64,000 nucleotides of DNA from Flavobacteriaceae bacterium UJ101 (GTDB lineage: Bacteria > Bacteroidota > Bacteroidia > Flavobacteriales > UJ101), in assembly GCA_001880285.1 (NCBI GenBank), contig CP016269.1, positions 434,001 through 498,000 on the forward strand. Reading direction: 5' to 3'. This document shows, in pieces, positions 1-64,000 of this stretch. Positions within the stretch are counted from its first letter, which is position 1. Each line of letters starts with the position of its first letter. The translations under genes were made by a program, and so were the position numbers. The notes under the pieces were generated by a model, which saw only the letters and a program-made list of their open reading frames with translations, did no database searches and had not been told where the DNA came from.

Positions 1-1999
1 CTACCAAATGAGGTCTCTCATAAAATTGATAATAAGCATCCACGTAGCCAACTGGAATATTCGGTAATGCTTCTTTTACTTTACGAACATAACCCAATAA
101 TTCTTCTTCCGATAATTCTTCACGAAGCAAAACTTCATTTCCTACCACCGCAATGTCTACATATCTTTTTTTAGCCAATTGAATTAACTTACTAATTTCT
201 TTTTCATTTTGAGCTTTATCAGCTCCTATCCAAGCACCTACCATTGTTTTTAAGCGTCTTCCTTTAGCTACTTCTGGAATCAGTTCATTACCATCTGTAC
301 ACGAAAATGATCGGATCCATTTTGTATACGGAGCAATTACGTCCATACGCTGTTGTATTTGCTCTTTTGACAATTGATCTCCTATATTTTGGCCTTCTAA
401 ATAAGGACTAAAACATAAACCATGTAATCCTTTATTTAAAGTTGTAGAGAATATCGTTTTAATCTCTTCTGTAGATTTTGACGAAAAATCTATATCTGTA
501 GAAGTATCGATTGATAGATCGGATGCTAATAACGAAGCTAACTTATCTGTTTGATAATAAGAAGAACTAATCGGTTTTCTCTTACGCCGATCTAATTCCT
601 TTCTAATTTCTCCTGCTCGTTTTTCATCAATATCGTAATTCCACATTATATATATAGCAGCTAAAGTTCCAAGAATAGGAATTATTGTATAAAATACTCT
701 CAAACCTGTAATAGCAAATTCTGTTTGTACTTCTGCATTAGAATCATAACCTACAGCAGCCATTAATAAGCCACTTAAACCTCCAGCAATCGCAGCTCCA
801 AGCTTTACCATCCACCAATAAATAGCTCCAAATATTCCTTCTCTACGCTGATGAGTATTTAATTCATCTAAATCACAAACATCACTCGTCATTGACATCA
901 TTACTGTAAAAAGTCCTCCTATTCCAAATGAAACAAATGGTAATGCAAATAAAAACATATAGGGTTTACCAGGTATAAATAAAAACCAAAATAAAACATA
1001 TCCTATTAATGAAATAGCTTGAGTTATAATAAAAGTTTTCTTTTTCCCTAATTTATTAGCCATATAAGTGACAATAGGAATTACAAGAAATGTTGTAATT
1101 AATGCTCCTACACTTCCATGTAATGTTGGCCAAATTCCTGCTGCTTCCGCACTTCCATTAAACAAATAATGTACAATAATGTAAAAAGTAAATAACATTA
1201 CTAAATTATAAGCATTAAACGTAAAGAAGGTTGAAAAACATAACATCCTAAATTGCTTTATACTAAATGCTATCTTAGCTCCTTCTATAATATCTTTTAA
1301 ACTATTTATTATATTAGTCAAAGAGATATCTGCATAATCTTCTTCATCTAGTGTAGATTTACTTTTTATAAAAATTGCTGGAATAATACCTAATAACCCG
1401 CAAAAAACACCTAACCAAATAGCCATTTCACGAACTGCTGCATCTGGTGCACTAAACCAATTCGGATCATAAATAATAACCCAAAACCATGGTACAATTA
1501 CCCATGCCCACTGTCCAATCCATTGTGAAATTGCCATAATATTGGTACGTTCATGAAAGTCATCACTCATTTCATAGCCCATAGCAACAAATGGAACACC
1601 AAATATGGTAAGCCCTAAATAAAATACAAAAGACCACAACATAAAGTAAGTAAAATTGTAATATAGGTCATTACTCGCATGCAATTGCCACATAAAGATA
1701 TAAGAAATAGCAAGTACAATAGCCCCTATAAAAACATATTGTCTCCGTCTTCCCCATTTGGATTTAGTATTATCCGAAATAAAACCCATTATAGGATCTG
1801 TAATCGAATCAAATAATTTAGGTAATAAATATATAAATATGAGCATCCAAGGTGGAAACCCTAAACCTTCAATCAAAACAACCATAAATACTCCAAGAGC
1901 AGCAGGAAACATTTGATTTGCTAACATTCCTAAACCAAAAGCAACCTTCTGATACATAGGGATTTTTTCTTTTATTTGAGTTACAGCAGTATTTGACAT
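1..1999 (-). CDS. GPH-family sugar transporter fused to a GH17 glucanase domain (partial; C-terminus lies beyond the left edge)
   Basis: One open frame runs without a stop from the ATG at 1999 to base 1. Residues 1-450 look like a 12-helix transporter of the glycoside-pentoside-hexuronide (GPH, MFS_2) type, with the early signature DSITDPIMGFISDNT and SKWGRRR. After the last helix comes a very basic linker (RKELDRRKRK, about residues 457-466), so by the positive-inside rule the C-terminus should be cytosolic. From about residue 520 the frame reads as GH17: GLCFSPYLEGQ, then the acid/base motif VVGNE with Glu at residue 622. The nucleophile Glu would lie off the window. It is the last readable gene of an operon with the GH30 and GH17 genes (gaps 18 and 5 bp). 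Seen: the fusion in one frame. Inferred: import of beta-1,3-gluco-oligosaccharides with cytosolic trimming at the membrane. Confidence 0.85.
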   Translation of the reverse strand, partial: MSNTAVTQIKEKIPMYQKVAFGLGMLANQMFPAALGVFMVVLIEGLGFPPWMLIFIYLLPKLFDSITDPIMGFISDNTKSKWGRRRQYVFIGAIVLAISYIFMWQLHASNDLYYNFTYFMLWSFVFYLGLTIFGVPFVAMGYEMSDDFHERTNIMAISQWIGQWAWVIVPWFWVIIYDPNWFSAPDAAVREMAIWLGVFCGLLGIIPAIFIKSKSTLDEEDYADISLTNIINSLKDIIEGAKIAFSIKQFRMLCFSTFFTFNAYNLVMLFTFYIIVHYLFNGSAEAAGIWPTLHGSVGALITTFLVIPIVTYMANKLGKKKTFIITQAISLIGYVLFWFLFIPGKPYMFLFALPFVSFGIGGLFTVMMSMTSDVCDLDELNTHQRREGIFGAIYWWMVKLGAAIAGGLSGLLMAAVGYDSNAEVQTEFAITGLRVFYTIIPILGTLAAIYIMWNYDIDEKRAGEIRKELDRRKRKPISSSYYQTDKLASLLASDLSIDTSTDIDFSSKSTEEIKTIFSTTLNKGLHGLCFSPYLEGQNIGDQLSKEQIQQRMDVIAPYTKWIRSFSCTDGNELIPEVAKGRRLKTMVGAWIGADKAQNEKEISKLIQLAKKRYVDIAVVGNEVLLREELSEEELLGYVRKVKEALPNIPVGYVDAYYQFYERPHLV

Positions 2000-2017
2000 A
2001 TTTTTTCTTTTAATTAG

Positions 2018-3517
2018 TTAAACATTTTCAATCAATATCGTTTGAATGGCTTCTTTATTTATTGTAATTATCTTACTTTTATTTCCAAAAGAAAGTTTAA
2101 GATTTTTCACTTCTTTAGTCGGGTTAAATAATATTAAAGCTACATTCCCATCTGGATTTTTAGCTGCTGTTGCCATCAAATCTTGATCTTCTAATTCAAA
2201 TCCTATTCGAACCGCTCCTGGACGAATAAATTTGCTAAAATGACTTAGAGTATAATAAAGTGGTGTAAAATACACCTCATCTTGATCTGGATCTACAATT
2301 ACAGGAGCTACGCACCAGTTTTTAAACCAATTGGGTCCTCCTTGTCTATCTAAAACCATATTCCAATCAACCCATCCGTCAACCCAATTGTTGAGACAAC
2401 CTATAATATCTCTGGCATAACGGTAAACAGGAACATATTTTGGATGCCAATGTTTTTGATCTTCTGGAGCCCAATCCCAACCCCAATCGGTTGCTTCTTT
2501 TGACCAATACCAAGCATCATCTCTCCATTTTGGTACTTCTGCATCTACACAAGCTTCGGTTTGAATTAAATATTTATTGGGCGCTTTATTGTGTGCATAT
2601 TGTAACGCTTCTGGAAAATATTCGTAGGTACTTTCATACCAGTGAATGGCTGTTCCATCATAATATTTTGATGAAGCTTCATCTTGATACATCACATCAA
2701 CCCACTCTTTTAAGCCCTCACGGTTTTGATCATATCCCAAAATTTTAACATCACCTTTTCCATCAGCCTCTAATTTTGGCCCCAAATGATTTTGCACAAA
2801 ATTTGTCATCTCTTCTGGAGAATAGTGCATACTTTCCCAGTTATTACCATTTCCATGAGGTTCATTTTCAACCGTAATTCCCCAAATATCAATTCCTTCT
2901 GCTTTATATGCTTCTAAATACTTTGAAAAAAACAAGGCCCAAGTATCATAATATTCAGGTAATAATTTTCCTCCAACCCAATCTTTATTATCTTTCATCC
3001 AAGGTGGTGAAGTCCATGGTGATGATATAATTTTAAATCCATCTTTAGAAACCGTCATGGCTTCTTTTATCATAGGAATAATATCATTTCTATCTTCTTC
3101 TATTGAAAAGTGTTTCAATTCCTTATCATCTGGAACGGGTGCATAGGAATAATTTTTCAAAGAGAAATCACATGAATTAATATGCGTTCGTGTTAAAGAA
3201 TATCGAGCACCTGTTTCACCAAAATAGGCTTCTATAATTTTTTCTCGGTTTTCTTTACCTAAACGATTAACAAGATAAGCTGAAGATTCTGTGAAAGATC
3301 CTCCAAAACCTATGATTGTTTGAAATTCTTTTTCAGGAAGAATTTTTATCTTCGTAGATTCAACATCATCTGAAAATGTTGTCAATTTTGTTAATTTATT
3401 TCCTTCTGCAGAAGTTTCATAAACTTCAACATCTAATAAGGTTTCTTTTTCTTTGTTACAACTCATGGTTATTAAGAATAGAGTAAAAATTAAATAGCAG
3501 TAAGTACGTGATTTCAT
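2018..3517 (-). CDS. GH30 family lipoprotein, probable beta-1,6-glucanase/glucosidase
   Basis: The 499-residue protein starts with a lipoprotein signal (ITMSC, Cys20) followed by NKEKE. The GH30 fold shows in IIGFGGSFTESSAYL near residue 68, the acid/base motif VENEPHG (Glu219) and the nucleophile motif IQTEACVD (Glu321), with a C-terminal beta-domain after about residue 430. Length and motif spacing fit GH30 subfamilies acting on beta-1,6-glucosidic bonds or glucosylceramide. Next to two GH17 domains and GH16 laminarinases, removal of the beta-1,6 side chains of laminarin is the most likely job. It sits 5 bp after the GH17 gene and 18 bp before the transporter fusion, so the three are almost surely co-transcribed. 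Whether it faces the periplasm or the cell surface is not decided by the sequence. Confidence 0.9.
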   Translation of the reverse strand: MKSRTYCYLIFTLFLITMSCNKEKETLLDVEVYETSAEGNKLTKLTTFSDDVESTKIKILPEKEFQTIIGFGGSFTESSAYLVNRLGKENREKIIEAYFGETGARYSLTRTHINSCDFSLKNYSYAPVPDDKELKHFSIEEDRNDIIPMIKEAMTVSKDGFKIISSPWTSPPWMKDNKDWVGGKLLPEYYDTWALFFSKYLEAYKAEGIDIWGITVENEPHGNGNNWESMHYSPEEMTNFVQNHLGPKLEADGKGDVKILGYDQNREGLKEWVDVMYQDEASSKYYDGTAIHWYESTYEYFPEALQYAHNKAPNKYLIQTEACVDAEVPKWRDDAWYWSKEATDWGWDWAPEDQKHWHPKYVPVYRYARDIIGCLNNWVDGWVDWNMVLDRQGGPNWFKNWCVAPVIVDPDQDEVYFTPLYYTLSHFSKFIRPGAVRIGFELEDQDLMATAAKNPDGNVALILFNPTKEVKNLKLSFGNKSKIITINKEAIQTILIENV

Positions 3518-3522
3518 AATTG

Positions 3523-4779
3523 TTATTTTTGAGGTGGTATCAATACATCTATGAGTAATGATTCTTTATCTCCATTATATGTTTTAACTATTGGTTTTCC
3601 ATTTCGTGTTAATCCTTTAAAGACACCTTTATCAACTAATTCCCATAAAGCATATTTAGCTTTTCCATCAAGCGTAAAGAGTCCAAAATGATTTTCAGAA
3701 CCTCCTGGGTTTTTAGCGTCTTTCCATATTTCATCAAATGCTTCAAAATAAAAGCATGCTATATTATTCTTATCCGTCCACTCACGAATGTAGTGGTAAT
3801 ACAATCCCTCTTTATATTCATCGGTTGCTTTAGATCCATTTGCTCCATAAAATCCATTTGAAAAACTCGCCCATCCTGTTTCTCCAATATGAATGGGCTT
3901 TTCAATACCCAAACTTTTAATATACTGAGCTGTTGATTCATATTGCTTTTTAGCATACTCCACTGCTCTTTTCATTGATTGATCAATTTTGTTTATGCTT
4001 GAATGGTTTTTATCCTCTTCAAAAACACCCCAAAATTGTGGATTATAATGCGTATCATGCATAGGATAGGTATGCAAGGATACATAATCAACTGCTTGAA
4101 TTAATTTTTTCAAATCTTCGATATGATACTCTGAATCACCACCACCCCATGAGGCAAAATTATCGGAGCTGGTTATCCAAAGTTCTTTTGGTAATTTATT
4201 TTCTTTCTTTAAATTTTGAAGATATTCTACCCATTTTAAAATTACCCAAGGTTGAACATAATAACTTGTAGCCCATTTTACCATTGCTTCATTTCCTACA
4301 GCTATAATTTTAACAATATCAGGGTATTGATTCGCTAAGCTTACTGCTCTTTCAATCTCCTCTCCATTTTGCTCACTTTCAGCATAATGATCTGGAGGAT
4401 AATTGGTCCAAGCATTTTTACAATCAATCCAAGCCCCCAACATTACATACATTTCAAAGCTTTCATTTTCGCTTTTTAACTCTTTTATGGCTTTTAACAA
4501 ATTGGAAGCCTGATCTAACTGAACATTATAGGTTCTTACTATTTTAATCCCCATTGCATGAAGAATCTTCATATCTTCTTTCAATTCTTCAATAGTAGGT
4601 TGAAAACCACGAGAAATTTTTCGATAACCTCCATATGAAATAGCTAAATAATTAGGGTTTCCTAAAATATCTTCAGCTGTTACATTTATTTTATTCTTCG
4701 TAATAATTTCTTTTTTCTTATTCATATAACAGTTATTTAATAAGGCTGTTGCTATAATCAATTTTATTATTAACTTCAT
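3523..4779 (-). CDS. GH17 family beta-1,3-glucanase, exported
   Basis: A 418-residue protein with a short hydrophobic N-terminus ending LLNNC. That is a poor lipobox (Asn before Cys16), so it may be a lipoprotein or a simple periplasmic protein. The GH17 TIM barrel is complete: AISYGGYRK at residue 47, the acid/base motif VGNE (Glu164) and the nucleophile motif IGETGW (Glu300). GH17 enzymes of Bacteroidota act on beta-1,3-glucan chains, often with exo- or oligosaccharide preference. It is the first gene of a three-gene operon (GH17, GH30, transporter-GH17), 137 bp downstream of the phosphorylase gene. A second GH17 domain is fused to the transporter in the same operon, so the family is present on what are predicted to be both sides of the inner membrane. 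Confidence 0.9.
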   Translation of the reverse strand: MKLIIKLIIATALLNNCYMNKKKEIITKNKINVTAEDILGNPNYLAISYGGYRKISRGFQPTIEELKEDMKILHAMGIKIVRTYNVQLDQASNLLKAIKELKSENESFEMYVMLGAWIDCKNAWTNYPPDHYAESEQNGEEIERAVSLANQYPDIVKIIAVGNEAMVKWATSYYVQPWVILKWVEYLQNLKKENKLPKELWITSSDNFASWGGGDSEYHIEDLKKLIQAVDYVSLHTYPMHDTHYNPQFWGVFEEDKNHSSINKIDQSMKRAVEYAKKQYESTAQYIKSLGIEKPIHIGETGWASFSNGFYGANGSKATDEYKEGLYYHYIREWTDKNNIACFYFEAFDEIWKDAKNPGGSENHFGLFTLDGKAKYALWELVDKGVFKGLTRNGKPIVKTYNGDKESLLIDVLIPPQK

Positions 4780-4794
4780 TTTATTTCAATTAGA

Positions 4795-4812
4795 TACTTA
4801 TTACAATATTGA
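4795..4812 (-). promoter_or_regulatory. 18-bp element shared with the phosphorylase gene upstream region
   Basis: On the plus strand the bases read TACTTATTACAATATTGA, 16 bp upstream of the GH17 start. The same 18-mer with one difference occurs at 8447-8464 upstream of the phosphorylase gene. It is too close to the ATG to be a -33 element here. A regulator site or a shared leader element is the inference. A palindrome, TACTT-GCC-AAGTA, lies nearby at about 4831-4843. Confidence 0.45.
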
Positions 4813-4889
4813 ATAAATTCACATAAATATATACTTGCCAAGTACAACTATTATACACTTTTCAGTATATAATAGCTGTAAATTGATAT

Positions 4890-4910
4890 TTAGCCCCTAA
4901 TTAGCCCCTA
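4890..4910. repeat. Tandem TTAGCCCCTA repeat between phosphorylase and GH17 genes
   Basis: TTAGCCCCTA occurs at 4890-4899 and 4901-4910, an 11-bp period (about one helical turn). It is a GC-rich patch in an AT-rich gap, just after the phosphorylase stop and 111-131 bp upstream of the GH17 start. It could be a protein-binding site. The function is unknown. Confidence 0.4.
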
Positions 4911-4916
4911 CCTACA

Positions 4917-7900
4917 TTATTTCAAATGTGTTTCTTTTATATTCACAACAATCTCAATAATTTTTCCTGTTCGATCAAAGAGTTCTTTACTCATTTTATT
5001 ATCTAAACTTAATTGATCAAATTCTATTTTCTCTCCTCCGTTTAGAAGAATTTGCACACGATCATCACTTGAAATTTTATATACAATTGGAACTTGACAA
5101 TATGTAAATCCAAGTGATTTTTCATTAAGGTTTATTGTTTTTTGTTTTCCATTTACCTCAACATAATTAAAAACACTTGATTCTGTTAAAAATTCATCTT
5201 TTCTTAATAAACAAGGGTTGAAATATAACTTACCTTGTTTTACAAAAACACCCAGTTCCCCAAATCTAGAAATCACATCTTCTTTTACCTGACCTGTCAT
5301 TCCAGGTTGTTGTGCTCCTTTTGTAGCTGGTGTATGGGAATATGGATCAGTAGGAAAAGCTCCATACAATGTAGGTGACTTATGAACGCCTATTCCTTCA
5401 TTAATCTCATAATAGTGTTCTAATAATCTACCCATAACCTCTGCTGATGCTTCTTTTTCAATAGCATCTAAACAACATTCTTGCACTGCTAACTGTAATT
5501 TAGAAACCATGTGCCAGTAAATACTTCCTAATCCTTCATATCCAAAGAAAGTCCCAGAACGACCCGTAAAGGCTTTATGATTGAATACTTCTTCAAAAAT
5601 AGTTAATATTAGATCTTGATCTTTTGTTACCGATTCTGCATAATCTGAATTGGATAATTGACCTAATACCTCTTTTACATTATTAGAATTTTTAAAGTTT
5701 CCATTAAAATGATAGGTTCCTTTTACACTTTTTTCAACAATTTGGGTGTTACCTTCTTCTATCATTTTTTTAAGTAACGTTGATTTTTCTATCGATGCCT
5801 TTGGTATATTATTTCGATCAAAGAATCCATTAATATTCTTATTAGGGTATAATATGTAACTATATTGATCATCACGGAAAAGTGCACTATCTTTCATCCC
5901 ATCTAATACAGCTAAGGCTTCTTCTGGCTTTAAATAACCTGAACTCAAGACAGCTACTTGTCCTTCTAACATTTCATCTAAATAAGAAATAGAAACTTCT
6001 TTTTCATTTTCTACTGTCATTAAGTTATAAGCATGGAACATATTATCTTCGCGTTGATTTGCTTTAATGGAATGATCGATAAAGGCTAAACCTAAATCTA
6101 CAAATCGACGTAAACCATTGAATGAAATCGTGCGTTTCTTTCCCCAAAAGGCTTGTTCGTATACATGTTCTCTGAATTCATTCGCTACTTCTCCTAAATT
6201 ATCTAAGACCATTTTACGATCTTCGTCATTAATTTTTCCTTCTAATAGATGTTGATTATCCTCTAATATTTGACGTACTTGTTTATAAAAATCAACTACT
6301 TCATTCGAAACCTTCACACCTTCTAAATCCGTTTTGCTTAATACTTCTTTAAAGAATTGCAAAAAACGACGTAAATAATACAATGTAACCATTGAAACCC
6401 CGTTTCCTACTAAAGCATTGTTCGCATCATTCCATTCAGGACGTTGCGTATTCATCCAAATTCCTCCTTCAGGAATGAAATTAGACATCTTAGCTAATGT
6501 GGTTGCTAATATTTTTTCAATAAAGTTTACTTGAACCAATTCATCATTCTCATCTCTCAGTAAAGCTCCATCTGCTCCTATTTTACTACGTAATGCTCGA
6601 ATTTTTTCATCTAAACCTAAATCAAAATCTATCGTATCTTTTGGATTGTTAACAATATCTTGGTACGGCTTAATTTTATAAGGAACATTAGCGTAAACAA
6701 AGAATTCTTTATCAAAATATTCTTCTAATTTACCTGGTTTATGTTTTTCTAAAAATTCTAAAAATTTAAGTAAATAAATAATTTGATGATCGCCCCAATA
6801 CCCAATATATGACCAAGGATCATCAGGTTCAATAGTTTCCCAATCAAAACCATCTTTGGTCACACGATATGGGTTGTAACCATCAAAAGTAGAAGCGTTT
6901 AAAAATTTACACATCATACTTTCCATAAACTCTGGAAATGAATGAGCTAAAGCCTCCCAATTTTGGAAGATATCACGCCAATTCCCTTCATAATCTAGAA
7001 TTTTAGAGCCATCTATTTCACTTCGAGTATTAATCGAAAATTTGTTCCAAGGTCTACTAGGATCTCCATGTCTTCGACTAAAGCGTAGTGGAAGGTATTC
7101 CATAGAAAGTCTTGAAAAGTTTGCATCTTCATGTTCGTATGCTAATTCTTTTAATTGTACCAATGTAAACGCTTCTGGTAATTTCTCTAGTTCGGTCTGA
7201 ACTTTTTGATAAACGGTTACATTCGCTTTTCTAAGATATTCACTAAAATCCCACTTTTCAATTTGGTAATTATAATCAAATATTCCTCCTCGCATAATAT
7301 TAAACAAGGTATTTGAAAAATGGCGTGTATCACGTAAATCATCTGCAGTAGACTGTAATGCATCAGCTGAAGCATTTAACGTAATTAAACGTTGTGTTCC
7401 ATCTTCAATCTTCTGATTTACGGTATCGTATAATGTTTTATCATTTTTAATTCTTTCAGTCAATGCTGCTACATCTGAATGATCTTTATTAACATCCGCT
7501 ACAAACATCCATTCTTTTTCAGCATTTGACTTAAGATTTATTTTCTCATGAACAAAATAAGCTCCTTTTTCAGCTTTTATATCCGTTTCTTCTTGTACTT
7601 TTTCTCCTTCTCTATAACGGCCTAATTGTCTTGATGACAGAAGATAAGTTGGGTTTTCTAAGCCTAATGACCAAACTACATTGGCTTTCAAAGCTTCACT
7701 TGGTTCTGCTTTATCTACAATAATAGCACTTAAAGCAAAAACACCTAATCCGGAAGACAGATCTAATTCGCTTCTTTTATAGGCATCTACTAAATTACTT
7801 GCTCGATTCTGTAAATCACTACCTACACCACTTGGTATTATATTTTGAATACCATCCAATACTAAAATTTCAACCTCTTGTTGATTATGATTTATTAACT

Positions 7901-8369
7901 TTGATTTTTTAACAAATCCAAAAGTATTGGTAGAGTTCCATTGATACGTAAAAGTAAGCTCTAAACTATGATTAATTTCTTCAAAAAGAATTTTATTCCC
8001 GTATGCATTTTTATAAAGGTTTCGGGTAATCTTATATTTTCCTGAGAATCTTTCAGAAAAAGGTTCCCAACTATATTTCTTACCTTCTTTTTCTACCCAA
8101 AAAATCGATTTACTTCCTGTAATATCGGCTGACTCTGTAATTTTATCATCTGTATAATAAGGGAATAATGCATATTCTGCATTTTTCCTCCCAGCGGTTA
8201 GTCCTCCATTACTAGAAATAAACATCCAATGATTCGAATCACTTACTATGCTCATAAAGAATGGTCGCATAGCATCACTGTTTGCGATTTTATAATAGGT
8301 TTCGTTTTCTTTTATAACCTTTTCTAATCTCTCACCTTTTGTTTTTTCTTCTTTTAATTGATCAATCAT
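4917..8369 (-). CDS. Cytosolic beta-1,3-oligoglucan phosphorylase, GH149-like
   Basis: The 1150-residue protein has no signal peptide or membrane segment, so it should be cytosolic. It resembles the GH94/GH149 phosphorylases: an N-terminal beta-sandwich (about 1-320), a linker, an (alpha/alpha)6 barrel with RPWNKFSIN, GNWRDIFQNWEAL and the probable general acid in RPEWNDANNAL (Asp648), and a C-terminal beta-domain. Disaccharide-specific GH94 enzymes are usually about 800-900 residues. The extra length and the laminarin context favour GH149, a family founded on Euglena and bacterial beta-1,3-glucan phosphorylases. The reaction would release glucose-1-phosphate from imported beta-1,3-gluco-oligosaccharides, sparing ATP. 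It appears to be a single-gene unit, with a hairpin upstream and 137 bp to the next gene. Alternatives are a GH94 or an unclassified phosphorylase. Confidence 0.78.
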   Translation of the reverse strand: MIDQLKEEKTKGERLEKVIKENETYYKIANSDAMRPFFMSIVSDSNHWMFISSNGGLTAGRKNAEYALFPYYTDDKITESADITGSKSIFWVEKEGKKYSWEPFSERFSGKYKITRNLYKNAYGNKILFEEINHSLELTFTYQWNSTNTFGFVKKSKLINHNQQEVEILVLDGIQNIIPSGVGSDLQNRASNLVDAYKRSELDLSSGLGVFALSAIIVDKAEPSEALKANVVWSLGLENPTYLLSSRQLGRYREGEKVQEETDIKAEKGAYFVHEKINLKSNAEKEWMFVADVNKDHSDVAALTERIKNDKTLYDTVNQKIEDGTQRLITLNASADALQSTADDLRDTRHFSNTLFNIMRGGIFDYNYQIEKWDFSEYLRKANVTVYQKVQTELEKLPEAFTLVQLKELAYEHEDANFSRLSMEYLPLRFSRRHGDPSRPWNKFSINTRSEIDGSKILDYEGNWRDIFQNWEALAHSFPEFMESMMCKFLNASTFDGYNPYRVTKDGFDWETIEPDDPWSYIGYWGDHQIIYLLKFLEFLEKHKPGKLEEYFDKEFFVYANVPYKIKPYQDIVNNPKDTIDFDLGLDEKIRALRSKIGADGALLRDENDELVQVNFIEKILATTLAKMSNFIPEGGIWMNTQRPEWNDANNALVGNGVSMVTLYYLRRFLQFFKEVLSKTDLEGVKVSNEVVDFYKQVRQILEDNQHLLEGKINDEDRKMVLDNLGEVANEFREHVYEQAFWGKKRTISFNGLRRFVDLGLAFIDHSIKANQREDNMFHAYNLMTVENEKEVSISYLDEMLEGQVAVLSSGYLKPEEALAVLDGMKDSALFRDDQYSYILYPNKNINGFFDRNNIPKASIEKSTLLKKMIEEGNTQIVEKSVKGTYHFNGNFKNSNNVKEVLGQLSNSDYAESVTKDQDLILTIFEEVFNHKAFTGRSGTFFGYEGLGSIYWHMVSKLQLAVQECCLDAIEKEASAEVMGRLLEHYYEINEGIGVHKSPTLYGAFPTDPYSHTPATKGAQQPGMTGQVKEDVISRFGELGVFVKQGKLYFNPCLLRKDEFLTESSVFNYVEVNGKQKTINLNEKSLGFTYCQVPIVYKISSDDRVQILLNGGEKIEFDQLSLDNKMSKELFDRTGKIIEIVVNIKETHLK

Positions 8370-8446
8370 TTTTTATTCTTTTCAATATTTTTATTTAAAA
8401 ATCTAATTAAAATTCTAACAAAAACATCCAAAATAGACACTTGGTG

Positions 8447-8464
8447 TACTTATTACAATTTTGA
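8447..8464 (-). promoter_or_regulatory. Shared upstream element of the phosphorylase gene, with possible promoter
   Basis: The plus strand reads TACTTATTACAATTTTGA, matching 17 of 18 bases of the element at 4795-4812. It lies 78 bp before the phosphorylase ATG. On the minus strand its TTG, followed after 20 nt by TATTTTGG, could form a -33/-7 pair (one mismatch to TAnnTTTG). An adjoining palindrome, ACAC-TTG-GTGT, lies just left of the element. Confidence 0.45.
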
Positions 8465-8515
8465 CTGTAAATCTAATAGTAAAAATTAGATTTTCAAATA
8501 GCTATCATTCCTTTT

Positions 8516-8545
8516 AAACACCGAGTTTTCAACAACTCGGTGTTT
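8516..8545. terminator. 12-bp perfect hairpin between the GH16 operon and the phosphorylase gene
   Basis: The arms AAACACCGAGTT (8516-8527) and AACTCGGTGTTT (8534-8545) pair perfectly around a 6-nt loop. The T-rich tail is on the plus side, although both flanking genes are on the minus strand. On the minus strand only the TTT of the stem follows. It is probably the end, or a 3' stabilising structure, of the upstream operon transcript. Confidence 0.6.
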
Positions 8546-8619
8546 TTATTTTTTATTTCGAATATTTTATTTTCATTTTTTTCAATCACCTATAAACGAC
8601 CATTCTTCGATCAATTATT

Positions 8620-11163
8620 TTATGGATTGAGAATAACCGAAACATTATCAATATTCATAGTTACATTACAACCTGCAACAGCACCACAAACCGTTTCTAT
8701 AAGAACTGAAACTCCTTCTGAAACATTTGCATCATTTGGAATTGTAAAAGTACCTGTGTAGGTATTCCAAGTATTCTCTGTAGTAAATCCAGCAGCTAGA
8801 TTCTGAGTAAAAGAAACCTCTGATGCTCCTTCTCCAAAAAGAAGTACATTAATAGCTGCACCAGGTTGTGTAATACTTCCCATATGATCAAACTGAACCT
8901 GAACAACATCACCTGAAGCAACAGTTCCTCCTCCAATTCTTTCCTGTTTAAATGCAGGGTTTCCTCCCGATTCACCAACAGTAAGCTTTCCAGACCATGA
9001 ACCTCCGTTATTAACGGTATTATCCAATGTCGCAGAACCACTATTTTGAAAAATCATCCAACCCGTTTCATCACCCGTTTCAAAATCTCCATTACTAGTT
9101 AATTCACTGGTAGATCCACCACCACCGCTAGTTCCTAATGTACATTCAGCACACGCAATGTCATCGATATATAAAGTCCCTGAATTTGGTTTAGTACCCG
9201 TTTGATCTCCAACATCAGGACGAACTAATACTCTATTGATACCTGTCGGAATATTTTCCAATGTAAAAGTTAATTCTACCCATTCATTTGCTGTATTAAT
9301 TGTCTGTACTTGCCCCACAGGATCGTTTCCTTCAACTTCAACTTGAAATAACACATTGGTAGGTGCCACTGTAGAATACATTTTTACTTTATATGTCGTT
9401 GCTTGATCATCTAAAATACCATCTTCTAGTTTAAATCCAACACCTCCCCACCATTGATTTGCATTAGTATACGTTATTTCATATACATTCGTACTTGTGT
9501 TAAGTCCTCCTGATACAGGGTTTGCAATTAAACTACCTCCTGATTCAAACAGTCCCGGTGTAATTCCTGTAAGATTATTCTCATAGTCTATAATAGTCGT
9601 ATCATTACTTGTAGCCTCAGCTACCACAACCGTTCTGGTAACTTCTGTAGCTGCATTTCCTGCTGCATCACTTACATTATAGGTAATCGTATACGTTCCT
9701 GCTGTAGCAGTATCTACGGTATCACCTGCTATTATAATACTATCTGTAAGATTATCGTCTGTATCATCAGTTGCCGTTGCTCCTGGATCTGTAAAGGTAT
9801 CGCCAACAGTTAAATTCATGGTAGCATCACCATTTAATGTAATAACTGGAGCTGTTGTATCACCACCTCCAGTATCACTATAAAAATAAATATTATCAAT
9901 ATATACATCTCCATCTCCATCAAATTTCATTTGTATAATATCTGCTAAATCAACTGGTGAAAAGTCTGCTAAAGGAATATCTATACTTACCCATCCAGTA
10001 GTTGGTACAGTCAATACTTTCCCAGTTTCTACCGGTCCTGTACTTATAATATACGCATTTAATGTAGTGGAGTTTTGAGTCCAATAATCTATATGTAAAT
10101 GAGTCATTCCTGACACATCTTGTGCACTACCCAATACTATACCTTGATAATTTAACCCTTCATAAAGCATGGTATTATTATTTTCTATCGTAACTTCAGA
10201 TTGTACAGTTGATTGTCCCCACCCTGGATTATAATCTGTTCCTGAAATATTTGTATAAGCATCACTGTATACCGATATTACATTAGAAGCTTCGTGTGTT
10301 GGTGTTGGTGCAGCTGTTGTTGGTGCAGTACCTGTTCCTCCATCTACTAATTCAATATTATCTATATAAAATGTAAAATTATCTGAGCCATCTCCTTCTG
10401 TTCCGTTATCAAAAATCAAAATAACTTTATCATAGGTTTGCGTTGTATCTACTCCACTATAATCAAAAGTTAATGTTTCCCATTCACTTGCTTTTGTAGT
10501 TTCAGTTTCTACCTCATAACTAATATTTGAGTCATCAGCATTTTCAACTTTTAGCAATACTTTTGCTCCTACACGAGGTGAATACACTTTCATTTGAAAT
10601 GTTTTATTTTCAGAAAAATCAATTGCTTCATCTAATGCAATTGCACTACCTCCCCAAACTTCTCCTGCATTTTTAATCATTTTTCCTACTTGAGTAGAAT
10701 TATTCATATCATTTGAAAATGGATTTGCTACAACTGTTAAATTTCCTCCATCAAAATCCGTAATTTCATAATTTGAAGTATCTAGTTGAAAATCCAATGG
10801 AAGTTTTACAGTTTCCTCCACAGGTATTACTGGAAGAGAAATTTCTATCATTTGACTTATTGTATCAGAGCCTCCTGCAATATTTTTAGCAATTAATTGA
10901 ACTGTATACTCACCACTTTCTGTATAAGTATCAATAGGGTTTTCTTCAGTTGTAGTATTACCGTTTCCTAAATCCCAAAAATAAGAATTGGCATTCATTG
11001 ATGTATTCGTAAATTCAACTGTTCCAGTTGTCCCATCAACAAAATAAGTAAATGCTGCTTCTACAGCTGGTAAGTTATCATCATTATCACTCGAACATCC
11101 TACTATAAAGGATATTAGTATTAGTACAAAAAAATATTTAGTTCTTTTTAAAAATGGTATCAT
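8620..11163 (-). CDS. Multi-module surface glycan-binding lipoprotein (PKD, two repeated beta-sandwich types, DUF5011-like, CBM4/9-like)
   Basis: 847 residues. The lipobox FIVGC (Cys23) is followed by SSDNDD, the acidic signal typical of surface-exported lipoproteins of Flavobacteriia. Domains: PKD (33-110); module A (117-275) with WGGSAIAL and ending FYIDNIEL; module B (283-430) starting PTPTHEASNVIS and ending YIDNIYFY; a DUF5011/HYR-like Ig domain (438-515); a second module A (520-675) with WWGGVGFKL; and a CBM4/9-like domain (687-847) starting NGDFETGDETGW. No catalytic domain is visible. It is the last gene of the operon running from the barrel fusion, 19 bp after GH16. The likely role is to hold laminarin or its fragments at the surface for GH16 and SusCD. 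Binding specificity is not proven by the sequence. Confidence 0.8.
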   Translation of the reverse strand: MIPFLKRTKYFFVLILISFIVGCSSDNDDNLPAVEAAFTYFVDGTTGTVEFTNTSMNANSYFWDLGNGNTTTEENPIDTYTESGEYTVQLIAKNIAGGSDTISQMIEISLPVIPVEETVKLPLDFQLDTSNYEITDFDGGNLTVVANPFSNDMNNSTQVGKMIKNAGEVWGGSAIALDEAIDFSENKTFQMKVYSPRVGAKVLLKVENADDSNISYEVETETTKASEWETLTFDYSGVDTTQTYDKVILIFDNGTEGDGSDNFTFYIDNIELVDGGTGTAPTTAAPTPTHEASNVISVYSDAYTNISGTDYNPGWGQSTVQSEVTIENNNTMLYEGLNYQGIVLGSAQDVSGMTHLHIDYWTQNSTTLNAYIISTGPVETGKVLTVPTTGWVSIDIPLADFSPVDLADIIQMKFDGDGDVYIDNIYFYSDTGGGDTTAPVITLNGDATMNLTVGDTFTDPGATATDDTDDNLTDSIIIAGDTVDTATAGTYTITYNVSDAAGNAATEVTRTVVVAEATSNDTTIIDYENNLTGITPGLFESGGSLIANPVSGGLNTSTNVYEITYTNANQWWGGVGFKLEDGILDDQATTYKVKMYSTVAPTNVLFQVEVEGNDPVGQVQTINTANEWVELTFTLENIPTGINRVLVRPDVGDQTGTKPNSGTLYIDDIACAECTLGTSGGGGSTSELTSNGDFETGDETGWMIFQNSGSATLDNTVNNGGSWSGKLTVGESGGNPAFKQERIGGGTVASGDVVQVQFDHMGSITQPGAAINVLLFGEGASEVSFTQNLAAGFTTENTWNTYTGTFTIPNDANVSEGVSVLIETVCGAVAGCNVTMNIDNVSVILNP

Positions 11164-11182
11164 ATCTTTTGGTTTTTATTTG

Positions 11183-12004
11183 TTATTGGTAAACTCGAAC
11201 ATAATCTATATACATCGTTTGTGGAAATACGGTATTTGCATCAGGAGATCCCACAAAAGATCCTCCTACTGCAAGGTTTATAATCATATAAAATGGATGA
11301 TCAAAAACCCACTCTCCTGTAACATCATCTGGCGTAATTTGGTTGTATAAAATATTATCAACATAATAATTGATATAACTAGGTCCCCATTCTACTCCAA
11401 AAACATGAAAATCTGTATCAAAACGATCATTCGGAATCGTAAATTCTTTTGTTATGGCTGTTGAAGAAGAATATCCTGGTCCGTGAACACTCCCTGCGAT
11501 ATCAGTTGGGTTTTGCCCTCTATATTCCATAATATCGATTTCTCCACATTGTGGCCAACCTACTTCATTAATATTGTTTCCTAATAACCAGAATGCAGGC
11601 CACATACCTTGCCCATATGGTAATTTCATTCTCGCTTCGAAACGACCATAAGCTTGTTCAAAAAGTCCTTCTGTTTTAATTCTTGCTGAAGTATAAGAAG
11701 AACCTTGATACGATTCTTGAATAGCTGTGATTTTCAACATTCCATCTTCTACTACAATATTTTCAGAACGATCTGTATAATATTGTAATTCACTATTCCC
11801 CCAACCGTTTTCACCTGTTCCAATATCATATGTCCAGATGGAACTATCGGGTGCTCCATCAATATTAAATTCATCTTGTAATACTAATGTATCTAGTTTC
11901 GTAATACTTTGATCTTCTGAGCAACTTAACGCTAAAAAGAATATCGCTATTAGCATTACATTACTCAGTTGTATTTTTTTATTTTGTTTTATCTTCTGTC
12001 TCAT
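11183..12004 (-). CDS. GH16 laminarinase (endo-beta-1,3-glucanase), lipoprotein
   Basis: A compact 273-residue GH16 enzyme with a lipoprotein signal (LALSC, Cys28, then SEDQ). The catalytic motif GEIDIME gives nucleophile Glu155, helper Asp157 and acid/base Glu160. The extra Met between Asp and Glu (the beta-bulge form) is typical of laminarinases. Other family marks are WTYDIGTGENGWGNSELQYY, WPAFWLLG and the C-terminal MYIDYVRVYQ. It cuts internal beta-1,3 bonds of laminarin, probably at the cell surface. It lies 36 bp after the CBM-like lipoprotein gene and 19 bp before the large binding lipoprotein. A second, larger GH16 with accessory modules is encoded at 25695-27356. Confidence 0.93.
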   Translation of the reverse strand: MRQKIKQNKKIQLSNVMLIAIFFLALSCSEDQSITKLDTLVLQDEFNIDGAPDSSIWTYDIGTGENGWGNSELQYYTDRSENIVVEDGMLKITAIQESYQGSSYTSARIKTEGLFEQAYGRFEARMKLPYGQGMWPAFWLLGNNINEVGWPQCGEIDIMEYRGQNPTDIAGSVHGPGYSSSTAITKEFTIPNDRFDTDFHVFGVEWGPSYINYYVDNILYNQITPDDVTGEWVFDHPFYMIINLAVGGSFVGSPDANTVFPQTMYIDYVRVYQ

Positions 12005-12040
12005 CCGTTATATTTTATAATTAGAAGTATTATGATGCAA

Positions 12041-13441
12041 CTATTCTTTATAGAAGTATATGTTGTCTAATATAAAATTAGGTCCTCCTGTAAGTATTAT
12101 AGCTCCTAAATTATTTCTTTGCGTTTCAAGATCTCCTGTAAGCGGTATATCAAAAGATTTCCACTCACCGACTGTTAAATCTGTTAAAGTCGTTCTATAA
12201 TCTTTATCATCTCCAATAGCATTTCCGTTATTTGTATCCGTCTCTATTTCTTGATTAGTTCCTATATCTCGAATTTGCAGTCCAACTTCAGTTCCTGAAT
12301 CTGTAACAAATACATCTATATGTAAAAATGAAAAATCCGAAGCATCTATGGTATTATTAAAAATTATTCCCGTAAAATTATTATCAGAATATGTTAAAAA
12401 ACTATTCCCATCGATGGTTCCTTCTGATACTTGAGTAGTTGAACCTCCAAAACGAGGATCAAAATTACTTTCAACACCATTGGTATAACTATTACTAAAT
12501 ATTGAAATCACATTTTCAGCAGCCTGTGTTGGAATAGGTGCTGCCACAAGTTCTCCTTGAGAATTAATCGTGAGCGATCCTGTCGCAGTAGTTCCTGCTA
12601 TACTTGCTGTAATAATTGCTGTTCCTTCTCCTGTAACAGTAATGATACCAGATTCGTTTACTACTGCTACATCAATATTTGAAGATGTAAACGTATAATA
12701 CGAAGGTGGAACCGTCATCGTTAAATCATCTCCTGATTCTAAATTAAATGTCTCAGTTAATCCTGTAAGCGTTATTTCTTGCTCAAGTACAGCTGATTGT
12801 GTAATATCTTCACCACTTAAAATAGCAGGTCTTGGTTGTCCTATTGTTTTTAGATTTTCAAATTTTAATTCATCTACCCAAAAACTAAAGCCTTCTGTAT
12901 TATTTTCAGTTGCCCCTGTAGCATACCAAAATAATCCTTGCTCATCAACCAGTTTTGATGCATCTGGAATTGGAATCACATATTGTTTCCATCCTGTTGT
13001 AATTGCTAAATTATTAACGGTAACTTGGTACTTATTTTCTCCAAAATCTTGTCCAAATCCTATTTGATCAATTGTTGTCCCTTTTGTTCCTTTTGCCCAA
13101 AATGTCAACGCATTGTATTCTGTTAAGTTACGTCCACCATTATCATCTCTAAATATTGCACCTCCATATCCTTCACCAAAATTAGGGATATCAAACCGCA
13201 TAGAAGCGTCACCAGCATACTTATCTCTTTCATCTACTTCAAAAGCTTCAAAGTAAGAATCTCCAAAAGGGTAATAATCTAAACCACTACTGAATGTATC
13301 AATAAAAACTTCTGGATTATTCGTAAAACTTGCAAACGTTGTTTTTTCTGAAGCTTCTCGATCACAACTTATGAACGTTATCAAAACAAAGCTGAATAGA
13401 AAAAATTTTATTTTAAAATATTTATATTTTGTTGTTTTCAT
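12041..13441 (-). CDS. Glycan-binding lipoprotein with CBM-like, BIG2-like and module B domains
   Basis: I chose the ATG at 13441 (466 residues). The longer reading would start at a TTG inside the preceding gene. The lipobox is ITFISC (Cys26). Residues 43-195 form a beta-sandwich resembling carbohydrate-binding modules, with DASMRFDIPN and AITTGWKQYVIPI. Residues 215-294 resemble a bacterial Ig-like (BIG2) domain. Residues 300-466 are module B, starting PIPTQAAENVIS and ending ILDNIYFYKE, clearly related to residues 283-430 of the protein encoded at 8620-11163. No catalytic residues are visible. The gene starts 7 bp after the stop of the barrel-fusion gene and is followed by GH16 after 36 bp. 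It is inferred to be a laminarin-binding component of the surface or periplasm. Confidence 0.75.
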   Translation of the reverse strand: MKTTKYKYFKIKFFLFSFVLITFISCDREASEKTTFASFTNNPEVFIDTFSSGLDYYPFGDSYFEAFEVDERDKYAGDASMRFDIPNFGEGYGGAIFRDDNGGRNLTEYNALTFWAKGTKGTTIDQIGFGQDFGENKYQVTVNNLAITTGWKQYVIPIPDASKLVDEQGLFWYATGATENNTEGFSFWVDELKFENLKTIGQPRPAILSGEDITQSAVLEQEITLTGLTETFNLESGDDLTMTVPPSYYTFTSSNIDVAVVNESGIITVTGEGTAIITASIAGTTATGSLTINSQGELVAAPIPTQAAENVISIFSNSYTNGVESNFDPRFGGSTTQVSEGTIDGNSFLTYSDNNFTGIIFNNTIDASDFSFLHIDVFVTDSGTEVGLQIRDIGTNQEIETDTNNGNAIGDDKDYRTTLTDLTVGEWKSFDIPLTGDLETQRNNLGAIILTGGPNFILDNIYFYKE

Positions 13442-13448
13442 TTTCGTA

Positions 13449-16400
13449 TTATTTTCCAATGTTAATTTTTATATACGTTCTTATCTCCCATTCGTTTCCA
13501 TCATCATAACCTTCTGTCGCTATACATTGACCTGTAGCATCAGTAACAGGACAGTATCGTGGCGAATACTGATCTAGTGTACGCCAAGTTCCTCTAATTC
13601 CAATTTTAGTATCAGGTAAAATAAACCAACTTGGTTTTCCAACTGAAGTTGAAAGATCTGCCATTAACTGAACTGGGAATGTTTGGTTAAAATCTCTATG
13701 GTAATCATATGGTCCCCAATCATTAATTTTAACAGCAGAAATTAATTTAATTTTTCTATAAATCATACGAAGATCTAACCCATAACGATTGATAATCCTT
13801 TGACTATCACCATTAGCTTGTGCTTCTCCTCCATAAAGATTCGCTATAATTCCAAAATTTGGATTTAGTTTTGAAACAATACGTGCATAACCTTCCCATA
13901 AATCAGCAGGGCCTGCAGCTCCTGGGAATGCAAAAGTAGTTCTTCCATCAGGTAAGATTCCTATTGCAGCATCCATTGAAGTTGGCATATGACGATAAAT
14001 TGCCCCTACACTCGCAGCAAACTTTGCATCTTCTATTTCATCACTATTCCATTCATGCATCCATGTTCCTGGAGTTGGGTCATAGGTAAGTAATAGCTCA
14101 CTTCCATACGTTTCTCTATTTTGTCTAACAGAAAATGGATCATCTAAAATATTTCTTAATCTTCCTGGAGCTTGAACATCTCCTGGCATTGGGTCAACAA
14201 TAGGTTTTTGCCATAAAAAGTTAGGTGCAATTTCAAAATTACCTATTTTATAAGCAAAACCTCCTAAAACATTTTGTTGGTTACCACTACCACTATCTTT
14301 TAATCTCCATCCCGTGTAAGTTTTTGTATAATCAGTACCACCATTCGCAACTAATCCCATAATAGCTGATTGTAAATACCAACTAATTGGACCTTTCGAA
14401 TAGGTTAATTTTAGTTTACCACCCCAGTTATCACTAGCTTTTACCTGATCATCATAGATGGTATAATTCCCTGGCTCTCCTCTAGCAATTTGGAATGTTC
14501 TACCATTTAAAGGTTGTCCACCCCAAATACCTCCTACTTGAACTCCTAAATCACCAATTTTAGTTTTAGCACTTAATGTTACTCTTCTTGTCTGAGGTTG
14601 TGGTACAGCAATAGAACTTACCGCAGGTTCAGCATTATCAATATCTTCATGATAAATAGCTGCAACATCAAAACGCCCTATTTGTTTTCTATATTTTAAT
14701 AAGAATGCTGGATTGGCTCCCCACCATAATTGACGTCCAAAAGCAGCTTTAAAACCTTCTAAAGCTTGTTTACCATCTACTTCAAACCCTAATGTTTCTC
14801 CATTATAAATATCTAAATTAGGACCATAATTTGCCTCTGGATACAATCCAAAAAAGTCTCCTTCGTATCCCCAATGATAATGTCCTGTTCTATAAAAACC
14901 ATTCAAATCAAACAATTTATGATTCCATTCAAAACTAGCATTATAAACTTTTAATCGATCTATATCATCTAAAGTAACCGTTCCATCATCACTCGTTACA
15001 AATTCACGTGAACGACCTCTATTTTCATAAAAAATTTCATTAATAGGATTTGTTGCAACATTACCTAATATATTGAAATTAATATTCGCCCTAACATTTG
15101 ATGTTGGATTAGCTTCAATCCCTACATAATAGGATTCCATATGATCAAACCCTCTTTTATTAGGATAAGTATTACCATTTATATCATCTCCCTCTTCAAC
15201 AGGTGTTGAAATTAAATCTCCACCTGTATTAAAGGTTTCAAACTCTGCTCTAAAATTACTAATACGTATTCTCTTCGATAATTCAGAAACCAAGGAAGCT
15301 TTATCTCCTCTGGCTTTTAAAACAGCACCCATTACTTCAACCCCATCAAAATATTGATCTACAGAAGCTAATGTTGCCCCTTTATTATATGGATTTAATC
15401 TGTGAACTTCTTGTAATGCATAATAAGCAGCTCTAGGATACAGTTGATATAATCCTTTTGCATTTGTTTGACCTTTTGCACAAATTCCAAACCATTCTTC
15501 ATTCATATTATTCTGACCGTCTAAAAAGTCTTTTTGATACCCTCCATTGGACCATGATGCATTATTATCATGTTTATCAAGGTTCTTTGTTTGTCCATAT
15601 TTCCACCATCCATCACTAAATTGAAATGTAAAACCTCCAATAGAATTTCCTGCTTTACCTAAACCTGCAGCATTTTCATAAATTTCTTTCCAATTACCTA
15701 CTAAATAATATGCCTGAGCTTGCTGATCTTCTTCATTAGTTATCGCATTAAATGCATCGGCACCAAACTCGGTAAACATAATGGGTTTATTCAATTCATC
15801 TTTAATTTTCTGAAAAGCATCTCCAAAAGATATTCCACGGTATACATTTGTTCCATAGATATCCACATCTTTACATTCTTCTTTAATAATATTAAGAAAA
15901 AGCAAATCTCCATTACATATTGCAACTGGATGAGAACTATCAATTGCTTTCATAGCAACAGCAGCATCATTCATTAACTTATACATGGGTCTACCTCTAA
16001 CTTCTCCTATATGCTGCTTTTTTTCTTCTTCATCAGGGAAATCTTCTGTTTCTGCTCCTGCCCAGAAAAGCCCATAGTTATTTTCATTTCCTAATAAAAA
16101 CATCAACAAACCAGGAGTATCTTTATACTTTTCAGACATTTCTTTTACTTCTTTAAGAAGTAATTTCTGAGCCCTAGGATCACTATATTCAGTATTTGCT
16201 ACCCACGCACCGTCTATAGTTAAACCATAACGACCAAAAGAATGATTCAACATAGTATAAATACCATAATTCTCATAAATATATTGAATCCATTTTGGTG
16301 GCACACCCGTATATTGACGAATTACATTTACTCCCATATTCTTAAGTAAAGCCATTTCTTCGTCTAACGCTGCCTTTATTAAATCATCTGGTTGTTTCCA

Positions 16401-16586
16401 TAAACTATAGGTATAATTGGTTCCTATTGGAAAATAATCCCAGTTCATTCCATTTATCATGAAATTTTCTCCATTGACTACCAACTTCATTCCACTGTCA
16501 TCTTTAACAACTGAAACCTTATCTGCTTGAGCAAACATTGTTGTCATGGTTAGTAGTAAAAATGTTAATTTAAAAACGTTCTTCAT
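13449..16586 (-). CDS. Clan GH-A (GH2-like) hydrolase domain fused to a predicted outer-membrane beta-barrel
   Basis: 1045 residues with a Sec signal peptide (cleavage after about TMFAQ). Residues 30-420 form a TIM barrel of clan GH-A type, like the catalytic domain of GH2: NGMNWDYFPIG, NVIRQYTG, a probable acid/base in LLGNENN (Glu168) and a probable nucleophile in MFTEFGAD (Glu273). From about 430 to the end the sequence is a series of amphipathic strands with aromatic girdles and Gly-rich turns, ending EWEIRTYIKINIGK. This looks like a porin-type barrel of about 600 residues. An N-terminal domain before such a barrel would normally lie in the periplasm. First gene of a four-gene operon with two binding lipoproteins and GH16. 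The exact GH family and substrate are not recognisable by eye; a beta-glucan is inferred from context. Confidence 0.75.
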   Translation of the reverse strand: MKNVFKLTFLLLTMTTMFAQADKVSVVKDDSGMKLVVNGENFMINGMNWDYFPIGTNYTYSLWKQPDDLIKAALDEEMALLKNMGVNVIRQYTGVPPKWIQYIYENYGIYTMLNHSFGRYGLTIDGAWVANTEYSDPRAQKLLLKEVKEMSEKYKDTPGLLMFLLGNENNYGLFWAGAETEDFPDEEEKKQHIGEVRGRPMYKLMNDAAVAMKAIDSSHPVAICNGDLLFLNIIKEECKDVDIYGTNVYRGISFGDAFQKIKDELNKPIMFTEFGADAFNAITNEEDQQAQAYYLVGNWKEIYENAAGLGKAGNSIGGFTFQFSDGWWKYGQTKNLDKHDNNASWSNGGYQKDFLDGQNNMNEEWFGICAKGQTNAKGLYQLYPRAAYYALQEVHRLNPYNKGATLASVDQYFDGVEVMGAVLKARGDKASLVSELSKRIRISNFRAEFETFNTGGDLISTPVEEGDDINGNTYPNKRGFDHMESYYVGIEANPTSNVRANINFNILGNVATNPINEIFYENRGRSREFVTSDDGTVTLDDIDRLKVYNASFEWNHKLFDLNGFYRTGHYHWGYEGDFFGLYPEANYGPNLDIYNGETLGFEVDGKQALEGFKAAFGRQLWWGANPAFLLKYRKQIGRFDVAAIYHEDIDNAEPAVSSIAVPQPQTRRVTLSAKTKIGDLGVQVGGIWGGQPLNGRTFQIARGEPGNYTIYDDQVKASDNWGGKLKLTYSKGPISWYLQSAIMGLVANGGTDYTKTYTGWRLKDSGSGNQQNVLGGFAYKIGNFEIAPNFLWQKPIVDPMPGDVQAPGRLRNILDDPFSVRQNRETYGSELLLTYDPTPGTWMHEWNSDEIEDAKFAASVGAIYRHMPTSMDAAIGILPDGRTTFAFPGAAGPADLWEGYARIVSKLNPNFGIIANLYGGEAQANGDSQRIINRYGLDLRMIYRKIKLISAVKINDWGPYDYHRDFNQTFPVQLMADLSTSVGKPSWFILPDTKIGIRGTWRTLDQYSPRYCPVTDATGQCIATEGYDDGNEWEIRTYIKINIGK

Positions 16587-16755
16587 TACACATTAAGTTT
16601 TTTTATTTAAAAAATCCTCTCTTAAAATGTATTAAACTTCTATTATAACACTCTTCATTTTAAAACAAAGATCATGTTTTTCTTAATTGGTGTATACAAA
16701 ACCACTTAATACATGGGTTAAATATATAAAAAAGCTATATGAAAAAAGAATATTA

Positions 16756-16766
16756 TACCACAACAT
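16756..16766. promoter_or_regulatory. Single copy of the TACCACAACAT motif
   Basis: An exact 11-base match to the repeat unit of the palindrome at 16954-16994, 205 bp away and 170 bp upstream of the barrel-fusion ATG. That position suits an activator site. Confidence 0.5.
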
Positions 16767-16953
16767 GAAATATACAACTTCAATAATCAAATTCACTACA
16801 CTAAAAAATCACCTCTATTATTTTATTAAAAAAAGAATATAAGAATATATAAAACATTGTTTATCATAAAATTACATGTTTACTTCTTATAATAAAATAA
16901 TAAATAACTATTCACAAATAACTATTCATTATTTTTTAAATAAAGTTTATCAT

Positions 16954-16994
16954 ACAACATTACCACAACATGATGTTGTGGTAATGTTGTGGTA
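16954..16994. promoter_or_regulatory. Operator-like palindrome and tandem repeat cluster
   Basis: A perfect 37-bp palindrome with 18-bp arms (16954-16971 ACAACATTACCACAACAT and 16973-16990) around one central G. The right arm continues into an 11-bp tandem repeat, ATGTTGTGGTA at 16973-16983 and 16984-16994. The unit TACCACAACAT is therefore present once inverted and twice direct here, plus once at 16756. No run of T follows on the minus strand, so a terminator is unlikely. It is a candidate binding site for one of the two adjacent LuxR-type regulators. Confidence 0.65.
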
Positions 16995-17121
16995 AATTTA
17001 TAATAAAAGCATGTTAAAAAACTAACGTAGTACGAACACTACACTGTATTTCCATCTAGAAAATTCCAGTTAACCTATACCATAAATCGTACTAATAGCA
17101 TTTAATTGGATTGAAATGAAA

Positions 17122-19941
17122 TTACAGTTCAAGAATATAATTTGTTAAACTCACTTCATGAGATAAATTCATTTTTTTACGTAATCGGTAACGTTTCACT
17201 TCAACACTTCTTGTAGAAATATTTAACAAAGGTGCTATTTCTTTAGATGAAAGGTTTAGACGTAAATAGGCACATAAACGTAAATCATTAGGAGTTAAAT
17301 TGGGGTGACTAGCTTTAATTGTAGACAAAAAATGTTTATCTGCATTATTAAAAGCACTTTCAAACAACTTCCAATCATCAGAATTATTAAGATTTTCATC
17401 AATAATTTTAATAACATCTTGTAAATCCTCATCTGATTTTCGACTGTTTATTTGTGATTTTATACGATTTAAAAATTCATTCTTTTTAATTATATTCATA
17501 GTTGAAGTAGCTAACTCCTTATTTTTACTTGCAATATCCTGTTGAAGCTTCTCATTTGCAAACCTCATTGCTTGCTCTTTATTTTCTAATTCTTTTAATT
17601 CAATTTCATTTTGTGCTTTTTCAAGTAATTCTTTACGATAACTCATATAATATCTTTTATACAATGAATGAACTAGCAAAAGAAAGCCGATAAAAAGTAA
17701 ACCATAAAAAACAATAGCCATATTCGACCAATACCAAGGACGTAAAACGGTAAATTTATAAACAGCTTCATTACTTGAAACCTGATTACCCATTCTTGCT
17801 TTTACTTTAAAAACATAGTCTCCATAAGGTAAATTTTTAAAATTCTCAGAAGATTTAGTTTCCCAAGCACTCCAACCATCATAAAACCCTTCTAACTTAA
17901 ATATGTACTCTGGAATTATATACTTATCAAATTCTGGAACATTGAATGTTATTTGAACATTATTTTCATTATGCTTAATCTCTCCTATTTGATTGCTTTC
18001 TAAAAAATTCACTATATTTTTATCAAAAGATGAGCTCTTAACAGAATGAATGTAAACCTTAAAATTTCTTTGTTTTTTGATGGATTCATTATATTGATTT
18101 AAATCTAAAACAAAATACCCTAATTCATTTCCTAACAAATATTTTTCATTTCCTAACGGAATAATATTTTCATATCCATTCTTCGTATTTCTTAAGTTAC
18201 TTATTAAAGGGATCGAGTTAACTTCTGGTTTATCACTAATTTTACCTGGTAAGGTATACTTTATCTCATCTTTATTAAAAGACCAAAGTCTTCCTGTTTT
18301 TTCATCAACAATCAATTTACCTGATGTATAGTTATCTTCAGTAAACAAATTATCAAAAACAGAATCTTTACTAAACTTTCCTTTTATCTCATCAAATCGA
18401 AAAACTCCATCTTTAAAAGCAAATAAAATTTGATTTTGATATTTCACCAATCCTGAATTAAAACCGTCAATACCTTCTAATTCTTGATTAATCGATAATG
18501 CTTTCTTAAAATCATGATCTACCTCAACTTCATAAACCCCCTTATATTCATGACTTACAAAAATAGTTTCTCCTAAAATTTCAAAAAACCGAGAAGAAAT
18601 ATCAAATCCTTCAATTTTATTCCTAAACTTCCATGAATTATTACTTTTCTCCAAAATATTTAATCCATCATAATTCCCTTGAACCAATAAATTGGAATGA
18701 TTAGGTACTTTTTTAATATTCCAAGTTCCTTCAATATCTACTATTTTTTCTGCTTTGTTTTGATCAACCATAAAAGTTCCTTTGTCATGACCACATAACA
18801 ATTGATCATCTATTACTTTTAAAAACCAAACCTGCCCTCCTGTATTTGTTATAAACTTGAATTTTTCATCAGAATCAATTTTTTTATAAAACAACCCTTG
18901 ATTTGTTCCTAAATACAGATGTCCTTTATATAACGCTGAAGCGTAGACACTCCCAACGTCTCCTGTAATATCATTATAGAATCTAAAATAAGATGACTCA
19001 TTTATACAATCAATTCCATTATCAAGACCTAGCCAAATATTTTTTTCTTTATCCTCAAATACATTAAGAACTGTATTATTACTTAAACCGTTAGTTTTAT
19101 TAATTTGGTAACCTAATGTTCCTGTGGCATTTACTTTTACTAAACCATTTGAAATCGTTCCTAGCAAAAAACTTCCATCATTGAGTCGAATACTACTGTA
19201 CACAGACATTTTAGATACTACTTCATTAGCAGGAACTGCCCATTTTTTAAATAACTCATTCTCGAATAGATAAAAACCCCCATCAATAAATTGAACTATA
19301 ATTGCTTGTCCAAAACTGTATAGGTTTACAATTTTTTCTTCTTTAACTAAATCATTCTCAATAAGAAGTTCGCCAACACCTTTTTTGATTTTAAAAACTC
19401 CTACCCCCATTTCTTGATAATAAATATTACCATCTAACTCATACATCTTACTGATATTAGTTTTCGAATCAATTATCTTGTATTGATCATTATCCGTATT
19501 ATAAATATAAATTCTATTAAGTGATTGAAATAAAATCCAATTATCAAGACTTAAAATACTCCAAAACTGTTCATCATCTACTAATTCAATTTTTAGTTTT
19601 TCGGTAAGAGAAGTATAAGTCAATTTATTATATTGATCGTAGACCCAATACCCAAAATCCATATAAGATCCTGTATAAATTTTATCATCCACTACTTTAA
19701 CCGAACGCATAATCGTTTCATTGACAGTTGGGTATAATCCCCAAGTACTTCCATTAAATTCTAATAGTCCTTTATTATTTGCTATATAAATATTCTTATT
19801 TGAAGATTGCGATATTGACCAATTTTGACTTTCTCCTCCATACACTTCAGGATTATATATTTCAATAGGTGGTAATTCCTGTGCTTTAATGAAACATACA
19901 ATTAAGGGAACAATGTAATATAATAAATGCTTTAAATTCAT
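17122..19941 (-). CDS. Membrane-spanning sensor-regulator: beta-propeller, Y_Y_Y domain, TM helix, LuxR-type HTH
   Basis: 939 residues. A signal peptide (1-21) exports a long periplasmic part made of propeller repeats of the two-component regulator propeller type (for example ENIWLGLDNGIDCI), followed by a triple-tyrosine-like beta-sandwich (about 640-730, YIFKLEGFYDGWSAW). One transmembrane helix lies at about 734-760, then a coiled coil (765-815). The C-terminal HTH of the LuxR/GerE type (about 875-935) contains LTPNDLRLCAYLRLNLSSKEIA and SVEVKRYRLRKKM. There is no histidine kinase domain, so a sugar sensed in the periplasm probably acts directly on the cytosolic DNA-binding domain, as in SusR-like regulators. 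It is paralogous to the next gene upstream and ends 128 bp before the operator cluster. Confidence 0.85.
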   Translation of the reverse strand: MNLKHLLYYIVPLIVCFIKAQELPPIEIYNPEVYGGESQNWSISQSSNKNIYIANNKGLLEFNGSTWGLYPTVNETIMRSVKVVDDKIYTGSYMDFGYWVYDQYNKLTYTSLTEKLKIELVDDEQFWSILSLDNWILFQSLNRIYIYNTDNDQYKIIDSKTNISKMYELDGNIYYQEMGVGVFKIKKGVGELLIENDLVKEEKIVNLYSFGQAIIVQFIDGGFYLFENELFKKWAVPANEVVSKMSVYSSIRLNDGSFLLGTISNGLVKVNATGTLGYQINKTNGLSNNTVLNVFEDKEKNIWLGLDNGIDCINESSYFRFYNDITGDVGSVYASALYKGHLYLGTNQGLFYKKIDSDEKFKFITNTGGQVWFLKVIDDQLLCGHDKGTFMVDQNKAEKIVDIEGTWNIKKVPNHSNLLVQGNYDGLNILEKSNNSWKFRNKIEGFDISSRFFEILGETIFVSHEYKGVYEVEVDHDFKKALSINQELEGIDGFNSGLVKYQNQILFAFKDGVFRFDEIKGKFSKDSVFDNLFTEDNYTSGKLIVDEKTGRLWSFNKDEIKYTLPGKISDKPEVNSIPLISNLRNTKNGYENIIPLGNEKYLLGNELGYFVLDLNQYNESIKKQRNFKVYIHSVKSSSFDKNIVNFLESNQIGEIKHNENNVQITFNVPEFDKYIIPEYIFKLEGFYDGWSAWETKSSENFKNLPYGDYVFKVKARMGNQVSSNEAVYKFTVLRPWYWSNMAIVFYGLLFIGFLLLVHSLYKRYYMSYRKELLEKAQNEIELKELENKEQAMRFANEKLQQDIASKNKELATSTMNIIKKNEFLNRIKSQINSRKSDEDLQDVIKIIDENLNNSDDWKLFESAFNNADKHFLSTIKASHPNLTPNDLRLCAYLRLNLSSKEIAPLLNISTRSVEVKRYRLRKKMNLSHEVSLTNYILEL

Positions 19942-20069
19942 GGTTAATGTTTTTCACTATTAACAAGCTTAGTAAATTAGATTTTATTAAAATTATAAGT
20001 TTCATAACACAAATCAATCATGATATGAACTTACATATTTGTTAATAGACTTTATAAACTTTGCTAAAG

Positions 20070-22841
20070 TTAATTAAATTTCCTTAAATATTCTGATAAA
20101 TTATCCTCTCTATCCAAGTGCATTTTTTTTCGTAATCTTGATCTACTAACATCTACACTACTCGAGTTTATACCTAACAGAGAAGCTATTTCTTTTGAAG
20201 TTAAATTCATTTTAAGAAAAGCACATGTACGCAAATCTTTAGTGGTTAAACTAGGATGTTTTTCATGTAATTTCTTAAAAAAAGAATCATGTGTTTTATC
20301 AAAATTCATTTCAAAAATCTTATCATCATCCCTAGATAAATAATATTCAATCGTAGATATCATTTCTTTATAATAACGCTTTGGTAATTTTTGAGATGAA
20401 GCTTCGTTTATTTCAATAAATTTTTTCTTAATTTTTTTCACCACACTATTTTTATTTAAATTAACTTGTGCAGCCTTAGCTAATTCACGATTTTTACTAT
20501 TTAATTCTATTTTTAATTTTTCATTTTCTAATCCTATAATTTCTTTTTGCTGCTGCAACCTATTTTCTTTAAATTTCTGTTCTTGTCTTATTAATTCTCT
20601 ATTTCTTTTTAATATTAAAAGGCGCTCTTGTTTACGCATTCTACTTTGATGAATTCTAATAAAAGTACCTATAATAATCAAAACAACTAAAAAAAAGCTT
20701 AATATCGAATACCATCTAAAATACCAAGGCTTATCAATTTTAAATTGAATAGATGATTCCTTTGACACTATTTTTTTATAAAGTGCTCTTAATCTCAATT
20801 GATGATCTCCATATCCAAGTTCATTTAAAACTAAACTCGATCCAGAAAAAGGAGCTGACCAATCCCTTTCGTCTATCTTATATTGGAATTTAAAATCATT
20901 ACCATAAAAGGGAAGTGTAAAATATACTTTTAAAGAAGTATTTGTTGGCTCGATAGCTTTTATATTCTCTATTTTTTTTATAGATATCAAACTTTCTATT
21001 TTAATAATTACTGGGTTCAATTTAATAAACATCTCTTTATTAAATTTATTACTATTTTTGTAGAGAGCAAAGCCATTATAAATAGGGAAAAACATAAAAT
21101 CGGCAACGGGTGTAATATTATCAATATTAGTCAAAACCTGATTATCTAAAAATTCAATTTTTAGCGTATCTTGATTATCTATTAAGTCTATCCCTTGATC
21201 AACCAATAACTTATATCTAGCATTTTTATAATCTATAACAATTGGGGCATCTGTTTTTTCAAATTTTTCATTTTTTATATTATACTTGAAATTCTGACCA
21301 TATTCATTTCTCAAAGACAATTCTTCATTATTATAAAAAAATTGTAATGAGCTTCCTTCAAACTCTTCTATAGAATACCAATCACGATCAATAATCTCAT
21401 CATATGCTTCATTTAATTTTAATTTAAAAATCCCTTTAGTTTTTATTCCAACCCAAATATTATCGTTAATATCTATAAATAAATTTCGAGAAGATTCTTC
21501 AAATCCAGCTAATTTTATTTTTTCCGACCACTTTCCATTATTTTTTTCATACACTACAATTCCATTATAATTCCCAGAAATTGCAAAATTTTTATTATTT
21601 AAAGGCAGGAATTTCCATGCACCCAATTCTTTTGATATTAAATTCAATGCTCCTCCTTCTATAACAAAAGTTCCTTTATCATGTCCTACAAAAACAGTCT
21701 CATCTATTTGTTTCAAACTCCAAACTTGACCATCCGACATAGGAATTTGCATTCCAAAATCATAAATTGATTTTAATGTATCCCATCTAGCTTTATATAA
21801 CCCCTGATTCGTCCCCACATATAGATCATCTTTATACTTCAAAGCGGTATAAGCTGTACCAAATAATCCAAAATAATCATAAAAATATGTATTATTTGAA
21901 TTTACCTTAATATAACTAATACCATAATCTAAACCCAGCCAAATATTATCTTCAATATCATTTTCAATAGTTAAAACTGTATTATTTAATAATCCATTCT
22001 TTTTTGAAAAATGTTGTACGATTTCTAACTTTTCATTAATTATATATAATCCATTCTTTACAGTACCAAAAGCCCAATTACCACCTACTTTACTAACTGA
22101 AAAAATATTTTGTAAACTGATCGTTTTAAAGTTATTATGAAGACAAGGTTTTAATATTCCTTCTTTCAATTCTAATATCTCACTTTCATAATTTACAAAG
22201 TAATATTTACCTTTGATTAAAAACCCATCTTTTATATCATGCGTATATTTATTTTTGGTAATAGCTATTAAAGATTCATTTTCCAATTTAAATAATCCAT
22301 TATTTCGATCAGAAATATATATTTCATCATTTAATTTAAAGGCCCAATTAAATCGATTCCTTGCAGGAATTTTCACCGAAATATGACCATTAAATATATA
22401 TAAATTTTTAAATGATTGAAAAACAATTTTATTACCATTTTTAAATATTCTCCAAAATTCTTCTACATCTTCCCCTTCCTCTTTATCAGTAAAATACAAT
22501 GAATTATAACTCCAAGTATCATTTTCTTTAATAAACAATCCAAAATCACCATCTAGCCCAACAAAAACACTATCATTATTTACAGCATAAACACTTCTAA
22601 TAATTGATTTTTTAGTTGCTATCTCTTGAAAATCAACTCCATTATATTCTAATAATTTTTTACCATTTGCAAAATATAAAAAGCCATTGGCTCCTTGCGA
22701 AATATCCCAAATCTTACTCTCTCCTTGATAATCTACAATATCAAAGTTTTTCATATATGGGACCCCTTTGTGTACCAAATTTTGAGCATAAAGGTTTATT
22801 GAAAAAAGAAAATAACTAAATAATATTAACCTACAAATCAT
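20070..22841 (-). CDS. Second membrane-spanning sensor-regulator, paralog of the neighbouring one
   Basis: I chose the ATG at 22841, which gives a normal signal peptide (MICRLILFSYFLFSINLYAQ) and 923 residues. An upstream ATG at 22898 adds 19 residues before it. The architecture is the same as its neighbour: periplasmic propeller with NIWLGLDYGISYI, a Y_Y_Y-like domain (FQYKIDERDWSAPF), a TM helix at about 705-730, a coiled coil rich in Glu/Lys/Gln, and a LuxR-type HTH (LTTKDLRTCAFLKMNLTSKEIA). The two are clearly diverged, so they may sense different ligands, for instance beta-1,3- versus beta-1,6-linked oligosaccharides. The gene lies 163 bp after the PKD lipoprotein gene. The gap of 128 bp to the next regulator gene allows a separate promoter. 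Confidence 0.85.
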   Translation of the reverse strand: MICRLILFSYFLFSINLYAQNLVHKGVPYMKNFDIVDYQGESKIWDISQGANGFLYFANGKKLLEYNGVDFQEIATKKSIIRSVYAVNNDSVFVGLDGDFGLFIKENDTWSYNSLYFTDKEEGEDVEEFWRIFKNGNKIVFQSFKNLYIFNGHISVKIPARNRFNWAFKLNDEIYISDRNNGLFKLENESLIAITKNKYTHDIKDGFLIKGKYYFVNYESEILELKEGILKPCLHNNFKTISLQNIFSVSKVGGNWAFGTVKNGLYIINEKLEIVQHFSKKNGLLNNTVLTIENDIEDNIWLGLDYGISYIKVNSNNTYFYDYFGLFGTAYTALKYKDDLYVGTNQGLYKARWDTLKSIYDFGMQIPMSDGQVWSLKQIDETVFVGHDKGTFVIEGGALNLISKELGAWKFLPLNNKNFAISGNYNGIVVYEKNNGKWSEKIKLAGFEESSRNLFIDINDNIWVGIKTKGIFKLKLNEAYDEIIDRDWYSIEEFEGSSLQFFYNNEELSLRNEYGQNFKYNIKNEKFEKTDAPIVIDYKNARYKLLVDQGIDLIDNQDTLKIEFLDNQVLTNIDNITPVADFMFFPIYNGFALYKNSNKFNKEMFIKLNPVIIKIESLISIKKIENIKAIEPTNTSLKVYFTLPFYGNDFKFQYKIDERDWSAPFSGSSLVLNELGYGDHQLRLRALYKKIVSKESSIQFKIDKPWYFRWYSILSFFLVVLIIIGTFIRIHQSRMRKQERLLILKRNRELIRQEQKFKENRLQQQKEIIGLENEKLKIELNSKNRELAKAAQVNLNKNSVVKKIKKKFIEINEASSQKLPKRYYKEMISTIEYYLSRDDDKIFEMNFDKTHDSFFKKLHEKHPSLTTKDLRTCAFLKMNLTSKEIASLLGINSSSVDVSRSRLRKKMHLDREDNLSEYLRKFN

Positions 22842-23004
22842 ATTAATTACATAATCATATACATTATTAAGATTTTTAAATATACACATATTAAACAAAA
22901 TAGAAATAGTATATAAAATTGTACTTAAATGAAGTTACTCTTTATCTTTTTTCTAATAAATCTAAAAGTACTATAATACTTATCAAATAATAAAAAGTTC
23001 ATAT

Positions 23005-23862
23005 TTAGCTCTCTGACTGCATAAAATCATCAAAATAAAAAATAGCATTATCAAAATTTTCTCCTTTATCAAAATAGATTATAATACTTGTAAATGTTTT
23101 ATCACTATGATCAGAAAAATCAAAAGCTAATTCTTCCCATTCTCCAATTTTTGTCATTGGAACTACAACCTCTACAGCCGGATCAACATCTGGGAAAGGG
23201 TTATACTCTAAACGAATCGTTACGTTTGCTATTCTTGATTCTCCAAACACTTTTAATTTTATAACACTAGGTTGCTCACTAGGTTTAATAGCATTAGTTA
23301 CTACATATCCTACTCCTGACCACGATTGTGCACTAGATGTTTTAACATATTTTTGAACCTTACAACTTTTATTTATATCATCTTTAACAATGTTATCTAC
23401 TATCGCAGTTTCCATCCCTCCAAATTCATTAAATAAAGTTTCTCCATCTTTATAAGAGAACCATAAAGGTCCAAGCACAGGATCAAAATTTTCTCCAGTT
23501 TCAACTATACAAGGTAGCTCAGAATCTGTATTTGTAGTAACCTGTTGTGTTGCTATACTCGTTTTCCCTAATGTATTTACAGTTAAAGTAACTGTATAGG
23601 TTCCTGCAACATCATATGTATGAATAGGATTTTTTTCTGTTGAGATTACTCCGTCTCCAAAACTCCATTCATAAGTTGAGGCATTAGTTGAAGTATTAAT
23701 AAAATGAACACTATTTCCATTTTCATCTAAACTTACTTCAAAAGATGCATTATTTTCAATATTAACTGTTGAATTATCATCACCTGAACACCCCATTATA
23801 ACACCTATAATAGTCGCTACTATTAACCCTCTTTTTTTTAGTATTTTTAATGTTCTCATCAT
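23005..23862 (-). CDS. PKD and carbohydrate-binding-like surface lipoprotein
   Basis: 285 residues. The lipobox VIMGC (Cys25) is followed by SGDDN, an acidic surface-export signal. A PKD domain spans 37-110 (YEWSFGDG, HTYDVAGTYTVTLTV). Residues 118-285 form module A, a beta-sandwich with SWSGVGYVV, LKVFGESRI and EWEELAFDFSD, related to the two module A copies in the protein encoded at 8620-11163. It lies 34 bp after the sugar-porter gene and belongs to the SusCD operon side of the locus. It is probably a surface glycan-binding protein working with SusCD, in the place of SusE/F in the starch system. Confidence 0.78.
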   Translation of the reverse strand: MMRTLKILKKRGLIVATIIGVIMGCSGDDNSTVNIENNASFEVSLDENGNSVHFINTSTNASTYEWSFGDGVISTEKNPIHTYDVAGTYTVTLTVNTLGKTSIATQQVTTNTDSELPCIVETGENFDPVLGPLWFSYKDGETLFNEFGGMETAIVDNIVKDDINKSCKVQKYVKTSSAQSWSGVGYVVTNAIKPSEQPSVIKLKVFGESRIANVTIRLEYNPFPDVDPAVEVVVPMTKIGEWEELAFDFSDHSDKTFTSIIIYFDKGENFDNAIFYFDDFMQSES

Positions 23863-23896
23863 TATTATTTTTTATTACTCTCTTACGAATTACTTA

Positions 23897-25522
23897 TTAA
23901 TTTAAAATCAATTCTTTTTCTAAATCTTCTAATGTTTTTCCTTTTGTTTCTCTCACAATACCCCAGGTAAAAACAAAAGTTAACGCTGCAAAAGTGGTGA
24001 ATATAAAAAATGTCACACTAGGACCTAAATTCACTAATATCCACGGAAATAAATAAGCAACAACAAAACTCACAAAAGAATTAAAAAAACCCACCACAGA
24101 AATAGCAATTGCTTTTATATGCACAGGAAAGATTTCTGAAAACAATGCCCACATAATTGGACCCAATGAAATTGCAAATGCAGCAACAAATAATAATATT
24201 CCTATTAAAATCAATTGAGCATTTACTACAATAAATTTATTAGGAACTTCTCTTTTCATTGTGTTTAATTCTTGCATTGATAAGCCTTTACCGATTACAT
24301 CAGAAAATATTTTTTGACTATCAAATGAGTTCCCCAAATTTTCTTTCAAATTAGAATAAACCTTACTTAATATTTTTTTTTCAATCATAAGCATTTCAAC
24401 TCTCTTTATTGCTTTATTTGATTGTTCATCTAAATTTAGGATTGTTATTTTATCATCTAATGCTTTAATAGAACTTTCAAAAGAAGTCATTTTTTCATGT
24501 GAAATAGTATAAATCCGATTACTAAAGGCATAAGAAGTTATCCCTAATGCTATAGTCATCATAGCTGAGCCTATTAAAAGTAATGGTTTCCTTCCTAATC
24601 GATCAATTAAGATCATAGCTATTATTGTAAAAAACAAATTAATCACACTAACAATTAGAGATTGTATAAATGTACTTTCTAAACCTCCACCAGCTTGTTC
24701 AAAAATTGTCGGAGCATAATAAAATATTGCGTTGATCCCTGTTATCTGTTGAAAAAAAGCTAAACCAAACGCAATTAACATAATCAAATTATATTTTTTC
24801 TTAAATAAATCACTTAAAGAACCTCTTTTTAAACTTTGTTCCTCTTTAATTCCTTTTTTTATTTCAACTAATGTTTTTTCTGTATAATGTTCTCCTCCAA
24901 ACCTCATCAATATTCTTTTGGCTTCTTCTTCATTATTTTTGATAGACATAAGCCATCTGGGACTCTTAGGAACCGTCCATAATAGTAGAAAATATAACAT
25001 AGCTGGGAATGTCTCAACACCAAGCATCCAACGCCAACTATTCTCTTCCAAATCTTTTAAAAAATAATTAGATAAGAAAGCAATAAATATTCCCAATACA
25101 ATATTAAATTGATTAAACGAAACTAAAAAACCCCTTAAATCCGGTGGGGCTATTTCTGCTATATAAATTGGAGCAATTAATAATGCTCCTCCAACTCCAA
25201 CTCCACCAATAAATCGAGCTACTAGAAACATCCAAAAATCATCAGCCAAAGCAGAGGTTATTGCAGAAAAAGTGAACAAAACAGCAGTGAAAATTAGTGT
25301 TCTTTTACGTCCATATTTTTCACTTATTATTCCCGAGAATAAATTCCCTAACATTGCTCCTAAAATAACACATGCTCCTGAAAACCCTAATTCCAATTCT
25401 GACATAAAGAAATAATCTTCAATAAAAGGATTTACACCTGCAATTACAGCGCTATCAAACCCTAAAAGAAAGCCTCCTAACGCTACAACTAAACTAATAT
25501 ATCGAATATACGTTTTGTTCAT
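23897..25522 (-). CDS. Sugar porter family (MFS) inner-membrane transporter
   Basis: 541 residues with the sugar porter signatures: LLGFDSAVIAG in TM1, GRKRT after TM2, PIYIAEIAPPDLRG, PKSPRWL after TM6, QQITGINAIFYYAP in TM7, DRLGRKPLLLIG, GPIMWALFSEIFP in TM10 and ETKGKTLEDLE at the end. About 90 residues are inserted between TM9 and TM10 (roughly 335-430, charged and helix-prone), which by standard topology would be on the periplasmic side. It would bring glucose or short gluco-oligosaccharides into the cytosol, parallel to the GPH-GH17 transporter. The gene follows GH16 after a 172-bp gap that contains a stem-loop and a possible promoter, and precedes the PKD lipoprotein by 34 bp. Confidence 0.9.
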   Translation of the reverse strand: MNKTYIRYISLVVALGGFLLGFDSAVIAGVNPFIEDYFFMSELELGFSGACVILGAMLGNLFSGIISEKYGRKRTLIFTAVLFTFSAITSALADDFWMFLVARFIGGVGVGGALLIAPIYIAEIAPPDLRGFLVSFNQFNIVLGIFIAFLSNYFLKDLEENSWRWMLGVETFPAMLYFLLLWTVPKSPRWLMSIKNNEEEAKRILMRFGGEHYTEKTLVEIKKGIKEEQSLKRGSLSDLFKKKYNLIMLIAFGLAFFQQITGINAIFYYAPTIFEQAGGGLESTFIQSLIVSVINLFFTIIAMILIDRLGRKPLLLIGSAMMTIALGITSYAFSNRIYTISHEKMTSFESSIKALDDKITILNLDEQSNKAIKRVEMLMIEKKILSKVYSNLKENLGNSFDSQKIFSDVIGKGLSMQELNTMKREVPNKFIVVNAQLILIGILLFVAAFAISLGPIMWALFSEIFPVHIKAIAISVVGFFNSFVSFVVAYLFPWILVNLGPSVTFFIFTTFAALTFVFTWGIVRETKGKTLEDLEKELILN

Positions 25523-25575
25523 TTTATTTCACTGCTTAAAATTTTCACCTATAATATAATTAGATCTTTATAAGT

Positions 25576-25618
25576 AGGCTTTCAGCCTCTTAAGCTATTT
25601 ACTTAAGAGACAAAGCCT
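25576..25618 (-). promoter_or_regulatory. Two-tier stem-loop in the leader of the sugar porter gene
   Basis: Inner arms CTCTTAAG (25587-25594) and CTTAAGAG (25602-25609) with a 7-nt loop are enclosed by outer arms AGGCTTT (25576-25582) and AAAGCCT (25612-25618). No T-run follows on the minus strand, so it is not a typical terminator. It may stabilise or process the transcript between GH16 and the transporter. Confidence 0.5.
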
Positions 25619-25624
25619 TACTAT

Positions 25625-25632
25625 CAAAATTA
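25625..25632 (-). promoter_or_regulatory. Possible -7 box (TAATTTTG) before the sugar porter
   Basis: CAAAATTA on the plus strand is TAATTTTG on the minus strand, matching TAnnTTTG, just upstream of the stem-loop. No clear -33 TTG was found. Confidence 0.3.
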
Positions 25633-25694
25633 CTAAAATAAACTAAAAAACTAATCTTTATGAAAATTTTCAAAAACTTATCAGAATTAAAACA

Positions 25695-27356
25695 TCATTT
25701 TTGAAAAACTCTAATAAAATCTATTTCCATGGTTGATTCAGAAAAATTAGAATCAATGGTTCCTCCCAAAGTTCCTCCCATTGCTATATTTAAAATCAAG
25801 AAGAAATTTTGATTAAAAGGCAATGATGATTCATTTTGAAATTGAAAATGAACAGGATAGCCATCTATACTAAATTTAATCCAAGATTCATCCCATTCAA
25901 TTGAATATGTATGAAATTTATTTGAGACATCTGAAACTGTTGTTTTTCCACCTGGTCCACTTCCTCCTGAAAAATTAGGATAATGCAACGTACTCAAAAC
26001 TTCTTCCTGATTAACTCCTACATGTTCCATAATATCAATTTCACCACATGCAGGCCAACCAACTGTATCAAAATTAGATCCTAACATCCAAAACGCAGGC
26101 CATGTTCCTACTCCTTCAGGTAATTTTGCATGAATATCAACCTTTCCATATTTAAAATCAAATATACCTTGAGTTTTTAAACGAGCAGAAGTATAATTAC
26201 TCCCTTGATAATCTTCTTTTTTAGCTGTAATTTTTAAAAAACCATTTTCTACTATAACATTATCTTCGCGATCTGTATAATACTGCTCTTCAGCATTACC
26301 CCATCCATTATCTCCTGTCCCTATATCAAATGTCCAATTTTCAGAACATGGAGCTCCATCTACATTAAATTCATCTTGCCATATTAATGTATAAGTTCCA
26401 TCAGGAACTACCCCTGTCTCTCCAGAAGCACATTCTGAATCACCCCCTGAACCTGAACCCGGCTCTGTAGTTGTAAATTTTTGATACCAAGCTCTTCCTG
26501 CACTATCAACCCAACGGACGTACATTGTAGATGCTGTTAATGAAATTACTTCATAATTTCCATCTCCACCTGCAAAATACCCCATAAAATTTCCTTCACC
26601 AGAACCCGTTAGTGCAATATTAACCTTAGTAGATTCCGATTCAGACAAAACATCACTGGTTGCTAATCCTAACACAGCTTCATAATCACCAGATGTATCT
26701 ACATTAACACATTCATCACTTCCACTAGGAGTAAAATCCGTATTAAAATAAGACGCCTCAATATTATTATAATTATATGTAACTTTTTCATTAATAGCAT
26801 CATATGAAAAAACAAACATATCATCAAACATACAACCTACTGCTTCATGCTCATAGGGAGAAGAAGTATACCAAACGGGTTCTCCTGCATCTCCAGGTCC
26901 GACACCTAAATAACCTGCTGTTGCAACATCCCAATACCATATTTTACTTGAACCTCCTGTTAAATTTTGAATAAATGTTTCCGGTAGGGAAAAATCAACC
27001 TCTATAGTTAAAGTAGTTGTCGCAACGTCACCACTTACTCCAGCCACTCCATAAGGAGTAACTGTTACCACATAAGTACCACTACTACCATAGTTTTTGG
27101 AAAAAGTTGAAGATTGAAAAACACCTGTTGTCCCATCTCCAAAATCTACTTTATAGGTAATCACATTGTCTCCTGAAACCTCAAAACTTGTCAAACCTGA
27201 TCCATCTGTACTGACAACCGCATTTACTATTGTTCCTGTAGGCACAACGACTTGTCCTAACTCATAGTTTTTATCATCATTACACCCTACCCATAAAAGA
27301 GTTACACATAAAATTAACCCTAATTTTATCAAAAATATTCTATTTTTCATCTTCAA
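25695..27356 (-). CDS. PKD-GH16 laminarinase, surface lipoprotein
   Basis: 553 residues with the lipobox LWVGC (Cys25) followed by NDDKN, an acidic surface-export signal. A PKD-like domain (about 35-125) is followed by a middle beta-rich module (about 130-300, with SKIWYWDV and MYVRWVDSAGRAWYQKF) and the GH16 domain (about 315-553). The catalytic motif GEIDIMEH gives nucleophile Glu439 and acid/base Glu444, with laminarinase marks WTFDIGTGDNGWGNAEEQYY and MEIDFIRVFQK. It starts 11 bp after the SusD gene and should be in the SusCD operon, making it the first-line endo-beta-1,3-glucanase at the surface next to the uptake complex. The GH16 domain is related to the compact enzyme encoded at 11183-12004. 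Confidence 0.93.
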   Translation of the reverse strand: MKMKNRIFLIKLGLILCVTLLWVGCNDDKNYELGQVVVPTGTIVNAVVSTDGSGLTSFEVSGDNVITYKVDFGDGTTGVFQSSTFSKNYGSSGTYVVTVTPYGVAGVSGDVATTTLTIEVDFSLPETFIQNLTGGSSKIWYWDVATAGYLGVGPGDAGEPVWYTSSPYEHEAVGCMFDDMFVFSYDAINEKVTYNYNNIEASYFNTDFTPSGSDECVNVDTSGDYEAVLGLATSDVLSESESTKVNIALTGSGEGNFMGYFAGGDGNYEVISLTASTMYVRWVDSAGRAWYQKFTTTEPGSGSGGDSECASGETGVVPDGTYTLIWQDEFNVDGAPCSENWTFDIGTGDNGWGNAEEQYYTDREDNVIVENGFLKITAKKEDYQGSNYTSARLKTQGIFDFKYGKVDIHAKLPEGVGTWPAFWMLGSNFDTVGWPACGEIDIMEHVGVNQEEVLSTLHYPNFSGGSGPGGKTTVSDVSNKFHTYSIEWDESWIKFSIDGYPVHFQFQNESSLPFNQNFFLILNIAMGGTLGGTIDSNFSESTMEIDFIRVFQK

Positions 27357-27367
27357 ATGTCTTTAAA

Positions 27368-28819
27368 TTAATATCCAGGGTTCTGTCCCAAAGTAGCAGC
27401 ATCAATATTATTAATAGGAAACAATTCGTTCTTCCCTACTTGAAAACCAGCTATTACAGAACTAGCCTGACCTGTTCTAACTAAATCAAAAAATCGGTGT
27501 CCTTCAAAAGCTAATTCTAATCTTCTTTCTTCCCAAATAGCCGTTGTTAAAACACCTCCAGTAGATGTTATACCTGTTAAACCAGCACGTGAGCGAACTA
27601 AATTCAAATATTCTTGAGCCTTAGTATCTCCTAATCCACCACGATTATATGCTTCTGCAGCCATTAATAATACATCTGCATAACGAATGATTCTATAGTT
27701 ATTCAAATAGTTCAATTCTAATTGTGCACCTGAATAACCTGCTCTCGTAATATATTTATGATTAAATAAGCCATTATCTTTATATCCTTTACTATACGAA
27801 GCCCCTGTTGACGCTATCCATTCATTCATATCCAAGATTGTAGCATCACGCCTAGTATCATTAGAATTATAACGATCAAACAATTCTTGTGAAGGAATAT
27901 TAAAACTCCATCCTGTAGCGTATACATCACCTGAATAGGCTCTTGGACCATTCATAATAATTCCAAAATTTCCTTCTGAGCCTTGATAAAAACTCCAATC
28001 ATACCAATTTGAGGTATTGGTATGTTGTATTTCAAAAATGGACTCCTCATTATTTTCACCAGATTGTAACCATATTGAAGCAAAATCTGCAACTAAATTA
28101 TATTGTCCTGAATTAATTACTTCATCTAGCATAGCTGCGGATTCAGAAAATTTTTCCTGATACAAATAAACCTTTCCTAATAATGCCTGAGCCATTCTTT
28201 TGTTTGCTCTTCCAATTTCATTTGAAGTATTTGGCAATACAGCAATAGCGTTCAACAAATCAGTTTCGACTTGAATATAAACATCTGATTGAGAAGACCT
28301 TGTTAATGTTCCTGTTTGATCTGCTGTTAAACGTGCTTCAGTAAAAAGAGGAATATCTCCCCAAAACTTTGTCAACTCTGCATAATAATAAGCTCTTAAA
28401 AAATACACTTCTCCTAACAATTCTTGCTTCCGAGAAAAATCTAATTTATCAATATTCTGTACTATAAAATTGCATCGATTTACACCTTCATATAGATTTC
28501 GCCATATTGTTCTTAAATTCTCATTTACAGGATAATGAGTCATTAAATCAATTTCTTGTAATCCAATTACATCTGTAGCACTTTCACCTCCAGCAACTGA
28601 ATTATCAGAAGCTATATCTCCTATTTGTACTCGCAAATACCCCCATTGAAGAGGATCATAAGCTCCTATTAAAGCATCTTCATAATCTTGAGATGATTTA
28701 AAATAACTTTCAACAGTTTGTTCATATACACTACTTGGATCCGAATCTACTTCACTATCACATGAGTAAACGAATAGTACAAAACTTAAAATAAGTATAT
28801 TAAATATTTTCCTTTTCAT
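27368..28819 (-). CDS. SusD/RagB family glycan-binding lipoprotein
   Basis: 483 residues with lipobox VYSC (Cys20) followed by DSEVDSD. The SusD fold shows in the N-terminal YFKSSQDYEDALIGAYDPLQ, the TPR-like LLGEVYFLRAYYYAELTKFWGDIPL, and the C-terminal YADVLLMAAEAYNRGG and WEERRLELAFEGHRFFDLVR. It forms the lid of the SusCD outer-membrane import complex with the adjacent SusC (9-bp gap). Substrate preference is inferred from the GH16 gene that follows after 11 bp. Confidence 0.95.
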   Translation of the reverse strand: MKRKIFNILILSFVLFVYSCDSEVDSDPSSVYEQTVESYFKSSQDYEDALIGAYDPLQWGYLRVQIGDIASDNSVAGGESATDVIGLQEIDLMTHYPVNENLRTIWRNLYEGVNRCNFIVQNIDKLDFSRKQELLGEVYFLRAYYYAELTKFWGDIPLFTEARLTADQTGTLTRSSQSDVYIQVETDLLNAIAVLPNTSNEIGRANKRMAQALLGKVYLYQEKFSESAAMLDEVINSGQYNLVADFASIWLQSGENNEESIFEIQHTNTSNWYDWSFYQGSEGNFGIIMNGPRAYSGDVYATGWSFNIPSQELFDRYNSNDTRRDATILDMNEWIASTGASYSKGYKDNGLFNHKYITRAGYSGAQLELNYLNNYRIIRYADVLLMAAEAYNRGGLGDTKAQEYLNLVRSRAGLTGITSTGGVLTTAIWEERRLELAFEGHRFFDLVRTGQASSVIAGFQVGKNELFPINNIDAATLGQNPGY

Positions 28820-28828
28820 CTTTAAATT

Positions 28829-31800
28829 TTAAAAATTAATATTTATCCCCATCGACCATATTCTAGGTTGTGGATAACGCCCTCTATCAATACCTGTCTC
28901 TAAAATGTTACTACTAAAACTATCATCTGATTGAGCTGATATTTCGGGATCATAACCTGAATAATTAGTAAAAGTAAAAGCATTTTTAACAGCTGCATAA
29001 ACACGAACACTCTCTAGACCAACCTTACTCATTGACTCTTTAGGAATTGTATATCCTAATGAAATATTCTTTATTTTCAAGAAAGATCCATCCTCAACAT
29101 AATAATCTGAAATACGAGTATTTCTATTAGAATCAACATTTGTAACTCTAGGTGTTGTGTTTGAAGTTCCTGTTCCTGTCCATCTATCTAAAACACTAGC
29201 ATAACGGTTTGTAGGCACAGAGTTTCGTTCATAAGCCCTATACACATCATTTCCAATAAAACTAACTGTGTTCAATGCAAAATCAAACCCTTTATAATTT
29301 GCACCTAGATTCCAGCCTATTATAACGTCTGGAAAAGGATTTCCTATTTCTGTTTTATCACTGTCATTAATAATACCATCTCCATTAATATCTACATAAC
29401 GAAAATCTCCAGGAGCCGCACCTGTTTGTATAGCATGTTCATCAATTTCTGCTTGAGATTGAAAAATCCCATCGGTTTTATACCCGTAAAAATAACCTGC
29501 AGCATATCCCTCTTGAAAGCGAGTCAAATTAACCTCAGGAATACCAACAGCTCCTCCTTCTTGATAGTTTTGCTCTGCATTTACCTCTGTAACTTCATTT
29601 TTTATAGTAGTCACAGTTACACCTGTATTAATTTTAAAATTATTCGTTAACTCATGTTTAAAATTTAACGTTAAATCAATACCACTATTTTCTACTGTTC
29701 CAATATTTGAGTAGGGAGCTTCTGCTATTCCAAAATAACCTGATAATTCAGGTTGAAATAGTAAGTCTTTGGTTTCTTTTTGATAATAATCAAAAGATAA
29801 CGAAACCATATTATTCCAAAATTCAGAATCAAAACCAATATTCCACTGTCCTTGCTCTTCCCAATGAACATCAGGATTAGCATAATTTAAAGCAGTTGAA
29901 CCATTTGTTATAGAGTCATCAAATGTATAATTAGGAAAACCATTGATACGTTCTACATATTGATAATTTCTGATTTGATCATTTCCTGTAATTCCATAAG
30001 ATCCTCTTAATTTCAAATAATTTACAGCATTTAAATTAAAGAAATCTTCTTTTGTAATAACCCATCCTCCAGATATTGACCAAAAATTACCAAATTTATA
30101 ATTATCTCCAAATTTGGTTGATCCATCTCTTCTATATATACCTGACAACAAATATTTACCTTCATAATCATAATTTAAACGTGCGAAATAAGAAAGATTA
30201 GTTTCATCATACTGCCACGAAGCATTATCTCTCCCTCCTTCAATTGTACCTGTAGCTGAGCTAATATCAGCAAATTCCCATGAATTATAAGGTACTCCTT
30301 GTCTCGTTGCAGACAACTGATCTCCTTTATTTTTTTGTAAAGATATCCCAACAACCGATTGAAAATTATGCTTATCATTTAATGAAATATCATAGTTTAT
30401 AAAATTATCCCAAGTACTAGTATAATATGTTGTTTTATTTTCTGTAACTGTATTAGAACCACTTGGCGTTACCTCTCCATTCATTTCGTATTTACCTGTT
30501 GCAGAATTATATATTAGAACAGATTGTTCAATTCCATTAGTATCCACTCCTCTACTAGTTTGATTATGCTCATCTCCATAGTAAACAAAGGGATTAAATC
30601 CTTTATAATCTACATTAGAATATGCATATCCAAAACGTGATGTTGCTTTTAAACCTTTTGCTAAATCAGCTCCTAATTCAATTTTACCTGAGATCTTATT
30701 TGTTTCATTTTCATTAAAATTATTAGCTAACATAGCTAACGGATTCTTAATCTCTTGTGTTATATAATCTGAGGTACCAAAGGAACCATCAGCATTATAT
30801 GCTGGAGTTGTAGGATCCATATTTAAAGCATTACCTATAATTCCTCCATAGCCAGACTCCTGAACAGATTTATTTTTAATGTTAGTATAATTAGTATTAA
30901 TACTTAAATTAAATCGTTCTAAAAAATTCGTAGATACATTTGATGTAACTGTCAATCGATCAAAGAAGTTATTTTTTTCTCCTCCAACAATACCTCCTTG
31001 ACTTAAATAGCCTGTTGAAAATAAATAGGTAGTATTTTCGCCTCCTCCCCTTAAAGAAAGTGTGTGTGTCATAATTGGAGCTGTTTTAAAAATTTCATCT
31101 TGCCAATCTGTTCCTTCTCCTAAAGAAGCTATATTATTAAAAACTAAATCTTCACCTGAAGCAATAGCTGCTTCATTTCGAATTGCAGCATATTCTTGTG
31201 CATTCAAAACATCTATAGTCCGTGGAACTTCTTGAATCCCATAATATCCCGTATACGAAATTTTAGGACGCATATTTTTACGCCCCTTTTTTAGTTCCAC
31301 TAATATAACTCCATTAGCTCCCTTCACTCCATAAATAGCAGCAGAAGCATCTTTTATTACATTGATCGATTTAACATCATCTGGATTTAATGCATTAAAA
31401 TCTGCTAAAGTAAGTTGTACTCCATCAATAATAACTAAAGGGTCTGAATTTCCATTTGTAGGAATCCCTCTTATTAAAACTTTAGGTTTTTCACCAGGAA
31501 CACCCGTTCCCATAACCGTAACTCCAGATGCTGACCCCTGCAGAGCTTCTTCAACACGTACTGGTTTTATTTGCTGTATTATATCCTCTCCTACTTGTGA
31601 CATTGCTGCAGAAACCTTCTTCAATTCTTGATTTCCAAACCCAACAGCCACAACGGTCACTTCATCTATTTCAGTTCCTCCTTCTGTTAAAACCATATCA
31701 ATATCTGGAGAATCACTAACGATTACTTCTTGATCATCCATTCCTAAAAAAGAAAAAATTAATATATCTCCTTTCTCAGCAGTAATTTCATAACTTCCAT

Positions 31801-31957
31801 CTAGATCTGAATAAACTTCATTTTCAGTTCCTTTTATCATTACAGATACTTCAGGTAAACGTTCTCCTTCTCCATCAGTAATGATACCTTTTATGACTTG
31901 TTGACTCCATATAAAATTAGAGCAAATTAACATAAACAGTATAATTTTAGTTCTCAT
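28829..31957 (-). CDS. SusC/RagA TonB-dependent outer-membrane transporter
   Basis: 1042 residues with a Sec signal peptide (to about IWSQQ), a carboxypeptidase-D regulatory-like domain (about 20-95: GIITDGEGERLPEVSVMIKG), a linker with EIDEVTVVAVGFG, a plug domain (about 110-235: LIRGIPTNGNSDPLVIIDG, INVIKDASAAIYGVKGANG) and the large beta-barrel ending RIWSMGININF. It imports glycan fragments into the periplasm using TonB energy. First gene of the locus, divergent from dapD across a 377-bp gap. A -7 box TAATTTTG lies 35 bp before its ATG. Confidence 0.96.
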   Translation of the reverse strand: MRTKIILFMLICSNFIWSQQVIKGIITDGEGERLPEVSVMIKGTENEVYSDLDGSYEITAEKGDILIFSFLGMDDQEVIVSDSPDIDMVLTEGGTEIDEVTVVAVGFGNQELKKVSAAMSQVGEDIIQQIKPVRVEEALQGSASGVTVMGTGVPGEKPKVLIRGIPTNGNSDPLVIIDGVQLTLADFNALNPDDVKSINVIKDASAAIYGVKGANGVILVELKKGRKNMRPKISYTGYYGIQEVPRTIDVLNAQEYAAIRNEAAIASGEDLVFNNIASLGEGTDWQDEIFKTAPIMTHTLSLRGGGENTTYLFSTGYLSQGGIVGGEKNNFFDRLTVTSNVSTNFLERFNLSINTNYTNIKNKSVQESGYGGIIGNALNMDPTTPAYNADGSFGTSDYITQEIKNPLAMLANNFNENETNKISGKIELGADLAKGLKATSRFGYAYSNVDYKGFNPFVYYGDEHNQTSRGVDTNGIEQSVLIYNSATGKYEMNGEVTPSGSNTVTENKTTYYTSTWDNFINYDISLNDKHNFQSVVGISLQKNKGDQLSATRQGVPYNSWEFADISSATGTIEGGRDNASWQYDETNLSYFARLNYDYEGKYLLSGIYRRDGSTKFGDNYKFGNFWSISGGWVITKEDFFNLNAVNYLKLRGSYGITGNDQIRNYQYVERINGFPNYTFDDSITNGSTALNYANPDVHWEEQGQWNIGFDSEFWNNMVSLSFDYYQKETKDLLFQPELSGYFGIAEAPYSNIGTVENSGIDLTLNFKHELTNNFKINTGVTVTTIKNEVTEVNAEQNYQEGGAVGIPEVNLTRFQEGYAAGYFYGYKTDGIFQSQAEIDEHAIQTGAAPGDFRYVDINGDGIINDSDKTEIGNPFPDVIIGWNLGANYKGFDFALNTVSFIGNDVYRAYERNSVPTNRYASVLDRWTGTGTSNTTPRVTNVDSNRNTRISDYYVEDGSFLKIKNISLGYTIPKESMSKVGLESVRVYAAVKNAFTFTNYSGYDPEISAQSDDSFSSNILETGIDRGRYPQPRIWSMGININF

Positions 31958-31991
31958 ATAATTTTGATTTTGGTATTTAATTGAATCTTTT

Positions 31992-31999
31992 CAAAATTA
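31992..31999 (-). promoter_or_regulatory. Probable -7 box of the susC-susD-GH16 operon
   Basis: The plus strand reads CAAAATTA, so the minus strand reads TAATTTTG, an exact TAnnTTTG match, 35 bp upstream of the SusC start. A -33 TTG is not evident, which is common in activator-dependent promoters. Confidence 0.5.
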
Positions 32000-32307
32000 C
32001 CTTTAAAACTAAAATGATTAACTTTTTTATAACCTATATATTATCTATACATTATAAAAAAAGAACTTTTAATACTAAAAATTTAAAAATATAAATTATT
32101 GATTATAAAATATTTATGATTTAATAAAAGTATTAAATACACCAATAAATTATCATGTTAAAAAATAATTGTTGTATAGAATAATTTAACTTAAAATAAA
32201 GTATTAAATTACCACAATAAGTATATTTTAATCTATTATATAGATAAAATTCATTGTACAAAAAGTAAAAACAATACAATAAATAACAAAAAATAATTCT
32301 CATAGAT

Positions 32308-32315
32308 TATATTTG
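32308..32315 (+). promoter_or_regulatory. Probable -7 box of dapD
   Basis: TATATTTG matches TAnnTTTG exactly, 19 bp before the dapD ATG, giving a short leader. No clear -33 TTG was seen. Confidence 0.5.
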
Positions 32316-32334
32316 TATAAAATACAACAAGTAG

Positions 32335-33150
32335 ATGGAAGCTATTAAAAATATAATTGAAAAAGCGTGGGATAATCGCGATTTATTAAAAGAACAAAGC
32401 ACACAAGATGCTGTTAGAAAGATTGTTTCATTATTAGATAAAGGTGAAATTCGTGTAGCAGAACCTGTTGGTGACCAATGGCAAGTAAACGAGTGGGTAA
32501 AAAAAGCTGTTGTAATGTACTTCCCTATTCAAGCTATGGAAACGATTGAAATAGGTCCTTTTGAATTTCATGATAAAATTCCTTTAAAAAAGAATTATAA
32601 AGAGCAAGGTGTTCGTGTTGTACCACATGCTATTGCACGACATGGATCTTATTTAGCTGAAGGAACCATTATGATGCCTTCTTATGTAAATATAGGAGCT
32701 TATGTTGACGGAGGAACTATGGTAGATACTTGGGCTACAGTTGGTTCTTGTGCTCAAATTGGTAAAAATGTTCACTTAAGCGGTGGTGTTGGAATAGGTG
32801 GGGTTTTAGAACCTTTACAAGCAGCCCCTGTTATTATTGAAGATAATGCTTTTATCGGATCACGTTGTATCGTTGTAGAAGGTGTTCATGTAGGTAAAGA
32901 AGCAGTTTTGGGTGCTAATGTTGTATTAACAGCTTCTACCAAAATTATTGATGTCACAGGAGATGAACCTAAAGAATTTAAAGGTTTTGTACCTCCTCGT
33001 TCAGTTGTTATCCCAGGAAGTTATCCTAAAAAGTTTGCTGCCGGTACTTATAATGTTCCTTGTGCTTTAATTATCGGAACACGTAAAGAAAGTACAAACA
33101 AAAAAACATCTTTAAATGACGCACTTCGTGAATATGATGTTTCTGTTTAA
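32335..33150 (+). CDS. dapD: 2,3,4,5-tetrahydropyridine-2,6-dicarboxylate N-succinyltransferase
   Basis: 271 residues, the normal length for DapD. The N-terminal helical part (to about residue 100) is followed by the left-handed beta-helix of hexapeptide repeats (MPSYVNIGAYVDGGTMVDTWATVGSCAQIG, positions about 117-145) and the C-terminal KKFAAGTYNVPCALIIG. It succinylates tetrahydrodipicolinate in the lysine and meso-diaminopimelate pathway, in the cytosol, using succinyl-CoA. It is a single-gene unit, divergent from the PUL and ended by a strong bidirectional terminator shared with typA. It marks the border between the PUL and core genes. Confidence 0.97.
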   Translation: MEAIKNIIEKAWDNRDLLKEQSTQDAVRKIVSLLDKGEIRVAEPVGDQWQVNEWVKKAVVMYFPIQAMETIEIGPFEFHDKIPLKKNYKEQGVRVVPHAIARHGSYLAEGTIMMPSYVNIGAYVDGGTMVDTWATVGSCAQIGKNVHLSGGVGIGGVLEPLQAAPVIIEDNAFIGSRCIVVEGVHVGKEAVLGANVVLTASTKIIDVTGDEPKEFKGFVPPRSVVIPGSYPKKFAAGTYNVPCALIIGTRKESTNKKTSLNDALREYDVSV

Positions 33151-33180
33151 CAGATAACCTATTATCAATTTATAAAAGAA

Positions 33181-33212
33181 AAAGGATGTTAAAATTAATT
33201 TTAACATCCTTT
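33181..33212. terminator. Bidirectional terminator between dapD and typA
   Basis: A perfect 32-bp palindrome with arms AAAGGATGTTAAAATT and AATTTTAACATCCTTT lies between convergent genes. T-rich sequence follows on the plus side and A-rich sequence (T-rich on minus) precedes it. Confidence 0.85.
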
Positions 33213-33233
33213 ATTATTTTTACTAAATAATTT

Positions 33234-35042
33234 TTATGTTTTGTTCCCTGCTCTTTTACGTTCATTTTCTGTAAGTAAAATCTTACGTAAACGAATATTC
33301 CCTGGAGTTACTTCTACATATTCATCTTTCTGGATAAACTCTAACGCTTCTTCTAATGAGAATTTAATGGCAGGTGCAATTTTAACCTTATCATCAGCTC
33401 CAGCAGAACGCACATTAGATAATTTCTTAGTTTTTGTAATATTCACTACCATATCTTCTCTACGTGCATTTTCTCCTATTACCTGTCCTTCATAAATATC
33501 TTCACCTGGTTCCACAAAGAATTTTCCTCGATCTTGTAATTTATCTAATGAATACGGTATCGCTGTACCTTTTTCCATTGAAATTAAAGAACCATTTAAA
33601 CGTTCTGGAATTCCTCCTTTAATTGGTTGATATTCTTTAAAACGATGCGCCATAATAGCTTCTCCAGCTGTTGCTGTTAATAATTGATTACGTAAACCTA
33701 TAATTCCTCTTGAAGGAATGATAAATTCACACACCATACGCTCACCTTTGGCTTCCATACTTAACATTTCTCCTTTTCGCAAAGAAACCATTTCTACTGC
33801 TTTACCTGAAACAGATTCTGGTAAATCAATCGTTAACTCTTCAAAAGGTTCACATTTCTGACCATCAATTTCTTTAATAATTACTTGTGGCTGACCAATT
33901 TGCAATTCATAACCTTCACGGCGCATGGTTTCAATTAATACTGATAAATGAAGTATTCCTCGTCCATACACTAAGAATTTATCTGCTGAATTCGTTTCTT
34001 CAACACGTAAAGCTAAGTTTTTCTCTAATTCTTTTTCTAAACGTTCTTTTATATGACGTGAGGTTACAAATTTACCTTCTTTACCAAAGAAAGGTGAGTC
34101 ATTAATTGTAAATAACATACTCATTGTAGGCTCATCAATTGCAATCGTTTCTAAACCTTCTGGATTTTCAGCATCAGCAATAGTATCTCCTATTTCAAAA
34201 CCTTCTAATCCAACAATAGCACATATATCACCAGCCTCAACTTGCCCTACTTTTTTACGTCCTAACCCATCAAAAGTATGGATTTCTTTTATTTTAGATT
34301 TTAAAATAGAACCATCTCTTTTCACTAAAGAAACTTGTTGGTTTTCTTTTAAAATACCTCTTTGTAAACGGCCAATAGCTATACGTCCTGTAAAAGAAGA
34401 GAAATCTAATGAAGTAATCAACATTTGAGGTGTTCCCTCTACATCTACTTTTGGTGCAGGAATATGCTCTACAACCATATCCAACAATGGTTCGATATTT
34501 TCTGTTTGAACTTTCCAATCTTCACTCATCCAGTTATTTTTAGCAGAACCATACACACATGGAAAATCCATTTGCCATTCTTCTGCTCCCAATTCAAACA
34601 TTAAATCGAAAACCTTCTCATGTACTTCTTCAGGTGTACAGTTTTCTTTATCTACTTTGTTTACAACTACAATTGGTTTTAACTTTAAATTAATTGCTTT
34701 TTGTAGTACAAAACGTGTTTGAGGCATAGGACCTTCAAAAGCATCTACTAAAAGTAGCACTCCATCTGCCATATTCAATACGCGCTCAACCTCACCTCCA
34801 AAATCGGCGTGTCCCGGAGTATCAATAATGTTAATTTTAGTTCCTTTATAATTTACCGAAACGTTTTTAGAGGTAATTGTAATCCCTCTTTCTCTTTCTA
34901 GATCATTATTATCTAAAATTAAATCTCCTGTATTTTCATTTTCTCTAAACAGTTGACAATGGTACATAATTTTATCTACCAAAGTAGTTTTACCATGGTC
35001 AACGTGTGCGATAATCGCAATATTGCGCATTGAATTCGACAT
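33234..35042 (-). CDS. typA: Ribosome-associated GTPase TypA/BipA
   Basis: 602 residues with the translation-factor G domain: [13 protein letters not shown] (G1), RGITITSK (G2), [16 protein letters not shown] (G3) and NKVDKENC (G4). EF-Tu-like domain 2, EF-G-like domains and the BipA-specific C-terminal region follow ([42 protein letters not shown]). It is a stress- and assembly-related GTPase of the ribosome, found in nearly all Bacteroidota. The ATG at 35042 is used; an internal ATG four codons on is equally possible. A -7 box lies 31 bp upstream. It is convergent with dapD. Confidence 0.96.
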
Positions 35043-35072
35043 AAATAATCCTTATTCTCAATTAATAACGGG

Positions 35073-35080
35073 CAAAAGTA
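35073..35080 (-). promoter_or_regulatory. Probable -7 box of typA
   Basis: CAAAAGTA on the plus strand is TACTTTTG on the minus strand, an exact TAnnTTTG match 31 bp before the typA start. Confidence 0.45.
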
Positions 35081-35190
35081 CAATTTTAATTTTACTAATG
35101 TGGTTTTTTCATTATAAAGAATTATTATTTTTGTAATAAACAGCCTCTTTTTACTTATTTTAATAGTCTTAAACTATATCGTATTTTAAA

Positions 35191-35360
35191 ATGAACATCC
35201 TTATTGAAACAGAACGACTCATATTAAGAGAATTCAATCTTTCTGATGCTAAAAACATATATGAATTATTCGTGTTTTAGAGAAAATAGGTATGTCATAT
35301 TGGAAAAAAGACACTTATGAAGGCATCCAAAATGCTTTATATTATCATATTAAAAAATGA
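35191..35360 (+). pseudogene. GNAT acetyltransferase (RimJ/RimL type) remnant with the middle deleted
   Basis: From the ATG at 35191 the frame reads MNILIETERLILREFNLSDA then KNIYELFVF and a stop, a typical start of an Acetyltransf_3 GNAT protein. From about 35271, in another frame, the bases read RVLEKIGMSYWKKDTYEGIQ then NALYYHIKK and a stop at 35360, the typical C-terminus of the same family. The central part, including the acetyl-CoA site (roughly 110-120 codons by family length), is missing, with a frame change at the junction near 35268-35271. A TATTTTTG -7 box (35126-35133) and a terminator still flank it. The remnant cannot make an active enzyme. Confidence 0.85.
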
Positions 35361-35388
35361 GTTGTGAAAAATAACACAACTCATTTTT
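35353..35388. terminator. Bidirectional terminator
   Basis: Arms AAAAATGAGTTGTG (35353-35366) and CACAACTCATTTTT (35375-35388) pair perfectly around an 8-nt loop, so T-runs are present on both strands. It ends the acetyltransferase remnant on plus and the M4 peptidase transcript on minus. Confidence 0.85.
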
Positions 35389-35416
35389 ATCATCATAAAC
35401 CCAAAATATTTATTTA

Positions 35417-38400
35417 TTATTGTTTCATTATTTTCTTTGTAATCGATTTCTGACCATCATTAATCTCTACTATATAAACACCTCTTGGTAAATCAGCTAC
35501 ATTAATTCCTCTAGAATCAATTTTCCCTACTTTTACTACTTGCCCTGTAAAACTTAGAATTCTATAACTCGAATTTATAGTACGGTCTGTATCTAAATCA
35601 ATGTTCAACATTGCTTTTACAGGATTAGGATATAGACTAATATAATCTTTTGAATTTTCATTCGAAATATTTGATCCTAATGATTTTGATTCATTGAAAG
35701 CTGCAACACCTGCTGAGCCATTTACAAATTCAACAGTATAATCTTCTACTTCACCGTATGTAAATGATCCACATGCTGTTGGTGCTCCTCCATACTTCAT
35801 GGAAACTCTTAATCTAGTTTTCCCTCCAAAAACAGTTTCTGGAACTGTAAAATCTTGATATAAATTTCCTGTACTTCTTGAATCTCCTTCAAAAACAACT
35901 TCATCAGCTTCGAAACTACCATCTCGATCATAATCAATCCAAGCTTTCCAATATTCTCTATAAGAAGGACCTGAGAATCCTGCACTCACATTTAAACGAT
36001 TTGCTCCAAACATATAAACCTTCATCACTTGATCTGTAAAGTCACTGTAACTTGACGCTCCTGAATCATTATTAATTCCACCCATTGAAACATTATCAAT
36101 CCATTCATAACTTACAATATTTCCTTTTGAGTCACAATACTCAGGTACCGTATTTATGGTTGCAACTGGAGATTTTTCTGATCGATTTAAGGACGCATCT
36201 CTCGCAATCACATAAAAACGATAAGTAGTTCCTCCTGATAATCCTGTCACATTCCAAGTTCTCTCACTTGTTTCACCAATTAATACATCATCTTGATACA
36301 CTTCATATGCTTCTACCCCTACATTATCTGTTGAAGCACCCCATCCTAAATCAACTGAAAAAGTAGTTACTCCACTAGAAGACATTGGAGTTGGTGCAGT
36401 TGGTGCTTCTGTATCGATATTACTATCTGAAATAATATTCAATGTATAATCTTCTACTTCTCCATAATCAAATACTTCACAAGGTGTTGGAAGCTCACCA
36501 TATTTCATTGCAATACGCATTCGTGTTTCCCCAGTAGTTGCTGAACCTGGTATTGTAAAAGTACCTACAATTGGTGTATCAGTAGAAATTTCTTTACTGA
36601 AAACTTCTTCTCCTAAATCTTCAAAATCTCCATCAGCATTATAATCTACCCATACACCATAAGCCTCTTCATAGGCATCTCCAGACCACTTTGGTGTAAT
36701 CGTTATCGTATATGTTTGACTTTTCAAAACATCTGTTGACACTGAAGTATGATCTGAATATCCATTTCCTCCGTCAGATGTATGACTAATATCTCCTATT
36801 TCTACTTTTTGAATAAATTCATCTGCTACACTTGTACCTTTAGAAAGACAATAATTCACATCTCCATATTCACTACCTACACCAATTGCATAAAAAGCAT
36901 TAGCTGTAGCAATTACTTCTGGAGAACCTTCTCCATAAAGGTCTTCTGCGGCAGTAACACCAAAGGTTCTAGCATCTGAAAAAATTGAGTATGCTGATAA
37001 ATAAACAGTTTCTAATCTATAAGCAATTTTAGCTGCTTTTTCAATACCAATTCCTGTTACATTATAACTATTCCCTAAATCATTTGTTCCTGTTTTTCCT
37101 TCTGTTAAGATATAAAACCAATGATTGAAAACACTTGAATTTGTATGTACTCCACAATAGTCATTTGACTGAGTCGGGAAACCACAAATAACTTCTTGCC
37201 AATTCGTTCCTCCATAAGTGTCAGGATATCCAAGTGATTTAGGGTTACTCATAGAGCGTAAAGCTTCAGATCCTACTCTTCGATCAATTTCATCACCAAT
37301 TAACCATATAGCATCACTAGGATCCGCATCATTTCCATTTCCTTTTGCATAATGCTCTACAACTGCTCCCCAGATATCTGAAAAACTTTCATTCAAAGCA
37401 CCTGCTTCCCCTTGGTAAACTAAATTTGCTGTACTTGTACAAAGTGCATGACCAATTTCATGAGCTGCTACATCAATACTCGTTAAAGCATCAAAATAAC
37501 CATTTCCTTCTGCTCCATTTGAACTTCCATCTCCATACGACATCACTTCACCATTCCAAAAAGCATTATCATAATTGGTTCCTACATGAACATAGCTTCT
37601 AATTTCAGCTCCTGCATCATCATAACTATCACGATTATGCTTTGTTTTAAAGTAATCATATGTTTTTTCAGCTCCCCAATGCGCATCCAATGCTGCATTA
37701 TCTTTGTTCGTGCTGTGCTCTGCTGTTGTCCAATTATTATCGTTATCCGTAAATTCTGTATAATTTGTCACATAAGGAAATCCTTCTGGATTTTGATTCC
37801 CTGCATTTCGTGTATACACCTTTCTTATATCATCATTTAATGTAAATTGTCCTGCTGTACTTCGAGTTTCAATTGACTGTGTACCACTATAACGTGTCTC
37901 TGCTTGATTGGTCAACACATAATTTATGTCTAATAATTCATTATTAAATGACTCTACCGAAACTATTTCTGACTCATGAACTGTATGTTCTGTCCATTTT
38001 TTACCATGACTAAAATCTCCTAAATGTTTTATAATAGGATTATACAACAATTTTTCTCCTGTCATAGCATCGATGTATAAATCTCCTCTACTGATTGGAT
38101 CTGCAGCAAAAATATCAAATTTATAAGCTAGTCTAGTTTTTGCTTCATCTTTCTTATTATTTGGTAAAGGTAATATGACTAACTCACCATATGGTTTTTG
38201 ATAATGATTTATTTCAGCAGCTCTTTCAGGATACTCCCACATATAATTTTTAGCTCCTGTATATAGGATCGCTTTTTTAAAAGCTTCTTCATTTGTTAGC
38301 TTGGGTTTTACATTAAAATTTTGCACTAACTTAAAATCTCCATTCGCTTTTTCAATCTGCCCTTTTCTTGAATGAACGGTATAGGTTGAAAACTCAACTT

Positions 38401-38674
38401 TCACTCCCTTATAATATTGTTGAAATTTTTCATGTGAATATCCCAATTCATCACGTGTTGTTTTAAAACTTCTAAACTCATCCTGTGGTTGTGCTTTAAA
38501 TGATTCTTTTAATAAATTTTGAGACTGTGAAATTGTATAATTTTTTCCTGAAACTTTTATAAAGTTTGGATTAATTGGCTTTACCTCTGTTTCTACCTTC
38601 TCTTGCGCTCCTAGAGCAATTAAAGCAATCGAAAAGAATACTGATAAGGTTTTCTTCTGTAAAAAATAGTCCAT
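35417..38674 (-). CDS. T9SS-exported M4 (thermolysin-like) metallopeptidase
   Basis: 1085 residues: signal peptide (to about LGAQ), FTP propeptide (about 45-110), PepSY-like part (to about 215), M4 catalytic domain (about 255-605), GEVED domain (about 605-750), fibronectin type III (755-845), a second GEVED domain (850-990) and a T9SS type A sorting domain (about 1015-1085; YPNPVKAMLNIDL and RGVYIVEINDGQKSITKKI). The zinc site is complete: HEIGH (405-409) and GALNE (Glu429), with the later HTNSSVFNHWFY carrying the proton-donor His. It is secreted or surface-anchored and degrades protein outside the cell. It is a tandem paralog of the next gene upstream, separated by a 303-bp gap, and has its own terminator. 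Confidence 0.95.
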   Translation of the reverse strand: MDYFLQKKTLSVFFSIALIALGAQEKVETEVKPINPNFIKVSGKNYTISQSQNLLKESFKAQPQDEFRSFKTTRDELGYSHEKFQQYYKGVKVEFSTYTVHSRKGQIEKANGDFKLVQNFNVKPKLTNEEAFKKAILYTGAKNYMWEYPERAAEINHYQKPYGELVILPLPNNKKDEAKTRLAYKFDIFAADPISRGDLYIDAMTGEKLLYNPIIKHLGDFSHGKKWTEHTVHESEIVSVESFNNELLDINYVLTNQAETRYSGTQSIETRSTAGQFTLNDDIRKVYTRNAGNQNPEGFPYVTNYTEFTDNDNNWTTAEHSTNKDNAALDAHWGAEKTYDYFKTKHNRDSYDDAGAEIRSYVHVGTNYDNAFWNGEVMSYGDGSSNGAEGNGYFDALTSIDVAAHEIGHALCTSTANLVYQGEAGALNESFSDIWGAVVEHYAKGNGNDADPSDAIWLIGDEIDRRVGSEALRSMSNPKSLGYPDTYGGTNWQEVICGFPTQSNDYCGVHTNSSVFNHWFYILTEGKTGTNDLGNSYNVTGIGIEKAAKIAYRLETVYLSAYSIFSDARTFGVTAAEDLYGEGSPEVIATANAFYAIGVGSEYGDVNYCLSKGTSVADEFIQKVEIGDISHTSDGGNGYSDHTSVSTDVLKSQTYTITITPKWSGDAYEEAYGVWVDYNADGDFEDLGEEVFSKEISTDTPIVGTFTIPGSATTGETRMRIAMKYGELPTPCEVFDYGEVEDYTLNIISDSNIDTEAPTAPTPMSSSGVTTFSVDLGWGASTDNVGVEAYEVYQDDVLIGETSERTWNVTGLSGGTTYRFYVIARDASLNRSEKSPVATINTVPEYCDSKGNIVSYEWIDNVSMGGINNDSGASSYSDFTDQVMKVYMFGANRLNVSAGFSGPSYREYWKAWIDYDRDGSFEADEVVFEGDSRSTGNLYQDFTVPETVFGGKTRLRVSMKYGGAPTACGSFTYGEVEDYTVEFVNGSAGVAAFNESKSLGSNISNENSKDYISLYPNPVKAMLNIDLDTDRTINSSYRILSFTGQVVKVGKIDSRGINVADLPRGVYIVEINDGQKSITKKIMKQ

Positions 38675-38977
38675 AATTATATAAATTTTAATTCTAATAG
38701 TATAAATTTATTCTTAAATGATATCAAAACGAACAAATTACGTTGTTACGTATAATTACATACGACGAATAGTAATTATATGTATATAAATATATAAAAG
38801 TGTAAGAAAAGACAACCTCTATCTAGTAAAGCTTTCAAAAGAACTATAAACTATTAAACATATTATAAAATGATCTAAAAAAACCAATATTTATTCAATT
38901 ATGATCTATTATGGTAAAAAATAAGCCGTATTATCATACGGCTTATCTTAGTTAGAACTTAATCTAAACAAACTATC
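38675..38977. other. 303-bp gap between the two M4 peptidase genes
   Basis: It is AT-rich with no coding signal. Apart from the terminator at 38921-38946 I see no clear element. A partly symmetric TACGTATAATTACATACG patch near 38753-38771 is the only other structure, and it is not convincing. Confidence 0.5.
38921..38946 (-). terminator. Intrinsic terminator of the upstream M4 peptidase gene
   Basis: Arms ATAAGCCGTA (38921-38930) and TACGGCTTAT (38937-38946) with loop TTATCA. On the minus strand the stem is followed by TTTTTACC. Confidence 0.85.
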
Positions 38978-41900
38978 TTATTGTTTTACAATCTTCTTAG
39001 TTATTAATTTTTGACCATCATTTACTTCAACAATATAAATTCCTCTAGGTAAATCTCCAACATTAATTCCTCTAGAATCAATCTTTCCAACCTTCACTAC
39101 TTTTCCATCAAAACTTAAAATTTTAAAACTGGATTTGGCATTATGACGTGTTTCTAATTTTATATTTAAATGATTTTTAACTGGATTTGGATAAAGACTT
39201 ATATAATCAATTGGTTTTTCATTCTTAATATTAGAACCTTTCAGAACATTATCATGAGTTATTCCATTAACTGTAGAATTGGTAATGTTAACTGTATAAT
39301 CTTCTACTTCTCCATATGAGAATGTTTCACATGCAGTTTGAGAAGCATTATATTTCATTGAAACTCTTAAACGAGTATTCCCAATTAAAGCTGAAGTTGG
39401 CACTGTAAAATCTTGGTATAAACTAGCCGAACTATTAGAGTTTCCTTCTAACACTATTTCAGTAGATTCAAATGTACCATCTTGATCGTAATCAATCCAT
39501 GCTTTCCAATATTCTGTATAAGCAGAACTTGCAAATCCAGCACTCACATTCAATCGATTACTTCCTTTCGTTATAGTCATCACCTGATTGGTAAAATCAC
39601 TATAACCGGCTGCTCCTGAATCATTATTAACTCCACCCATCGAAACATTATCAATCCATTCATAACGTGCATTATTCCCTTTAGAATCACAATAATTCAC
39701 TACAACTTGGTTTTCTGTCGTAACTTCAACAGCATTTGATTTAGAAGAGCTATTTCCAGCATCATCTGTCGCTAATACAGAAAAGCTATAGGTCGTATTA
39801 GCATTTAACCCTGTAACATTATACGAAGTATTAACTGTTGTACCTACTTTCAAATCATCTTGGTATACATCATATTCTTTAACACCAACATTATCTGTTG
39901 AAGCAGTCCAACTTAAGTCAACAGAAGAAGTGGTAATATTGGATGCCGTTAAATTTGCAGGAACCGTCGGCGCTTCTATATCAGTAACACCTCCACCAAT
40001 AACTAATGTATAATCTTCTACTTCTCCATATGAGAACGCTTCACAAGCAGTTGGAACACCATTATATTTCATAGAGACACGCATTCTTACTTCTCCTTCA
40101 GATGCTGAAGAAGGAATTGTAAAGCTTCCCGAAACTGGTGTTGTTTTTGAAATAGCCTTGCTCCACACGTTTTCATTAGCATCATTAAAATCTCCATCAT
40201 TATTATAATCTATCCAAACCGCATAACCTTCGTTATAGGTAGTTCCAGTCCATTTTGGTGTTATAGTAATGGTATAACTTTCATTTTTAGAAACATTAGT
40301 TGATGTTGATGTAAAGTCTGAATACCCATTTCCTCCATCAGAAGTTTTATTAATAGTTCCTATTTTTACATTCTGAATGTATTCATCTGCCACACTATTA
40401 CCCTTTGATGTACAGTAACTTATTTCTCCAAACTTACTTCCTACTCCTACCGCATGAAAAGCATTCGTTGTTGCTATTACTTCTGTTGAATTAGCTCCAT
40501 AGAGATCCTGAGCAGCTGTAATACCATAAGTTCTAGCATCTTCATAGGTAGAATTAGCTGATAGATAAACACTTTCTAAGCGATATGCAATTTTAGCTGC
40601 TTTTTCAATACCAATTCCTGTCACGTTATAACTGTTCCCAATATCATTTGTTCCTGATTTTCCTTCTGTTAAAATGTAAAACCAATGGTTAATCACACCT
40701 GAATTTGTATGCACTCCACAATAATCATTGGATGAAGTTGGCGTACCACAATTAGGTTCTACCCAATTAGTTCCACCATAGGTATCTGGATATCCTAATG
40801 ATTTAGGATCACTCATCGATCGCAATGCAGCTGAACCTGTTCTTCGATCAATTTCGTCACCAATTAACCAAATAGCATCGCTAGGATTACTATCATTACC
40901 ATTTCCTTTTGCATAATGTTCTACAGCTGCTCCCCAAATATCAGAAAACCCTTCATTTAAAGCTCCTGACTCTCTTTGGTAAACTAAATTTGCTGTTTTT
41001 TCACAAATTGCATGCCCGATTTCATGAGCCCCAACATCCATACTCGTTAAAGCATCAAAATAACCATCCCCTTCTTGACCGTTTGAACTTCCATCTCCAT
41101 AAGACATTACCGATCCATTCCAAAAAGCATTATCATAATTACTTCCTACATGAACATAACTTCTAATTTGAATACCATTTCCATCGTAACTATCACGATT
41201 GTGCTTTGTTTTAAAGTAATCGTATGTTTTCTCAGCTGCCCAATGCGCATCTAATGCCGCATTATCTTTATTAGCACTATGCTCTGCTGTTGTCCAATTA
41301 TTATCATTATCCGTAAATTCATTATAATCAGACACATAAGGATAACCTGATGGAGATTGATTCTTTGCATCTCGAGTATATACTTTTCGAGTATCATCAT
41401 TCAATGTATATTGTCCTCCCGTACTACGTGTTTCAATTGACTGAGTACCACTATAACGTGTTTCAGCTTGATTGGTTAAAACAAAATTTGGAGACGGTTT
41501 AACTGCTTTTGACATAAAAGGCTCTACCCAACTTATATTAACTTGATGATCTTTCCATTTTTTACCATGACTAAATGTGCCAACATGTTTAATTATGGCA
41601 TTATATAATAGTTTCTCTCCTGTATTTGCATCAATATAAAGGTATCCTCTTCCAACAGGATCTGCTGTAAACATATCAAACTTATAAGCCAAACGGGTTT
41701 TCGACTTTCCCTTTTGAGCTTCTTGGAGTGGTAAAATCACTAACTCTCCTGTTGGTTTTTGATAATTATCCATTTCTTTAGCCGCTTCTGGATATTCCCA
41801 CATATAACTTTTAGCTCCTGTATAAGCAATTGCTTTTTGAAACGCATCTTGACTTGTTAACTTGGGTTTGATATCAAAATTCCGTACAATTTTAAACTCA

Positions 41901-42232
41901 CCATTTGCCTTTTCAATCTTTCCTTGTTTTGAATGAACTGTATAAGTTGAAAACTCAACCTTTATTCCTTTATAATATTGCTGAAATTTTTCATGCGTAA
42001 AGCCTAAATTATCTTTTACTTTACTCATTGTTCTAAAATCATCATTTTGATTAGTTCGCAATGATTCTTTTAATAAATTCTTAGATTGTGAAATTTGATA
42101 ATTTTTTTCAGAAATATTTATAAAATCTGGTCGATTTTGTTCAATTTCTGATTTTTCTTGGGCTACAAGTGCACCTACTGTTAAAATCAAGAATGCACTT
42201 AACGCATTCTTAACTAAGTAATTGTTTCTCAT
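38978..42232 (-). CDS. T9SS-exported M4 (thermolysin-like) metallopeptidase, tandem paralog
   Basis: I chose the ATG at 42232 (MRNNYLVKNALSAFLILTVG), which begins a good signal peptide. A longer reading would need a TTG at 42265. The protein is 1084 residues with the same layout as its neighbour: FTP and PepSY propeptide, M4 domain with HEIGH and GALNEGFSD, GEVED, fibronectin type III, GEVED, and a T9SS sorting domain ending KLITKKIVKQ. All zinc and catalytic motifs are intact in both copies. Many blocks are identical, including the terminal KVGKIDSRGIN. This indicates a tandem duplication, with the pair probably giving dosage or slightly different cleavage preference. It has its own terminator. 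Confidence 0.95.
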   Translation of the reverse strand: MRNNYLVKNALSAFLILTVGALVAQEKSEIEQNRPDFINISEKNYQISQSKNLLKESLRTNQNDDFRTMSKVKDNLGFTHEKFQQYYKGIKVEFSTYTVHSKQGKIEKANGEFKIVRNFDIKPKLTSQDAFQKAIAYTGAKSYMWEYPEAAKEMDNYQKPTGELVILPLQEAQKGKSKTRLAYKFDMFTADPVGRGYLYIDANTGEKLLYNAIIKHVGTFSHGKKWKDHQVNISWVEPFMSKAVKPSPNFVLTNQAETRYSGTQSIETRSTGGQYTLNDDTRKVYTRDAKNQSPSGYPYVSDYNEFTDNDNNWTTAEHSANKDNAALDAHWAAEKTYDYFKTKHNRDSYDGNGIQIRSYVHVGSNYDNAFWNGSVMSYGDGSSNGQEGDGYFDALTSMDVGAHEIGHAICEKTANLVYQRESGALNEGFSDIWGAAVEHYAKGNGNDSNPSDAIWLIGDEIDRRTGSAALRSMSDPKSLGYPDTYGGTNWVEPNCGTPTSSNDYCGVHTNSGVINHWFYILTEGKSGTNDIGNSYNVTGIGIEKAAKIAYRLESVYLSANSTYEDARTYGITAAQDLYGANSTEVIATTNAFHAVGVGSKFGEISYCTSKGNSVADEYIQNVKIGTINKTSDGGNGYSDFTSTSTNVSKNESYTITITPKWTGTTYNEGYAVWIDYNNDGDFNDANENVWSKAISKTTPVSGSFTIPSSASEGEVRMRVSMKYNGVPTACEAFSYGEVEDYTLVIGGGVTDIEAPTVPANLTASNITTSSVDLSWTASTDNVGVKEYDVYQDDLKVGTTVNTSYNVTGLNANTTYSFSVLATDDAGNSSSKSNAVEVTTENQVVVNYCDSKGNNARYEWIDNVSMGGVNNDSGAAGYSDFTNQVMTITKGSNRLNVSAGFASSAYTEYWKAWIDYDQDGTFESTEIVLEGNSNSSASLYQDFTVPTSALIGNTRLRVSMKYNASQTACETFSYGEVEDYTVNITNSTVNGITHDNVLKGSNIKNEKPIDYISLYPNPVKNHLNIKLETRHNAKSSFKILSFDGKVVKVGKIDSRGINVGDLPRGIYIVEVNDGQKLITKKIVKQ

Positions 42233-42399
42233 TTTTAATTTACTTTTAGTATTATTCTCTTTCAATATACTAAAAAGACATCAAAATACATAATTATATA
42301 CATTTTAGTAAATTTAATAAACGAAAAACTTACTTAATTAACATTAAAATAATAAATACTGTATTTTTTATATAATATTTGTTTTTATAAACTATATAC

Positions 42400-42846
42400 T
42401 TAGTCCATTTCAACTTTTGTTTCCATCAATTCTGGATCAATAATATGACCTGACGGGCTGAGTAACAAACTCAATATATTCAAATCGCTATTAGTTGGAG
42501 AAGCGGTTACTAAAGTAACATCTTTAAAAGCAGGCATAATTCCCTCTTCTATTTTCAATTTATAAGAAGCGCTACTTCCTGCATGTACTATCTTTGCTAA
42601 AAAGGAATCAAAGCTCACATCTGAATTAGGGGTAATTTCTACTGTTTGATTTACGTATCTTGTTGCTGAACAACCTTGAAACTCTGCTATTCCCACTTCA
42701 TTTTTACAAACATCATAGGCATTTGCAATTCCATCCCCATCACTATCTGTCAAATCTTGTTCTACATTATCAGATGAATCACAGCCTATAAACATTATTA
42801 CAACACAATTAAAGAACCAATTTTTGACTACTATACTTCTCTTCAT
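42400..42846 (-). CDS. Small lipoprotein with one thrombospondin type 3-like calcium-binding repeat
   Basis: 148 residues. The lipobox MFIGC (Cys22) is followed by DSSDNVEQD, an acidic surface-export signal. Next comes one DSDGDGIANAYDVCKNE motif, the calcium-binding TSP3/OmpA-linker type, which usually occurs in tandem in larger proteins. The remaining 90 residues have no family I recognise. The stand-alone size is unusual, so the gene could be a remnant of a longer surface protein or a small attachment factor. It stands alone between the M4 pair and sucB, with no clear -7 box. Confidence 0.6.
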   Translation of the reverse strand: MKRSIVVKNWFFNCVVIMFIGCDSSDNVEQDLTDSDGDGIANAYDVCKNEVGIAEFQGCSATRYVNQTVEITPNSDVSFDSFLAKIVHAGSSASYKLKIEEGIMPAFKDVTLVTASPTNSDLNILSLLLSPSGHIIDPELMETKVEMD

Positions 42847-43061
42847 TTCGATTATTTTAAGATAATACTCCTTACTTTATTTTCAATTTGAAAAGTAAAA
42901 TTAAGTCTAGAAAAGCTCTACACATTCATTATTAGACCATTTTCGATCACTACACAGATCAACTTTAGGCTTTAATAGATGTTAACATGCTTTAAGGAAT
43001 TACATATCCAAAAGGTGAAGATTATTCTAAAAACCTCTTTTCAATAAATCAAAACATAAAA

Positions 43062-43092
43062 AAACCTCCTTCTGAAATACAGAAAGAGGTTT
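43062..43092 (-). terminator. Intrinsic terminator of the sucA-sucB unit
   Basis: A 13-bp stem with one C-A mismatch (43062-43074 with 43080-43092, 5-nt loop). On the minus strand it is followed by a run of T. Confidence 0.8.
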
Positions 43093-43116
43093 GTATATGT
43101 ATGATCTTACTTTATT

Positions 43117-44343
43117 TTACATTTCTAATGCTTTCTTAGGATCATTACCCATCAAGATCTCTACCGGATTTTCTAACGCTTCTTTTACAGCTACTAAAAA
43201 TCCTACTGACTCACGCCCATCTAAGATACGGTGATCATAAGACATCGCAACATACATGATTGGACGAATTACTACTTGACCATTTTCAGCTACGGGACGC
43301 TCTACAATATTATGCATTCCCAAAATAGCTGTTTGAGGCTGATTTAAGATCGGAGTTGATAACATTGATCCGAAAACACCTCCATTTGTAATGGTAAAGG
43401 TTCCTCCTGTCATTTCATCTACTGTAATTTGACCATCACGTGCACGTAATGCCAAACGTTTAACTTCAGCTTCTACTCCTCTAAAAGATAAATTCTCTGC
43501 ATTACGGATTACAGGTACCATTAAGCCTTTAGGACCTGATACTGCGATAGAAATATCTTGAAAATCATGTTTTATTTGATAATCACCATCTATCATTGAG
43601 TTTACATCTGGATACATTTTTAAAGCACGTACTACGGCCAAAGTAAAGAACGACATAAATCCTAAACTTACACCATGCTTTTCTTTAAAAGCTTCTTTGT
43701 ACTCTTTACGAATATCAAAAATAGGTTGCATATTTACTTCATTAAAAGTAGTCAACATCGCTGTTTCATTCTTCACTGAAACTAAGCGTTTTGACAACTT
43801 ACGACGTAACATTGATAATTTTTTCGTTGAAGTTTCACGAGATCCATATGTCGGCATAGATCCCATTGAAGGCACCGCTTTTACAGCATCTTCTTTTGTA
43901 ATACGTCCATCACGTCCGGTACCTTGTACTTGAGAAGGCTCCATTCCTTTTTCTGCTAATGCTTTTGCTGCAGCTGGAGAAGGTGTTCCGGTCGCATAAG
44001 TCTCCTTCTTTGCTTCAGCAGCTGGAGCAGGCTTAGGTGCTTCGACAGGTTTTGCTTCTTCTTTCTTTTCTTCTTTTGCTGGTGCAGCAGCTCCTTCAGG
44101 TTTAGCTGCAGACGTATCAATTAAACAAACCACTTCTCCTACAGCAACCTCATCACCTTCTTCTGCTTTTAAGGTAATAATTCCACTTTCTTCTGCTGGT
44201 AATTCTAATGTTGCTTTGTCAGAATCTACTTCTGCAATAGCTTGATCTTTTTCAACGTAATCACCATCTTGAACTAACCAAGTAGCGATTTCTACTTCTG
44301 TGATCGATTCTCCCGGAGAAGGGATTTTCATTTCTAATATCAT
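43117..44343 (-). CDS. sucB: 2-oxoglutarate dehydrogenase E2 (dihydrolipoyl succinyltransferase)
   Basis: I chose the ATG at 44343 ([20 protein letters not shown]), the standard family start. The track-like longer reading from 44391 adds 16 residues with no homology. This gives 408 residues: a lipoyl domain (1-75; lipoyl Lys43 in DSDKATL), an Ala/Pro/Lys/Glu-rich linker, a peripheral subunit-binding domain (about 125-160; [27 protein letters not shown]-like), and the catalytic domain ending with [11 protein letters not shown]. It transfers the succinyl group to CoA in the citric acid cycle. It lies 116 bp after sucA and very likely forms an operon with it. Confidence 0.95.
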
Positions 44344-44459
44344 GATCTGGTATCTTTTAAAATTGGTTATTAAAGTTTGAAGATTATTCATTTTTTATTT
44401 TAAATACTATCTTTCATCTTCCAACCTTGTCTTCTTTATTCTTTAAATCTTTTTTTTAA

Positions 44460-47234
44460 CTAATCAATTATTTTATCAATTACTGCATTATGGAATTTAG
44501 CATGTCGAGTAGCAGAACCTGCTGCTGTTGCAGCACTTTCTGGTGGACAAGCTACCTGGAACGGTATTTCACGTAATTGACGTAAAATATAAGACCAAGC
44601 TCCCATATTTTCAGGCTCTTCTTGTGCCCAAATGATCTCAATAGCATTGGTATATTTTGAAATAATTTTATTAATTTCAGTCTTAGCTAAGGGATATAAT
44701 TGTTCAACACGAACTAATGCAATATGTTCTGCTTTCTTTTCTTCTTTTTTTGCTAATAGGTCATAATAGAACTTTCCTGAAACCAATACAACTTTTTTCA
44801 CTTTTGCTGCCTTAGCAGTTTGATCATCAATCACTTCTTGAAAACTTCCATTAGCCAAATCATCAATTGTAGAAACACAACGAGGATGACGTAATAAACT
44901 TTTAGGTGTAAAAACAACTAATGGTTTTCTAAAATTACGTTTCATCTGACGACGTAATAAGTGAAAATGGTTCCCTGGTGTTGTACAATTCGCAACGGTC
45001 ATATTAGATGATGCACATAATTGTAAATAGCGCTCAATACGTGCTGATGAATGCTCTGCCCCTTGCCCTTCATAACCGTGCGGTAATAAAAGTACTAAAC
45101 CATTTTGCATTTTCCATTTATCTTCAGCAGCTGACATGTATTGATCAAACATAATTTGAGCTCCATTACTGAAGTCTCCAAATTGTGCTTCCCAAATAGT
45201 CATCGTATTAGGTGCTGCTAACGCATACCCATAATCAAATCCAACCACACCATATTCTGATAAATGTGAATTATATGCTTCAAACTTAGCACCCGTATTT
45301 AATTGATTGATTAAAGTGATTTCTTCTGCCTCTTCTGTTTTTACTACAGCATGACGATGCGAGAACGTACCTCTTTGAACATCTTCTCCTGAAATACGAA
45401 CATTATGTCCTTCTTTCATCAATGTTCCATAAGCAAGCATTTCAGCAAGTCCCCAATCTAAATTAGTTCCTTCTTCAAACGCTTTTTTACGTCCATTAAT
45501 GATTTTTTCAATTTTTCGAATGAATTTCTTATCAGAAGGAAGTTCTCCTAAAACTTTTGCTATTTCAGTCAACGTTTCTTTTGATACTGTTGTATCAACT
45601 GGTTCAAACATTCCCTTTTCTTCTAACATCAATTCATAACCTTCCCATTCATCTTCCATGAAAGGTTCTAATTGATTTTTTTCTCTTGCTTTTGATGCAT
45701 CAAAATCTTTGTCTAACAATTCTTTGAATTGTTTTTCCATTTCTTTTAGCACATCATCTCCTATAATTCCTTCTTGCTTTAATTTATCATTATAAATTTG
45801 TCTAGGATTAGGATGTTTTGAAATTGCTTTGTATAACTTAGGCTGTGTAAAACGAGGTTCATCTCCTTCATTATGACCGTATTTACGGTATCCTAATAAA
45901 TCAATAAATACATCTCTTCCAAAACGCATACGATAATCAATTGCAAATTGTAATGCATGCACTACTGCTTCCGCATCATCTGCATTAACGTGTAATACTG
46001 GAGAAAGGGTTACTTTTCCAACATCAGTACAATAAGTACTAGAACGAGCATCTAAATAATTAGTTGTAAATCCAATTTGATTATTAATTACAATATGAAT
46101 AGTCCCTCCTGTTTTATAACCACGAAGTTTCATCATTTGAATCACTTCATAAACAATTCCTTGACCTGCTACAGCAGCATCACCGTGAATTAATACAGGA
46201 ACTAATTTATTATAATCTCCATCATAATCTAAATCAACTTTAGCACGTGCAATTCCTTCTACAACAGCATCTACTGTTTCTAAGTGAGATGGATTAGGCG
46301 CCAAGTTAATTTTTACTTGCTTATCACTGTGTGAACTTTTAGCAAATGTTGTCGATCCTAGATGATATTTCACATCTCCTGAGAAAACAGATTCTTCTAA
46401 TTCTTTCCCTTGAAATTCACTAAATATTTGTTCATACGTTTTTCCAAAGATATTAGTTAAAACATTCAAACGACCACGGTGTGCCATTCCCACTACAAAT
46501 TCTTCAACATGATGTTGATTGGTTGCATGCTCTATTAAAGAATCTAAAGCAGGGATCAAGGTTTCACCTCCTTCTAATGAAAATCGTTTTTGCCCTACAA
46601 ATTTGGTATGCAAATAATTTTCAAATGATACGGCTTGATTTAACTTATGTAATATGTGTTTCTTTTGATCTACAGAAAAATTCGGTTTATTCGAATTACG
46701 GTTAATCCAAGATTGAATCCATTCTACTTTTTCAGGATCTCGGATATACATATATTCTACTCCTATTGATTCACAATAAATACTTTTTAATTGTGCGATA
46801 ATCTCTTTTAAAGTAGCATTGGGTAATCCAATAATTTCACCTGCTTTGAACGTATCATTTAAATCAGCTTCAGATAAGCCATGATTTTGTAATGTAATTT
46901 TTGGATTATAATCTCTACGTTCTCTAACTGGATTCGTTTTCGTAAACAAATGACCTCTTTTACGATAATCATTAATTAAATTAATAACTTTAAACTCTTT
47001 ATTTACTTGAGTATTAGTAGAAACTGGTTGTGAAGTAGATACATTTGAATTAGAAGCAACCGCAGTTTGGGCTTCAAATAATTCTTCTCCATATGATTCA
47101 TCTCTTCCAAAATCGAATCCTTGAAAAAAGGCTCTCCAACTTGGTTCTACACTATCTGGACTCTGTAAATACTTTTCGTATTGCGTTTCCAGAACTTCTG
47201 GGTGTACCGCATTCAAAAAGGAATATCTATCCAT
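44460..47234 (-). CDS. sucA: 2-oxoglutarate dehydrogenase E1 component
   Basis: 924 residues, full length for SucA. It starts with the E2-binding N-terminal motif (YEKYLQSPDSVEPSWRAFFQGF). The thiamine diphosphate domain follows (VVGMAHRGRLNVL, LIHGDAAVAGQGIVYEV, IHIVINNQIGFTT), with the transketolase-like pyrimidine-binding part (RGTFSHRHAV, FDYGYALAAP, GYEGQGAEHSSARIER) and C-terminal domain. It decarboxylates 2-oxoglutarate and passes the succinyl unit to the lipoyl group of SucB. First gene of a two-gene unit. The upstream 160 bp hold the terminator of the S8 protease gene but no clear -7 box. Confidence 0.97.
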   Translation of the reverse strand: MDRYSFLNAVHPEVLETQYEKYLQSPDSVEPSWRAFFQGFDFGRDESYGEELFEAQTAVASNSNVSTSQPVSTNTQVNKEFKVINLINDYRKRGHLFTKTNPVRERRDYNPKITLQNHGLSEADLNDTFKAGEIIGLPNATLKEIIAQLKSIYCESIGVEYMYIRDPEKVEWIQSWINRNSNKPNFSVDQKKHILHKLNQAVSFENYLHTKFVGQKRFSLEGGETLIPALDSLIEHATNQHHVEEFVVGMAHRGRLNVLTNIFGKTYEQIFSEFQGKELEESVFSGDVKYHLGSTTFAKSSHSDKQVKINLAPNPSHLETVDAVVEGIARAKVDLDYDGDYNKLVPVLIHGDAAVAGQGIVYEVIQMMKLRGYKTGGTIHIVINNQIGFTTNYLDARSSTYCTDVGKVTLSPVLHVNADDAEAVVHALQFAIDYRMRFGRDVFIDLLGYRKYGHNEGDEPRFTQPKLYKAISKHPNPRQIYNDKLKQEGIIGDDVLKEMEKQFKELLDKDFDASKAREKNQLEPFMEDEWEGYELMLEEKGMFEPVDTTVSKETLTEIAKVLGELPSDKKFIRKIEKIINGRKKAFEEGTNLDWGLAEMLAYGTLMKEGHNVRISGEDVQRGTFSHRHAVVKTEEAEEITLINQLNTGAKFEAYNSHLSEYGVVGFDYGYALAAPNTMTIWEAQFGDFSNGAQIMFDQYMSAAEDKWKMQNGLVLLLPHGYEGQGAEHSSARIERYLQLCASSNMTVANCTTPGNHFHLLRRQMKRNFRKPLVVFTPKSLLRHPRCVSTIDDLANGSFQEVIDDQTAKAAKVKKVVLVSGKFYYDLLAKKEEKKAEHIALVRVEQLYPLAKTEINKIISKYTNAIEIIWAQEEPENMGAWSYILRQLREIPFQVACPPESAATAAGSATRHAKFHNAVIDKIID

Positions 47235-47348
47235 TGTATTATATAGTTCTTTTATTTGAAGAAATAAAGATATAAATAATAATTTATCTCCAAGAGTTTT
47301 TTATAGTTTTTTGTGTTTTTACAAATAATTTGTTATTAAACTATAAAA

Positions 47349-47379
47349 AAAGGAACTATTTTTTGACAATAGTTCCTTT
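47349..47379 (-). terminator. Terminator of the S8 protease gene
   Basis: Arms AAAGGAACTATT (47349-47360) and AATAGTTCCTTT (47368-47379) with a 7-nt loop. The minus strand continues with a T-run. T-rich sequence on the plus side makes it potentially bidirectional. Confidence 0.87.
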
Positions 47380-47401
47380 CTTTTTTAATTTCTATTCTTT
47401 T

Positions 47402-50400
47402 CTATTTTTTAATAATTTTTTTAGAATATACTTTTTTACCCATCTCAATTTTCATATAGTACACTTCTGATTTCAAACCTCCTAAGTTTAATTCTTTTTC
47501 GGTTTTTGAAGTTTTCTTATCAAAATTACCTTCTGCTACAATTCTACCTAGACCATTTGCAATTCTATAGTACACTTTCCCTTGATATTCTCCTTCTGTT
47601 CTTATTGTCAATCGATCTTCTACTGGAACCGGGAATACTGTTACTTTATCCACATCAAGTGCTATAAATTCTTTTTCGTTATCAATTTGTACGGTTAATT
47701 CTCTCTCATTTGGGACATCTAATTCTTGATTAAATTGAGCTCCATCTGTCTTTGTACTTACATCATACAATAACGTAACACCTAATTCTCTCGTATTAGA
47801 ACTTACTTGATTCTTCTTGATGGTAAACTTATCTATCAATTGTTTTTCAATTGTTTTAATAACAGTTCGATTACCTTGTCCATCAATTTCAGCTATTTCA
47901 TAACCTTTTATTGGATAAACATGAGGATTTAAACTTTTCCAACCTTTTTCTGCTTTTCCTGAAGTATTAAAGTGTTCATTATAAGCATAATTAATTTGTA
48001 ATACCTCATCTAAAACATTATGAAATTTCAATAAATCAATTGATAAAAAGGAACCATTATCTGATGCTTTAGTATTGTGTCTAAAAGCTATATACAATCC
48101 TTTATTCATCAAATTTTCTTTTTCTAAGTCTACTGTTTTTAAAATGGTATAATTATGAGAAATTAATTCTTTATCTAAGCCGGTAATATCTTCCGTTTTT
48201 ACCTTTACACCATGTGATTTAAAATCGTTAATTGTAGGGTTCCCTGGTATATTGACGAATGCTGCATCTAATAAATAAACCTCATAACGATCTTCTTTAT
48301 AATCTTTTGCCATAGAAGCCATAAATGAAAAATATTTTGCAGCTGTTTGATTGGATTCATTAATAAAAAACCAATTGTCAATATCTTCATGTAGCATGGT
48401 TTCTTCATCAATAGATTCTGAAACTATGGAATATAAACCATTTGTAGCCAAATCAGGGCCGTAAGAATCATTATATAATCTCCAATTCAATTTAGATTGT
48501 CCTTTAAATTGAACTGTTTTGATTATTTCTTCTGAATTCTGATCAAATGTCATCACTTCAAAATCATATAATGGAGGGTTTTCCCAACTTAATTTATATT
48601 TCTTTTTCTTTTTATCTAACGTAAGATTGGCTATAGATTGAAATTGATCATAAATAGTATAGGTATGTACTAAACTGGTTTCATTAAAATTTTGCCCATC
48701 AGTATAAGCATCTTTAAAAGTAAGCCCCATTTTATATTCTCCTGGTTCTTTAAAAGTAAATAGCTTCGTTCTACCATTTCCTAGATTAGAATATTCGTAT
48801 CCTGTTGTTTTATCAACATCTAACTCTCCCTTAAAAAAGAGTTCATCTCCTTCTGTATATTTTGATTGTCGAGGTAATCCTCCTGTTCTGAAAATAGAAA
48901 AACCTAATTCAGAATTTAAGAATCCTACTATATCAAATCCTTCTGGTCTATCAGATGTCCAATCATTTACTGTTGCTCTTCGATTAAAGTAATCGATAGA
49001 ATTAAAATAGTTCGCTCCATAACTAACATCTAAAGTTCTTAACAATTCATTATCAAACGAATGAAACTTATCATTTACGGTTAACCGTATATTTACTAAG
49101 CTATTTTCGTCTAATAAAATAATTTTAGGATTGACAGAATTAGCGTTCGTATCTTCAACAAATTCATGATTAGAATGTGTTACTTCCCAGCGGTACGTAT
49201 AATTTTCATTATTTGTATCTATTAATTTATAATCGGCATCATATACTATAGGTTTATAGGTATTCCATGCTAAATTTGATAGATCATATCCTAAATAACT
49301 TTTGTCCATTGCTGGCCCTATTTCATATTCCACGATAAGTGCTTCTGAGTCGCTAAAAGCCATAGAAAAGTCATCAAGCGCTATGGAGGCTCCTTCTTTA
49401 TTTTCTATTTCTAAATATATATAATCATCATGATTAAAGTTAAAATCATGAGCATAATGCCTAAATTCTCCTTCAACATCTAACGTATTTAATGTAAAAG
49501 ATTCTATCAATTCATCTGAAAAAGCATTTTTGACCATTACTTTTAGCGTATTTCCTTGTTCAGTAGTTGATCGACCCCATAAAGAAACATGGTATTCATG
49601 ATTTTTCTTTAAATAAAATGGATTGGTTTTTACTTTTCCTTCATTATCTAATAATGTAAAACTGATTCCTTTTTTTCTAGTATATGTTGTAAACACCGTA
49701 TGATTTGCATTTCCTTCCCATCCAAAGTTTAAAGTATTAGTATTTAGAATTCCTTGATTTAACAACATGGCATTATAATTTGAAAAATCTTGATAATAAA
49801 GATCTTCTTTTGAAGTAATTTTTGATACAAAATAATAATAGTCTATTGTTGTACTATTATTTCTTGCTTCTTTATCTGCGGAGTGTTTTACATTTACTTC
49901 TACCGTATATTTATCTTTTGTTGCTGGTGAAAATTCTTTTGTTTTCAACTTTAAAAAAATAGGTTCATTATTATCTGGATCATAATCTATTTTTTTTGTT
50001 TTTTCAAACACTACTTCTTGAACTGCATTTTTAAGTTTATATTCAACTTCAACACCTTCAAATTTTTTAGCTCCATCAAGTGTCAAATATACTCCAGGAA
50101 CATCATACGATTTTCGATCTTGTTTACTTTCTAAAACTTCAATAGTAAGATCTTGCTTCTTTTTAGCTTTCAATCCTGAAACTACTAAACTAAAGTTTTG
50201 TCCTCCATACAAAAAGCTTCCTTTATGTGAAATTTGTATTCGATAGATTTTATTTTTTTTTGTGTTTTCTACTACAACTTGCTCTACATTATCAATCGTA
50301 TTATCTCCTTTACTTGCCGCTGCATTCGGTTTTTCAACATCTAATTTCCATGGTAAATATTGTTTATTTTGGATGTCAAAAACTCTTATATCTAAATCAT

Positions 50401-51907
50401 GAACAAGTTTTTTATTACGATCATTTAATAATGCTTCTGAAGTAGGTTTACCAGGTAAATCAGTCCATGCTATGGTTACTTTTAAATCTTCTTTTCCAGA
50501 TGCTGTTACATAAATAGTTTTGGTTTCACGATTATTAAGCGTGAACTCTTCAATTAAATGGCTTTTATTATTATTTTCTATAGCTTTTACACTACGGAAG
50601 GCATCGAATACACCCCAACCATATTGATAATCAGGACCTATATTACCAGCATCTCGGGCTTCATTAATCACTAAAGCCTTAATTGTTGCTGCTTGCAAAG
50701 TTTTTTTCAAATGTTTCTTAGCACTTTCTTGAATTAAAGCTATCCCCCCTGTTACTATTGGAGTTGCCATTGAAGTACCATTACTCGACGCATAGATTCT
50801 AGTATCATAATTACTAGTTGAAACAATTGCTTGCCCCGGAGCCACAACATCAGGTTTAATTCTACCATCATCTGTTGGACCTTTTGAACTAAATGAAGTT
50901 ATATTATACCCTGTTCTTGAAGTATTATAAGCCGCTTTAAAAATAGCTCCTACTGTTAAAACATTTTTACCTAAAGACCCTCCTGGTATACAATCAAATC
51001 CTGTTGCACATGAAGCATCTCTCTTTTTTGTAGAAACAACATATTGTGTTCCATCCCAAACATAATGTTCTGTTCCTTCTTCCAATCCTGGGTTATTTGC
51101 ATCATTACCTGCAGCCCAAACTGGTAAATAAGAAGGAAAATGATACGCTATGGCATCTCGAATCGAGTCAAATTGATTATAAAATCCATAATGATAATCT
51201 TCTTCTTCATCTATATTCCCCAGAAAAAAAGGTCGATCATAACCTAAATCGGCTACTCCTGCAACATTTCCGTAAGAATGATTGGATACAATTAAGCCTT
51301 CTTCAGCTTCTTCAATCATTTCAATTGCATCATCATCCCAATCATATGATTTCAAAGTAGCTTTAGGAGCCATTCCTGCTGTATTTTCAATTCCTAAATC
51401 TTTACTTCCTGAGCCATCTCCTATTATAGTTCCTCCTACATGTGTAGCATGAAACGCCGCACCAACATAATCTTCTTTATAGGTTACTCTACCTCCAAAA
51501 TCTTGATGATTTCTATAAGCAAGGCCACCATCCCATTCACCTATTTCTATTCCTTCACCAAAATAGGATGTATTTTTAGCTCCATTTCTTAGATATTCAA
51601 CACCTGAAGTAACCGCTCCTCCATAATTATTAGTTTGATAAAACTCAGGTTGGTTGTTTAATCCGATTCCTTTAAAATAAATTAATCTTCCATCTATTAA
51701 AGAGTCTCGTTCTACAACACCAGAAGTGATTGCTCTGGCACCTTTCTGTTTTCTAACCAAAACTTTCTCGTTTTGTAGTTTTTTGAACTGTTTTAATCGT
51801 TCAATTTTTTTAGCTTCTAATTGATTTTTTAGTTTTGAAATATTGGTTTCTTGTCCATTAACTGATATAAAACCAATCAACAACATCCAATAATAGAATT
51901 TCTTCAT
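47402..51907 (-). CDS. T9SS-exported subtilisin-like (S8) serine protease
   Basis: 1501 residues with a signal peptide (to about SVNGQ) and an S8 catalytic domain at about 110-440 with a complete triad: Asp126 (GEWDGG), His153 (HATHVGG), Ser379 (NGTSMATP). The oxyanion Asn lies in AAGND. A long stretch of beta-sandwich domains follows (about 450-1420), including a P-domain-like part after the catalytic domain (TVAWTDLPG-type) and Ig-like segments. The end (about 1425-1501; VTVFPVPVEDRLTI, GRIVAEGNF, EVYYMKIEMGKKVYSKKI) is a T9SS sorting domain. It is an extracellular or surface protease, probably for nutrient scavenging. Single-gene unit with a strong terminator. Confidence 0.95.
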   Translation of the reverse strand: MKKFYYWMLLIGFISVNGQETNISKLKNQLEAKKIERLKQFKKLQNEKVLVRKQKGARAITSGVVERDSLIDGRLIYFKGIGLNNQPEFYQTNNYGGAVTSGVEYLRNGAKNTSYFGEGIEIGEWDGGLAYRNHQDFGGRVTYKEDYVGAAFHATHVGGTIIGDGSGSKDLGIENTAGMAPKATLKSYDWDDDAIEMIEEAEEGLIVSNHSYGNVAGVADLGYDRPFFLGNIDEEEDYHYGFYNQFDSIRDAIAYHFPSYLPVWAAGNDANNPGLEEGTEHYVWDGTQYVVSTKKRDASCATGFDCIPGGSLGKNVLTVGAIFKAAYNTSRTGYNITSFSSKGPTDDGRIKPDVVAPGQAIVSTSNYDTRIYASSNGTSMATPIVTGGIALIQESAKKHLKKTLQAATIKALVINEARDAGNIGPDYQYGWGVFDAFRSVKAIENNNKSHLIEEFTLNNRETKTIYVTASGKEDLKVTIAWTDLPGKPTSEALLNDRNKKLVHDLDIRVFDIQNKQYLPWKLDVEKPNAAASKGDNTIDNVEQVVVENTKKNKIYRIQISHKGSFLYGGQNFSLVVSGLKAKKKQDLTIEVLESKQDRKSYDVPGVYLTLDGAKKFEGVEVEYKLKNAVQEVVFEKTKKIDYDPDNNEPIFLKLKTKEFSPATKDKYTVEVNVKHSADKEARNNSTTIDYYYFVSKITSKEDLYYQDFSNYNAMLLNQGILNTNTLNFGWEGNANHTVFTTYTRKKGISFTLLDNEGKVKTNPFYLKKNHEYHVSLWGRSTTEQGNTLKVMVKNAFSDELIESFTLNTLDVEGEFRHYAHDFNFNHDDYIYLEIENKEGASIALDDFSMAFSDSEALIVEYEIGPAMDKSYLGYDLSNLAWNTYKPIVYDADYKLIDTNNENYTYRWEVTHSNHEFVEDTNANSVNPKIILLDENSLVNIRLTVNDKFHSFDNELLRTLDVSYGANYFNSIDYFNRRATVNDWTSDRPEGFDIVGFLNSELGFSIFRTGGLPRQSKYTEGDELFFKGELDVDKTTGYEYSNLGNGRTKLFTFKEPGEYKMGLTFKDAYTDGQNFNETSLVHTYTIYDQFQSIANLTLDKKKKKYKLSWENPPLYDFEVMTFDQNSEEIIKTVQFKGQSKLNWRLYNDSYGPDLATNGLYSIVSESIDEETMLHEDIDNWFFINESNQTAAKYFSFMASMAKDYKEDRYEVYLLDAAFVNIPGNPTINDFKSHGVKVKTEDITGLDKELISHNYTILKTVDLEKENLMNKGLYIAFRHNTKASDNGSFLSIDLLKFHNVLDEVLQINYAYNEHFNTSGKAEKGWKSLNPHVYPIKGYEIAEIDGQGNRTVIKTIEKQLIDKFTIKKNQVSSNTRELGVTLLYDVSTKTDGAQFNQELDVPNERELTVQIDNEKEFIALDVDKVTVFPVPVEDRLTIRTEGEYQGKVYYRIANGLGRIVAEGNFDKKTSKTEKELNLGGLKSEVYYMKIEMGKKVYSKKIIKK

Positions 51908-52051
51908 AATAGTATAGTTTTATGTATTTACACCAAAATACAAAAGCTATATTACGAGAAACATGTACAAAAGTTAAATAAAAGATACAATAATGAAATT
52001 TATGTATCTAAAAAAGCTAAAACATCCTTTTTTTACAATAAAAATATAAGA

Positions 52052-53677
52052 CTATAACTCTATGGCTCCTAAATCAGGTTGATTTTTAATTTTATTTCCT
52101 AAAATATCATGCATAACTTTTAGCCCTATTTTTAAACCTATAGAATCGTTTGTTAAAGGCTGAATAACAACACCTCTATCTTTAACTAATTTTATATTTT
52201 GAGGAATATAATCTGTAATACTTTTCCCTCCTTTATTCATAAATTGTGGGTTTCCTATTATTGGATCTTCATCCTGAATTCGATAATTTGGAGGCCAATT
52301 TTCTACCTTAAGAAATGCGTTATTCTTAAAAAAAACATCTTTTACTTTCCATTCACCTTCTGTTTCAGGATTGTATTGATCTCCCTTTACTATTTTACTT
52401 TCTCCTTCTATATAAAATATATTATTAGCTATTAAAACTCCATTTGATACCCGATCAACTGCTATTTTTGCTACAATATCATTTTTCACATAAATGGTGT
52501 TATTATAAAAATAGCTATTATAAGGGCCTCTTCGCTCTCCTTTACAAAAACCACTCAACCAAAATATTTTCCCTTCTTGAAAAGCTCCATCTTGGTCTTT
52601 GATTCTATAACCATCATTAACGCTAATATTATAACGATAAGAACAATTATAATTATTCCCTAAGATTTCACAAAATCCACCAGCATTATCTGCACTAAAA
52701 TTGTATTGCACCACTATATCACTACAATTAAAATCTATATGTACCCCAGCAGAATCACCTGGTCCATGGGCATTCATAAATGTATTTTTCTCAATAAGTA
52801 CATTTTTCGATCCCCATGTCCAAAGACCACTTCCACGTCCCCATTTTCTAGAATCATCATTACTTCCTGATTTATTAATATAATTTTGATAAACATGTCC
52901 ATCATGTACTCCTGACATTTGCATTCCGGGACCTCCTGTTTCTTGTACTTGGTTATTATACACTTTCAAATCAAAAATCCTACGTGATTTTGAAGTAAAT
53001 TTTAATCCTGTATGTGCTACGTTTTCTATAACAGTATTTTTAACGACAAGGTTTTTTAAAATTCCTTCTTTAGAATTGTTAATAAAACGAATTCCCCAAC
53101 CGTATGATTGTGTTCCATTTGCCGTTTTAACTTCTTCTTTTCCTCTTTTTAAACCTTTATCATTAAAAAATACATTATGAACATATACATCATTTAGTAC
53201 AATATTTTGATGAGTATTAGCATCGGTCACTAAAACTAAAATACCACAACGCATAGACTTTTTATTATTTGTAACAGGTGATAAAGTCCCGTTCGCTGTA
53301 ATTTCTACATTTTCTACTTCAATATGACTTGAGTTTTCTATCAAAATACCATTTAAATAGCCCTTCGCATTTATATAGGCCTTTTGTTGTAAAATATTTT
53401 CTAAGACATAACTTGATAGTTTAATGGGTGCTTCTTTAGATCCTATTTCATTTTTTAATATGATAGATCCTTTATACTCATATCCTGAAGCTAATAAAAT
53501 ATGATCTCCTTTTTTAAAATCATGCTTGTTGATACGTTCTAAAGTTTTCCAAGGCTTTAAAATAGAGGTTCCTTTATAAGAATCATTTCCATACGTTGGA
53601 TTTACGTAGTAAGTTTCTCCAAAAAGTAATGTAGTAAATAAAAATAAGGTTAACTGAGTTATTTTTCGTAGAGTCAT
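52052..53677 (-). CDS. Exported right-handed parallel beta-helix protein
   Basis: I chose the ATG at 53677 (541 residues), which gives a normal signal peptide (ITQLTLFLFTTLLFG). An ATG at 53701 adds eight residues. The start of the mature protein, YYVNPTYGNDSYKGTSILKPWKTLERIN, is the usual opening of secreted beta-helix proteins related to polysaccharide lyase and pectate lyase folds. Repeated turns of the type IENSSHIEVENVEI and VLIEKNTFMNAHG cover residues 100-480. No lyase family motif is certain and there is no T9SS domain or lipobox. It begins 33-57 bp after uvrC and may be co-transcribed with it. Substrate unknown; a uronic-acid polysaccharide is possible. Confidence 0.7.
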   Translation of the reverse strand: MTLRKITQLTLFLFTTLLFGETYYVNPTYGNDSYKGTSILKPWKTLERINKHDFKKGDHILLASGYEYKGSIILKNEIGSKEAPIKLSSYVLENILQQKAYINAKGYLNGILIENSSHIEVENVEITANGTLSPVTNNKKSMRCGILVLVTDANTHQNIVLNDVYVHNVFFNDKGLKRGKEEVKTANGTQSYGWGIRFINNSKEGILKNLVVKNTVIENVAHTGLKFTSKSRRIFDLKVYNNQVQETGGPGMQMSGVHDGHVYQNYINKSGSNDDSRKWGRGSGLWTWGSKNVLIEKNTFMNAHGPGDSAGVHIDFNCSDIVVQYNFSADNAGGFCEILGNNYNCSYRYNISVNDGYRIKDQDGAFQEGKIFWLSGFCKGERRGPYNSYFYNNTIYVKNDIVAKIAVDRVSNGVLIANNIFYIEGESKIVKGDQYNPETEGEWKVKDVFFKNNAFLKVENWPPNYRIQDEDPIIGNPQFMNKGGKSITDYIPQNIKLVKDRGVVIQPLTNDSIGLKIGLKVMHDILGNKIKNQPDLGAIEL

Positions 53678-53734
53678 AATTAATAAATGTATTTTTGACA
53701 TTTAAAATTATAAATAAAACTCCATATATACAAA

Positions 53735-55531
53735 CTATGAGTTAAAATATTGGTAAACTAAACCTCCTTTATGCACTCCTAAAACTTCTACTAATTCTTT
53801 CTTAGATGCTTCTTTAACACGTTTAACCGATTTAAATTTTTTTAAAAGCTGAACAATTGCTTTTTCTCCTATTCCCTTTATATTTTCTAATTCGCTGTGA
53901 ACAGCTCCTTTACTACGTAAATTTCTATGAAATGTAATTCCAAAACGGTGTGCCTCATTTCGTGCATTTTGAATCACTTTTAATGTTTCTGAGTTTTTAT
54001 CTAAATATAAAGGAATAGGATCATCAGGGAAAAACAATTCTTCTAAACGTTTTGCAATTCCCAAAATAGTTACTTTCCCTCTAATCTCTAATTTATCTAA
54101 ACTTTTTAAAGCGGAGCTTAATTGTCCTTTCCCTCCATCAATTACAATCAAATCAGGTAATGGTTTTTCTTCTTCCAACAATCTTTTATAACGGCGGTAA
54201 ACCACTTCTTCCATAGAAGCGAAGTCATCAGGTCCTTCTACTGTTTTTATTTTATAATGACGATAATCTTTTTTAAAGGGTTTCCCATTTCTAAAGACCA
54301 CACAAGCTGCTACTGGATTAGTTCCTTGTATATTAGAGTTATCAAAACACTCAATATAACGTGGTTCCACTGGCATTCGTAAATCTTTTTTCATTTGAGA
54401 CATAATTCGATTTACATGACGATCCGGATCTATAATATTAGATTGTTTAAATCGTTCTTGCCTAAAATATTTTGCATTACGCAAGGATAAATCAATTAAT
54501 TTACGTTTATCACCTATTTGTGGCACCATTATTTTCACATTAGGAATTTCCAATTCAATTGAAAACGGAACATAAATCTCACGTGAAAGTGAATTAAATT
54601 TTTCTCTAATTTCAACGATAGCATTTTGCAATATATCAAGATCTAATTCTTCTAACTTCTTTTTATATTCAAAGGTATGACCTTGAATAATCGCGCCGTT
54701 ATTAATCTTCAAAAAATTAACATAAGCATATTCTGAATCACTTAATACAGTAAATACATCTACATTATTAATTTTAGGATTTACTACAGTTGAACGTGCC
54801 TGATAATTTTGTAAGATTTCAATTCTTTCTTTTACCTTCTGAGCTGCTTCAAATTTTAATTTTTGAGCATAATCCAACATCAATGTATTCATATACTCTT
54901 TTGCTTCATTAAAATTTCCTTTTAATATATTTCGAACAGCTTTAACAATTTCATTATACTCTTCTTCTGTTTGATATCCTTCACACGGTCCTAGACAATT
55001 TCCTAAATGATATTCTAAACAAACTTTAAATTTTCCTGCTGCAATATTTTCTTCAGATAATTTATAATTACATGTTCTTAATGGATACAACTCTTTAATC
55101 ATATCCAGCAAAGTATACATTACTTTTACTGAAGCATAGGGGCCAAAATATTCTGATCCATCTTTAATCACCCTACGTGTAGAAAAAACCCTTGGGAAAC
55201 GCTCTTTTTTAATACAAATCCATGGATAAGTTTTATCATCCTTAAGCATAATATTATACTTAGGTTGATACTTTTTTATCAAATTATTTTCTAATAATAA
55301 AGCATCAAACTCTGTTTCTACCACTAATGTTTTGATATCAGCAATTTTACTAACTAAAATCTTCGTTTTCCCTGAATCATGTATTTTATTAAAATAAGAA
55401 GAAACTCGTTTTTTTATATTTTTTGCTTTTCCAACATATAAAATATTTCCTTCTTTATCAAAATATTGATAAATACCAGGGCTATGAGGCAGTGTTTTTA
55501 GAAGTAATTCTATTTGCTTAGATCTTTTCAT
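53735..55531 (-). CDS. uvrC: UvrABC excinuclease subunit C
   Basis: I chose the ATG at 55531 (MKRSKQIELLLKTLPHSPG), the family-typical start, giving 598 residues. The order of domains is normal: GIY-YIG nuclease (about 12-95; PGIYQYFDKEGNILYVGKAKN), Cys-rich segment (CLEYHLGNCLGPCEGY), UvrB-binding motif (about 205-235), RNase H-like nuclease (ECFDNSNIQGTNPVAACV, IVIDGGKGQLSSAL) and C-terminal helix-hairpin-helix (NIKGIGEKAIVQLLKKF). It makes both incisions in nucleotide excision repair. A possible -7 box, TAAATTTG (55537-55544), is very close to the ATG and not convincing. Confidence 0.97.
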   Translation of the reverse strand: MKRSKQIELLLKTLPHSPGIYQYFDKEGNILYVGKAKNIKKRVSSYFNKIHDSGKTKILVSKIADIKTLVVETEFDALLLENNLIKKYQPKYNIMLKDDKTYPWICIKKERFPRVFSTRRVIKDGSEYFGPYASVKVMYTLLDMIKELYPLRTCNYKLSEENIAAGKFKVCLEYHLGNCLGPCEGYQTEEEYNEIVKAVRNILKGNFNEAKEYMNTLMLDYAQKLKFEAAQKVKERIEILQNYQARSTVVNPKINNVDVFTVLSDSEYAYVNFLKINNGAIIQGHTFEYKKKLEELDLDILQNAIVEIREKFNSLSREIYVPFSIELEIPNVKIMVPQIGDKRKLIDLSLRNAKYFRQERFKQSNIIDPDRHVNRIMSQMKKDLRMPVEPRYIECFDNSNIQGTNPVAACVVFRNGKPFKKDYRHYKIKTVEGPDDFASMEEVVYRRYKRLLEEEKPLPDLIVIDGGKGQLSSALKSLDKLEIRGKVTILGIAKRLEELFFPDDPIPLYLDKNSETLKVIQNARNEAHRFGITFHRNLRSKGAVHSELENIKGIGEKAIVQLLKKFKSVKRVKEASKKELVEVLGVHKGGLVYQYFNS

Positions 55532-55745
55532 TATAGCAAATTTAAACAAATCATTTTGATTCTAAATCTATCGTAAATTTCACTAAAATAAAAAACTTTT
55601 CCTTCCTCTTCTTAATCTAAAATAACATGTTCATTTAATAGACCTTATATTTTAAAAATAAATTACCTATGAATCCCTGTTTTTATTTGCTAAACAAAAT
55701 TATTACCATTATATTGCGAAAACTTTAATTATAAAAAAGTTATAA

Positions 55746-56126
55746 ATGAAGAAAGAAAAATACGAACTTGAATTTATGATTCATGCCTCACCGAGTATGT
55801 TATATAGTCATATTTCAACACCAGATGGGTTATCTGAATGGTTTGCTGATAATGTAAATTCTAGAGGTGAAAATTTTGAATTTATTTGGGATGATTCAGG
55901 TGAAAATGCAAAGCTTTTAAAATCCAAACAAGACAAATATGTTCGATTTCAGTGGGAAGACGATGAAGAGACTGATTATTATTTCAATATAGAAATTTTA
56001 GTAGATGATTTAACAAAAGATGTATCATTAATCATTACTGATTTTACTGAAAAAGATGAGCTTGATGAAGCTAAAATGTTTTGGGAGAATCAAATAGCTG
56101 AGCTGAAACATGCTATAGGAGCATAA
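55746..56126 (+). CDS. START-like domain protein (SRPBCC superfamily)
   Basis: 126 residues with the START/AHSA1-like fold seen in a family widespread in Bacteroidota: YELEFMIHASPSMLYSHIST, GLSEWFADNV, VRFQWEDDEETDYYFNIEI and the C-terminal helix KMFWENQIAELKHAIG. Such proteins have a hydrophobic cavity that may hold a lipid or other small ligand; the function is not known. There is no signal peptide, so it is cytosolic. It is followed by an intrinsic terminator that overlaps the -33 region of the next gene. The family assignment is fairly secure, the role is not. Confidence 0.85.
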   Translation: MKKEKYELEFMIHASPSMLYSHISTPDGLSEWFADNVNSRGENFEFIWDDSGENAKLLKSKQDKYVRFQWEDDEETDYYFNIEILVDDLTKDVSLIITDFTEKDELDEAKMFWENQIAELKHAIGA

Positions 56127-56149
56127 AATTAATTTCCCAATATAATTTA

Positions 56150-56180
56150 AGTCTTAACCCATTTTGTTAAGGCTTTTTTT
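56150..56180 (+). terminator. Terminator of the START-like gene
   Basis: Arms AGTCTTAAC (56150-56158) and GTTAAGGCT (56166-56174) pair with one T-G wobble, followed by TTTTTT. Confidence 0.75.
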
Positions 56181-56193
56181 ATTAATACATTTG
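56164..56193 (+). promoter_or_regulatory. Promoter of the class IV aminotransferase gene
   Basis: TTG (56164-56166), a 19-nt spacer, then TACATTTG (56186-56193). Both match the Bacteroidota/Flavobacterium consensus TTG...TAnnTTTG. The ATG follows 22 bp later. The -33 lies within the right half of the preceding terminator. Confidence 0.7.
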
Positions 56194-56215
56194 AAAAGTT
56201 AAAAATAGAGCTCTA

Positions 56216-57046
56216 ATGATTATATATAATGGATTACTAAAGGATGATAACTATGTAATAAGCACGCAAAATAGAGGATTGAAATTTGGAGACAGCCTTT
56301 TTGAATCTATGCGTGTAATCAACTTAGATATTAAATATTGGGAAGATCATTATTTTCGTTTAATGGCCGGTATGCGAATCATGAGAATGGATATTCCTAT
56401 GAGTTTTACTATGGAGTTTTTTCAAGGGCAAATCTTAGAACTATTATCCAAACAAAATAGAAAAGATGCACGAATACGTTTAACCGTTACAAGAAAAGAT
56501 GGAGGCCTCTATACCCCTGAAAATAATAAGGTAGATTTTTTTATTGAAGCAACCGAATTATCTCAAAAAAAATATACATTAAATACACAGCCTTACGAGG
56601 TTGATTTATTTAAAGATTTCAAAAAGAATAAAAGTTTACTATCTACTATTAAATCCAATAATAAATTAGAGCATATCATTGCAGGTATCTATGCTAAAGA
56701 AAATAATTTAGATAATGTATTGCTACTCAATTCTGATAATCGACTAGCTGAAGCAATTAATGCCAATGTTTTTGTTGTAAAAGACCATCAAATTATAACA
56801 CCTGCACCAACAGAAGGTTGCGTAAAAGGTATTATTCGAAAAAAATTACTTGAAATAATTGAACGCAATCCTATTTATGAAGTTATTGAAAAAGAAGTGA
56901 ATCACTTTGAAATGATGAAAGCAGATGAAGTTTTTTTAACCAATATTAGTTTTGGAATTCAGCCTATTACAAAATTTAGAAAAAAGGTTTATACACAAAC
57001 TAAAGCTGCTGAAATGCTAATAAAAGCATTGAATATATCTTTCTAG
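56216..57046 (+). CDS. Class IV PLP-dependent aminotransferase family enzyme
   Basis: 276 residues of the fold-type IV PLP family: NGLLKDDNYVISTQNRGLKFGDSLFESM at the N-terminus, the probable PLP lysine Lys146 in LLSTIKSNNK, LAEAINANVFVV and TPAPTEGCVKGIIRKKL. The family includes 4-amino-4-deoxychorismate lyase (PabC), D-amino-acid and branched-chain aminotransferases. Size and LFESM style fit PabC-like or unassigned members better than IlvE. It is cytosolic. Its stop codon overlaps that of yqgE by 4 bp in the tetranucleotide CTAG, which serves as TAG for both convergent genes. Confidence 0.85.
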   Translation: MIIYNGLLKDDNYVISTQNRGLKFGDSLFESMRVINLDIKYWEDHYFRLMAGMRIMRMDIPMSFTMEFFQGQILELLSKQNRKDARIRLTVTRKDGGLYTPENNKVDFFIEATELSQKKYTLNTQPYEVDLFKDFKKNKSLLSTIKSNNKLEHIIAGIYAKENNLDNVLLLNSDNRLAEAINANVFVVKDHQIITPAPTEGCVKGIIRKKLLEIIERNPIYEVIEKEVNHFEMMKADEVFLTNISFGIQPITKFRKKVYTQTKAAEMLIKALNISF

Positions 57047-57597
57047 TTCATAGTAGGATCAAAAGGAGTGTTAATCCATAATAAATGATTACCTCCCAAG
57101 GTTTTAATCATTTTTTGCCAAATGGAATATTCTCCATGTTCAAAAGAAGATAATTCTATATTTTCATTTAAAACATACCAAGAATCATTTTCTAGTTCTG
57201 TATTCAACTGATTTTTTGACCATCCTGAATAACCTAAAAAGAAGCGAATTTCATCTTCTTTTATTAAATTGTTGTTTATAGCATATTCAACATCTTTAAA
57301 ATCACCTGCCCAAAACAAGCCTGAATAAATCATAACACTATTCGAAATTAAGTCAGGGCGAGAATGTAAGTAATAAACATTATCCTCTTCAACAGGACCG
57401 CCTTTAAATACAGGATAATCACAATTTAATTGTTTAAGCAAATCTCGTACGATATAATCAGTCGGTTTGTTTTGAATAAACCCAACAGAACCATTTTCAC
57501 CATGATCTGTTAAAACAATAACAGACCTGTCAAAATTGTTGTCATATAACACAGGCTTTGCTATTAATATATTACCTTTGGTTATAGTTTTTATCAT
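57043..57597 (-). CDS. yqgE: YqgE/AlgH family protein (UPF0301)
   Basis: 184 residues, the usual length. Motifs are GNILIAKPVLYDNNFDRSVIVLTDHGENGSVGFIQNKPT at the start, VFKGGPVEEDNVYYLHS, RFFLGYSGWSKNQLNTEL and the C-terminal HLLWINTPFDP. The family is broadly conserved, with no settled biochemical role. It is convergent with the aminotransferase gene (4-bp overlap) and divergent from pdxH with only 22 bp between the two start codons, so each promoter must lie inside the other gene. Confidence 0.92.
   Translation of the reverse strand: MIKTITKGNILIAKPVLYDNNFDRSVIVLTDHGENGSVGFIQNKPTDYIVRDLLKQLNCDYPVFKGGPVEEDNVYYLHSRPDLISNSVMIYSGLFWAGDFKDVEYAINNNLIKEDEIRFFLGYSGWSKNQLNTELENDSWYVLNENIELSSFEHGEYSIWQKMIKTLGGNHLLWINTPFDPTMN
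57573..57580 (+). promoter_or_regulatory. Probable -7 box of pdxH inside yqgE
   Basis: TACCTTTG is an exact TAnnTTTG match, 39 bp before the pdxH ATG and within the first codons of yqgE. No well-spaced -33 TTG was found. Confidence 0.5.
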
Positions 57598-57619
57598 ATC
57601 TAAATATATAGATAATATT

Positions 57620-58270
57620 ATGAATATACAAGATTTAAGCGATTATAGACAAAATTATACAAAAGAAGAACTCTTAGAAGAACACCTTAAAGAATCTCCT
57701 ATAGAGCAATTTCAGAAATGGTTTTACGAAGTAGAAGAAACAGGAGGTATCACAGAAGTGAATGCCATGACTATTTCGACAAACGGTCAAGATGGATTCC
57801 CAAAAAGCAGAATTGTATTGCTTAAAAAAACAACTTGGGAAGGGTTTATCTTTTACACTAACTATTTAAGTGAAAAAGGATTAGCCATAGAAAAAAATCC
57901 TAAAATATGTTTATCTTTCTTTTGGCCTGTTATGGAAAGGCAAGTCATTATAAAAGGAGTAGCAGAAAAATTACCTCAAAATCTTTCCGATGGTTATTTT
58001 GAGCAACGACCACGAGGAAGTCAGTTAGGAGCTTGGGCTTCTCAACAAAGTACTGTTGTACCTAATAAAGCATTTTTAGAAAATAGTTTAAAAGAATTGG
58101 AAGCTCAATACGAAGGTAAAGAAATTCCAAGACCATCTCACTGGGGAGGCTATTTAGTTAAACCCCAATCAGTAGAGTTTTGGCAAGGTCGTCCAAACCG
58201 TATGCATGATCGAATTCGTTATACACTACAAGAAGATTTTTCATGGAAAATTGAACGTCTAGCTCCATAA
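57620..58270 (+). CDS. pdxH: Pyridoxamine/pyridoxine 5'-phosphate oxidase
   Basis: I chose the ATG at 57620 (MNIQDLSDYRQNYTKEELLE), the family-typical start, giving 216 residues. The longer open frame begins inside yqgE. Motifs are EVNAMTISTNGQDGFPKSRIVLLKK, GFIFYTNYLSEKGLAIEKNP, RQVIIKGVAEKL, RPRGSQLGAWASQQS, RPSHWGGYLVKPQSVEFWQGRPNRMHDR and the C-terminal KIERLAP. It is an FMN enzyme making pyridoxal 5'-phosphate. Single-gene unit ended by a hairpin. Confidence 0.97.
   Translation: MNIQDLSDYRQNYTKEELLEEHLKESPIEQFQKWFYEVEETGGITEVNAMTISTNGQDGFPKSRIVLLKKTTWEGFIFYTNYLSEKGLAIEKNPKICLSFFWPVMERQVIIKGVAEKLPQNLSDGYFEQRPRGSQLGAWASQQSTVVPNKAFLENSLKELEAQYEGKEIPRPSHWGGYLVKPQSVEFWQGRPNRMHDRIRYTLQEDFSWKIERLAP
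57650..57657 (-). promoter_or_regulatory. Probable -7 box of yqgE inside pdxH
   Basis: CAAAATTA on plus is TAATTTTG on minus, an exact TAnnTTTG match 53 bp upstream of the yqgE ATG, within the pdxH coding region. Confidence 0.4.
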
Positions 58271-58290
58271 AACAACCTTACATAATATAA

Positions 58291-58317
58291 AAAGCGACTT
58301 TTATTTTAAAGTCGCTT
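58291..58317. terminator. Terminator between convergent pdxH and the lipoprotein gene
   Basis: Arms AAAGCGACTTT (58291-58301) and AAAGTCGCTTT (58308-58317 with the shared A) form an 11-bp stem. The minus strand continues with TTTTTATATT, the plus strand with TTTAC, so it is stronger for the minus-strand gene. Confidence 0.8.
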
Positions 58318-58345
58318 TACAATATCTTAATCTCTAATCTTTAAA

Positions 58346-58942
58346 TTATTTTTTTTGATCTTTTGATAGAAATCGGCCATTATCTATCTCCAGAATCAAT
58401 GTATTTTTCACATTAGGTGTATCGGATAAAGATTGCTCTTCTCCATGAGAAATATAATTAACAACCAGTTGATTTCCCATAGCAGCTAATCCTATATTTT
58501 GAATTCGATCTCCTAAAAAATAAGATTCCAAATGAATTGGTCTACCATTTTTTTCATCTGTTTTGAAAAGTCCCAAATAATTAAAAACACCCGATCCCTG
58601 ATTGGAAAGATGGAAAGGAATTACAAAATAAGGTGATTTTATTGGAAAAACTTTTCTTTGATCTAAAAAAACTTTACCTCTTTCCATATCATTGTAATAT
58701 GAAAAAGTGGAAATAGTATCTACAGGATTAATAGAAGCTAAAATAATAGTAACGCTATCAGTTTCAGGGATTTTAAACTCCATACCCTCTAGTTTTAAAT
58801 CCTTAATTAATGCTACTTTAGGATCAACCACCACCGTTTTCTCAACCTCTTTTTCATTAATTTTTTCTTCTGTTTTGTTTTGTTTACAATTCACCAAAGC
58901 AAAAACAAATAGACAACTTATAATAATATTTTTTCTTAACAT
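58346..58942 (-). CDS. Hypothetical lipoprotein
   Basis: 198 residues with a lipobox FALVNC (Cys19), a Lys/Glu-rich linker (QNKTEEKINEKEVEKTV) and a beta-rich body (about 45-190: GMEFKIPETDSVTIILASIN, FLDQRKVFPIKSPYFVIPFHLSNQGSG). I do not recognise a family. The basic-acidic linker without an Asp cluster does not clearly signal surface export. It starts 3 bp after the stop of the GlgE-like GH13 gene, so the two are surely co-transcribed. Confidence 0.75.
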   Translation of the reverse strand: MLRKNIIISCLFVFALVNCKQNKTEEKINEKEVEKTVVVDPKVALIKDLKLEGMEFKIPETDSVTIILASINPVDTISTFSYYNDMERGKVFLDQRKVFPIKSPYFVIPFHLSNQGSGVFNYLGLFKTDEKNGRPIHLESYFLGDRIQNIGLAAMGNQLVVNYISHGEEQSLSDTPNVKNTLILEIDNGRFLSKDQKK

Positions 58943-58945
58943 CTT

Positions 58946-60928
58946 TTATCCTAAATATTTATCTAATTCAAAAACCATCACTTGCCCTGGTGCTAAATCA
59001 GCTGAAATCCAGTGATCTACAAAAGAAAATGTTCTTTCTGTAAGGTACTCTTTATATTGATTATGAAAAGTACCCTCTATTTTTAAATAGAACTTCTCCC
59101 AATGGTGATAATTAATATTGGCTACAACCAAAATACTTTTCCATGGATGATACGTATCAAAACGTTCAAAAGCAATTACATTTCCAAATACATTTTCAGG
59201 ATATAAAATTCGAATAGAATTTTCATCTCCATTGGCAACCATTTCAAAGTATTTTTGGCGCAAAGCAGCAATTTTTTTGATAAAAGGAATCATTGTTTCT
59301 TCTCGATTCCAATTGTAAGCATTCTTATAAAACAATCCCAATCGTTGATCACTATAATGGGCTGTTTCTTCTTCTGTAAAATTCAATCCTGTATTAATTG
59401 GATAGTCTTCGTATAACTCAAAACCACTATGAATAAAAGGAATACAACTAGGTAAAAAATTATTAATGGTCCAAATTTGTTTAGAATGCATTTGCCCTCC
59501 ACGTTGAATAGCTCTTGGTGTATTATGTGTTTCAGGTGTTCCAAAAAAAGGTAATCCAATATTTTCACTTGATTTTTGAATAACATTTCGAATACCTCCT
59601 TTTTCTTTTCCTGTTGTTCTCCACTCAAAACCTAATGTACCGTTATATCCTGCCTCTCTACTACTCCATTCAATTTCAAAATTTTCCTCTAAAAAAGCAA
59701 AATCTCCATCAACATCTCGTGCTTTCTTAATTACCTCTGCCATTAAAGATTTTGGTAAAGCATGTCCCATATCCATCATCACTCCATCAATTCCAAATTT
59801 TACTTGATAATTAGGAATAACTCCTCCAATCTTATTCCATAAAGCTCGATTTACATGCTTTTCTTGTGCTAATTGTGGATCGTAATAACGAATAGTATTA
59901 TATGCAATATAATTATAATCATTAGTCGAAATATCTATAGGATAATCATACATTCTTAAATACGTCACATCAGACCAAGCTGGTTGAATATCATCAGGCG
60001 GCCAGTCAGCAAAAGCTCCAGGAATTACAAGTTCCCCTTCTTCTGTCTTCGCAACATACTTTCCCTTTACCATTTTTATTTGTTCTGGTTTCGGAGGTGA
60101 TTTAAATAAACTTCTATATTCTACACTTGGTGCAAAATGAAACCCTCCTCCTTCTGGAATTTTCTTTATTTCATTCAATTCATGTTCTGGAAATTCTGGT
60201 GAATGGTATTCCTCTATTCTTGAACGATCTATCCAATAAAACCATTCTGGATTGGTTTTCACCCAATCTCCACTTAGCGATGAAGTACGTAAAACAAACT
60301 CTAATACAACACGAATTCCCATAATATGTGCTGCTTCAACAAAAGCCTTAAATTGCTCTTCTACATCAAAAGGAATACAAGTTTCTGCTAAACTCTCATC
60401 AATATTATATTGATTTTTAATAGCATATGGTGATCCTAAATCTCCCTTATTACCATCTTTCCCAATTGATGTTATGGGCAAACAATGAATAACATTTACT
60501 CCTAATTGTTTAATATAAGGTAACATGGCAATACATTTCAAAAAAGTACCCGTCTCACGAAAAAGACCTTCTACATCCATTGTAATATCCTTTTTATTAG
60601 CTCCAACATGACCATCTTGATCATGATCATAAGCAGCTGTTAAACGTGGATAAATATTATAAATAGAAGAAGTATAAGTCCAATCTCCCCCAATTCCTGC
60701 ATGTGAATTGTGTATAGACGATAATGATCTTGAATAATTCTTTGTTTGATCTGCCTGGTTTAAGATATTTTCAATAACCTCTTCATAATAGGTATTAAAA
60801 TTTACCTTTACAGGATAAGAAGGTTCATCTCTTAACATCCAAAGTGAGGGAATGTAATAATCTTTATTTGTCTTTTTTAGGTTCTTTTTAAAATGCTTAT
60901 GAAGTTTTTTTAATATAGAATCTTTCAT
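58946..60928 (-). CDS. Cytosolic GH13 alpha-amylase family enzyme, GlgE-like motifs
   Basis: 660 residues, no signal peptide. The GH13 TIM barrel shows in GVNVIHCLPITSIG (143-156), GIRVVLEFVLRTSS, the nucleophile region GIDGVMMDMGHALP (Asp386) and FAFLEENFE (acid/base probably Glu415). In region IV, where most GH13 enzymes have NHD, this protein reads FFGTPETHNTPRA (TPE at 464-466), which lines up with the TPD of GlgE maltosyltransferases. The DxxHxxP pattern after the nucleophile and the PEWFYW motif are also GlgE-like. GlgE uses maltose-1-phosphate, but I see no maltose-1-phosphate-making genes nearby, so the substrate is open. It is divergent from the SusA-like gene and co-transcribed with the lipoprotein gene. 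Confidence 0.8.
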   Translation of the reverse strand: MKDSILKKLHKHFKKNLKKTNKDYYIPSLWMLRDEPSYPVKVNFNTYYEEVIENILNQADQTKNYSRSLSSIHNSHAGIGGDWTYTSSIYNIYPRLTAAYDHDQDGHVGANKKDITMDVEGLFRETGTFLKCIAMLPYIKQLGVNVIHCLPITSIGKDGNKGDLGSPYAIKNQYNIDESLAETCIPFDVEEQFKAFVEAAHIMGIRVVLEFVLRTSSLSGDWVKTNPEWFYWIDRSRIEEYHSPEFPEHELNEIKKIPEGGGFHFAPSVEYRSLFKSPPKPEQIKMVKGKYVAKTEEGELVIPGAFADWPPDDIQPAWSDVTYLRMYDYPIDISTNDYNYIAYNTIRYYDPQLAQEKHVNRALWNKIGGVIPNYQVKFGIDGVMMDMGHALPKSLMAEVIKKARDVDGDFAFLEENFEIEWSSREAGYNGTLGFEWRTTGKEKGGIRNVIQKSSENIGLPFFGTPETHNTPRAIQRGGQMHSKQIWTINNFLPSCIPFIHSGFELYEDYPINTGLNFTEEETAHYSDQRLGLFYKNAYNWNREETMIPFIKKIAALRQKYFEMVANGDENSIRILYPENVFGNVIAFERFDTYHPWKSILVVANINYHHWEKFYLKIEGTFHNQYKEYLTERTFSFVDHWISADLAPGQVMVFELDKYLG

Positions 60929-60955
60929 TGTTATATACCTACTTTATTTACCTAT

Positions 60956-60963
60956 CAAAGGTA
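60956..60963 (-). promoter_or_regulatory. Probable -7 box of the GlgE-like GH13 gene
   Basis: CAAAGGTA on plus is TACCTTTG on minus, an exact TAnnTTTG match 28 bp before the ATG at 60928. Confidence 0.5.
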
Positions 60964-61032
60964 ATGAAAACTTTAATAAATTGGACTATGAACCTTATCA
61001 TAAATACAATAAAAATAGCTGTAGAAGCCATT

Positions 61033-61040
61033 TATTTTTG
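61033..61040 (+). promoter_or_regulatory. Possible -7 box of the SusA-like GH13 gene
   Basis: TATTTTTG matches TAnnTTTG 28 bp before the ATG at 61069. It supports using that start rather than the upstream in-frame ATGs from 60928 on. Confidence 0.45.
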
Positions 61041-61068
61041 TATTTTGGCTCCTTCAAAACTACCTATA

Positions 61069-62895
61069 ATGAAAAAAATATTGAACATCTTCTTATTTTT
61101 TATATATACACTCTCTTTTTCACAACAAATTGAATGGGTCAAACCTCCTCATTGGTTTACTGATATGAAATACAATCAAATTGAAGTAATTGTAAAAGGG
61201 AAAAATATTGCCCATGCTCAATTTCATATAAAAGAACGAGATATTCATTTAAAAAAAGTAAGTCATGAACAAAATCTCAATTATGTATATTTAACGTTAG
61301 AGTTAGAAAAAGCAAAAGCAGGTGTTTTTGATATACAGTACATATTGGAAGGTAAAAAATATACTTTCCCGTATGAAATAAAGCCAAAAAAAAAGCATTC
61401 TAATGGAATCCAAGGTTTAAACCCTTCCGATTTAATTTACTTAATCACTCCAGATCGTTTTTCAAATGGAGATGAAAATAACGATGCTTTTACTGATATG
61501 GAAGAAAAAACCATACATCGTGATAGTATCGTCATGCGTCATGGTGGCGATATTCAAGGGGTCATTAATCATTTAGATTATATAAAAGATTTAGGTGTTA
61601 CAGCTACTTGGTTAAATCCAATTGAAGAAAACAATCAAGACTTTCAATCTTATCATGGTTATGGGATCACGGATTTCTTCTTAATAGATAAGCGATTGGG
61701 GACTATGGAAGAATACCGTGAATATGTGACCAAAAGTCATAAAAAAGGATTGAAGGTCGTAAAAGATGTTGTATACAATCATCCCGGCAAAGGACATTGG
61801 GCTGCTTTAGAAGTTCCCGATCCTTCTTGGTTTAATGATCAAATCACAACCAATTATCGGGTAACCGCAAAATTTGATCCTTATGCGGCACAATATGATC
61901 AAAACAAAGTAAGTAATGGTTGGTTTGATATTCCAGGTATGCCCGATTTTAATCAAAATAATCCACATGTAGCAAATTATTTAACACAATATTCCTTATG
62001 GTGGATTGAAGAATTTGGAATTGACGCCTACCGTGTGGACACTTTTGCTTACCCGAACCAAGACTTTATGTGGAAAATGATGAACATCATACAACACGAA
62101 TACCCTAATTTCACCATCTTTGGAGAAGTTTGGGCTACAGGAGAAGCTACTCAGGCCTATTATTCCAAAAATAGAAAAGGTACACAGGAATACATTAAAA
62201 CCGTAGGAATGACTGATTTTGAATTACAATATGCTATGATGGATACTTGTAATGAAGAGTTTGGTTGGAATACTGGAATTTCTAAAATTTATTACACCCT
62301 TTCTTGGGATTGGCTTTACGATGAACCGATGAAAAATGTTGTCTTCATGGGGAATCATGATATTGAACGCTTTCACCATTCCATTAAAAAAGATATAGAT
62401 TGTAATAAAATGATGACAGCTTTCACCCTTACAACTCGTGGAATTCCTCAACTATATTATGGAGATGAAATTTTATTTGATTACTCAGGACATCATGGTG
62501 AAATACGAGCTGATTTCCCTGGTGGATGGAAAAACGACCCTCAAGACAAATCTAAAGAAACAGGAAGAACATCCGAAGAAAACGCCTATTTTAATTATCT
62601 TAAAACTTTAGCACATTGGCGCAAAAATAATCCTGAAATAGCTAATGGAAAATTAGTTCAATTCATTCCTGAAGACTATGTATATGTTTATTTTAGAATA
62701 AGTAAAACAGGCAAAACAATTATGGTCGCTATTAATTCTCACAAAGAAGATTCTAAAAAGGTTAATACACAACGATTTAAAGAAATTCTCTCTAAATTTA
62801 AAACAGGAACAGATGTTACCACTCATAAAGCCTTTGATATAAGCAATGAAATTATAATATCACCTAAAACAGCTTTGGTTTTGGAACTGGAATAA
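61069..62895 (+). CDS. Exported GH13 alpha-amylase/neopullulanase, SusA-like
   Basis: I chose the ATG at 61069, which starts a clear signal peptide (MKKILNIFLFFIYTLSFSQQ); 608 residues. Upstream in-frame ATGs give a long unconserved tail. An N-terminal Ig-like domain of the cyclomaltodextrinase type (about 20-105) precedes the GH13 catalytic domain: GVTATWLNPI, DVVYNHPGKGHW, GIDAYRVDTFAYP (nucleophile Asp324), FTIFGEVW (acid/base Glu353) and FMGNHDIERF (Asp431), with a C-terminal beta-domain from about 520. It would hydrolyse starch or maltodextrin, in the periplasm if not further exported. It is followed by a methyltransferase gene after 21 bp and is divergent from the cytosolic GH13 gene. 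Confidence 0.92.
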   Translation: MKKILNIFLFFIYTLSFSQQIEWVKPPHWFTDMKYNQIEVIVKGKNIAHAQFHIKERDIHLKKVSHEQNLNYVYLTLELEKAKAGVFDIQYILEGKKYTFPYEIKPKKKHSNGIQGLNPSDLIYLITPDRFSNGDENNDAFTDMEEKTIHRDSIVMRHGGDIQGVINHLDYIKDLGVTATWLNPIEENNQDFQSYHGYGITDFFLIDKRLGTMEEYREYVTKSHKKGLKVVKDVVYNHPGKGHWAALEVPDPSWFNDQITTNYRVTAKFDPYAAQYDQNKVSNGWFDIPGMPDFNQNNPHVANYLTQYSLWWIEEFGIDAYRVDTFAYPNQDFMWKMMNIIQHEYPNFTIFGEVWATGEATQAYYSKNRKGTQEYIKTVGMTDFELQYAMMDTCNEEFGWNTGISKIYYTLSWDWLYDEPMKNVVFMGNHDIERFHHSIKKDIDCNKMMTAFTLTTRGIPQLYYGDEILFDYSGHHGEIRADFPGGWKNDPQDKSKETGRTSEENAYFNYLKTLAHWRKNNPEIANGKLVQFIPEDYVYVYFRISKTGKTIMVAINSHKEDSKKVNTQRFKEILSKFKTGTDVTTHKAFDISNEIIISPKTALVLELE

Positions 62896-62916
62896 TTTAA
62901 CTTACTCAAAAAACTC

Positions 62917-63486
62917 ATGAAAGTACAAGATAGTGGTATGCCAGAAGAAAATTTATGGAACAGTTTCTTCGATATCCCCTCTATTTTATCAAAAATGGAA
63001 ATTACTATTCAAATACAAAATTTAGTTGAAATAGGATCGGGATATGGTACTTTTACTATACCAACAGCCAATATTATATCTGGAGATTTATATGCTTTCG
63101 ATATTGAATCTGAAATGTTAACTTATGTAAAAGAGAAACAACATTTTCACAATCTTTCCAACATTATTTTAGAAAAGCGTGATATTTTGACAGAAACTAC
63201 AGGTTTAAAAAATAATTCTATTGATTATTTTATGCTATTCAATATTCTTCATAATAATAAACCTACTCAATTTTTAGAAGAAGCTTATCGAATTTTAAAA
63301 CCTGGTGGAAAAATAGGAATCATTCATTGGAGAAAAGATATAGAAACACCTCGAGGTCCTGAATTAAGTATTCGTCCTACTCCTGAACAAATTATTAAAA
63401 TAGTTGATTTAGAAAAATTTACTCTTCATAAAAAACCTTTTTTATTAAAACCTTATCACTATGGACTAATATTAATAAAGAAATAA
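62917..63486 (+). CDS. Class I SAM-dependent methyltransferase
   Basis: 189 residues with a Rossmann-type SAM fold: motif I LVEIGSGYGTFTIPTA (about 34-49), acidic motif II LYAFDIESEML, motif IV SIDYFMLFNILHN and the post-motif EEAYRILKPGGKIGIIHW, as in Methyltransf_11/31 families. There is no signal peptide. The substrate is not readable. It lies 21 bp after the SusA-like gene and is probably co-transcribed with it, although a functional link is not obvious. Confidence 0.88.
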   Translation: MKVQDSGMPEENLWNSFFDIPSILSKMEITIQIQNLVEIGSGYGTFTIPTANIISGDLYAFDIESEMLTYVKEKQHFHNLSNIILEKRDILTETTGLKNNSIDYFMLFNILHNNKPTQFLEEAYRILKPGGKIGIIHWRKDIETPRGPELSIRPTPEQIIKIVDLEKFTLHKKPFLLKPYHYGLILIKK

Positions 63487-63609
63487 TCTAATTATTCATT
63501 CACTTTATTCAATTAAAAATTATAACAAACTCTTTAAACTTTTATGAATATTTCTTCTTTTACTTGATTTTCGATAAGAACTTAATTACATTAGCCATTT
63601 ATCGGAACA

Positions 63610-64000
63610 ATGAAAGACATTTTACATCATTTATACCAACATAATACACTCTCTAAAGCGCAAGCAAAGAGTATATTAATTGATTTAGCACAAGGGAAAT
63701 TCAATGATTTTCAAATTGCCTCATTTATGACTGTTTTTAATATGAGGACGATTACACTAGCAGAATTACAAGGTTTCAGAGAGGCTTTATTAGAATTGTG
63801 TCTTTCTATTGATCTATCAGAGTTTAATACATTAGACTTATGCGGAACAGGTGGTGATGGCAAAGATACTTTTAACATATCAACCTTAACCTCTTTTATT
63901 GTGGCAGGTGCAGGTGAAAAAGTAGCTAAACATGGAAACTATGGCGTATCATCTGTTTCAGGATCATCCAACATGTTAGAGCATTTTGGGTTCCAATTTT
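63610..64000 (+). CDS. trpD: Anthranilate phosphoribosyltransferase (partial; runs off the right edge)
   Basis: From the ATG at 63610 the frame stays open to the end of the window (130 residues seen). The N-terminal helical domain (ILHHLYQHNTLSKAQAKSIL, LAQGKFNDFQIASFMTVF) is followed by the substrate motif LDLCGTGGDGKDTFNISTLT and VAKHGNYGVSSVSGSSNML, which are the phosphoribosyl-diphosphate and anthranilate binding signatures of TrpD. It catalyses the second step of tryptophan synthesis. No trpE or trpG precedes it here. The 123-bp gap after the methyltransferase gene shows no clear -7 box. Confidence 0.95.
   Translation, partial: MKDILHHLYQHNTLSKAQAKSILIDLAQGKFNDFQIASFMTVFNMRTITLAELQGFREALLELCLSIDLSEFNTLDLCGTGGDGKDTFNISTLTSFIVAGAGEKVAKHGNYGVSSVSGSSNMLEHFGFQF

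Follow-up and report, generated by a model that had tools for sequence, protein, structure and literature searches.

In Flavobacteriaceae bacterium UJ101, a sugar importer and a GH17 domain share one gene within a laminarin locus. On which side of the inner membrane does this GH17 lie, and what does it do there? The answer determines which sugar crosses the membrane, an oligosaccharide or glucose, and also how much energy the GH149 phosphorylase of the locus can save. Marine carbon is stored to a large extent as laminarin, and loci of this type rank with the most highly expressed during algal blooms. We analyzed a stretch of 64,000 nucleotides (contig CP016269.1, positions 434,001 to 498,000, called the window below) and compared the fusion gene with homologous loci.

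An importer and a GH17 domain in one reading frame

The window contains the 5' 666 codons of the fusion gene (2-1999, minus strand). Extending the sequence leftwards, as the initial annotation had proposed, recovered the whole ORF (G000:C1:433648-435999 = L007:9648-11999, minus strand), which has 783 codons and runs from ATG to TAA without a frameshift; the TAA lies 352 bases past the window edge (window coordinate -352). The intact ORF rules out a frameshift or stop past the edge, and the nucleophile Glu, whose loss was the other outcome that the initial annotation had anticipated as fatal, is present as E712 (ITETGWP; codon outside the window at about -136 to -134, minus strand). The acid/base Glu is E622 (VGNEV), with its codon inside the window at 134-136 (minus strand). 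All 150 domains compared, 57 fused and 93 stand-alone, have Glu at both positions.

Residues 1-475 (575-1999, minus strand) are the transporter part, of the GPH/MelB type and predicted to be N-in/C-in. The GPH-type 12-helix assignment made initially was borne out by a Pfam MFS_2 match (PF13347, residues 21-459, 1e-61), by 12 hydrophobic segments, and by alignment with MelB (4m64). After the transporter's own charged tail comes a linker (about residues 476-496; 512-574, minus strand), delimited by aligning the junction across 55 fusions and by the pLDDT of a predicted model, which is under 50 at residues 475-484; the linker is short and disordered. The GH17 domain starts at about residue 497 and is cut by the window edge (1-511, minus strand). 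When isolated, this C-terminal domain passes the curated PF00332 GH17 cut-off (41.2 versus 28.2 bits), in agreement with the GH17 domain first noted in this frame, and its part of the predicted model resembles the Rhizomucor miehei GH17 4wtr (TMt 0.79). The model of the full protein has a pLDDT of 82 and a pTM of 0.59; the predicted folds of the two domains are credible, their relative placement is not. Promoter-like sites were no more frequent than in shuffles.

Upstream of the fusion gene are genes for a GH30, an exported GH17, a GH149, a PKD/CBM protein, and a GH16, followed at a greater distance by a SusD gene and regulators. The GH30 has a lipoprotein-like N-terminus (2018-3517, minus strand; PF02055, 2.3e-78) and is a homologue of FbGH30, an exo-beta-1,6-glucosidase (PMC6246565). 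Beyond it lies the separate exported GH17 that had been located two genes upstream (3523-4779, minus strand; PF00332, 33.1 bits); it is lipoprotein-like and stands at the FbGH17A/MlGH17A position, by which it is predicted to be an endo-beta-1,3-glucanase (PMC13188888). The cytosolic phosphorylase noted at the same locus is a GH149 beta-1,3-glucan phosphorylase without a signal peptide (4917-8369, minus strand; NF058639, 1811.6 bits versus a cut-off of 1150; PDB 6hq6 match, E = 0). An exported GH16 laminarinase belongs to the same gene run (11183-12004, minus strand; PF00722, 2.2e-27). The next gene downstream of the fusion, outside the window, starts after 32 bases and encodes a 310-aa GH17 that stands alone, lacks a signal peptide (L007:8683-9615, minus strand), and is 54% identical to the fused domain. 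Homologous loci keep the gene order GH149 - exported GH17 - GH30 - MFS~GH17 - GH17.

The wider region contains further genes, all on the minus strand. A 1045-aa protein (13449-16586) matches a GH2-type TIM barrel at its N-terminus, and its long C-terminal part has no Pfam match and resembles a beta-rich outer-membrane region. Two large regulators adjoin each other (17122-19941 and 20070-22898); one has propeller, Y_Y_Y, and LuxR-type DNA-binding domains, the other only a weak C-terminal match to sigma-70 region 4. A second MFS transporter (Sugar_tr, PF00083; 23897-25522) in the same gene run, near the GH16 and SusD genes, may import glucose for the locus.

The initial annotation had suggested searching genomes for the spread of the fusion. 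A scan of named genomes, a sample biased to the closest relatives, returned 80 loci, of which 55 were fused. Together with the window's genome and one further genome (G162), the scan loci gave 54 distinct complete fusions; a one-frame fusion in so many distinct genes is neither chance nor assembly error. A stand-alone GH17B then follows on the same strand in 51 of the 54, mostly within 90 bases, and the other three consist of two that stop at a contig edge and one real exception (L116). The less biased sample comprised 394 Bacteroidota genomes, with fused ORFs and MFS parts checked. A GH17B-type enzyme is present in 35 of these genomes and the fused form in 15 of the 35; 14 genomes have both fused and stand-alone forms, one (G333) has the fused form only, and 20 have the stand-alone form only.

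Five apparent fusions from an order-wide scan (G262, G144, G267, G192, and a '1045 aa' frame of G285) did not hold up, either when their DNA was read or because of internal stops; in G267, G144, and G285, the checked DNA has a stop separating the MFS and GH17 genes. Between these genes, G285 has a gene for a 211-aa protein with an N-terminal hydrophobic segment (L041:6099-6734, minus strand). Viral contigs yielded 20 pattern matches and no relative of the fusion.

The side of the membrane

The GH17 domain had been placed inside the cell on account of a strongly basic linker. A charged tail is indeed present, but its acidic residues almost match the basic ones in number (on average 6.9 Asp+Glu and 7.9 Lys+Arg), and unfused homologues end with a similar one, for example the MFS protein of L041 with ...YDLSEERAIEIKKQLEERRGVI before the stop. 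By this comparison, what was called a 'basic linker' is simply how the transporter normally ends, and the topology argument built on it is therefore weak alone.

The location is better judged from the whole protein. A published sentence on hydrolysis coupled to 'product uptake' (PMC6246565) reads more easily with the GH17 outside and glucose as cargo: a periplasmic GH17 would free glucose, and the MFS part would import it. Such an arrangement requires the helix count to be odd. The average over 52 fusions shows 12 hydrophobic segments, ending with one at residues 435-453, and none follows residue 453 in the linker or the GH17 part, which rules out an extra helix in the linker. With the N-terminus inside, the mean content of Lys+Arg in these 52 fusions is 32.5 in even loops and 4.1 in odd loops, and the charge direction is N-in/C-in in every one of them, strongly against a periplasmic GH17. 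GPH relatives of known structure align over their full length, and transporter residues 13-455 match residues 3-432 of MelB (4m64) end to end. Both termini of MelB are cytosolic. In addition, a signal peptide is missing from the stand-alone paralogue that occupies the same place in the operon. From the 12 helices, the Lys+Arg pattern, the end-to-end MelB alignment, the lack of an extra helix, and this related GH17, we infer with strong support that the fused GH17 is on the cytosolic side of the inner membrane, and a periplasmic GH17 coupled to glucose import appears highly improbable. Hence, the interior location given by the initial annotation stands on grounds other than the linker, and the topology prediction that it called for puts the C-terminus in the cytosol and not in the periplasm. 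The 'product uptake' sentence either leaves the membrane side open or suggests the outside; our data favour the inside.

The transporter part shares its fold and 12 helices with the GPH-type symporters MelB (PDB 4m64, 7l16) and MFSD2A (8d2t); the predicted model resembles MelB and MFSD2A with a TMt of 0.75-0.81. The GPH cation symporter model TIGR00792 aligns over its whole length (1-437 of 437) with 175.8 bits, below its curated cut-off of 231.35 (about 231). The cation-site Asp pair of MelB, D55/D59, is conserved as D64/D68 of the fusion and is invariant in 52 fusions. In contrast, MelB D19 and D124 are replaced by Q29 and G134, suggesting a sugar other than that of MelB. Unlike the fusion, MelB has no enzyme domain.

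Fused and stand-alone GH17 domains

We built a tree of 57 fused and 93 stand-alone GH17 domains, 150 in all, in which one branch with a support of 99 parts the two sets. The sole 'stand-alone' row among the fused domains is a contig-end fragment that begins inside an MFS; counting it as fused, this clade is never unfused in 57 rows. A slower tree, rooted with a third GH17 type as outgroup (outgroup branch 4.27), again recovered the stand-alone domains as a group (100/98); it did not resolve the branching among the fused domains, so we make no claim on which GH17 state came first. Fused and stand-alone GH17s are thus, judging from the tree, most likely paralogues and not orthologues, and most fusion-bearing loci hold both. 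The third GH17 type, of about 310 aa, lacks a signal peptide, is 26-30% identical to GH17B, and occurs beside GH17B in many loci (for example L047:4773-5711, minus; L050:6209-7147, minus; L086:7772-8704, plus; L136:9203-10162, plus); it is absent from the window's locus.

The two groups differ at a position of known interest. MlGH17B of Muricauda lutaonensis is a stand-alone cytoplasmic beta-1,3-glucanosyltransglycosylase, a type whose transferase activity forms beta-1,6 links, and its Tyr136, at the aglycone site, is a proposed requirement for transglycosylation (PMC11005184). By a column-based alignment count, Tyr occupies this position in none of the 57 fused domains (Leu in 37, Met in 9, His in 8, and Gln in 3) and in 85 of the 93 stand-alone domains. 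Among the three aglycone residues of MlGH17B, Leu625 replaces the Tyr in the UJ101 fusion (codon at 125-127, minus strand), and Trp680 and Glu681 are kept; the 310-aa neighbour retains the Tyr (Tyr143). In the 394-genome sample, Tyr is missing in 13 of 15 fusions, the exceptions being G333 and G630. This loss is a clade-level correlation, perhaps a single event, and no proof of a functional switch.

The fused GH17 could nevertheless be mainly a transglycosylase like MlGH17B and remodel imported oligosaccharides instead of trimming them. It is 53-54% identical to MlGH17B-like enzymes, the equivalents of Trp191 and Glu192 are invariant in fused and stand-alone domains alike, and undetected transferase activity is allowed for in PMC11005184. 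We consider this unlikely given the missing Tyr, the glucose reported as the product of FbGH17B, the fused enzyme of Formosa (PMC6246565), and the separate stand-alone enzyme that is almost always next door and nearly always keeps the Tyr. FbGH17B and MlGH17B have been treated as counterparts at corresponding positions (PMC13188888); paralogy would explain their different activities, where we assigned the two enzymes to the fused and stand-alone groups by architecture and Tyr, not by tree placement.

The transporter parts have a different history. In the MFS tree, transporters from fused and unfused loci are intermingled. Psychroflexus and Mesohalobacter have fusions that combine transporters from a distant MFS clade with GH17 domains within the fused group; by the two trees, the MFS part was probably swapped in these genera. 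In G333 (L131:5381-7843, minus strand), the GH17 joined to an MFS is of the stand-alone type, with the start region MSFREERF and the Tyr kept and 71% identity to a stand-alone enzyme of a related genome. A single origin of G333 and the main fused group gave a log-likelihood lower by 25 (p-AU 0.078); the AU test is suggestive and not decisive, and G333 is likelier to be an independent second fusion by these sequences.

These observations bear on whether the fusion matters at all. It might be a translational or co-localisation convenience, with both domains acting as if separate and without coupling. Many loci have the MFS and GH17B genes as separate neighbours a few bases apart, so the split form works too, and the short, disordered linker would fit such an arrangement. 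Yet the fused clade is never found unfused, the fusion was retained even where the MFS part was swapped, and it probably arose separately in G333, all of which make mere convenience a doubtful explanation. Read in the same way, the retention of the tether through transporter exchange and the probable renewed fusion in a separate lineage may point to selection on the tether. We tentatively suggest, as a possibility that we rate below even, that the two cytosolic paralogues split the work between a tethered exo-hydrolase and a free, lengthening transglycosylase, that the loss of Tyr turned the tethered one from transglycosylase into exo-hydrolase, and that the tether was selected. If so, the tethered GH17 would pull oligosaccharides inward on arrival.

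Proposed role and comparison with known systems

Overall, the fusion probably combines an importer with a tethered cytosolic exo-hydrolase of the FbGH17B kind that feeds phosphorolysis by GH149; import-coupled trimming, as proposed initially, is a plausible role. The periplasmic GH30 and GH17 (2018-4779) would debranch and cut laminarin to short beta-1,3-gluco-oligosaccharides, which the cation-coupled GPH transporter may carry over the inner membrane. At the cytosolic face, the tethered GH17 would remove glucose from the oligosaccharides on arrival, GH149 would phosphorolyse the remainder, and the free cytosolic GH17, of the transglycosylase type, would lengthen or disproportionate the remaining oligosaccharides. 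The tether might hold the inner-side concentration low and so favour uptake. Behind this scheme, the intact fusion, the genes of the conserved locus, the topology signals, and the catalytic and aglycone residues come from sequence, and the enzyme activities from papers on homologues. Trimming by hydrolysis would waste energy that GH149 could save, which counts against this explanation, as do the 'product uptake' sentence and the TIGR00792 score below its cut-off.

The initial annotation regarded the fusion as unusual and the GH17s of such loci as normally exported. Neither view was supported. Fusions in the same type of locus were published in 2018 (PMC6246565) and 2023 (PMC10108472), so the architecture is not novel, and GH17s without signal peptides are a standard component of laminarin loci (PMC5827456, PMC11005184). 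The fusion is real, its main points were read correctly at the outset, and it belongs to a kind that is published and widespread. Modest additions, which we did not find in the papers available to us, are the paralogy, the pattern at the Tyr position, and the transporter exchange.

MlGH17B belongs to the same GH17 subgroup as the fused domain, has the same operon position after an MFS gene, and lacks a signal peptide; it resembles the 310-aa neighbour type, which keeps the Tyr, whereas the fused domain does not. In the parts of the 2023 study of bloom metagenomes available to us (PMC10108472), most of the expressed variant 1 laminarin PULs hold at least one GH17-MFS fusion, with the architecture and locus type seen here, and such fusions extend to Gammaproteobacteria; an analysis of their topology, paralogy, or residues was not found in those parts. 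The nearest known system is FbGH17B (FORMB_24740) of Formosa sp. Hel1_33_131, described by Unfried et al. in 2018 as an MFS and a GH17 in one gene of the same kind of laminarin locus, an architecture 'common among marine Flavobacteriia', and as an exo-beta-1,3-glucosidase that yields glucose in vitro (PMC6246565). As in UJ101, a single ORF encodes a 12-helix MFS followed by GH17, and the locus contains GH149, an exported GH17, and GH30. The organism differs, as does the residue at the position equivalent to Tyr136, which is Met in FbGH17B and Leu in UJ101, and the fusion of a Formosa MAG (L053) is 71% identical to that of UJ101 in the GH17 domain.

Follow-up and report, generated by a model that had tools for sequence, protein, structure and literature searches.

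Flavobacteriaceae bacterium UJ101 carries a 535-bp gap between a regulator gene and the first gene of an operon, and within it a 37-bp perfect palindrome overlaps an 11-bp tandem repeat. What does this element do, and which protein acts on it? A preliminary description of the window, by which we mean the whole 64,000-nucleotide stretch of DNA that was analysed, proposed that the palindrome and its repeats are the operator of the two LuxR-type regulators of a PUL. The reading reached here, to which we assign a probability of about 0.82, is that the gap contains an operator through which P0001, the neighbouring one-component regulator anchored in the membrane, activates transcription by binding two sites on one face of the DNA.

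The genes that bear on this question are the following.

13449–16586, minus strand: 1045-aa GH2-C-type TIM-barrel protein (Pfam Glyco_hydro_2_C), the putative regulated gene
17122–19941, minus strand: regulator P0001 (REG1), 939 aa (Pfam Reg_prop, Y_Y_Y and GerE)
20070–22898, minus strand: second regulator P0002 (REG2), 29% identical to P0001

The gap lies between the end of P0001 and the start of the 1045-aa protein gene, both on the minus strand. The latter is the first gene of an operon that continues with GH16, CBM, GH149, GH17 and GH30 genes, and an NCBIfam match of 1811.6 bits assigns the GH149 product as a beta-1,3-glucan phosphorylase. Upstream of the gap are the second regulator, a transporter, another GH16-like gene, susD and susC; the transporter and the second GH16 gene were assigned by eye and by tblastn labels. 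Judged by these families, the locus looks like a laminarin PUL. The only Pfam match in the 1045-aa protein is the GH2-C TIM barrel at residues 72–283, and the long C-terminal part of what had been called a barrel fusion matches no Pfam family. The protein is widespread, with at least 591 confirmed stretches.

P0001 consists of a Reg_prop/Y_Y_Y sensor, one membrane-spanning stretch near residues 737–762 and a C-terminal LuxR-type HTH at residues 896–934. The HTH matches GerE (PF00196) with 26.8 bits against a cut-off of 23.5, which identifies it as LuxR-type, and it carries the class sequence ...ISTRSVEVKRYRLRKKM. PDB matches to P0001 are 3v9f and 4a2l, and the best sequence match is the hybrid 3v9f. 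No histidine kinase, receiver or AraC HTH is present among its Pfam matches at E 0.001.

16954–16990, no strand: 37-bp perfect palindrome, identified from the sequence and its shuffles

The palindrome and the overlapping tandem repeat are present exactly as first described. The palindrome arms (16954–16971 and 16973–16990) are 18 nt each, 100% complementary and separated by a 1-nt spacer. The palindrome ends at 16990 and the tandem repeat (16973–16994), which consists of ATGTTGTGGTA at 16973–16983 and again at 16984–16994, ends at 16994. Exact copies of TACCACAACAT start at 16756, 16961, 16973 (minus strand) and 16984 (minus strand), so that the count of four in one gap is confirmed, and a scan of the whole 3.07-Mb genome detected five in total, four of them concentrated here. 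The fifth copy lies 3′ of a gene, outside any promoter. A control 11-mer made by reversing the sequence without complementing it occurs 7 times genome-wide versus 5 for TACCACAACAT, and with 2 mismatches allowed TACCACAACAT is not enriched across the whole window (30 matches versus 22.15 expected). Exact TACCACAACAT was rejected as a genome-wide operator because it has five copies, one of which is outside the gap and away from promoters.

Comparison of the orthologous gaps in relatives distinguished the conserved unit from the palindrome. A scan with the 1045-aa protein yielded 80 loci, 78 of which had at least 150 bp upstream (L011 and L079, with less, were dropped). TACCACAACAT with at most one mismatch occurs upstream in 23 of the 78 loci, in 21 of these on the operon strand. 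Side-by-side reading of the relatives reveals two 11-bp units in direct tandem, TACCtatACAt TACCacaACA, with the unit consensus TACCnnnACAt. Conservation is sharply confined to 22 bp, a tandem direct repeat of TACCnnnACA with a period of 11 on the operon strand, and this block is referred to as site 1. With the seven fixed letters per unit counted, a score of at least 12 of 14 is reached by 41 of the 79 upstreams, the window's among them, versus 0.3 in shuffles; since the pattern was itself picked out of these upstreams, the figures alone are not independent. The first matrix was likewise derived from the upstreams it scored; site 1 at 15 bits or more lies upstream of 49 of the 78 barrel-gene orthologues, and shuffled upstreams gave a mean of 0.0 of 79 over 10 rounds. 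Orientation is almost uniform, with 50 forward and 1 reversed among the 79 upstreams (window included).

A search of 1.56 Mb of loci at 18 bits or more returned 73 site 1 matches, 71 of them on the same strand as the gene with which the locus was fetched. By its label, the nearest downstream gene encodes the barrel protein in 48 cases, SusC in 5, a PKD/CBM protein in 7, a regulator in 3 and GH149 in 1, and 9 are unassigned. The five susC matches (L012, L025, L030, L047 and L073) lay outside the training set, and one of the three matches labelled as regulator, that in L010, really belongs to the promoter of the barrel gene in a divergent pair. L010 also contains an extra pair of elements at 6156–6305, a site 1 and a site 2 (described below) 126 bp apart, immediately after the regulator's stop codon and before GH149, which is on the minus strand. 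The GH149 gene in L010 is a candidate third target gene of the same putative operator.

The perfect palindrome is not conserved in the relatives; the conserved element is the direct repeat. Of the 49 relatives that carry site 1, only three, the Flavobacterium loci L003, L004 and L006, also have an inverted unit beside it. Among 60 genomes the 23-bp palindrome core was detected only in that of the window, a count of little information because the other 59 all come from other families; at family level the set comprises the window's genome alone. The operator sequence proposed in the preliminary description is conserved, but the putative recognized unit is the 11-bp direct tandem and not the palindrome.

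Relatives contain a second element, site 2, in the opposite orientation (WTGTATRTTTTTTGTTGAGGT). TTTTR, a −33-like element, starts 3 bp downstream of site 2, at +25 to +29, which places site 2 against the −33 region. TAnnTTTA/G is found at an offset of 28 or 29 from site 2; the 48 sequences compared, the window's among them, gave 42 matches. The Bacteroidetes promoter described in PMC7366714 has a −7 element TAnnTTTG and a −33 element TTTG. The element in the relatives agrees with this −7 form, its last position being mostly A, not G.

The corresponding elements of the window are the following.

16972–16995, minus strand: site 1, a forward tandem of two 11-bp units, TTACCACAACATTACCACAACATC on the operon strand (29.6 bits)
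16950–16971, plus strand: inverted copy of site 1 that completes the palindrome, degenerate unit TCATACAACAT then unit TACCACAACAT (9.9 bits on the plus strand)
16755–16778, minus strand: site 2, promoter-proximal and in the opposite orientation, GTTGTATATTTCATGTTGTGGTAT (19.5 bits, site-2 matrix)
16719–16726, minus strand: predicted −7 element TATATTTA, similar to the Bacteroidetes −7 consensus (read from the sequence; its offset of 28 from site 2 is conserved in relatives)

The site-1 matrix was trained on 40 sites from relatives with the window excluded, and none of 2000 shuffles of the gap reached the site 1 score; the site 2 score was reached by 1 of 2000. The TACCACAACAT copy at 16756–16766, originally counted as a lone copy, is present but forms half of the inverted, promoter-adjacent site 2. 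The window −33 region (ATATT) is poor. Following site 1 on the operon strand, the inverted copy reads ATGTTGTGGTA ATGTTGTATGA and creates the palindrome, which probably arose as a local inverted duplication of site 1, doubled head to head by fold-back duplication. Genome-wide, neither pattern is enriched: the tandem pattern with 1 mismatch has 2 matches versus 3 in the control, the second of them inside the end of a gene, and the site-2 pattern has 36 versus 52.

The presence of the sites tracks the class of regulator in two sets of loci. In the first set, 39 of the 43 loci whose regulator shares at least 40% identity with P0001 carry site 1, as do 0 of 20 loci that have only regulators below 40% identity; of the 15 loci in which the fetched stretch contains no regulator, 10 carry it, and there the regulator may lie outside that stretch. 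To avoid the bias that the first query brings, a second set was assembled with P0001 as the query, from 395 genomes of the class and 395 of the order. Excluding the window's own locus, it contained 53 loci, 35 at 43% identity or more and 18 at 37% or less. Site 1 (at least 17 bits) lies 19 to 24 bp after the regulator stop codon in 33 of the 35 closer loci and site 2 (at least 20 bits) is present in 29 of them, whereas the 18 others have neither. Fisher tests of the association gave p = 8e-13 and 3e-12, with phylogeny ignored. The two exceptions for site 1 are L145, narrowly below the threshold at 16.4 bits, and L146, which lacks site 1 and closely duplicates an earlier locus. The gene after site 1 in this set is mostly susC.

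This association is confounded with phylogeny, and a different factor, either P0002 or a global regulator, could bind the sites while the link to P0001 reflects only shared descent of the locus. P0002 is encoded at the same locus and resembles P0001 along its whole length, HTH included; where P0001 matches GerE, it gives just a sub-threshold Sigma70_r4_2 match. Such a factor is nevertheless unlikely. The sites are widespread, yet at E 1e-130 the 395 genomes of the order, its own apart, contain no relative of P0002. P0001-type genes accompany the sites before differing targets (the barrel gene, susC and GH149), and loci with diverged regulators lack site 1, 11 of these 20 sharing a different element, TTTTGTAGTAGT, compared with 2 of 59 others. 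The concentration in the gap, the conserved orientation and the link to the regulator uphold the view that this is an operator of a PUL regulator, but the evidence points to P0001 and not to both regulators. P0002 may be private to this lineage, and it could serve the susC promoter.

The recognition helix of the diverged regulators is mostly GVEVARYR or close to it, versus SVEVKRYR in the P0001 class. TTTTGTAGTAGT and the differing helix are what a joint change of site and regulator would predict, a correspondence that is confounded with clade, and TTTTGTAGTAGT probably serves a sister class of regulators as its operator. It is located within the 600 bp upstream of the barrel gene in L034, L036, L040, L042, L070, L074, L075 and L078, among others. 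Some loci with a divergent, diverged regulator also carry GATGAAATnTTTGATGAGGT, with a period of 12. A GATGA repeat in the 20 diverged-regulator loci occurs at period 11 in none and at period 12 in 5.

The distance between the two sites was analyzed in a pool of 77 site 1–site 2 pairs from both locus sets and four susC promoters. Distances fall within 80–160 bp in 74 pairs; the other three, at 313, 313 and 327 bp, were excluded from the phasing test. The distances cluster at 90, 104–105, 112–115, 123–128, 133–138 and 146–151 bp, with none between clusters. Collapsing similar spacers left 62 representatives, which gave R = 0.70 at 10.5 bp with a maximum near 10.95 bp, and 0 of 5000 distance sets jittered by up to 5 bp reached the observed R. 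Distances that differ by one helical turn indicate that both sites must face the same way. The window is atypical, with site 1 located 126 bp past the regulator stop codon, compared with 19–24 bp in relatives, and 217 bp from site 2, which is 1.7–3.5 bp off the extrapolated phase. The phasing rule does not demonstrably extend to the window genome; one speculation is that the inverted copy of site 1 compensates for the off-phase spacing.

The palindrome could instead act as RNA, either as a terminator or as a hairpin that stabilizes the 3′ end of the regulator transcript. Its position is 3′ of the regulator's stop codon, and it would fold into a strong hairpin (−26 kcal/mol, z = −6.2, with no shuffle equally stable). 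Before the barrel gene of L003, L004 and L006, site 1 is followed by an inverted half-site and then by a long T-run, which would read as a terminator; here an operator half-site has apparently been reused as a terminator-like hairpin. The window itself has no such T-run, as the preliminary description stated, and 16500–17250 contains no terminator-like site, that is, no GC-rich stem followed by a T-run. An Rfam search returned nothing above threshold, only a sub-threshold match of 21.9 bits versus the 79 required. The conserved direct repeat cannot pair with itself, and the inverted unit that would allow pairing is rare in the relatives. A role as an RNA element is therefore very improbable. 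A functionless product of chance or repeat expansion is scarcely credible: the gap is AT-rich with other short tandem repeats and the perfect palindrome is not conserved, but its 18-bp arm is the longest among the perfect palindromes of the window, compared with a maximum of 15 in 30 dinucleotide shuffles of the window, and the site 1 unit is kept at the same place in relatives of 65–72% protein identity.

The operator reading suggests a mechanism for P0001. Each site consists of a direct tandem of two 11-bp units, a period that puts both units on one face of the helix, and in relatives two such sites occur in opposite orientations, the distal site 1 and the proximal site 2. P0001 is proposed to bind both. 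The same-facing sites would either be bridged by the regulator or both face the membrane that holds it. Periplasmic beta-1,3-glucan fragments would be sensed and activate the regulator, which would then recruit RNA polymerase at site 2. In the window genome, site 1 would have been doubled head to head by the fold-back event to give the perfect palindrome. A bolder extension, which we consider doubtful, is that a membrane-anchored regulator on two inverted same-face tandem sites holds a DNA loop of ~8 to 14 helical turns against the inner membrane, and that co-translational insertion delivers the operator there, the gene anchoring its own switch in cis. This cis delivery is suggested because site 1 of the relatives is so close to the regulator's own stop codon.

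Known regulators of polysaccharide genes share some of these features. For SusR-like regulators of Bacteroides, Ravcheev et al. (2013, PMC3878776) predicted motifs of two sites that form a direct repeat with a spacing of 67 or 77 bp. P0001 resembles these systems as a membrane-anchored polysaccharide regulator with two separated sites and a long spacing in helical-turn steps. The sites described here differ in being mutually inverted, in each being an 11-bp tandem and in their distances, 90–151 bp in most relatives (313–327 bp in three) and 217 bp in the window, compared with centers 67 or 77 bp apart. The available text of PMC3878776 describes the SusR DNA-binding domain as having no significant similarity to known ones, whereas P0001 has a LuxR (GerE) HTH by Pfam. 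In the same source, the predicted motifs of the hybrid two-component systems (HTCS) are direct repeats with sites about 21 bp apart. P0001 has the HTCS type of periplasmic sensor (Reg_prop/Y_Y_Y), and both use direct-repeat motifs. It differs from HTCS in having no kinase or receiver Pfam match, in carrying a LuxR rather than an AraC HTH, and in its unit period of 11 bp. Separated sites in helical steps combined with 11-bp tandems, inverted sites, a LuxR HTH and no kinase place this system in neither the SusR-like nor the HTCS group.

LuxR/FixJ-type operators are inverted-repeat (dyad) sites bound by regulators with LuxR-type HTH domains. P0001 shares the HTH type and the window palindrome resembles a LuxR inverted repeat, but the conserved site is a direct repeat and not a dyad. 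Direct-repeat binding is described as restricted to few regulators, mostly of the AraC family (PMC9723621). The P0001 class would be a case of a LuxR-type HTH that uses direct repeats. A literature search returned no published motif for this Reg_prop/Y_Y_Y/LuxR regulator class, and the accessible text of PMC12125979 and PMC7157763 gives none.

The palindrome of the window is an elaborated version of a conserved putative docking site made of 11-bp direct repeats, at which a membrane-bound, sugar-sensing regulator would probably switch on laminarin genes. Laminarin is an algal sugar and a major marine carbon store. To our knowledge, the enzymes of flavobacterial PULs are widely described and their switches rarely so. 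A 22-bp motif at a nearly fixed place after the regulator gene makes the regulons of this class readable from sequence, and the helical phasing makes it testable whether a membrane-bound regulator loops the DNA or faces it to the membrane.

Two further elements were detected upstream of susC in the window.

32030–32053, plus strand: weak site-1-like tandem (15.4 bits; score reached by 2 of 2000 shuffles of the susC gap)
31992–31999, minus strand: candidate −7 element of susC, TAATTTTG (read from the sequence; offset of 30 from the 32030–32053 tandem)

Scored with the matrix, the susC gap lacks a site 2 (−4.0 bits); the weak tandem occupies the promoter-proximal position and is inverted relative to susC. 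Another perfect palindrome, whose 16-bp arms adjoin without a spacer, is located at 33181–33212 between two convergent genes and is probably a two-way terminator.
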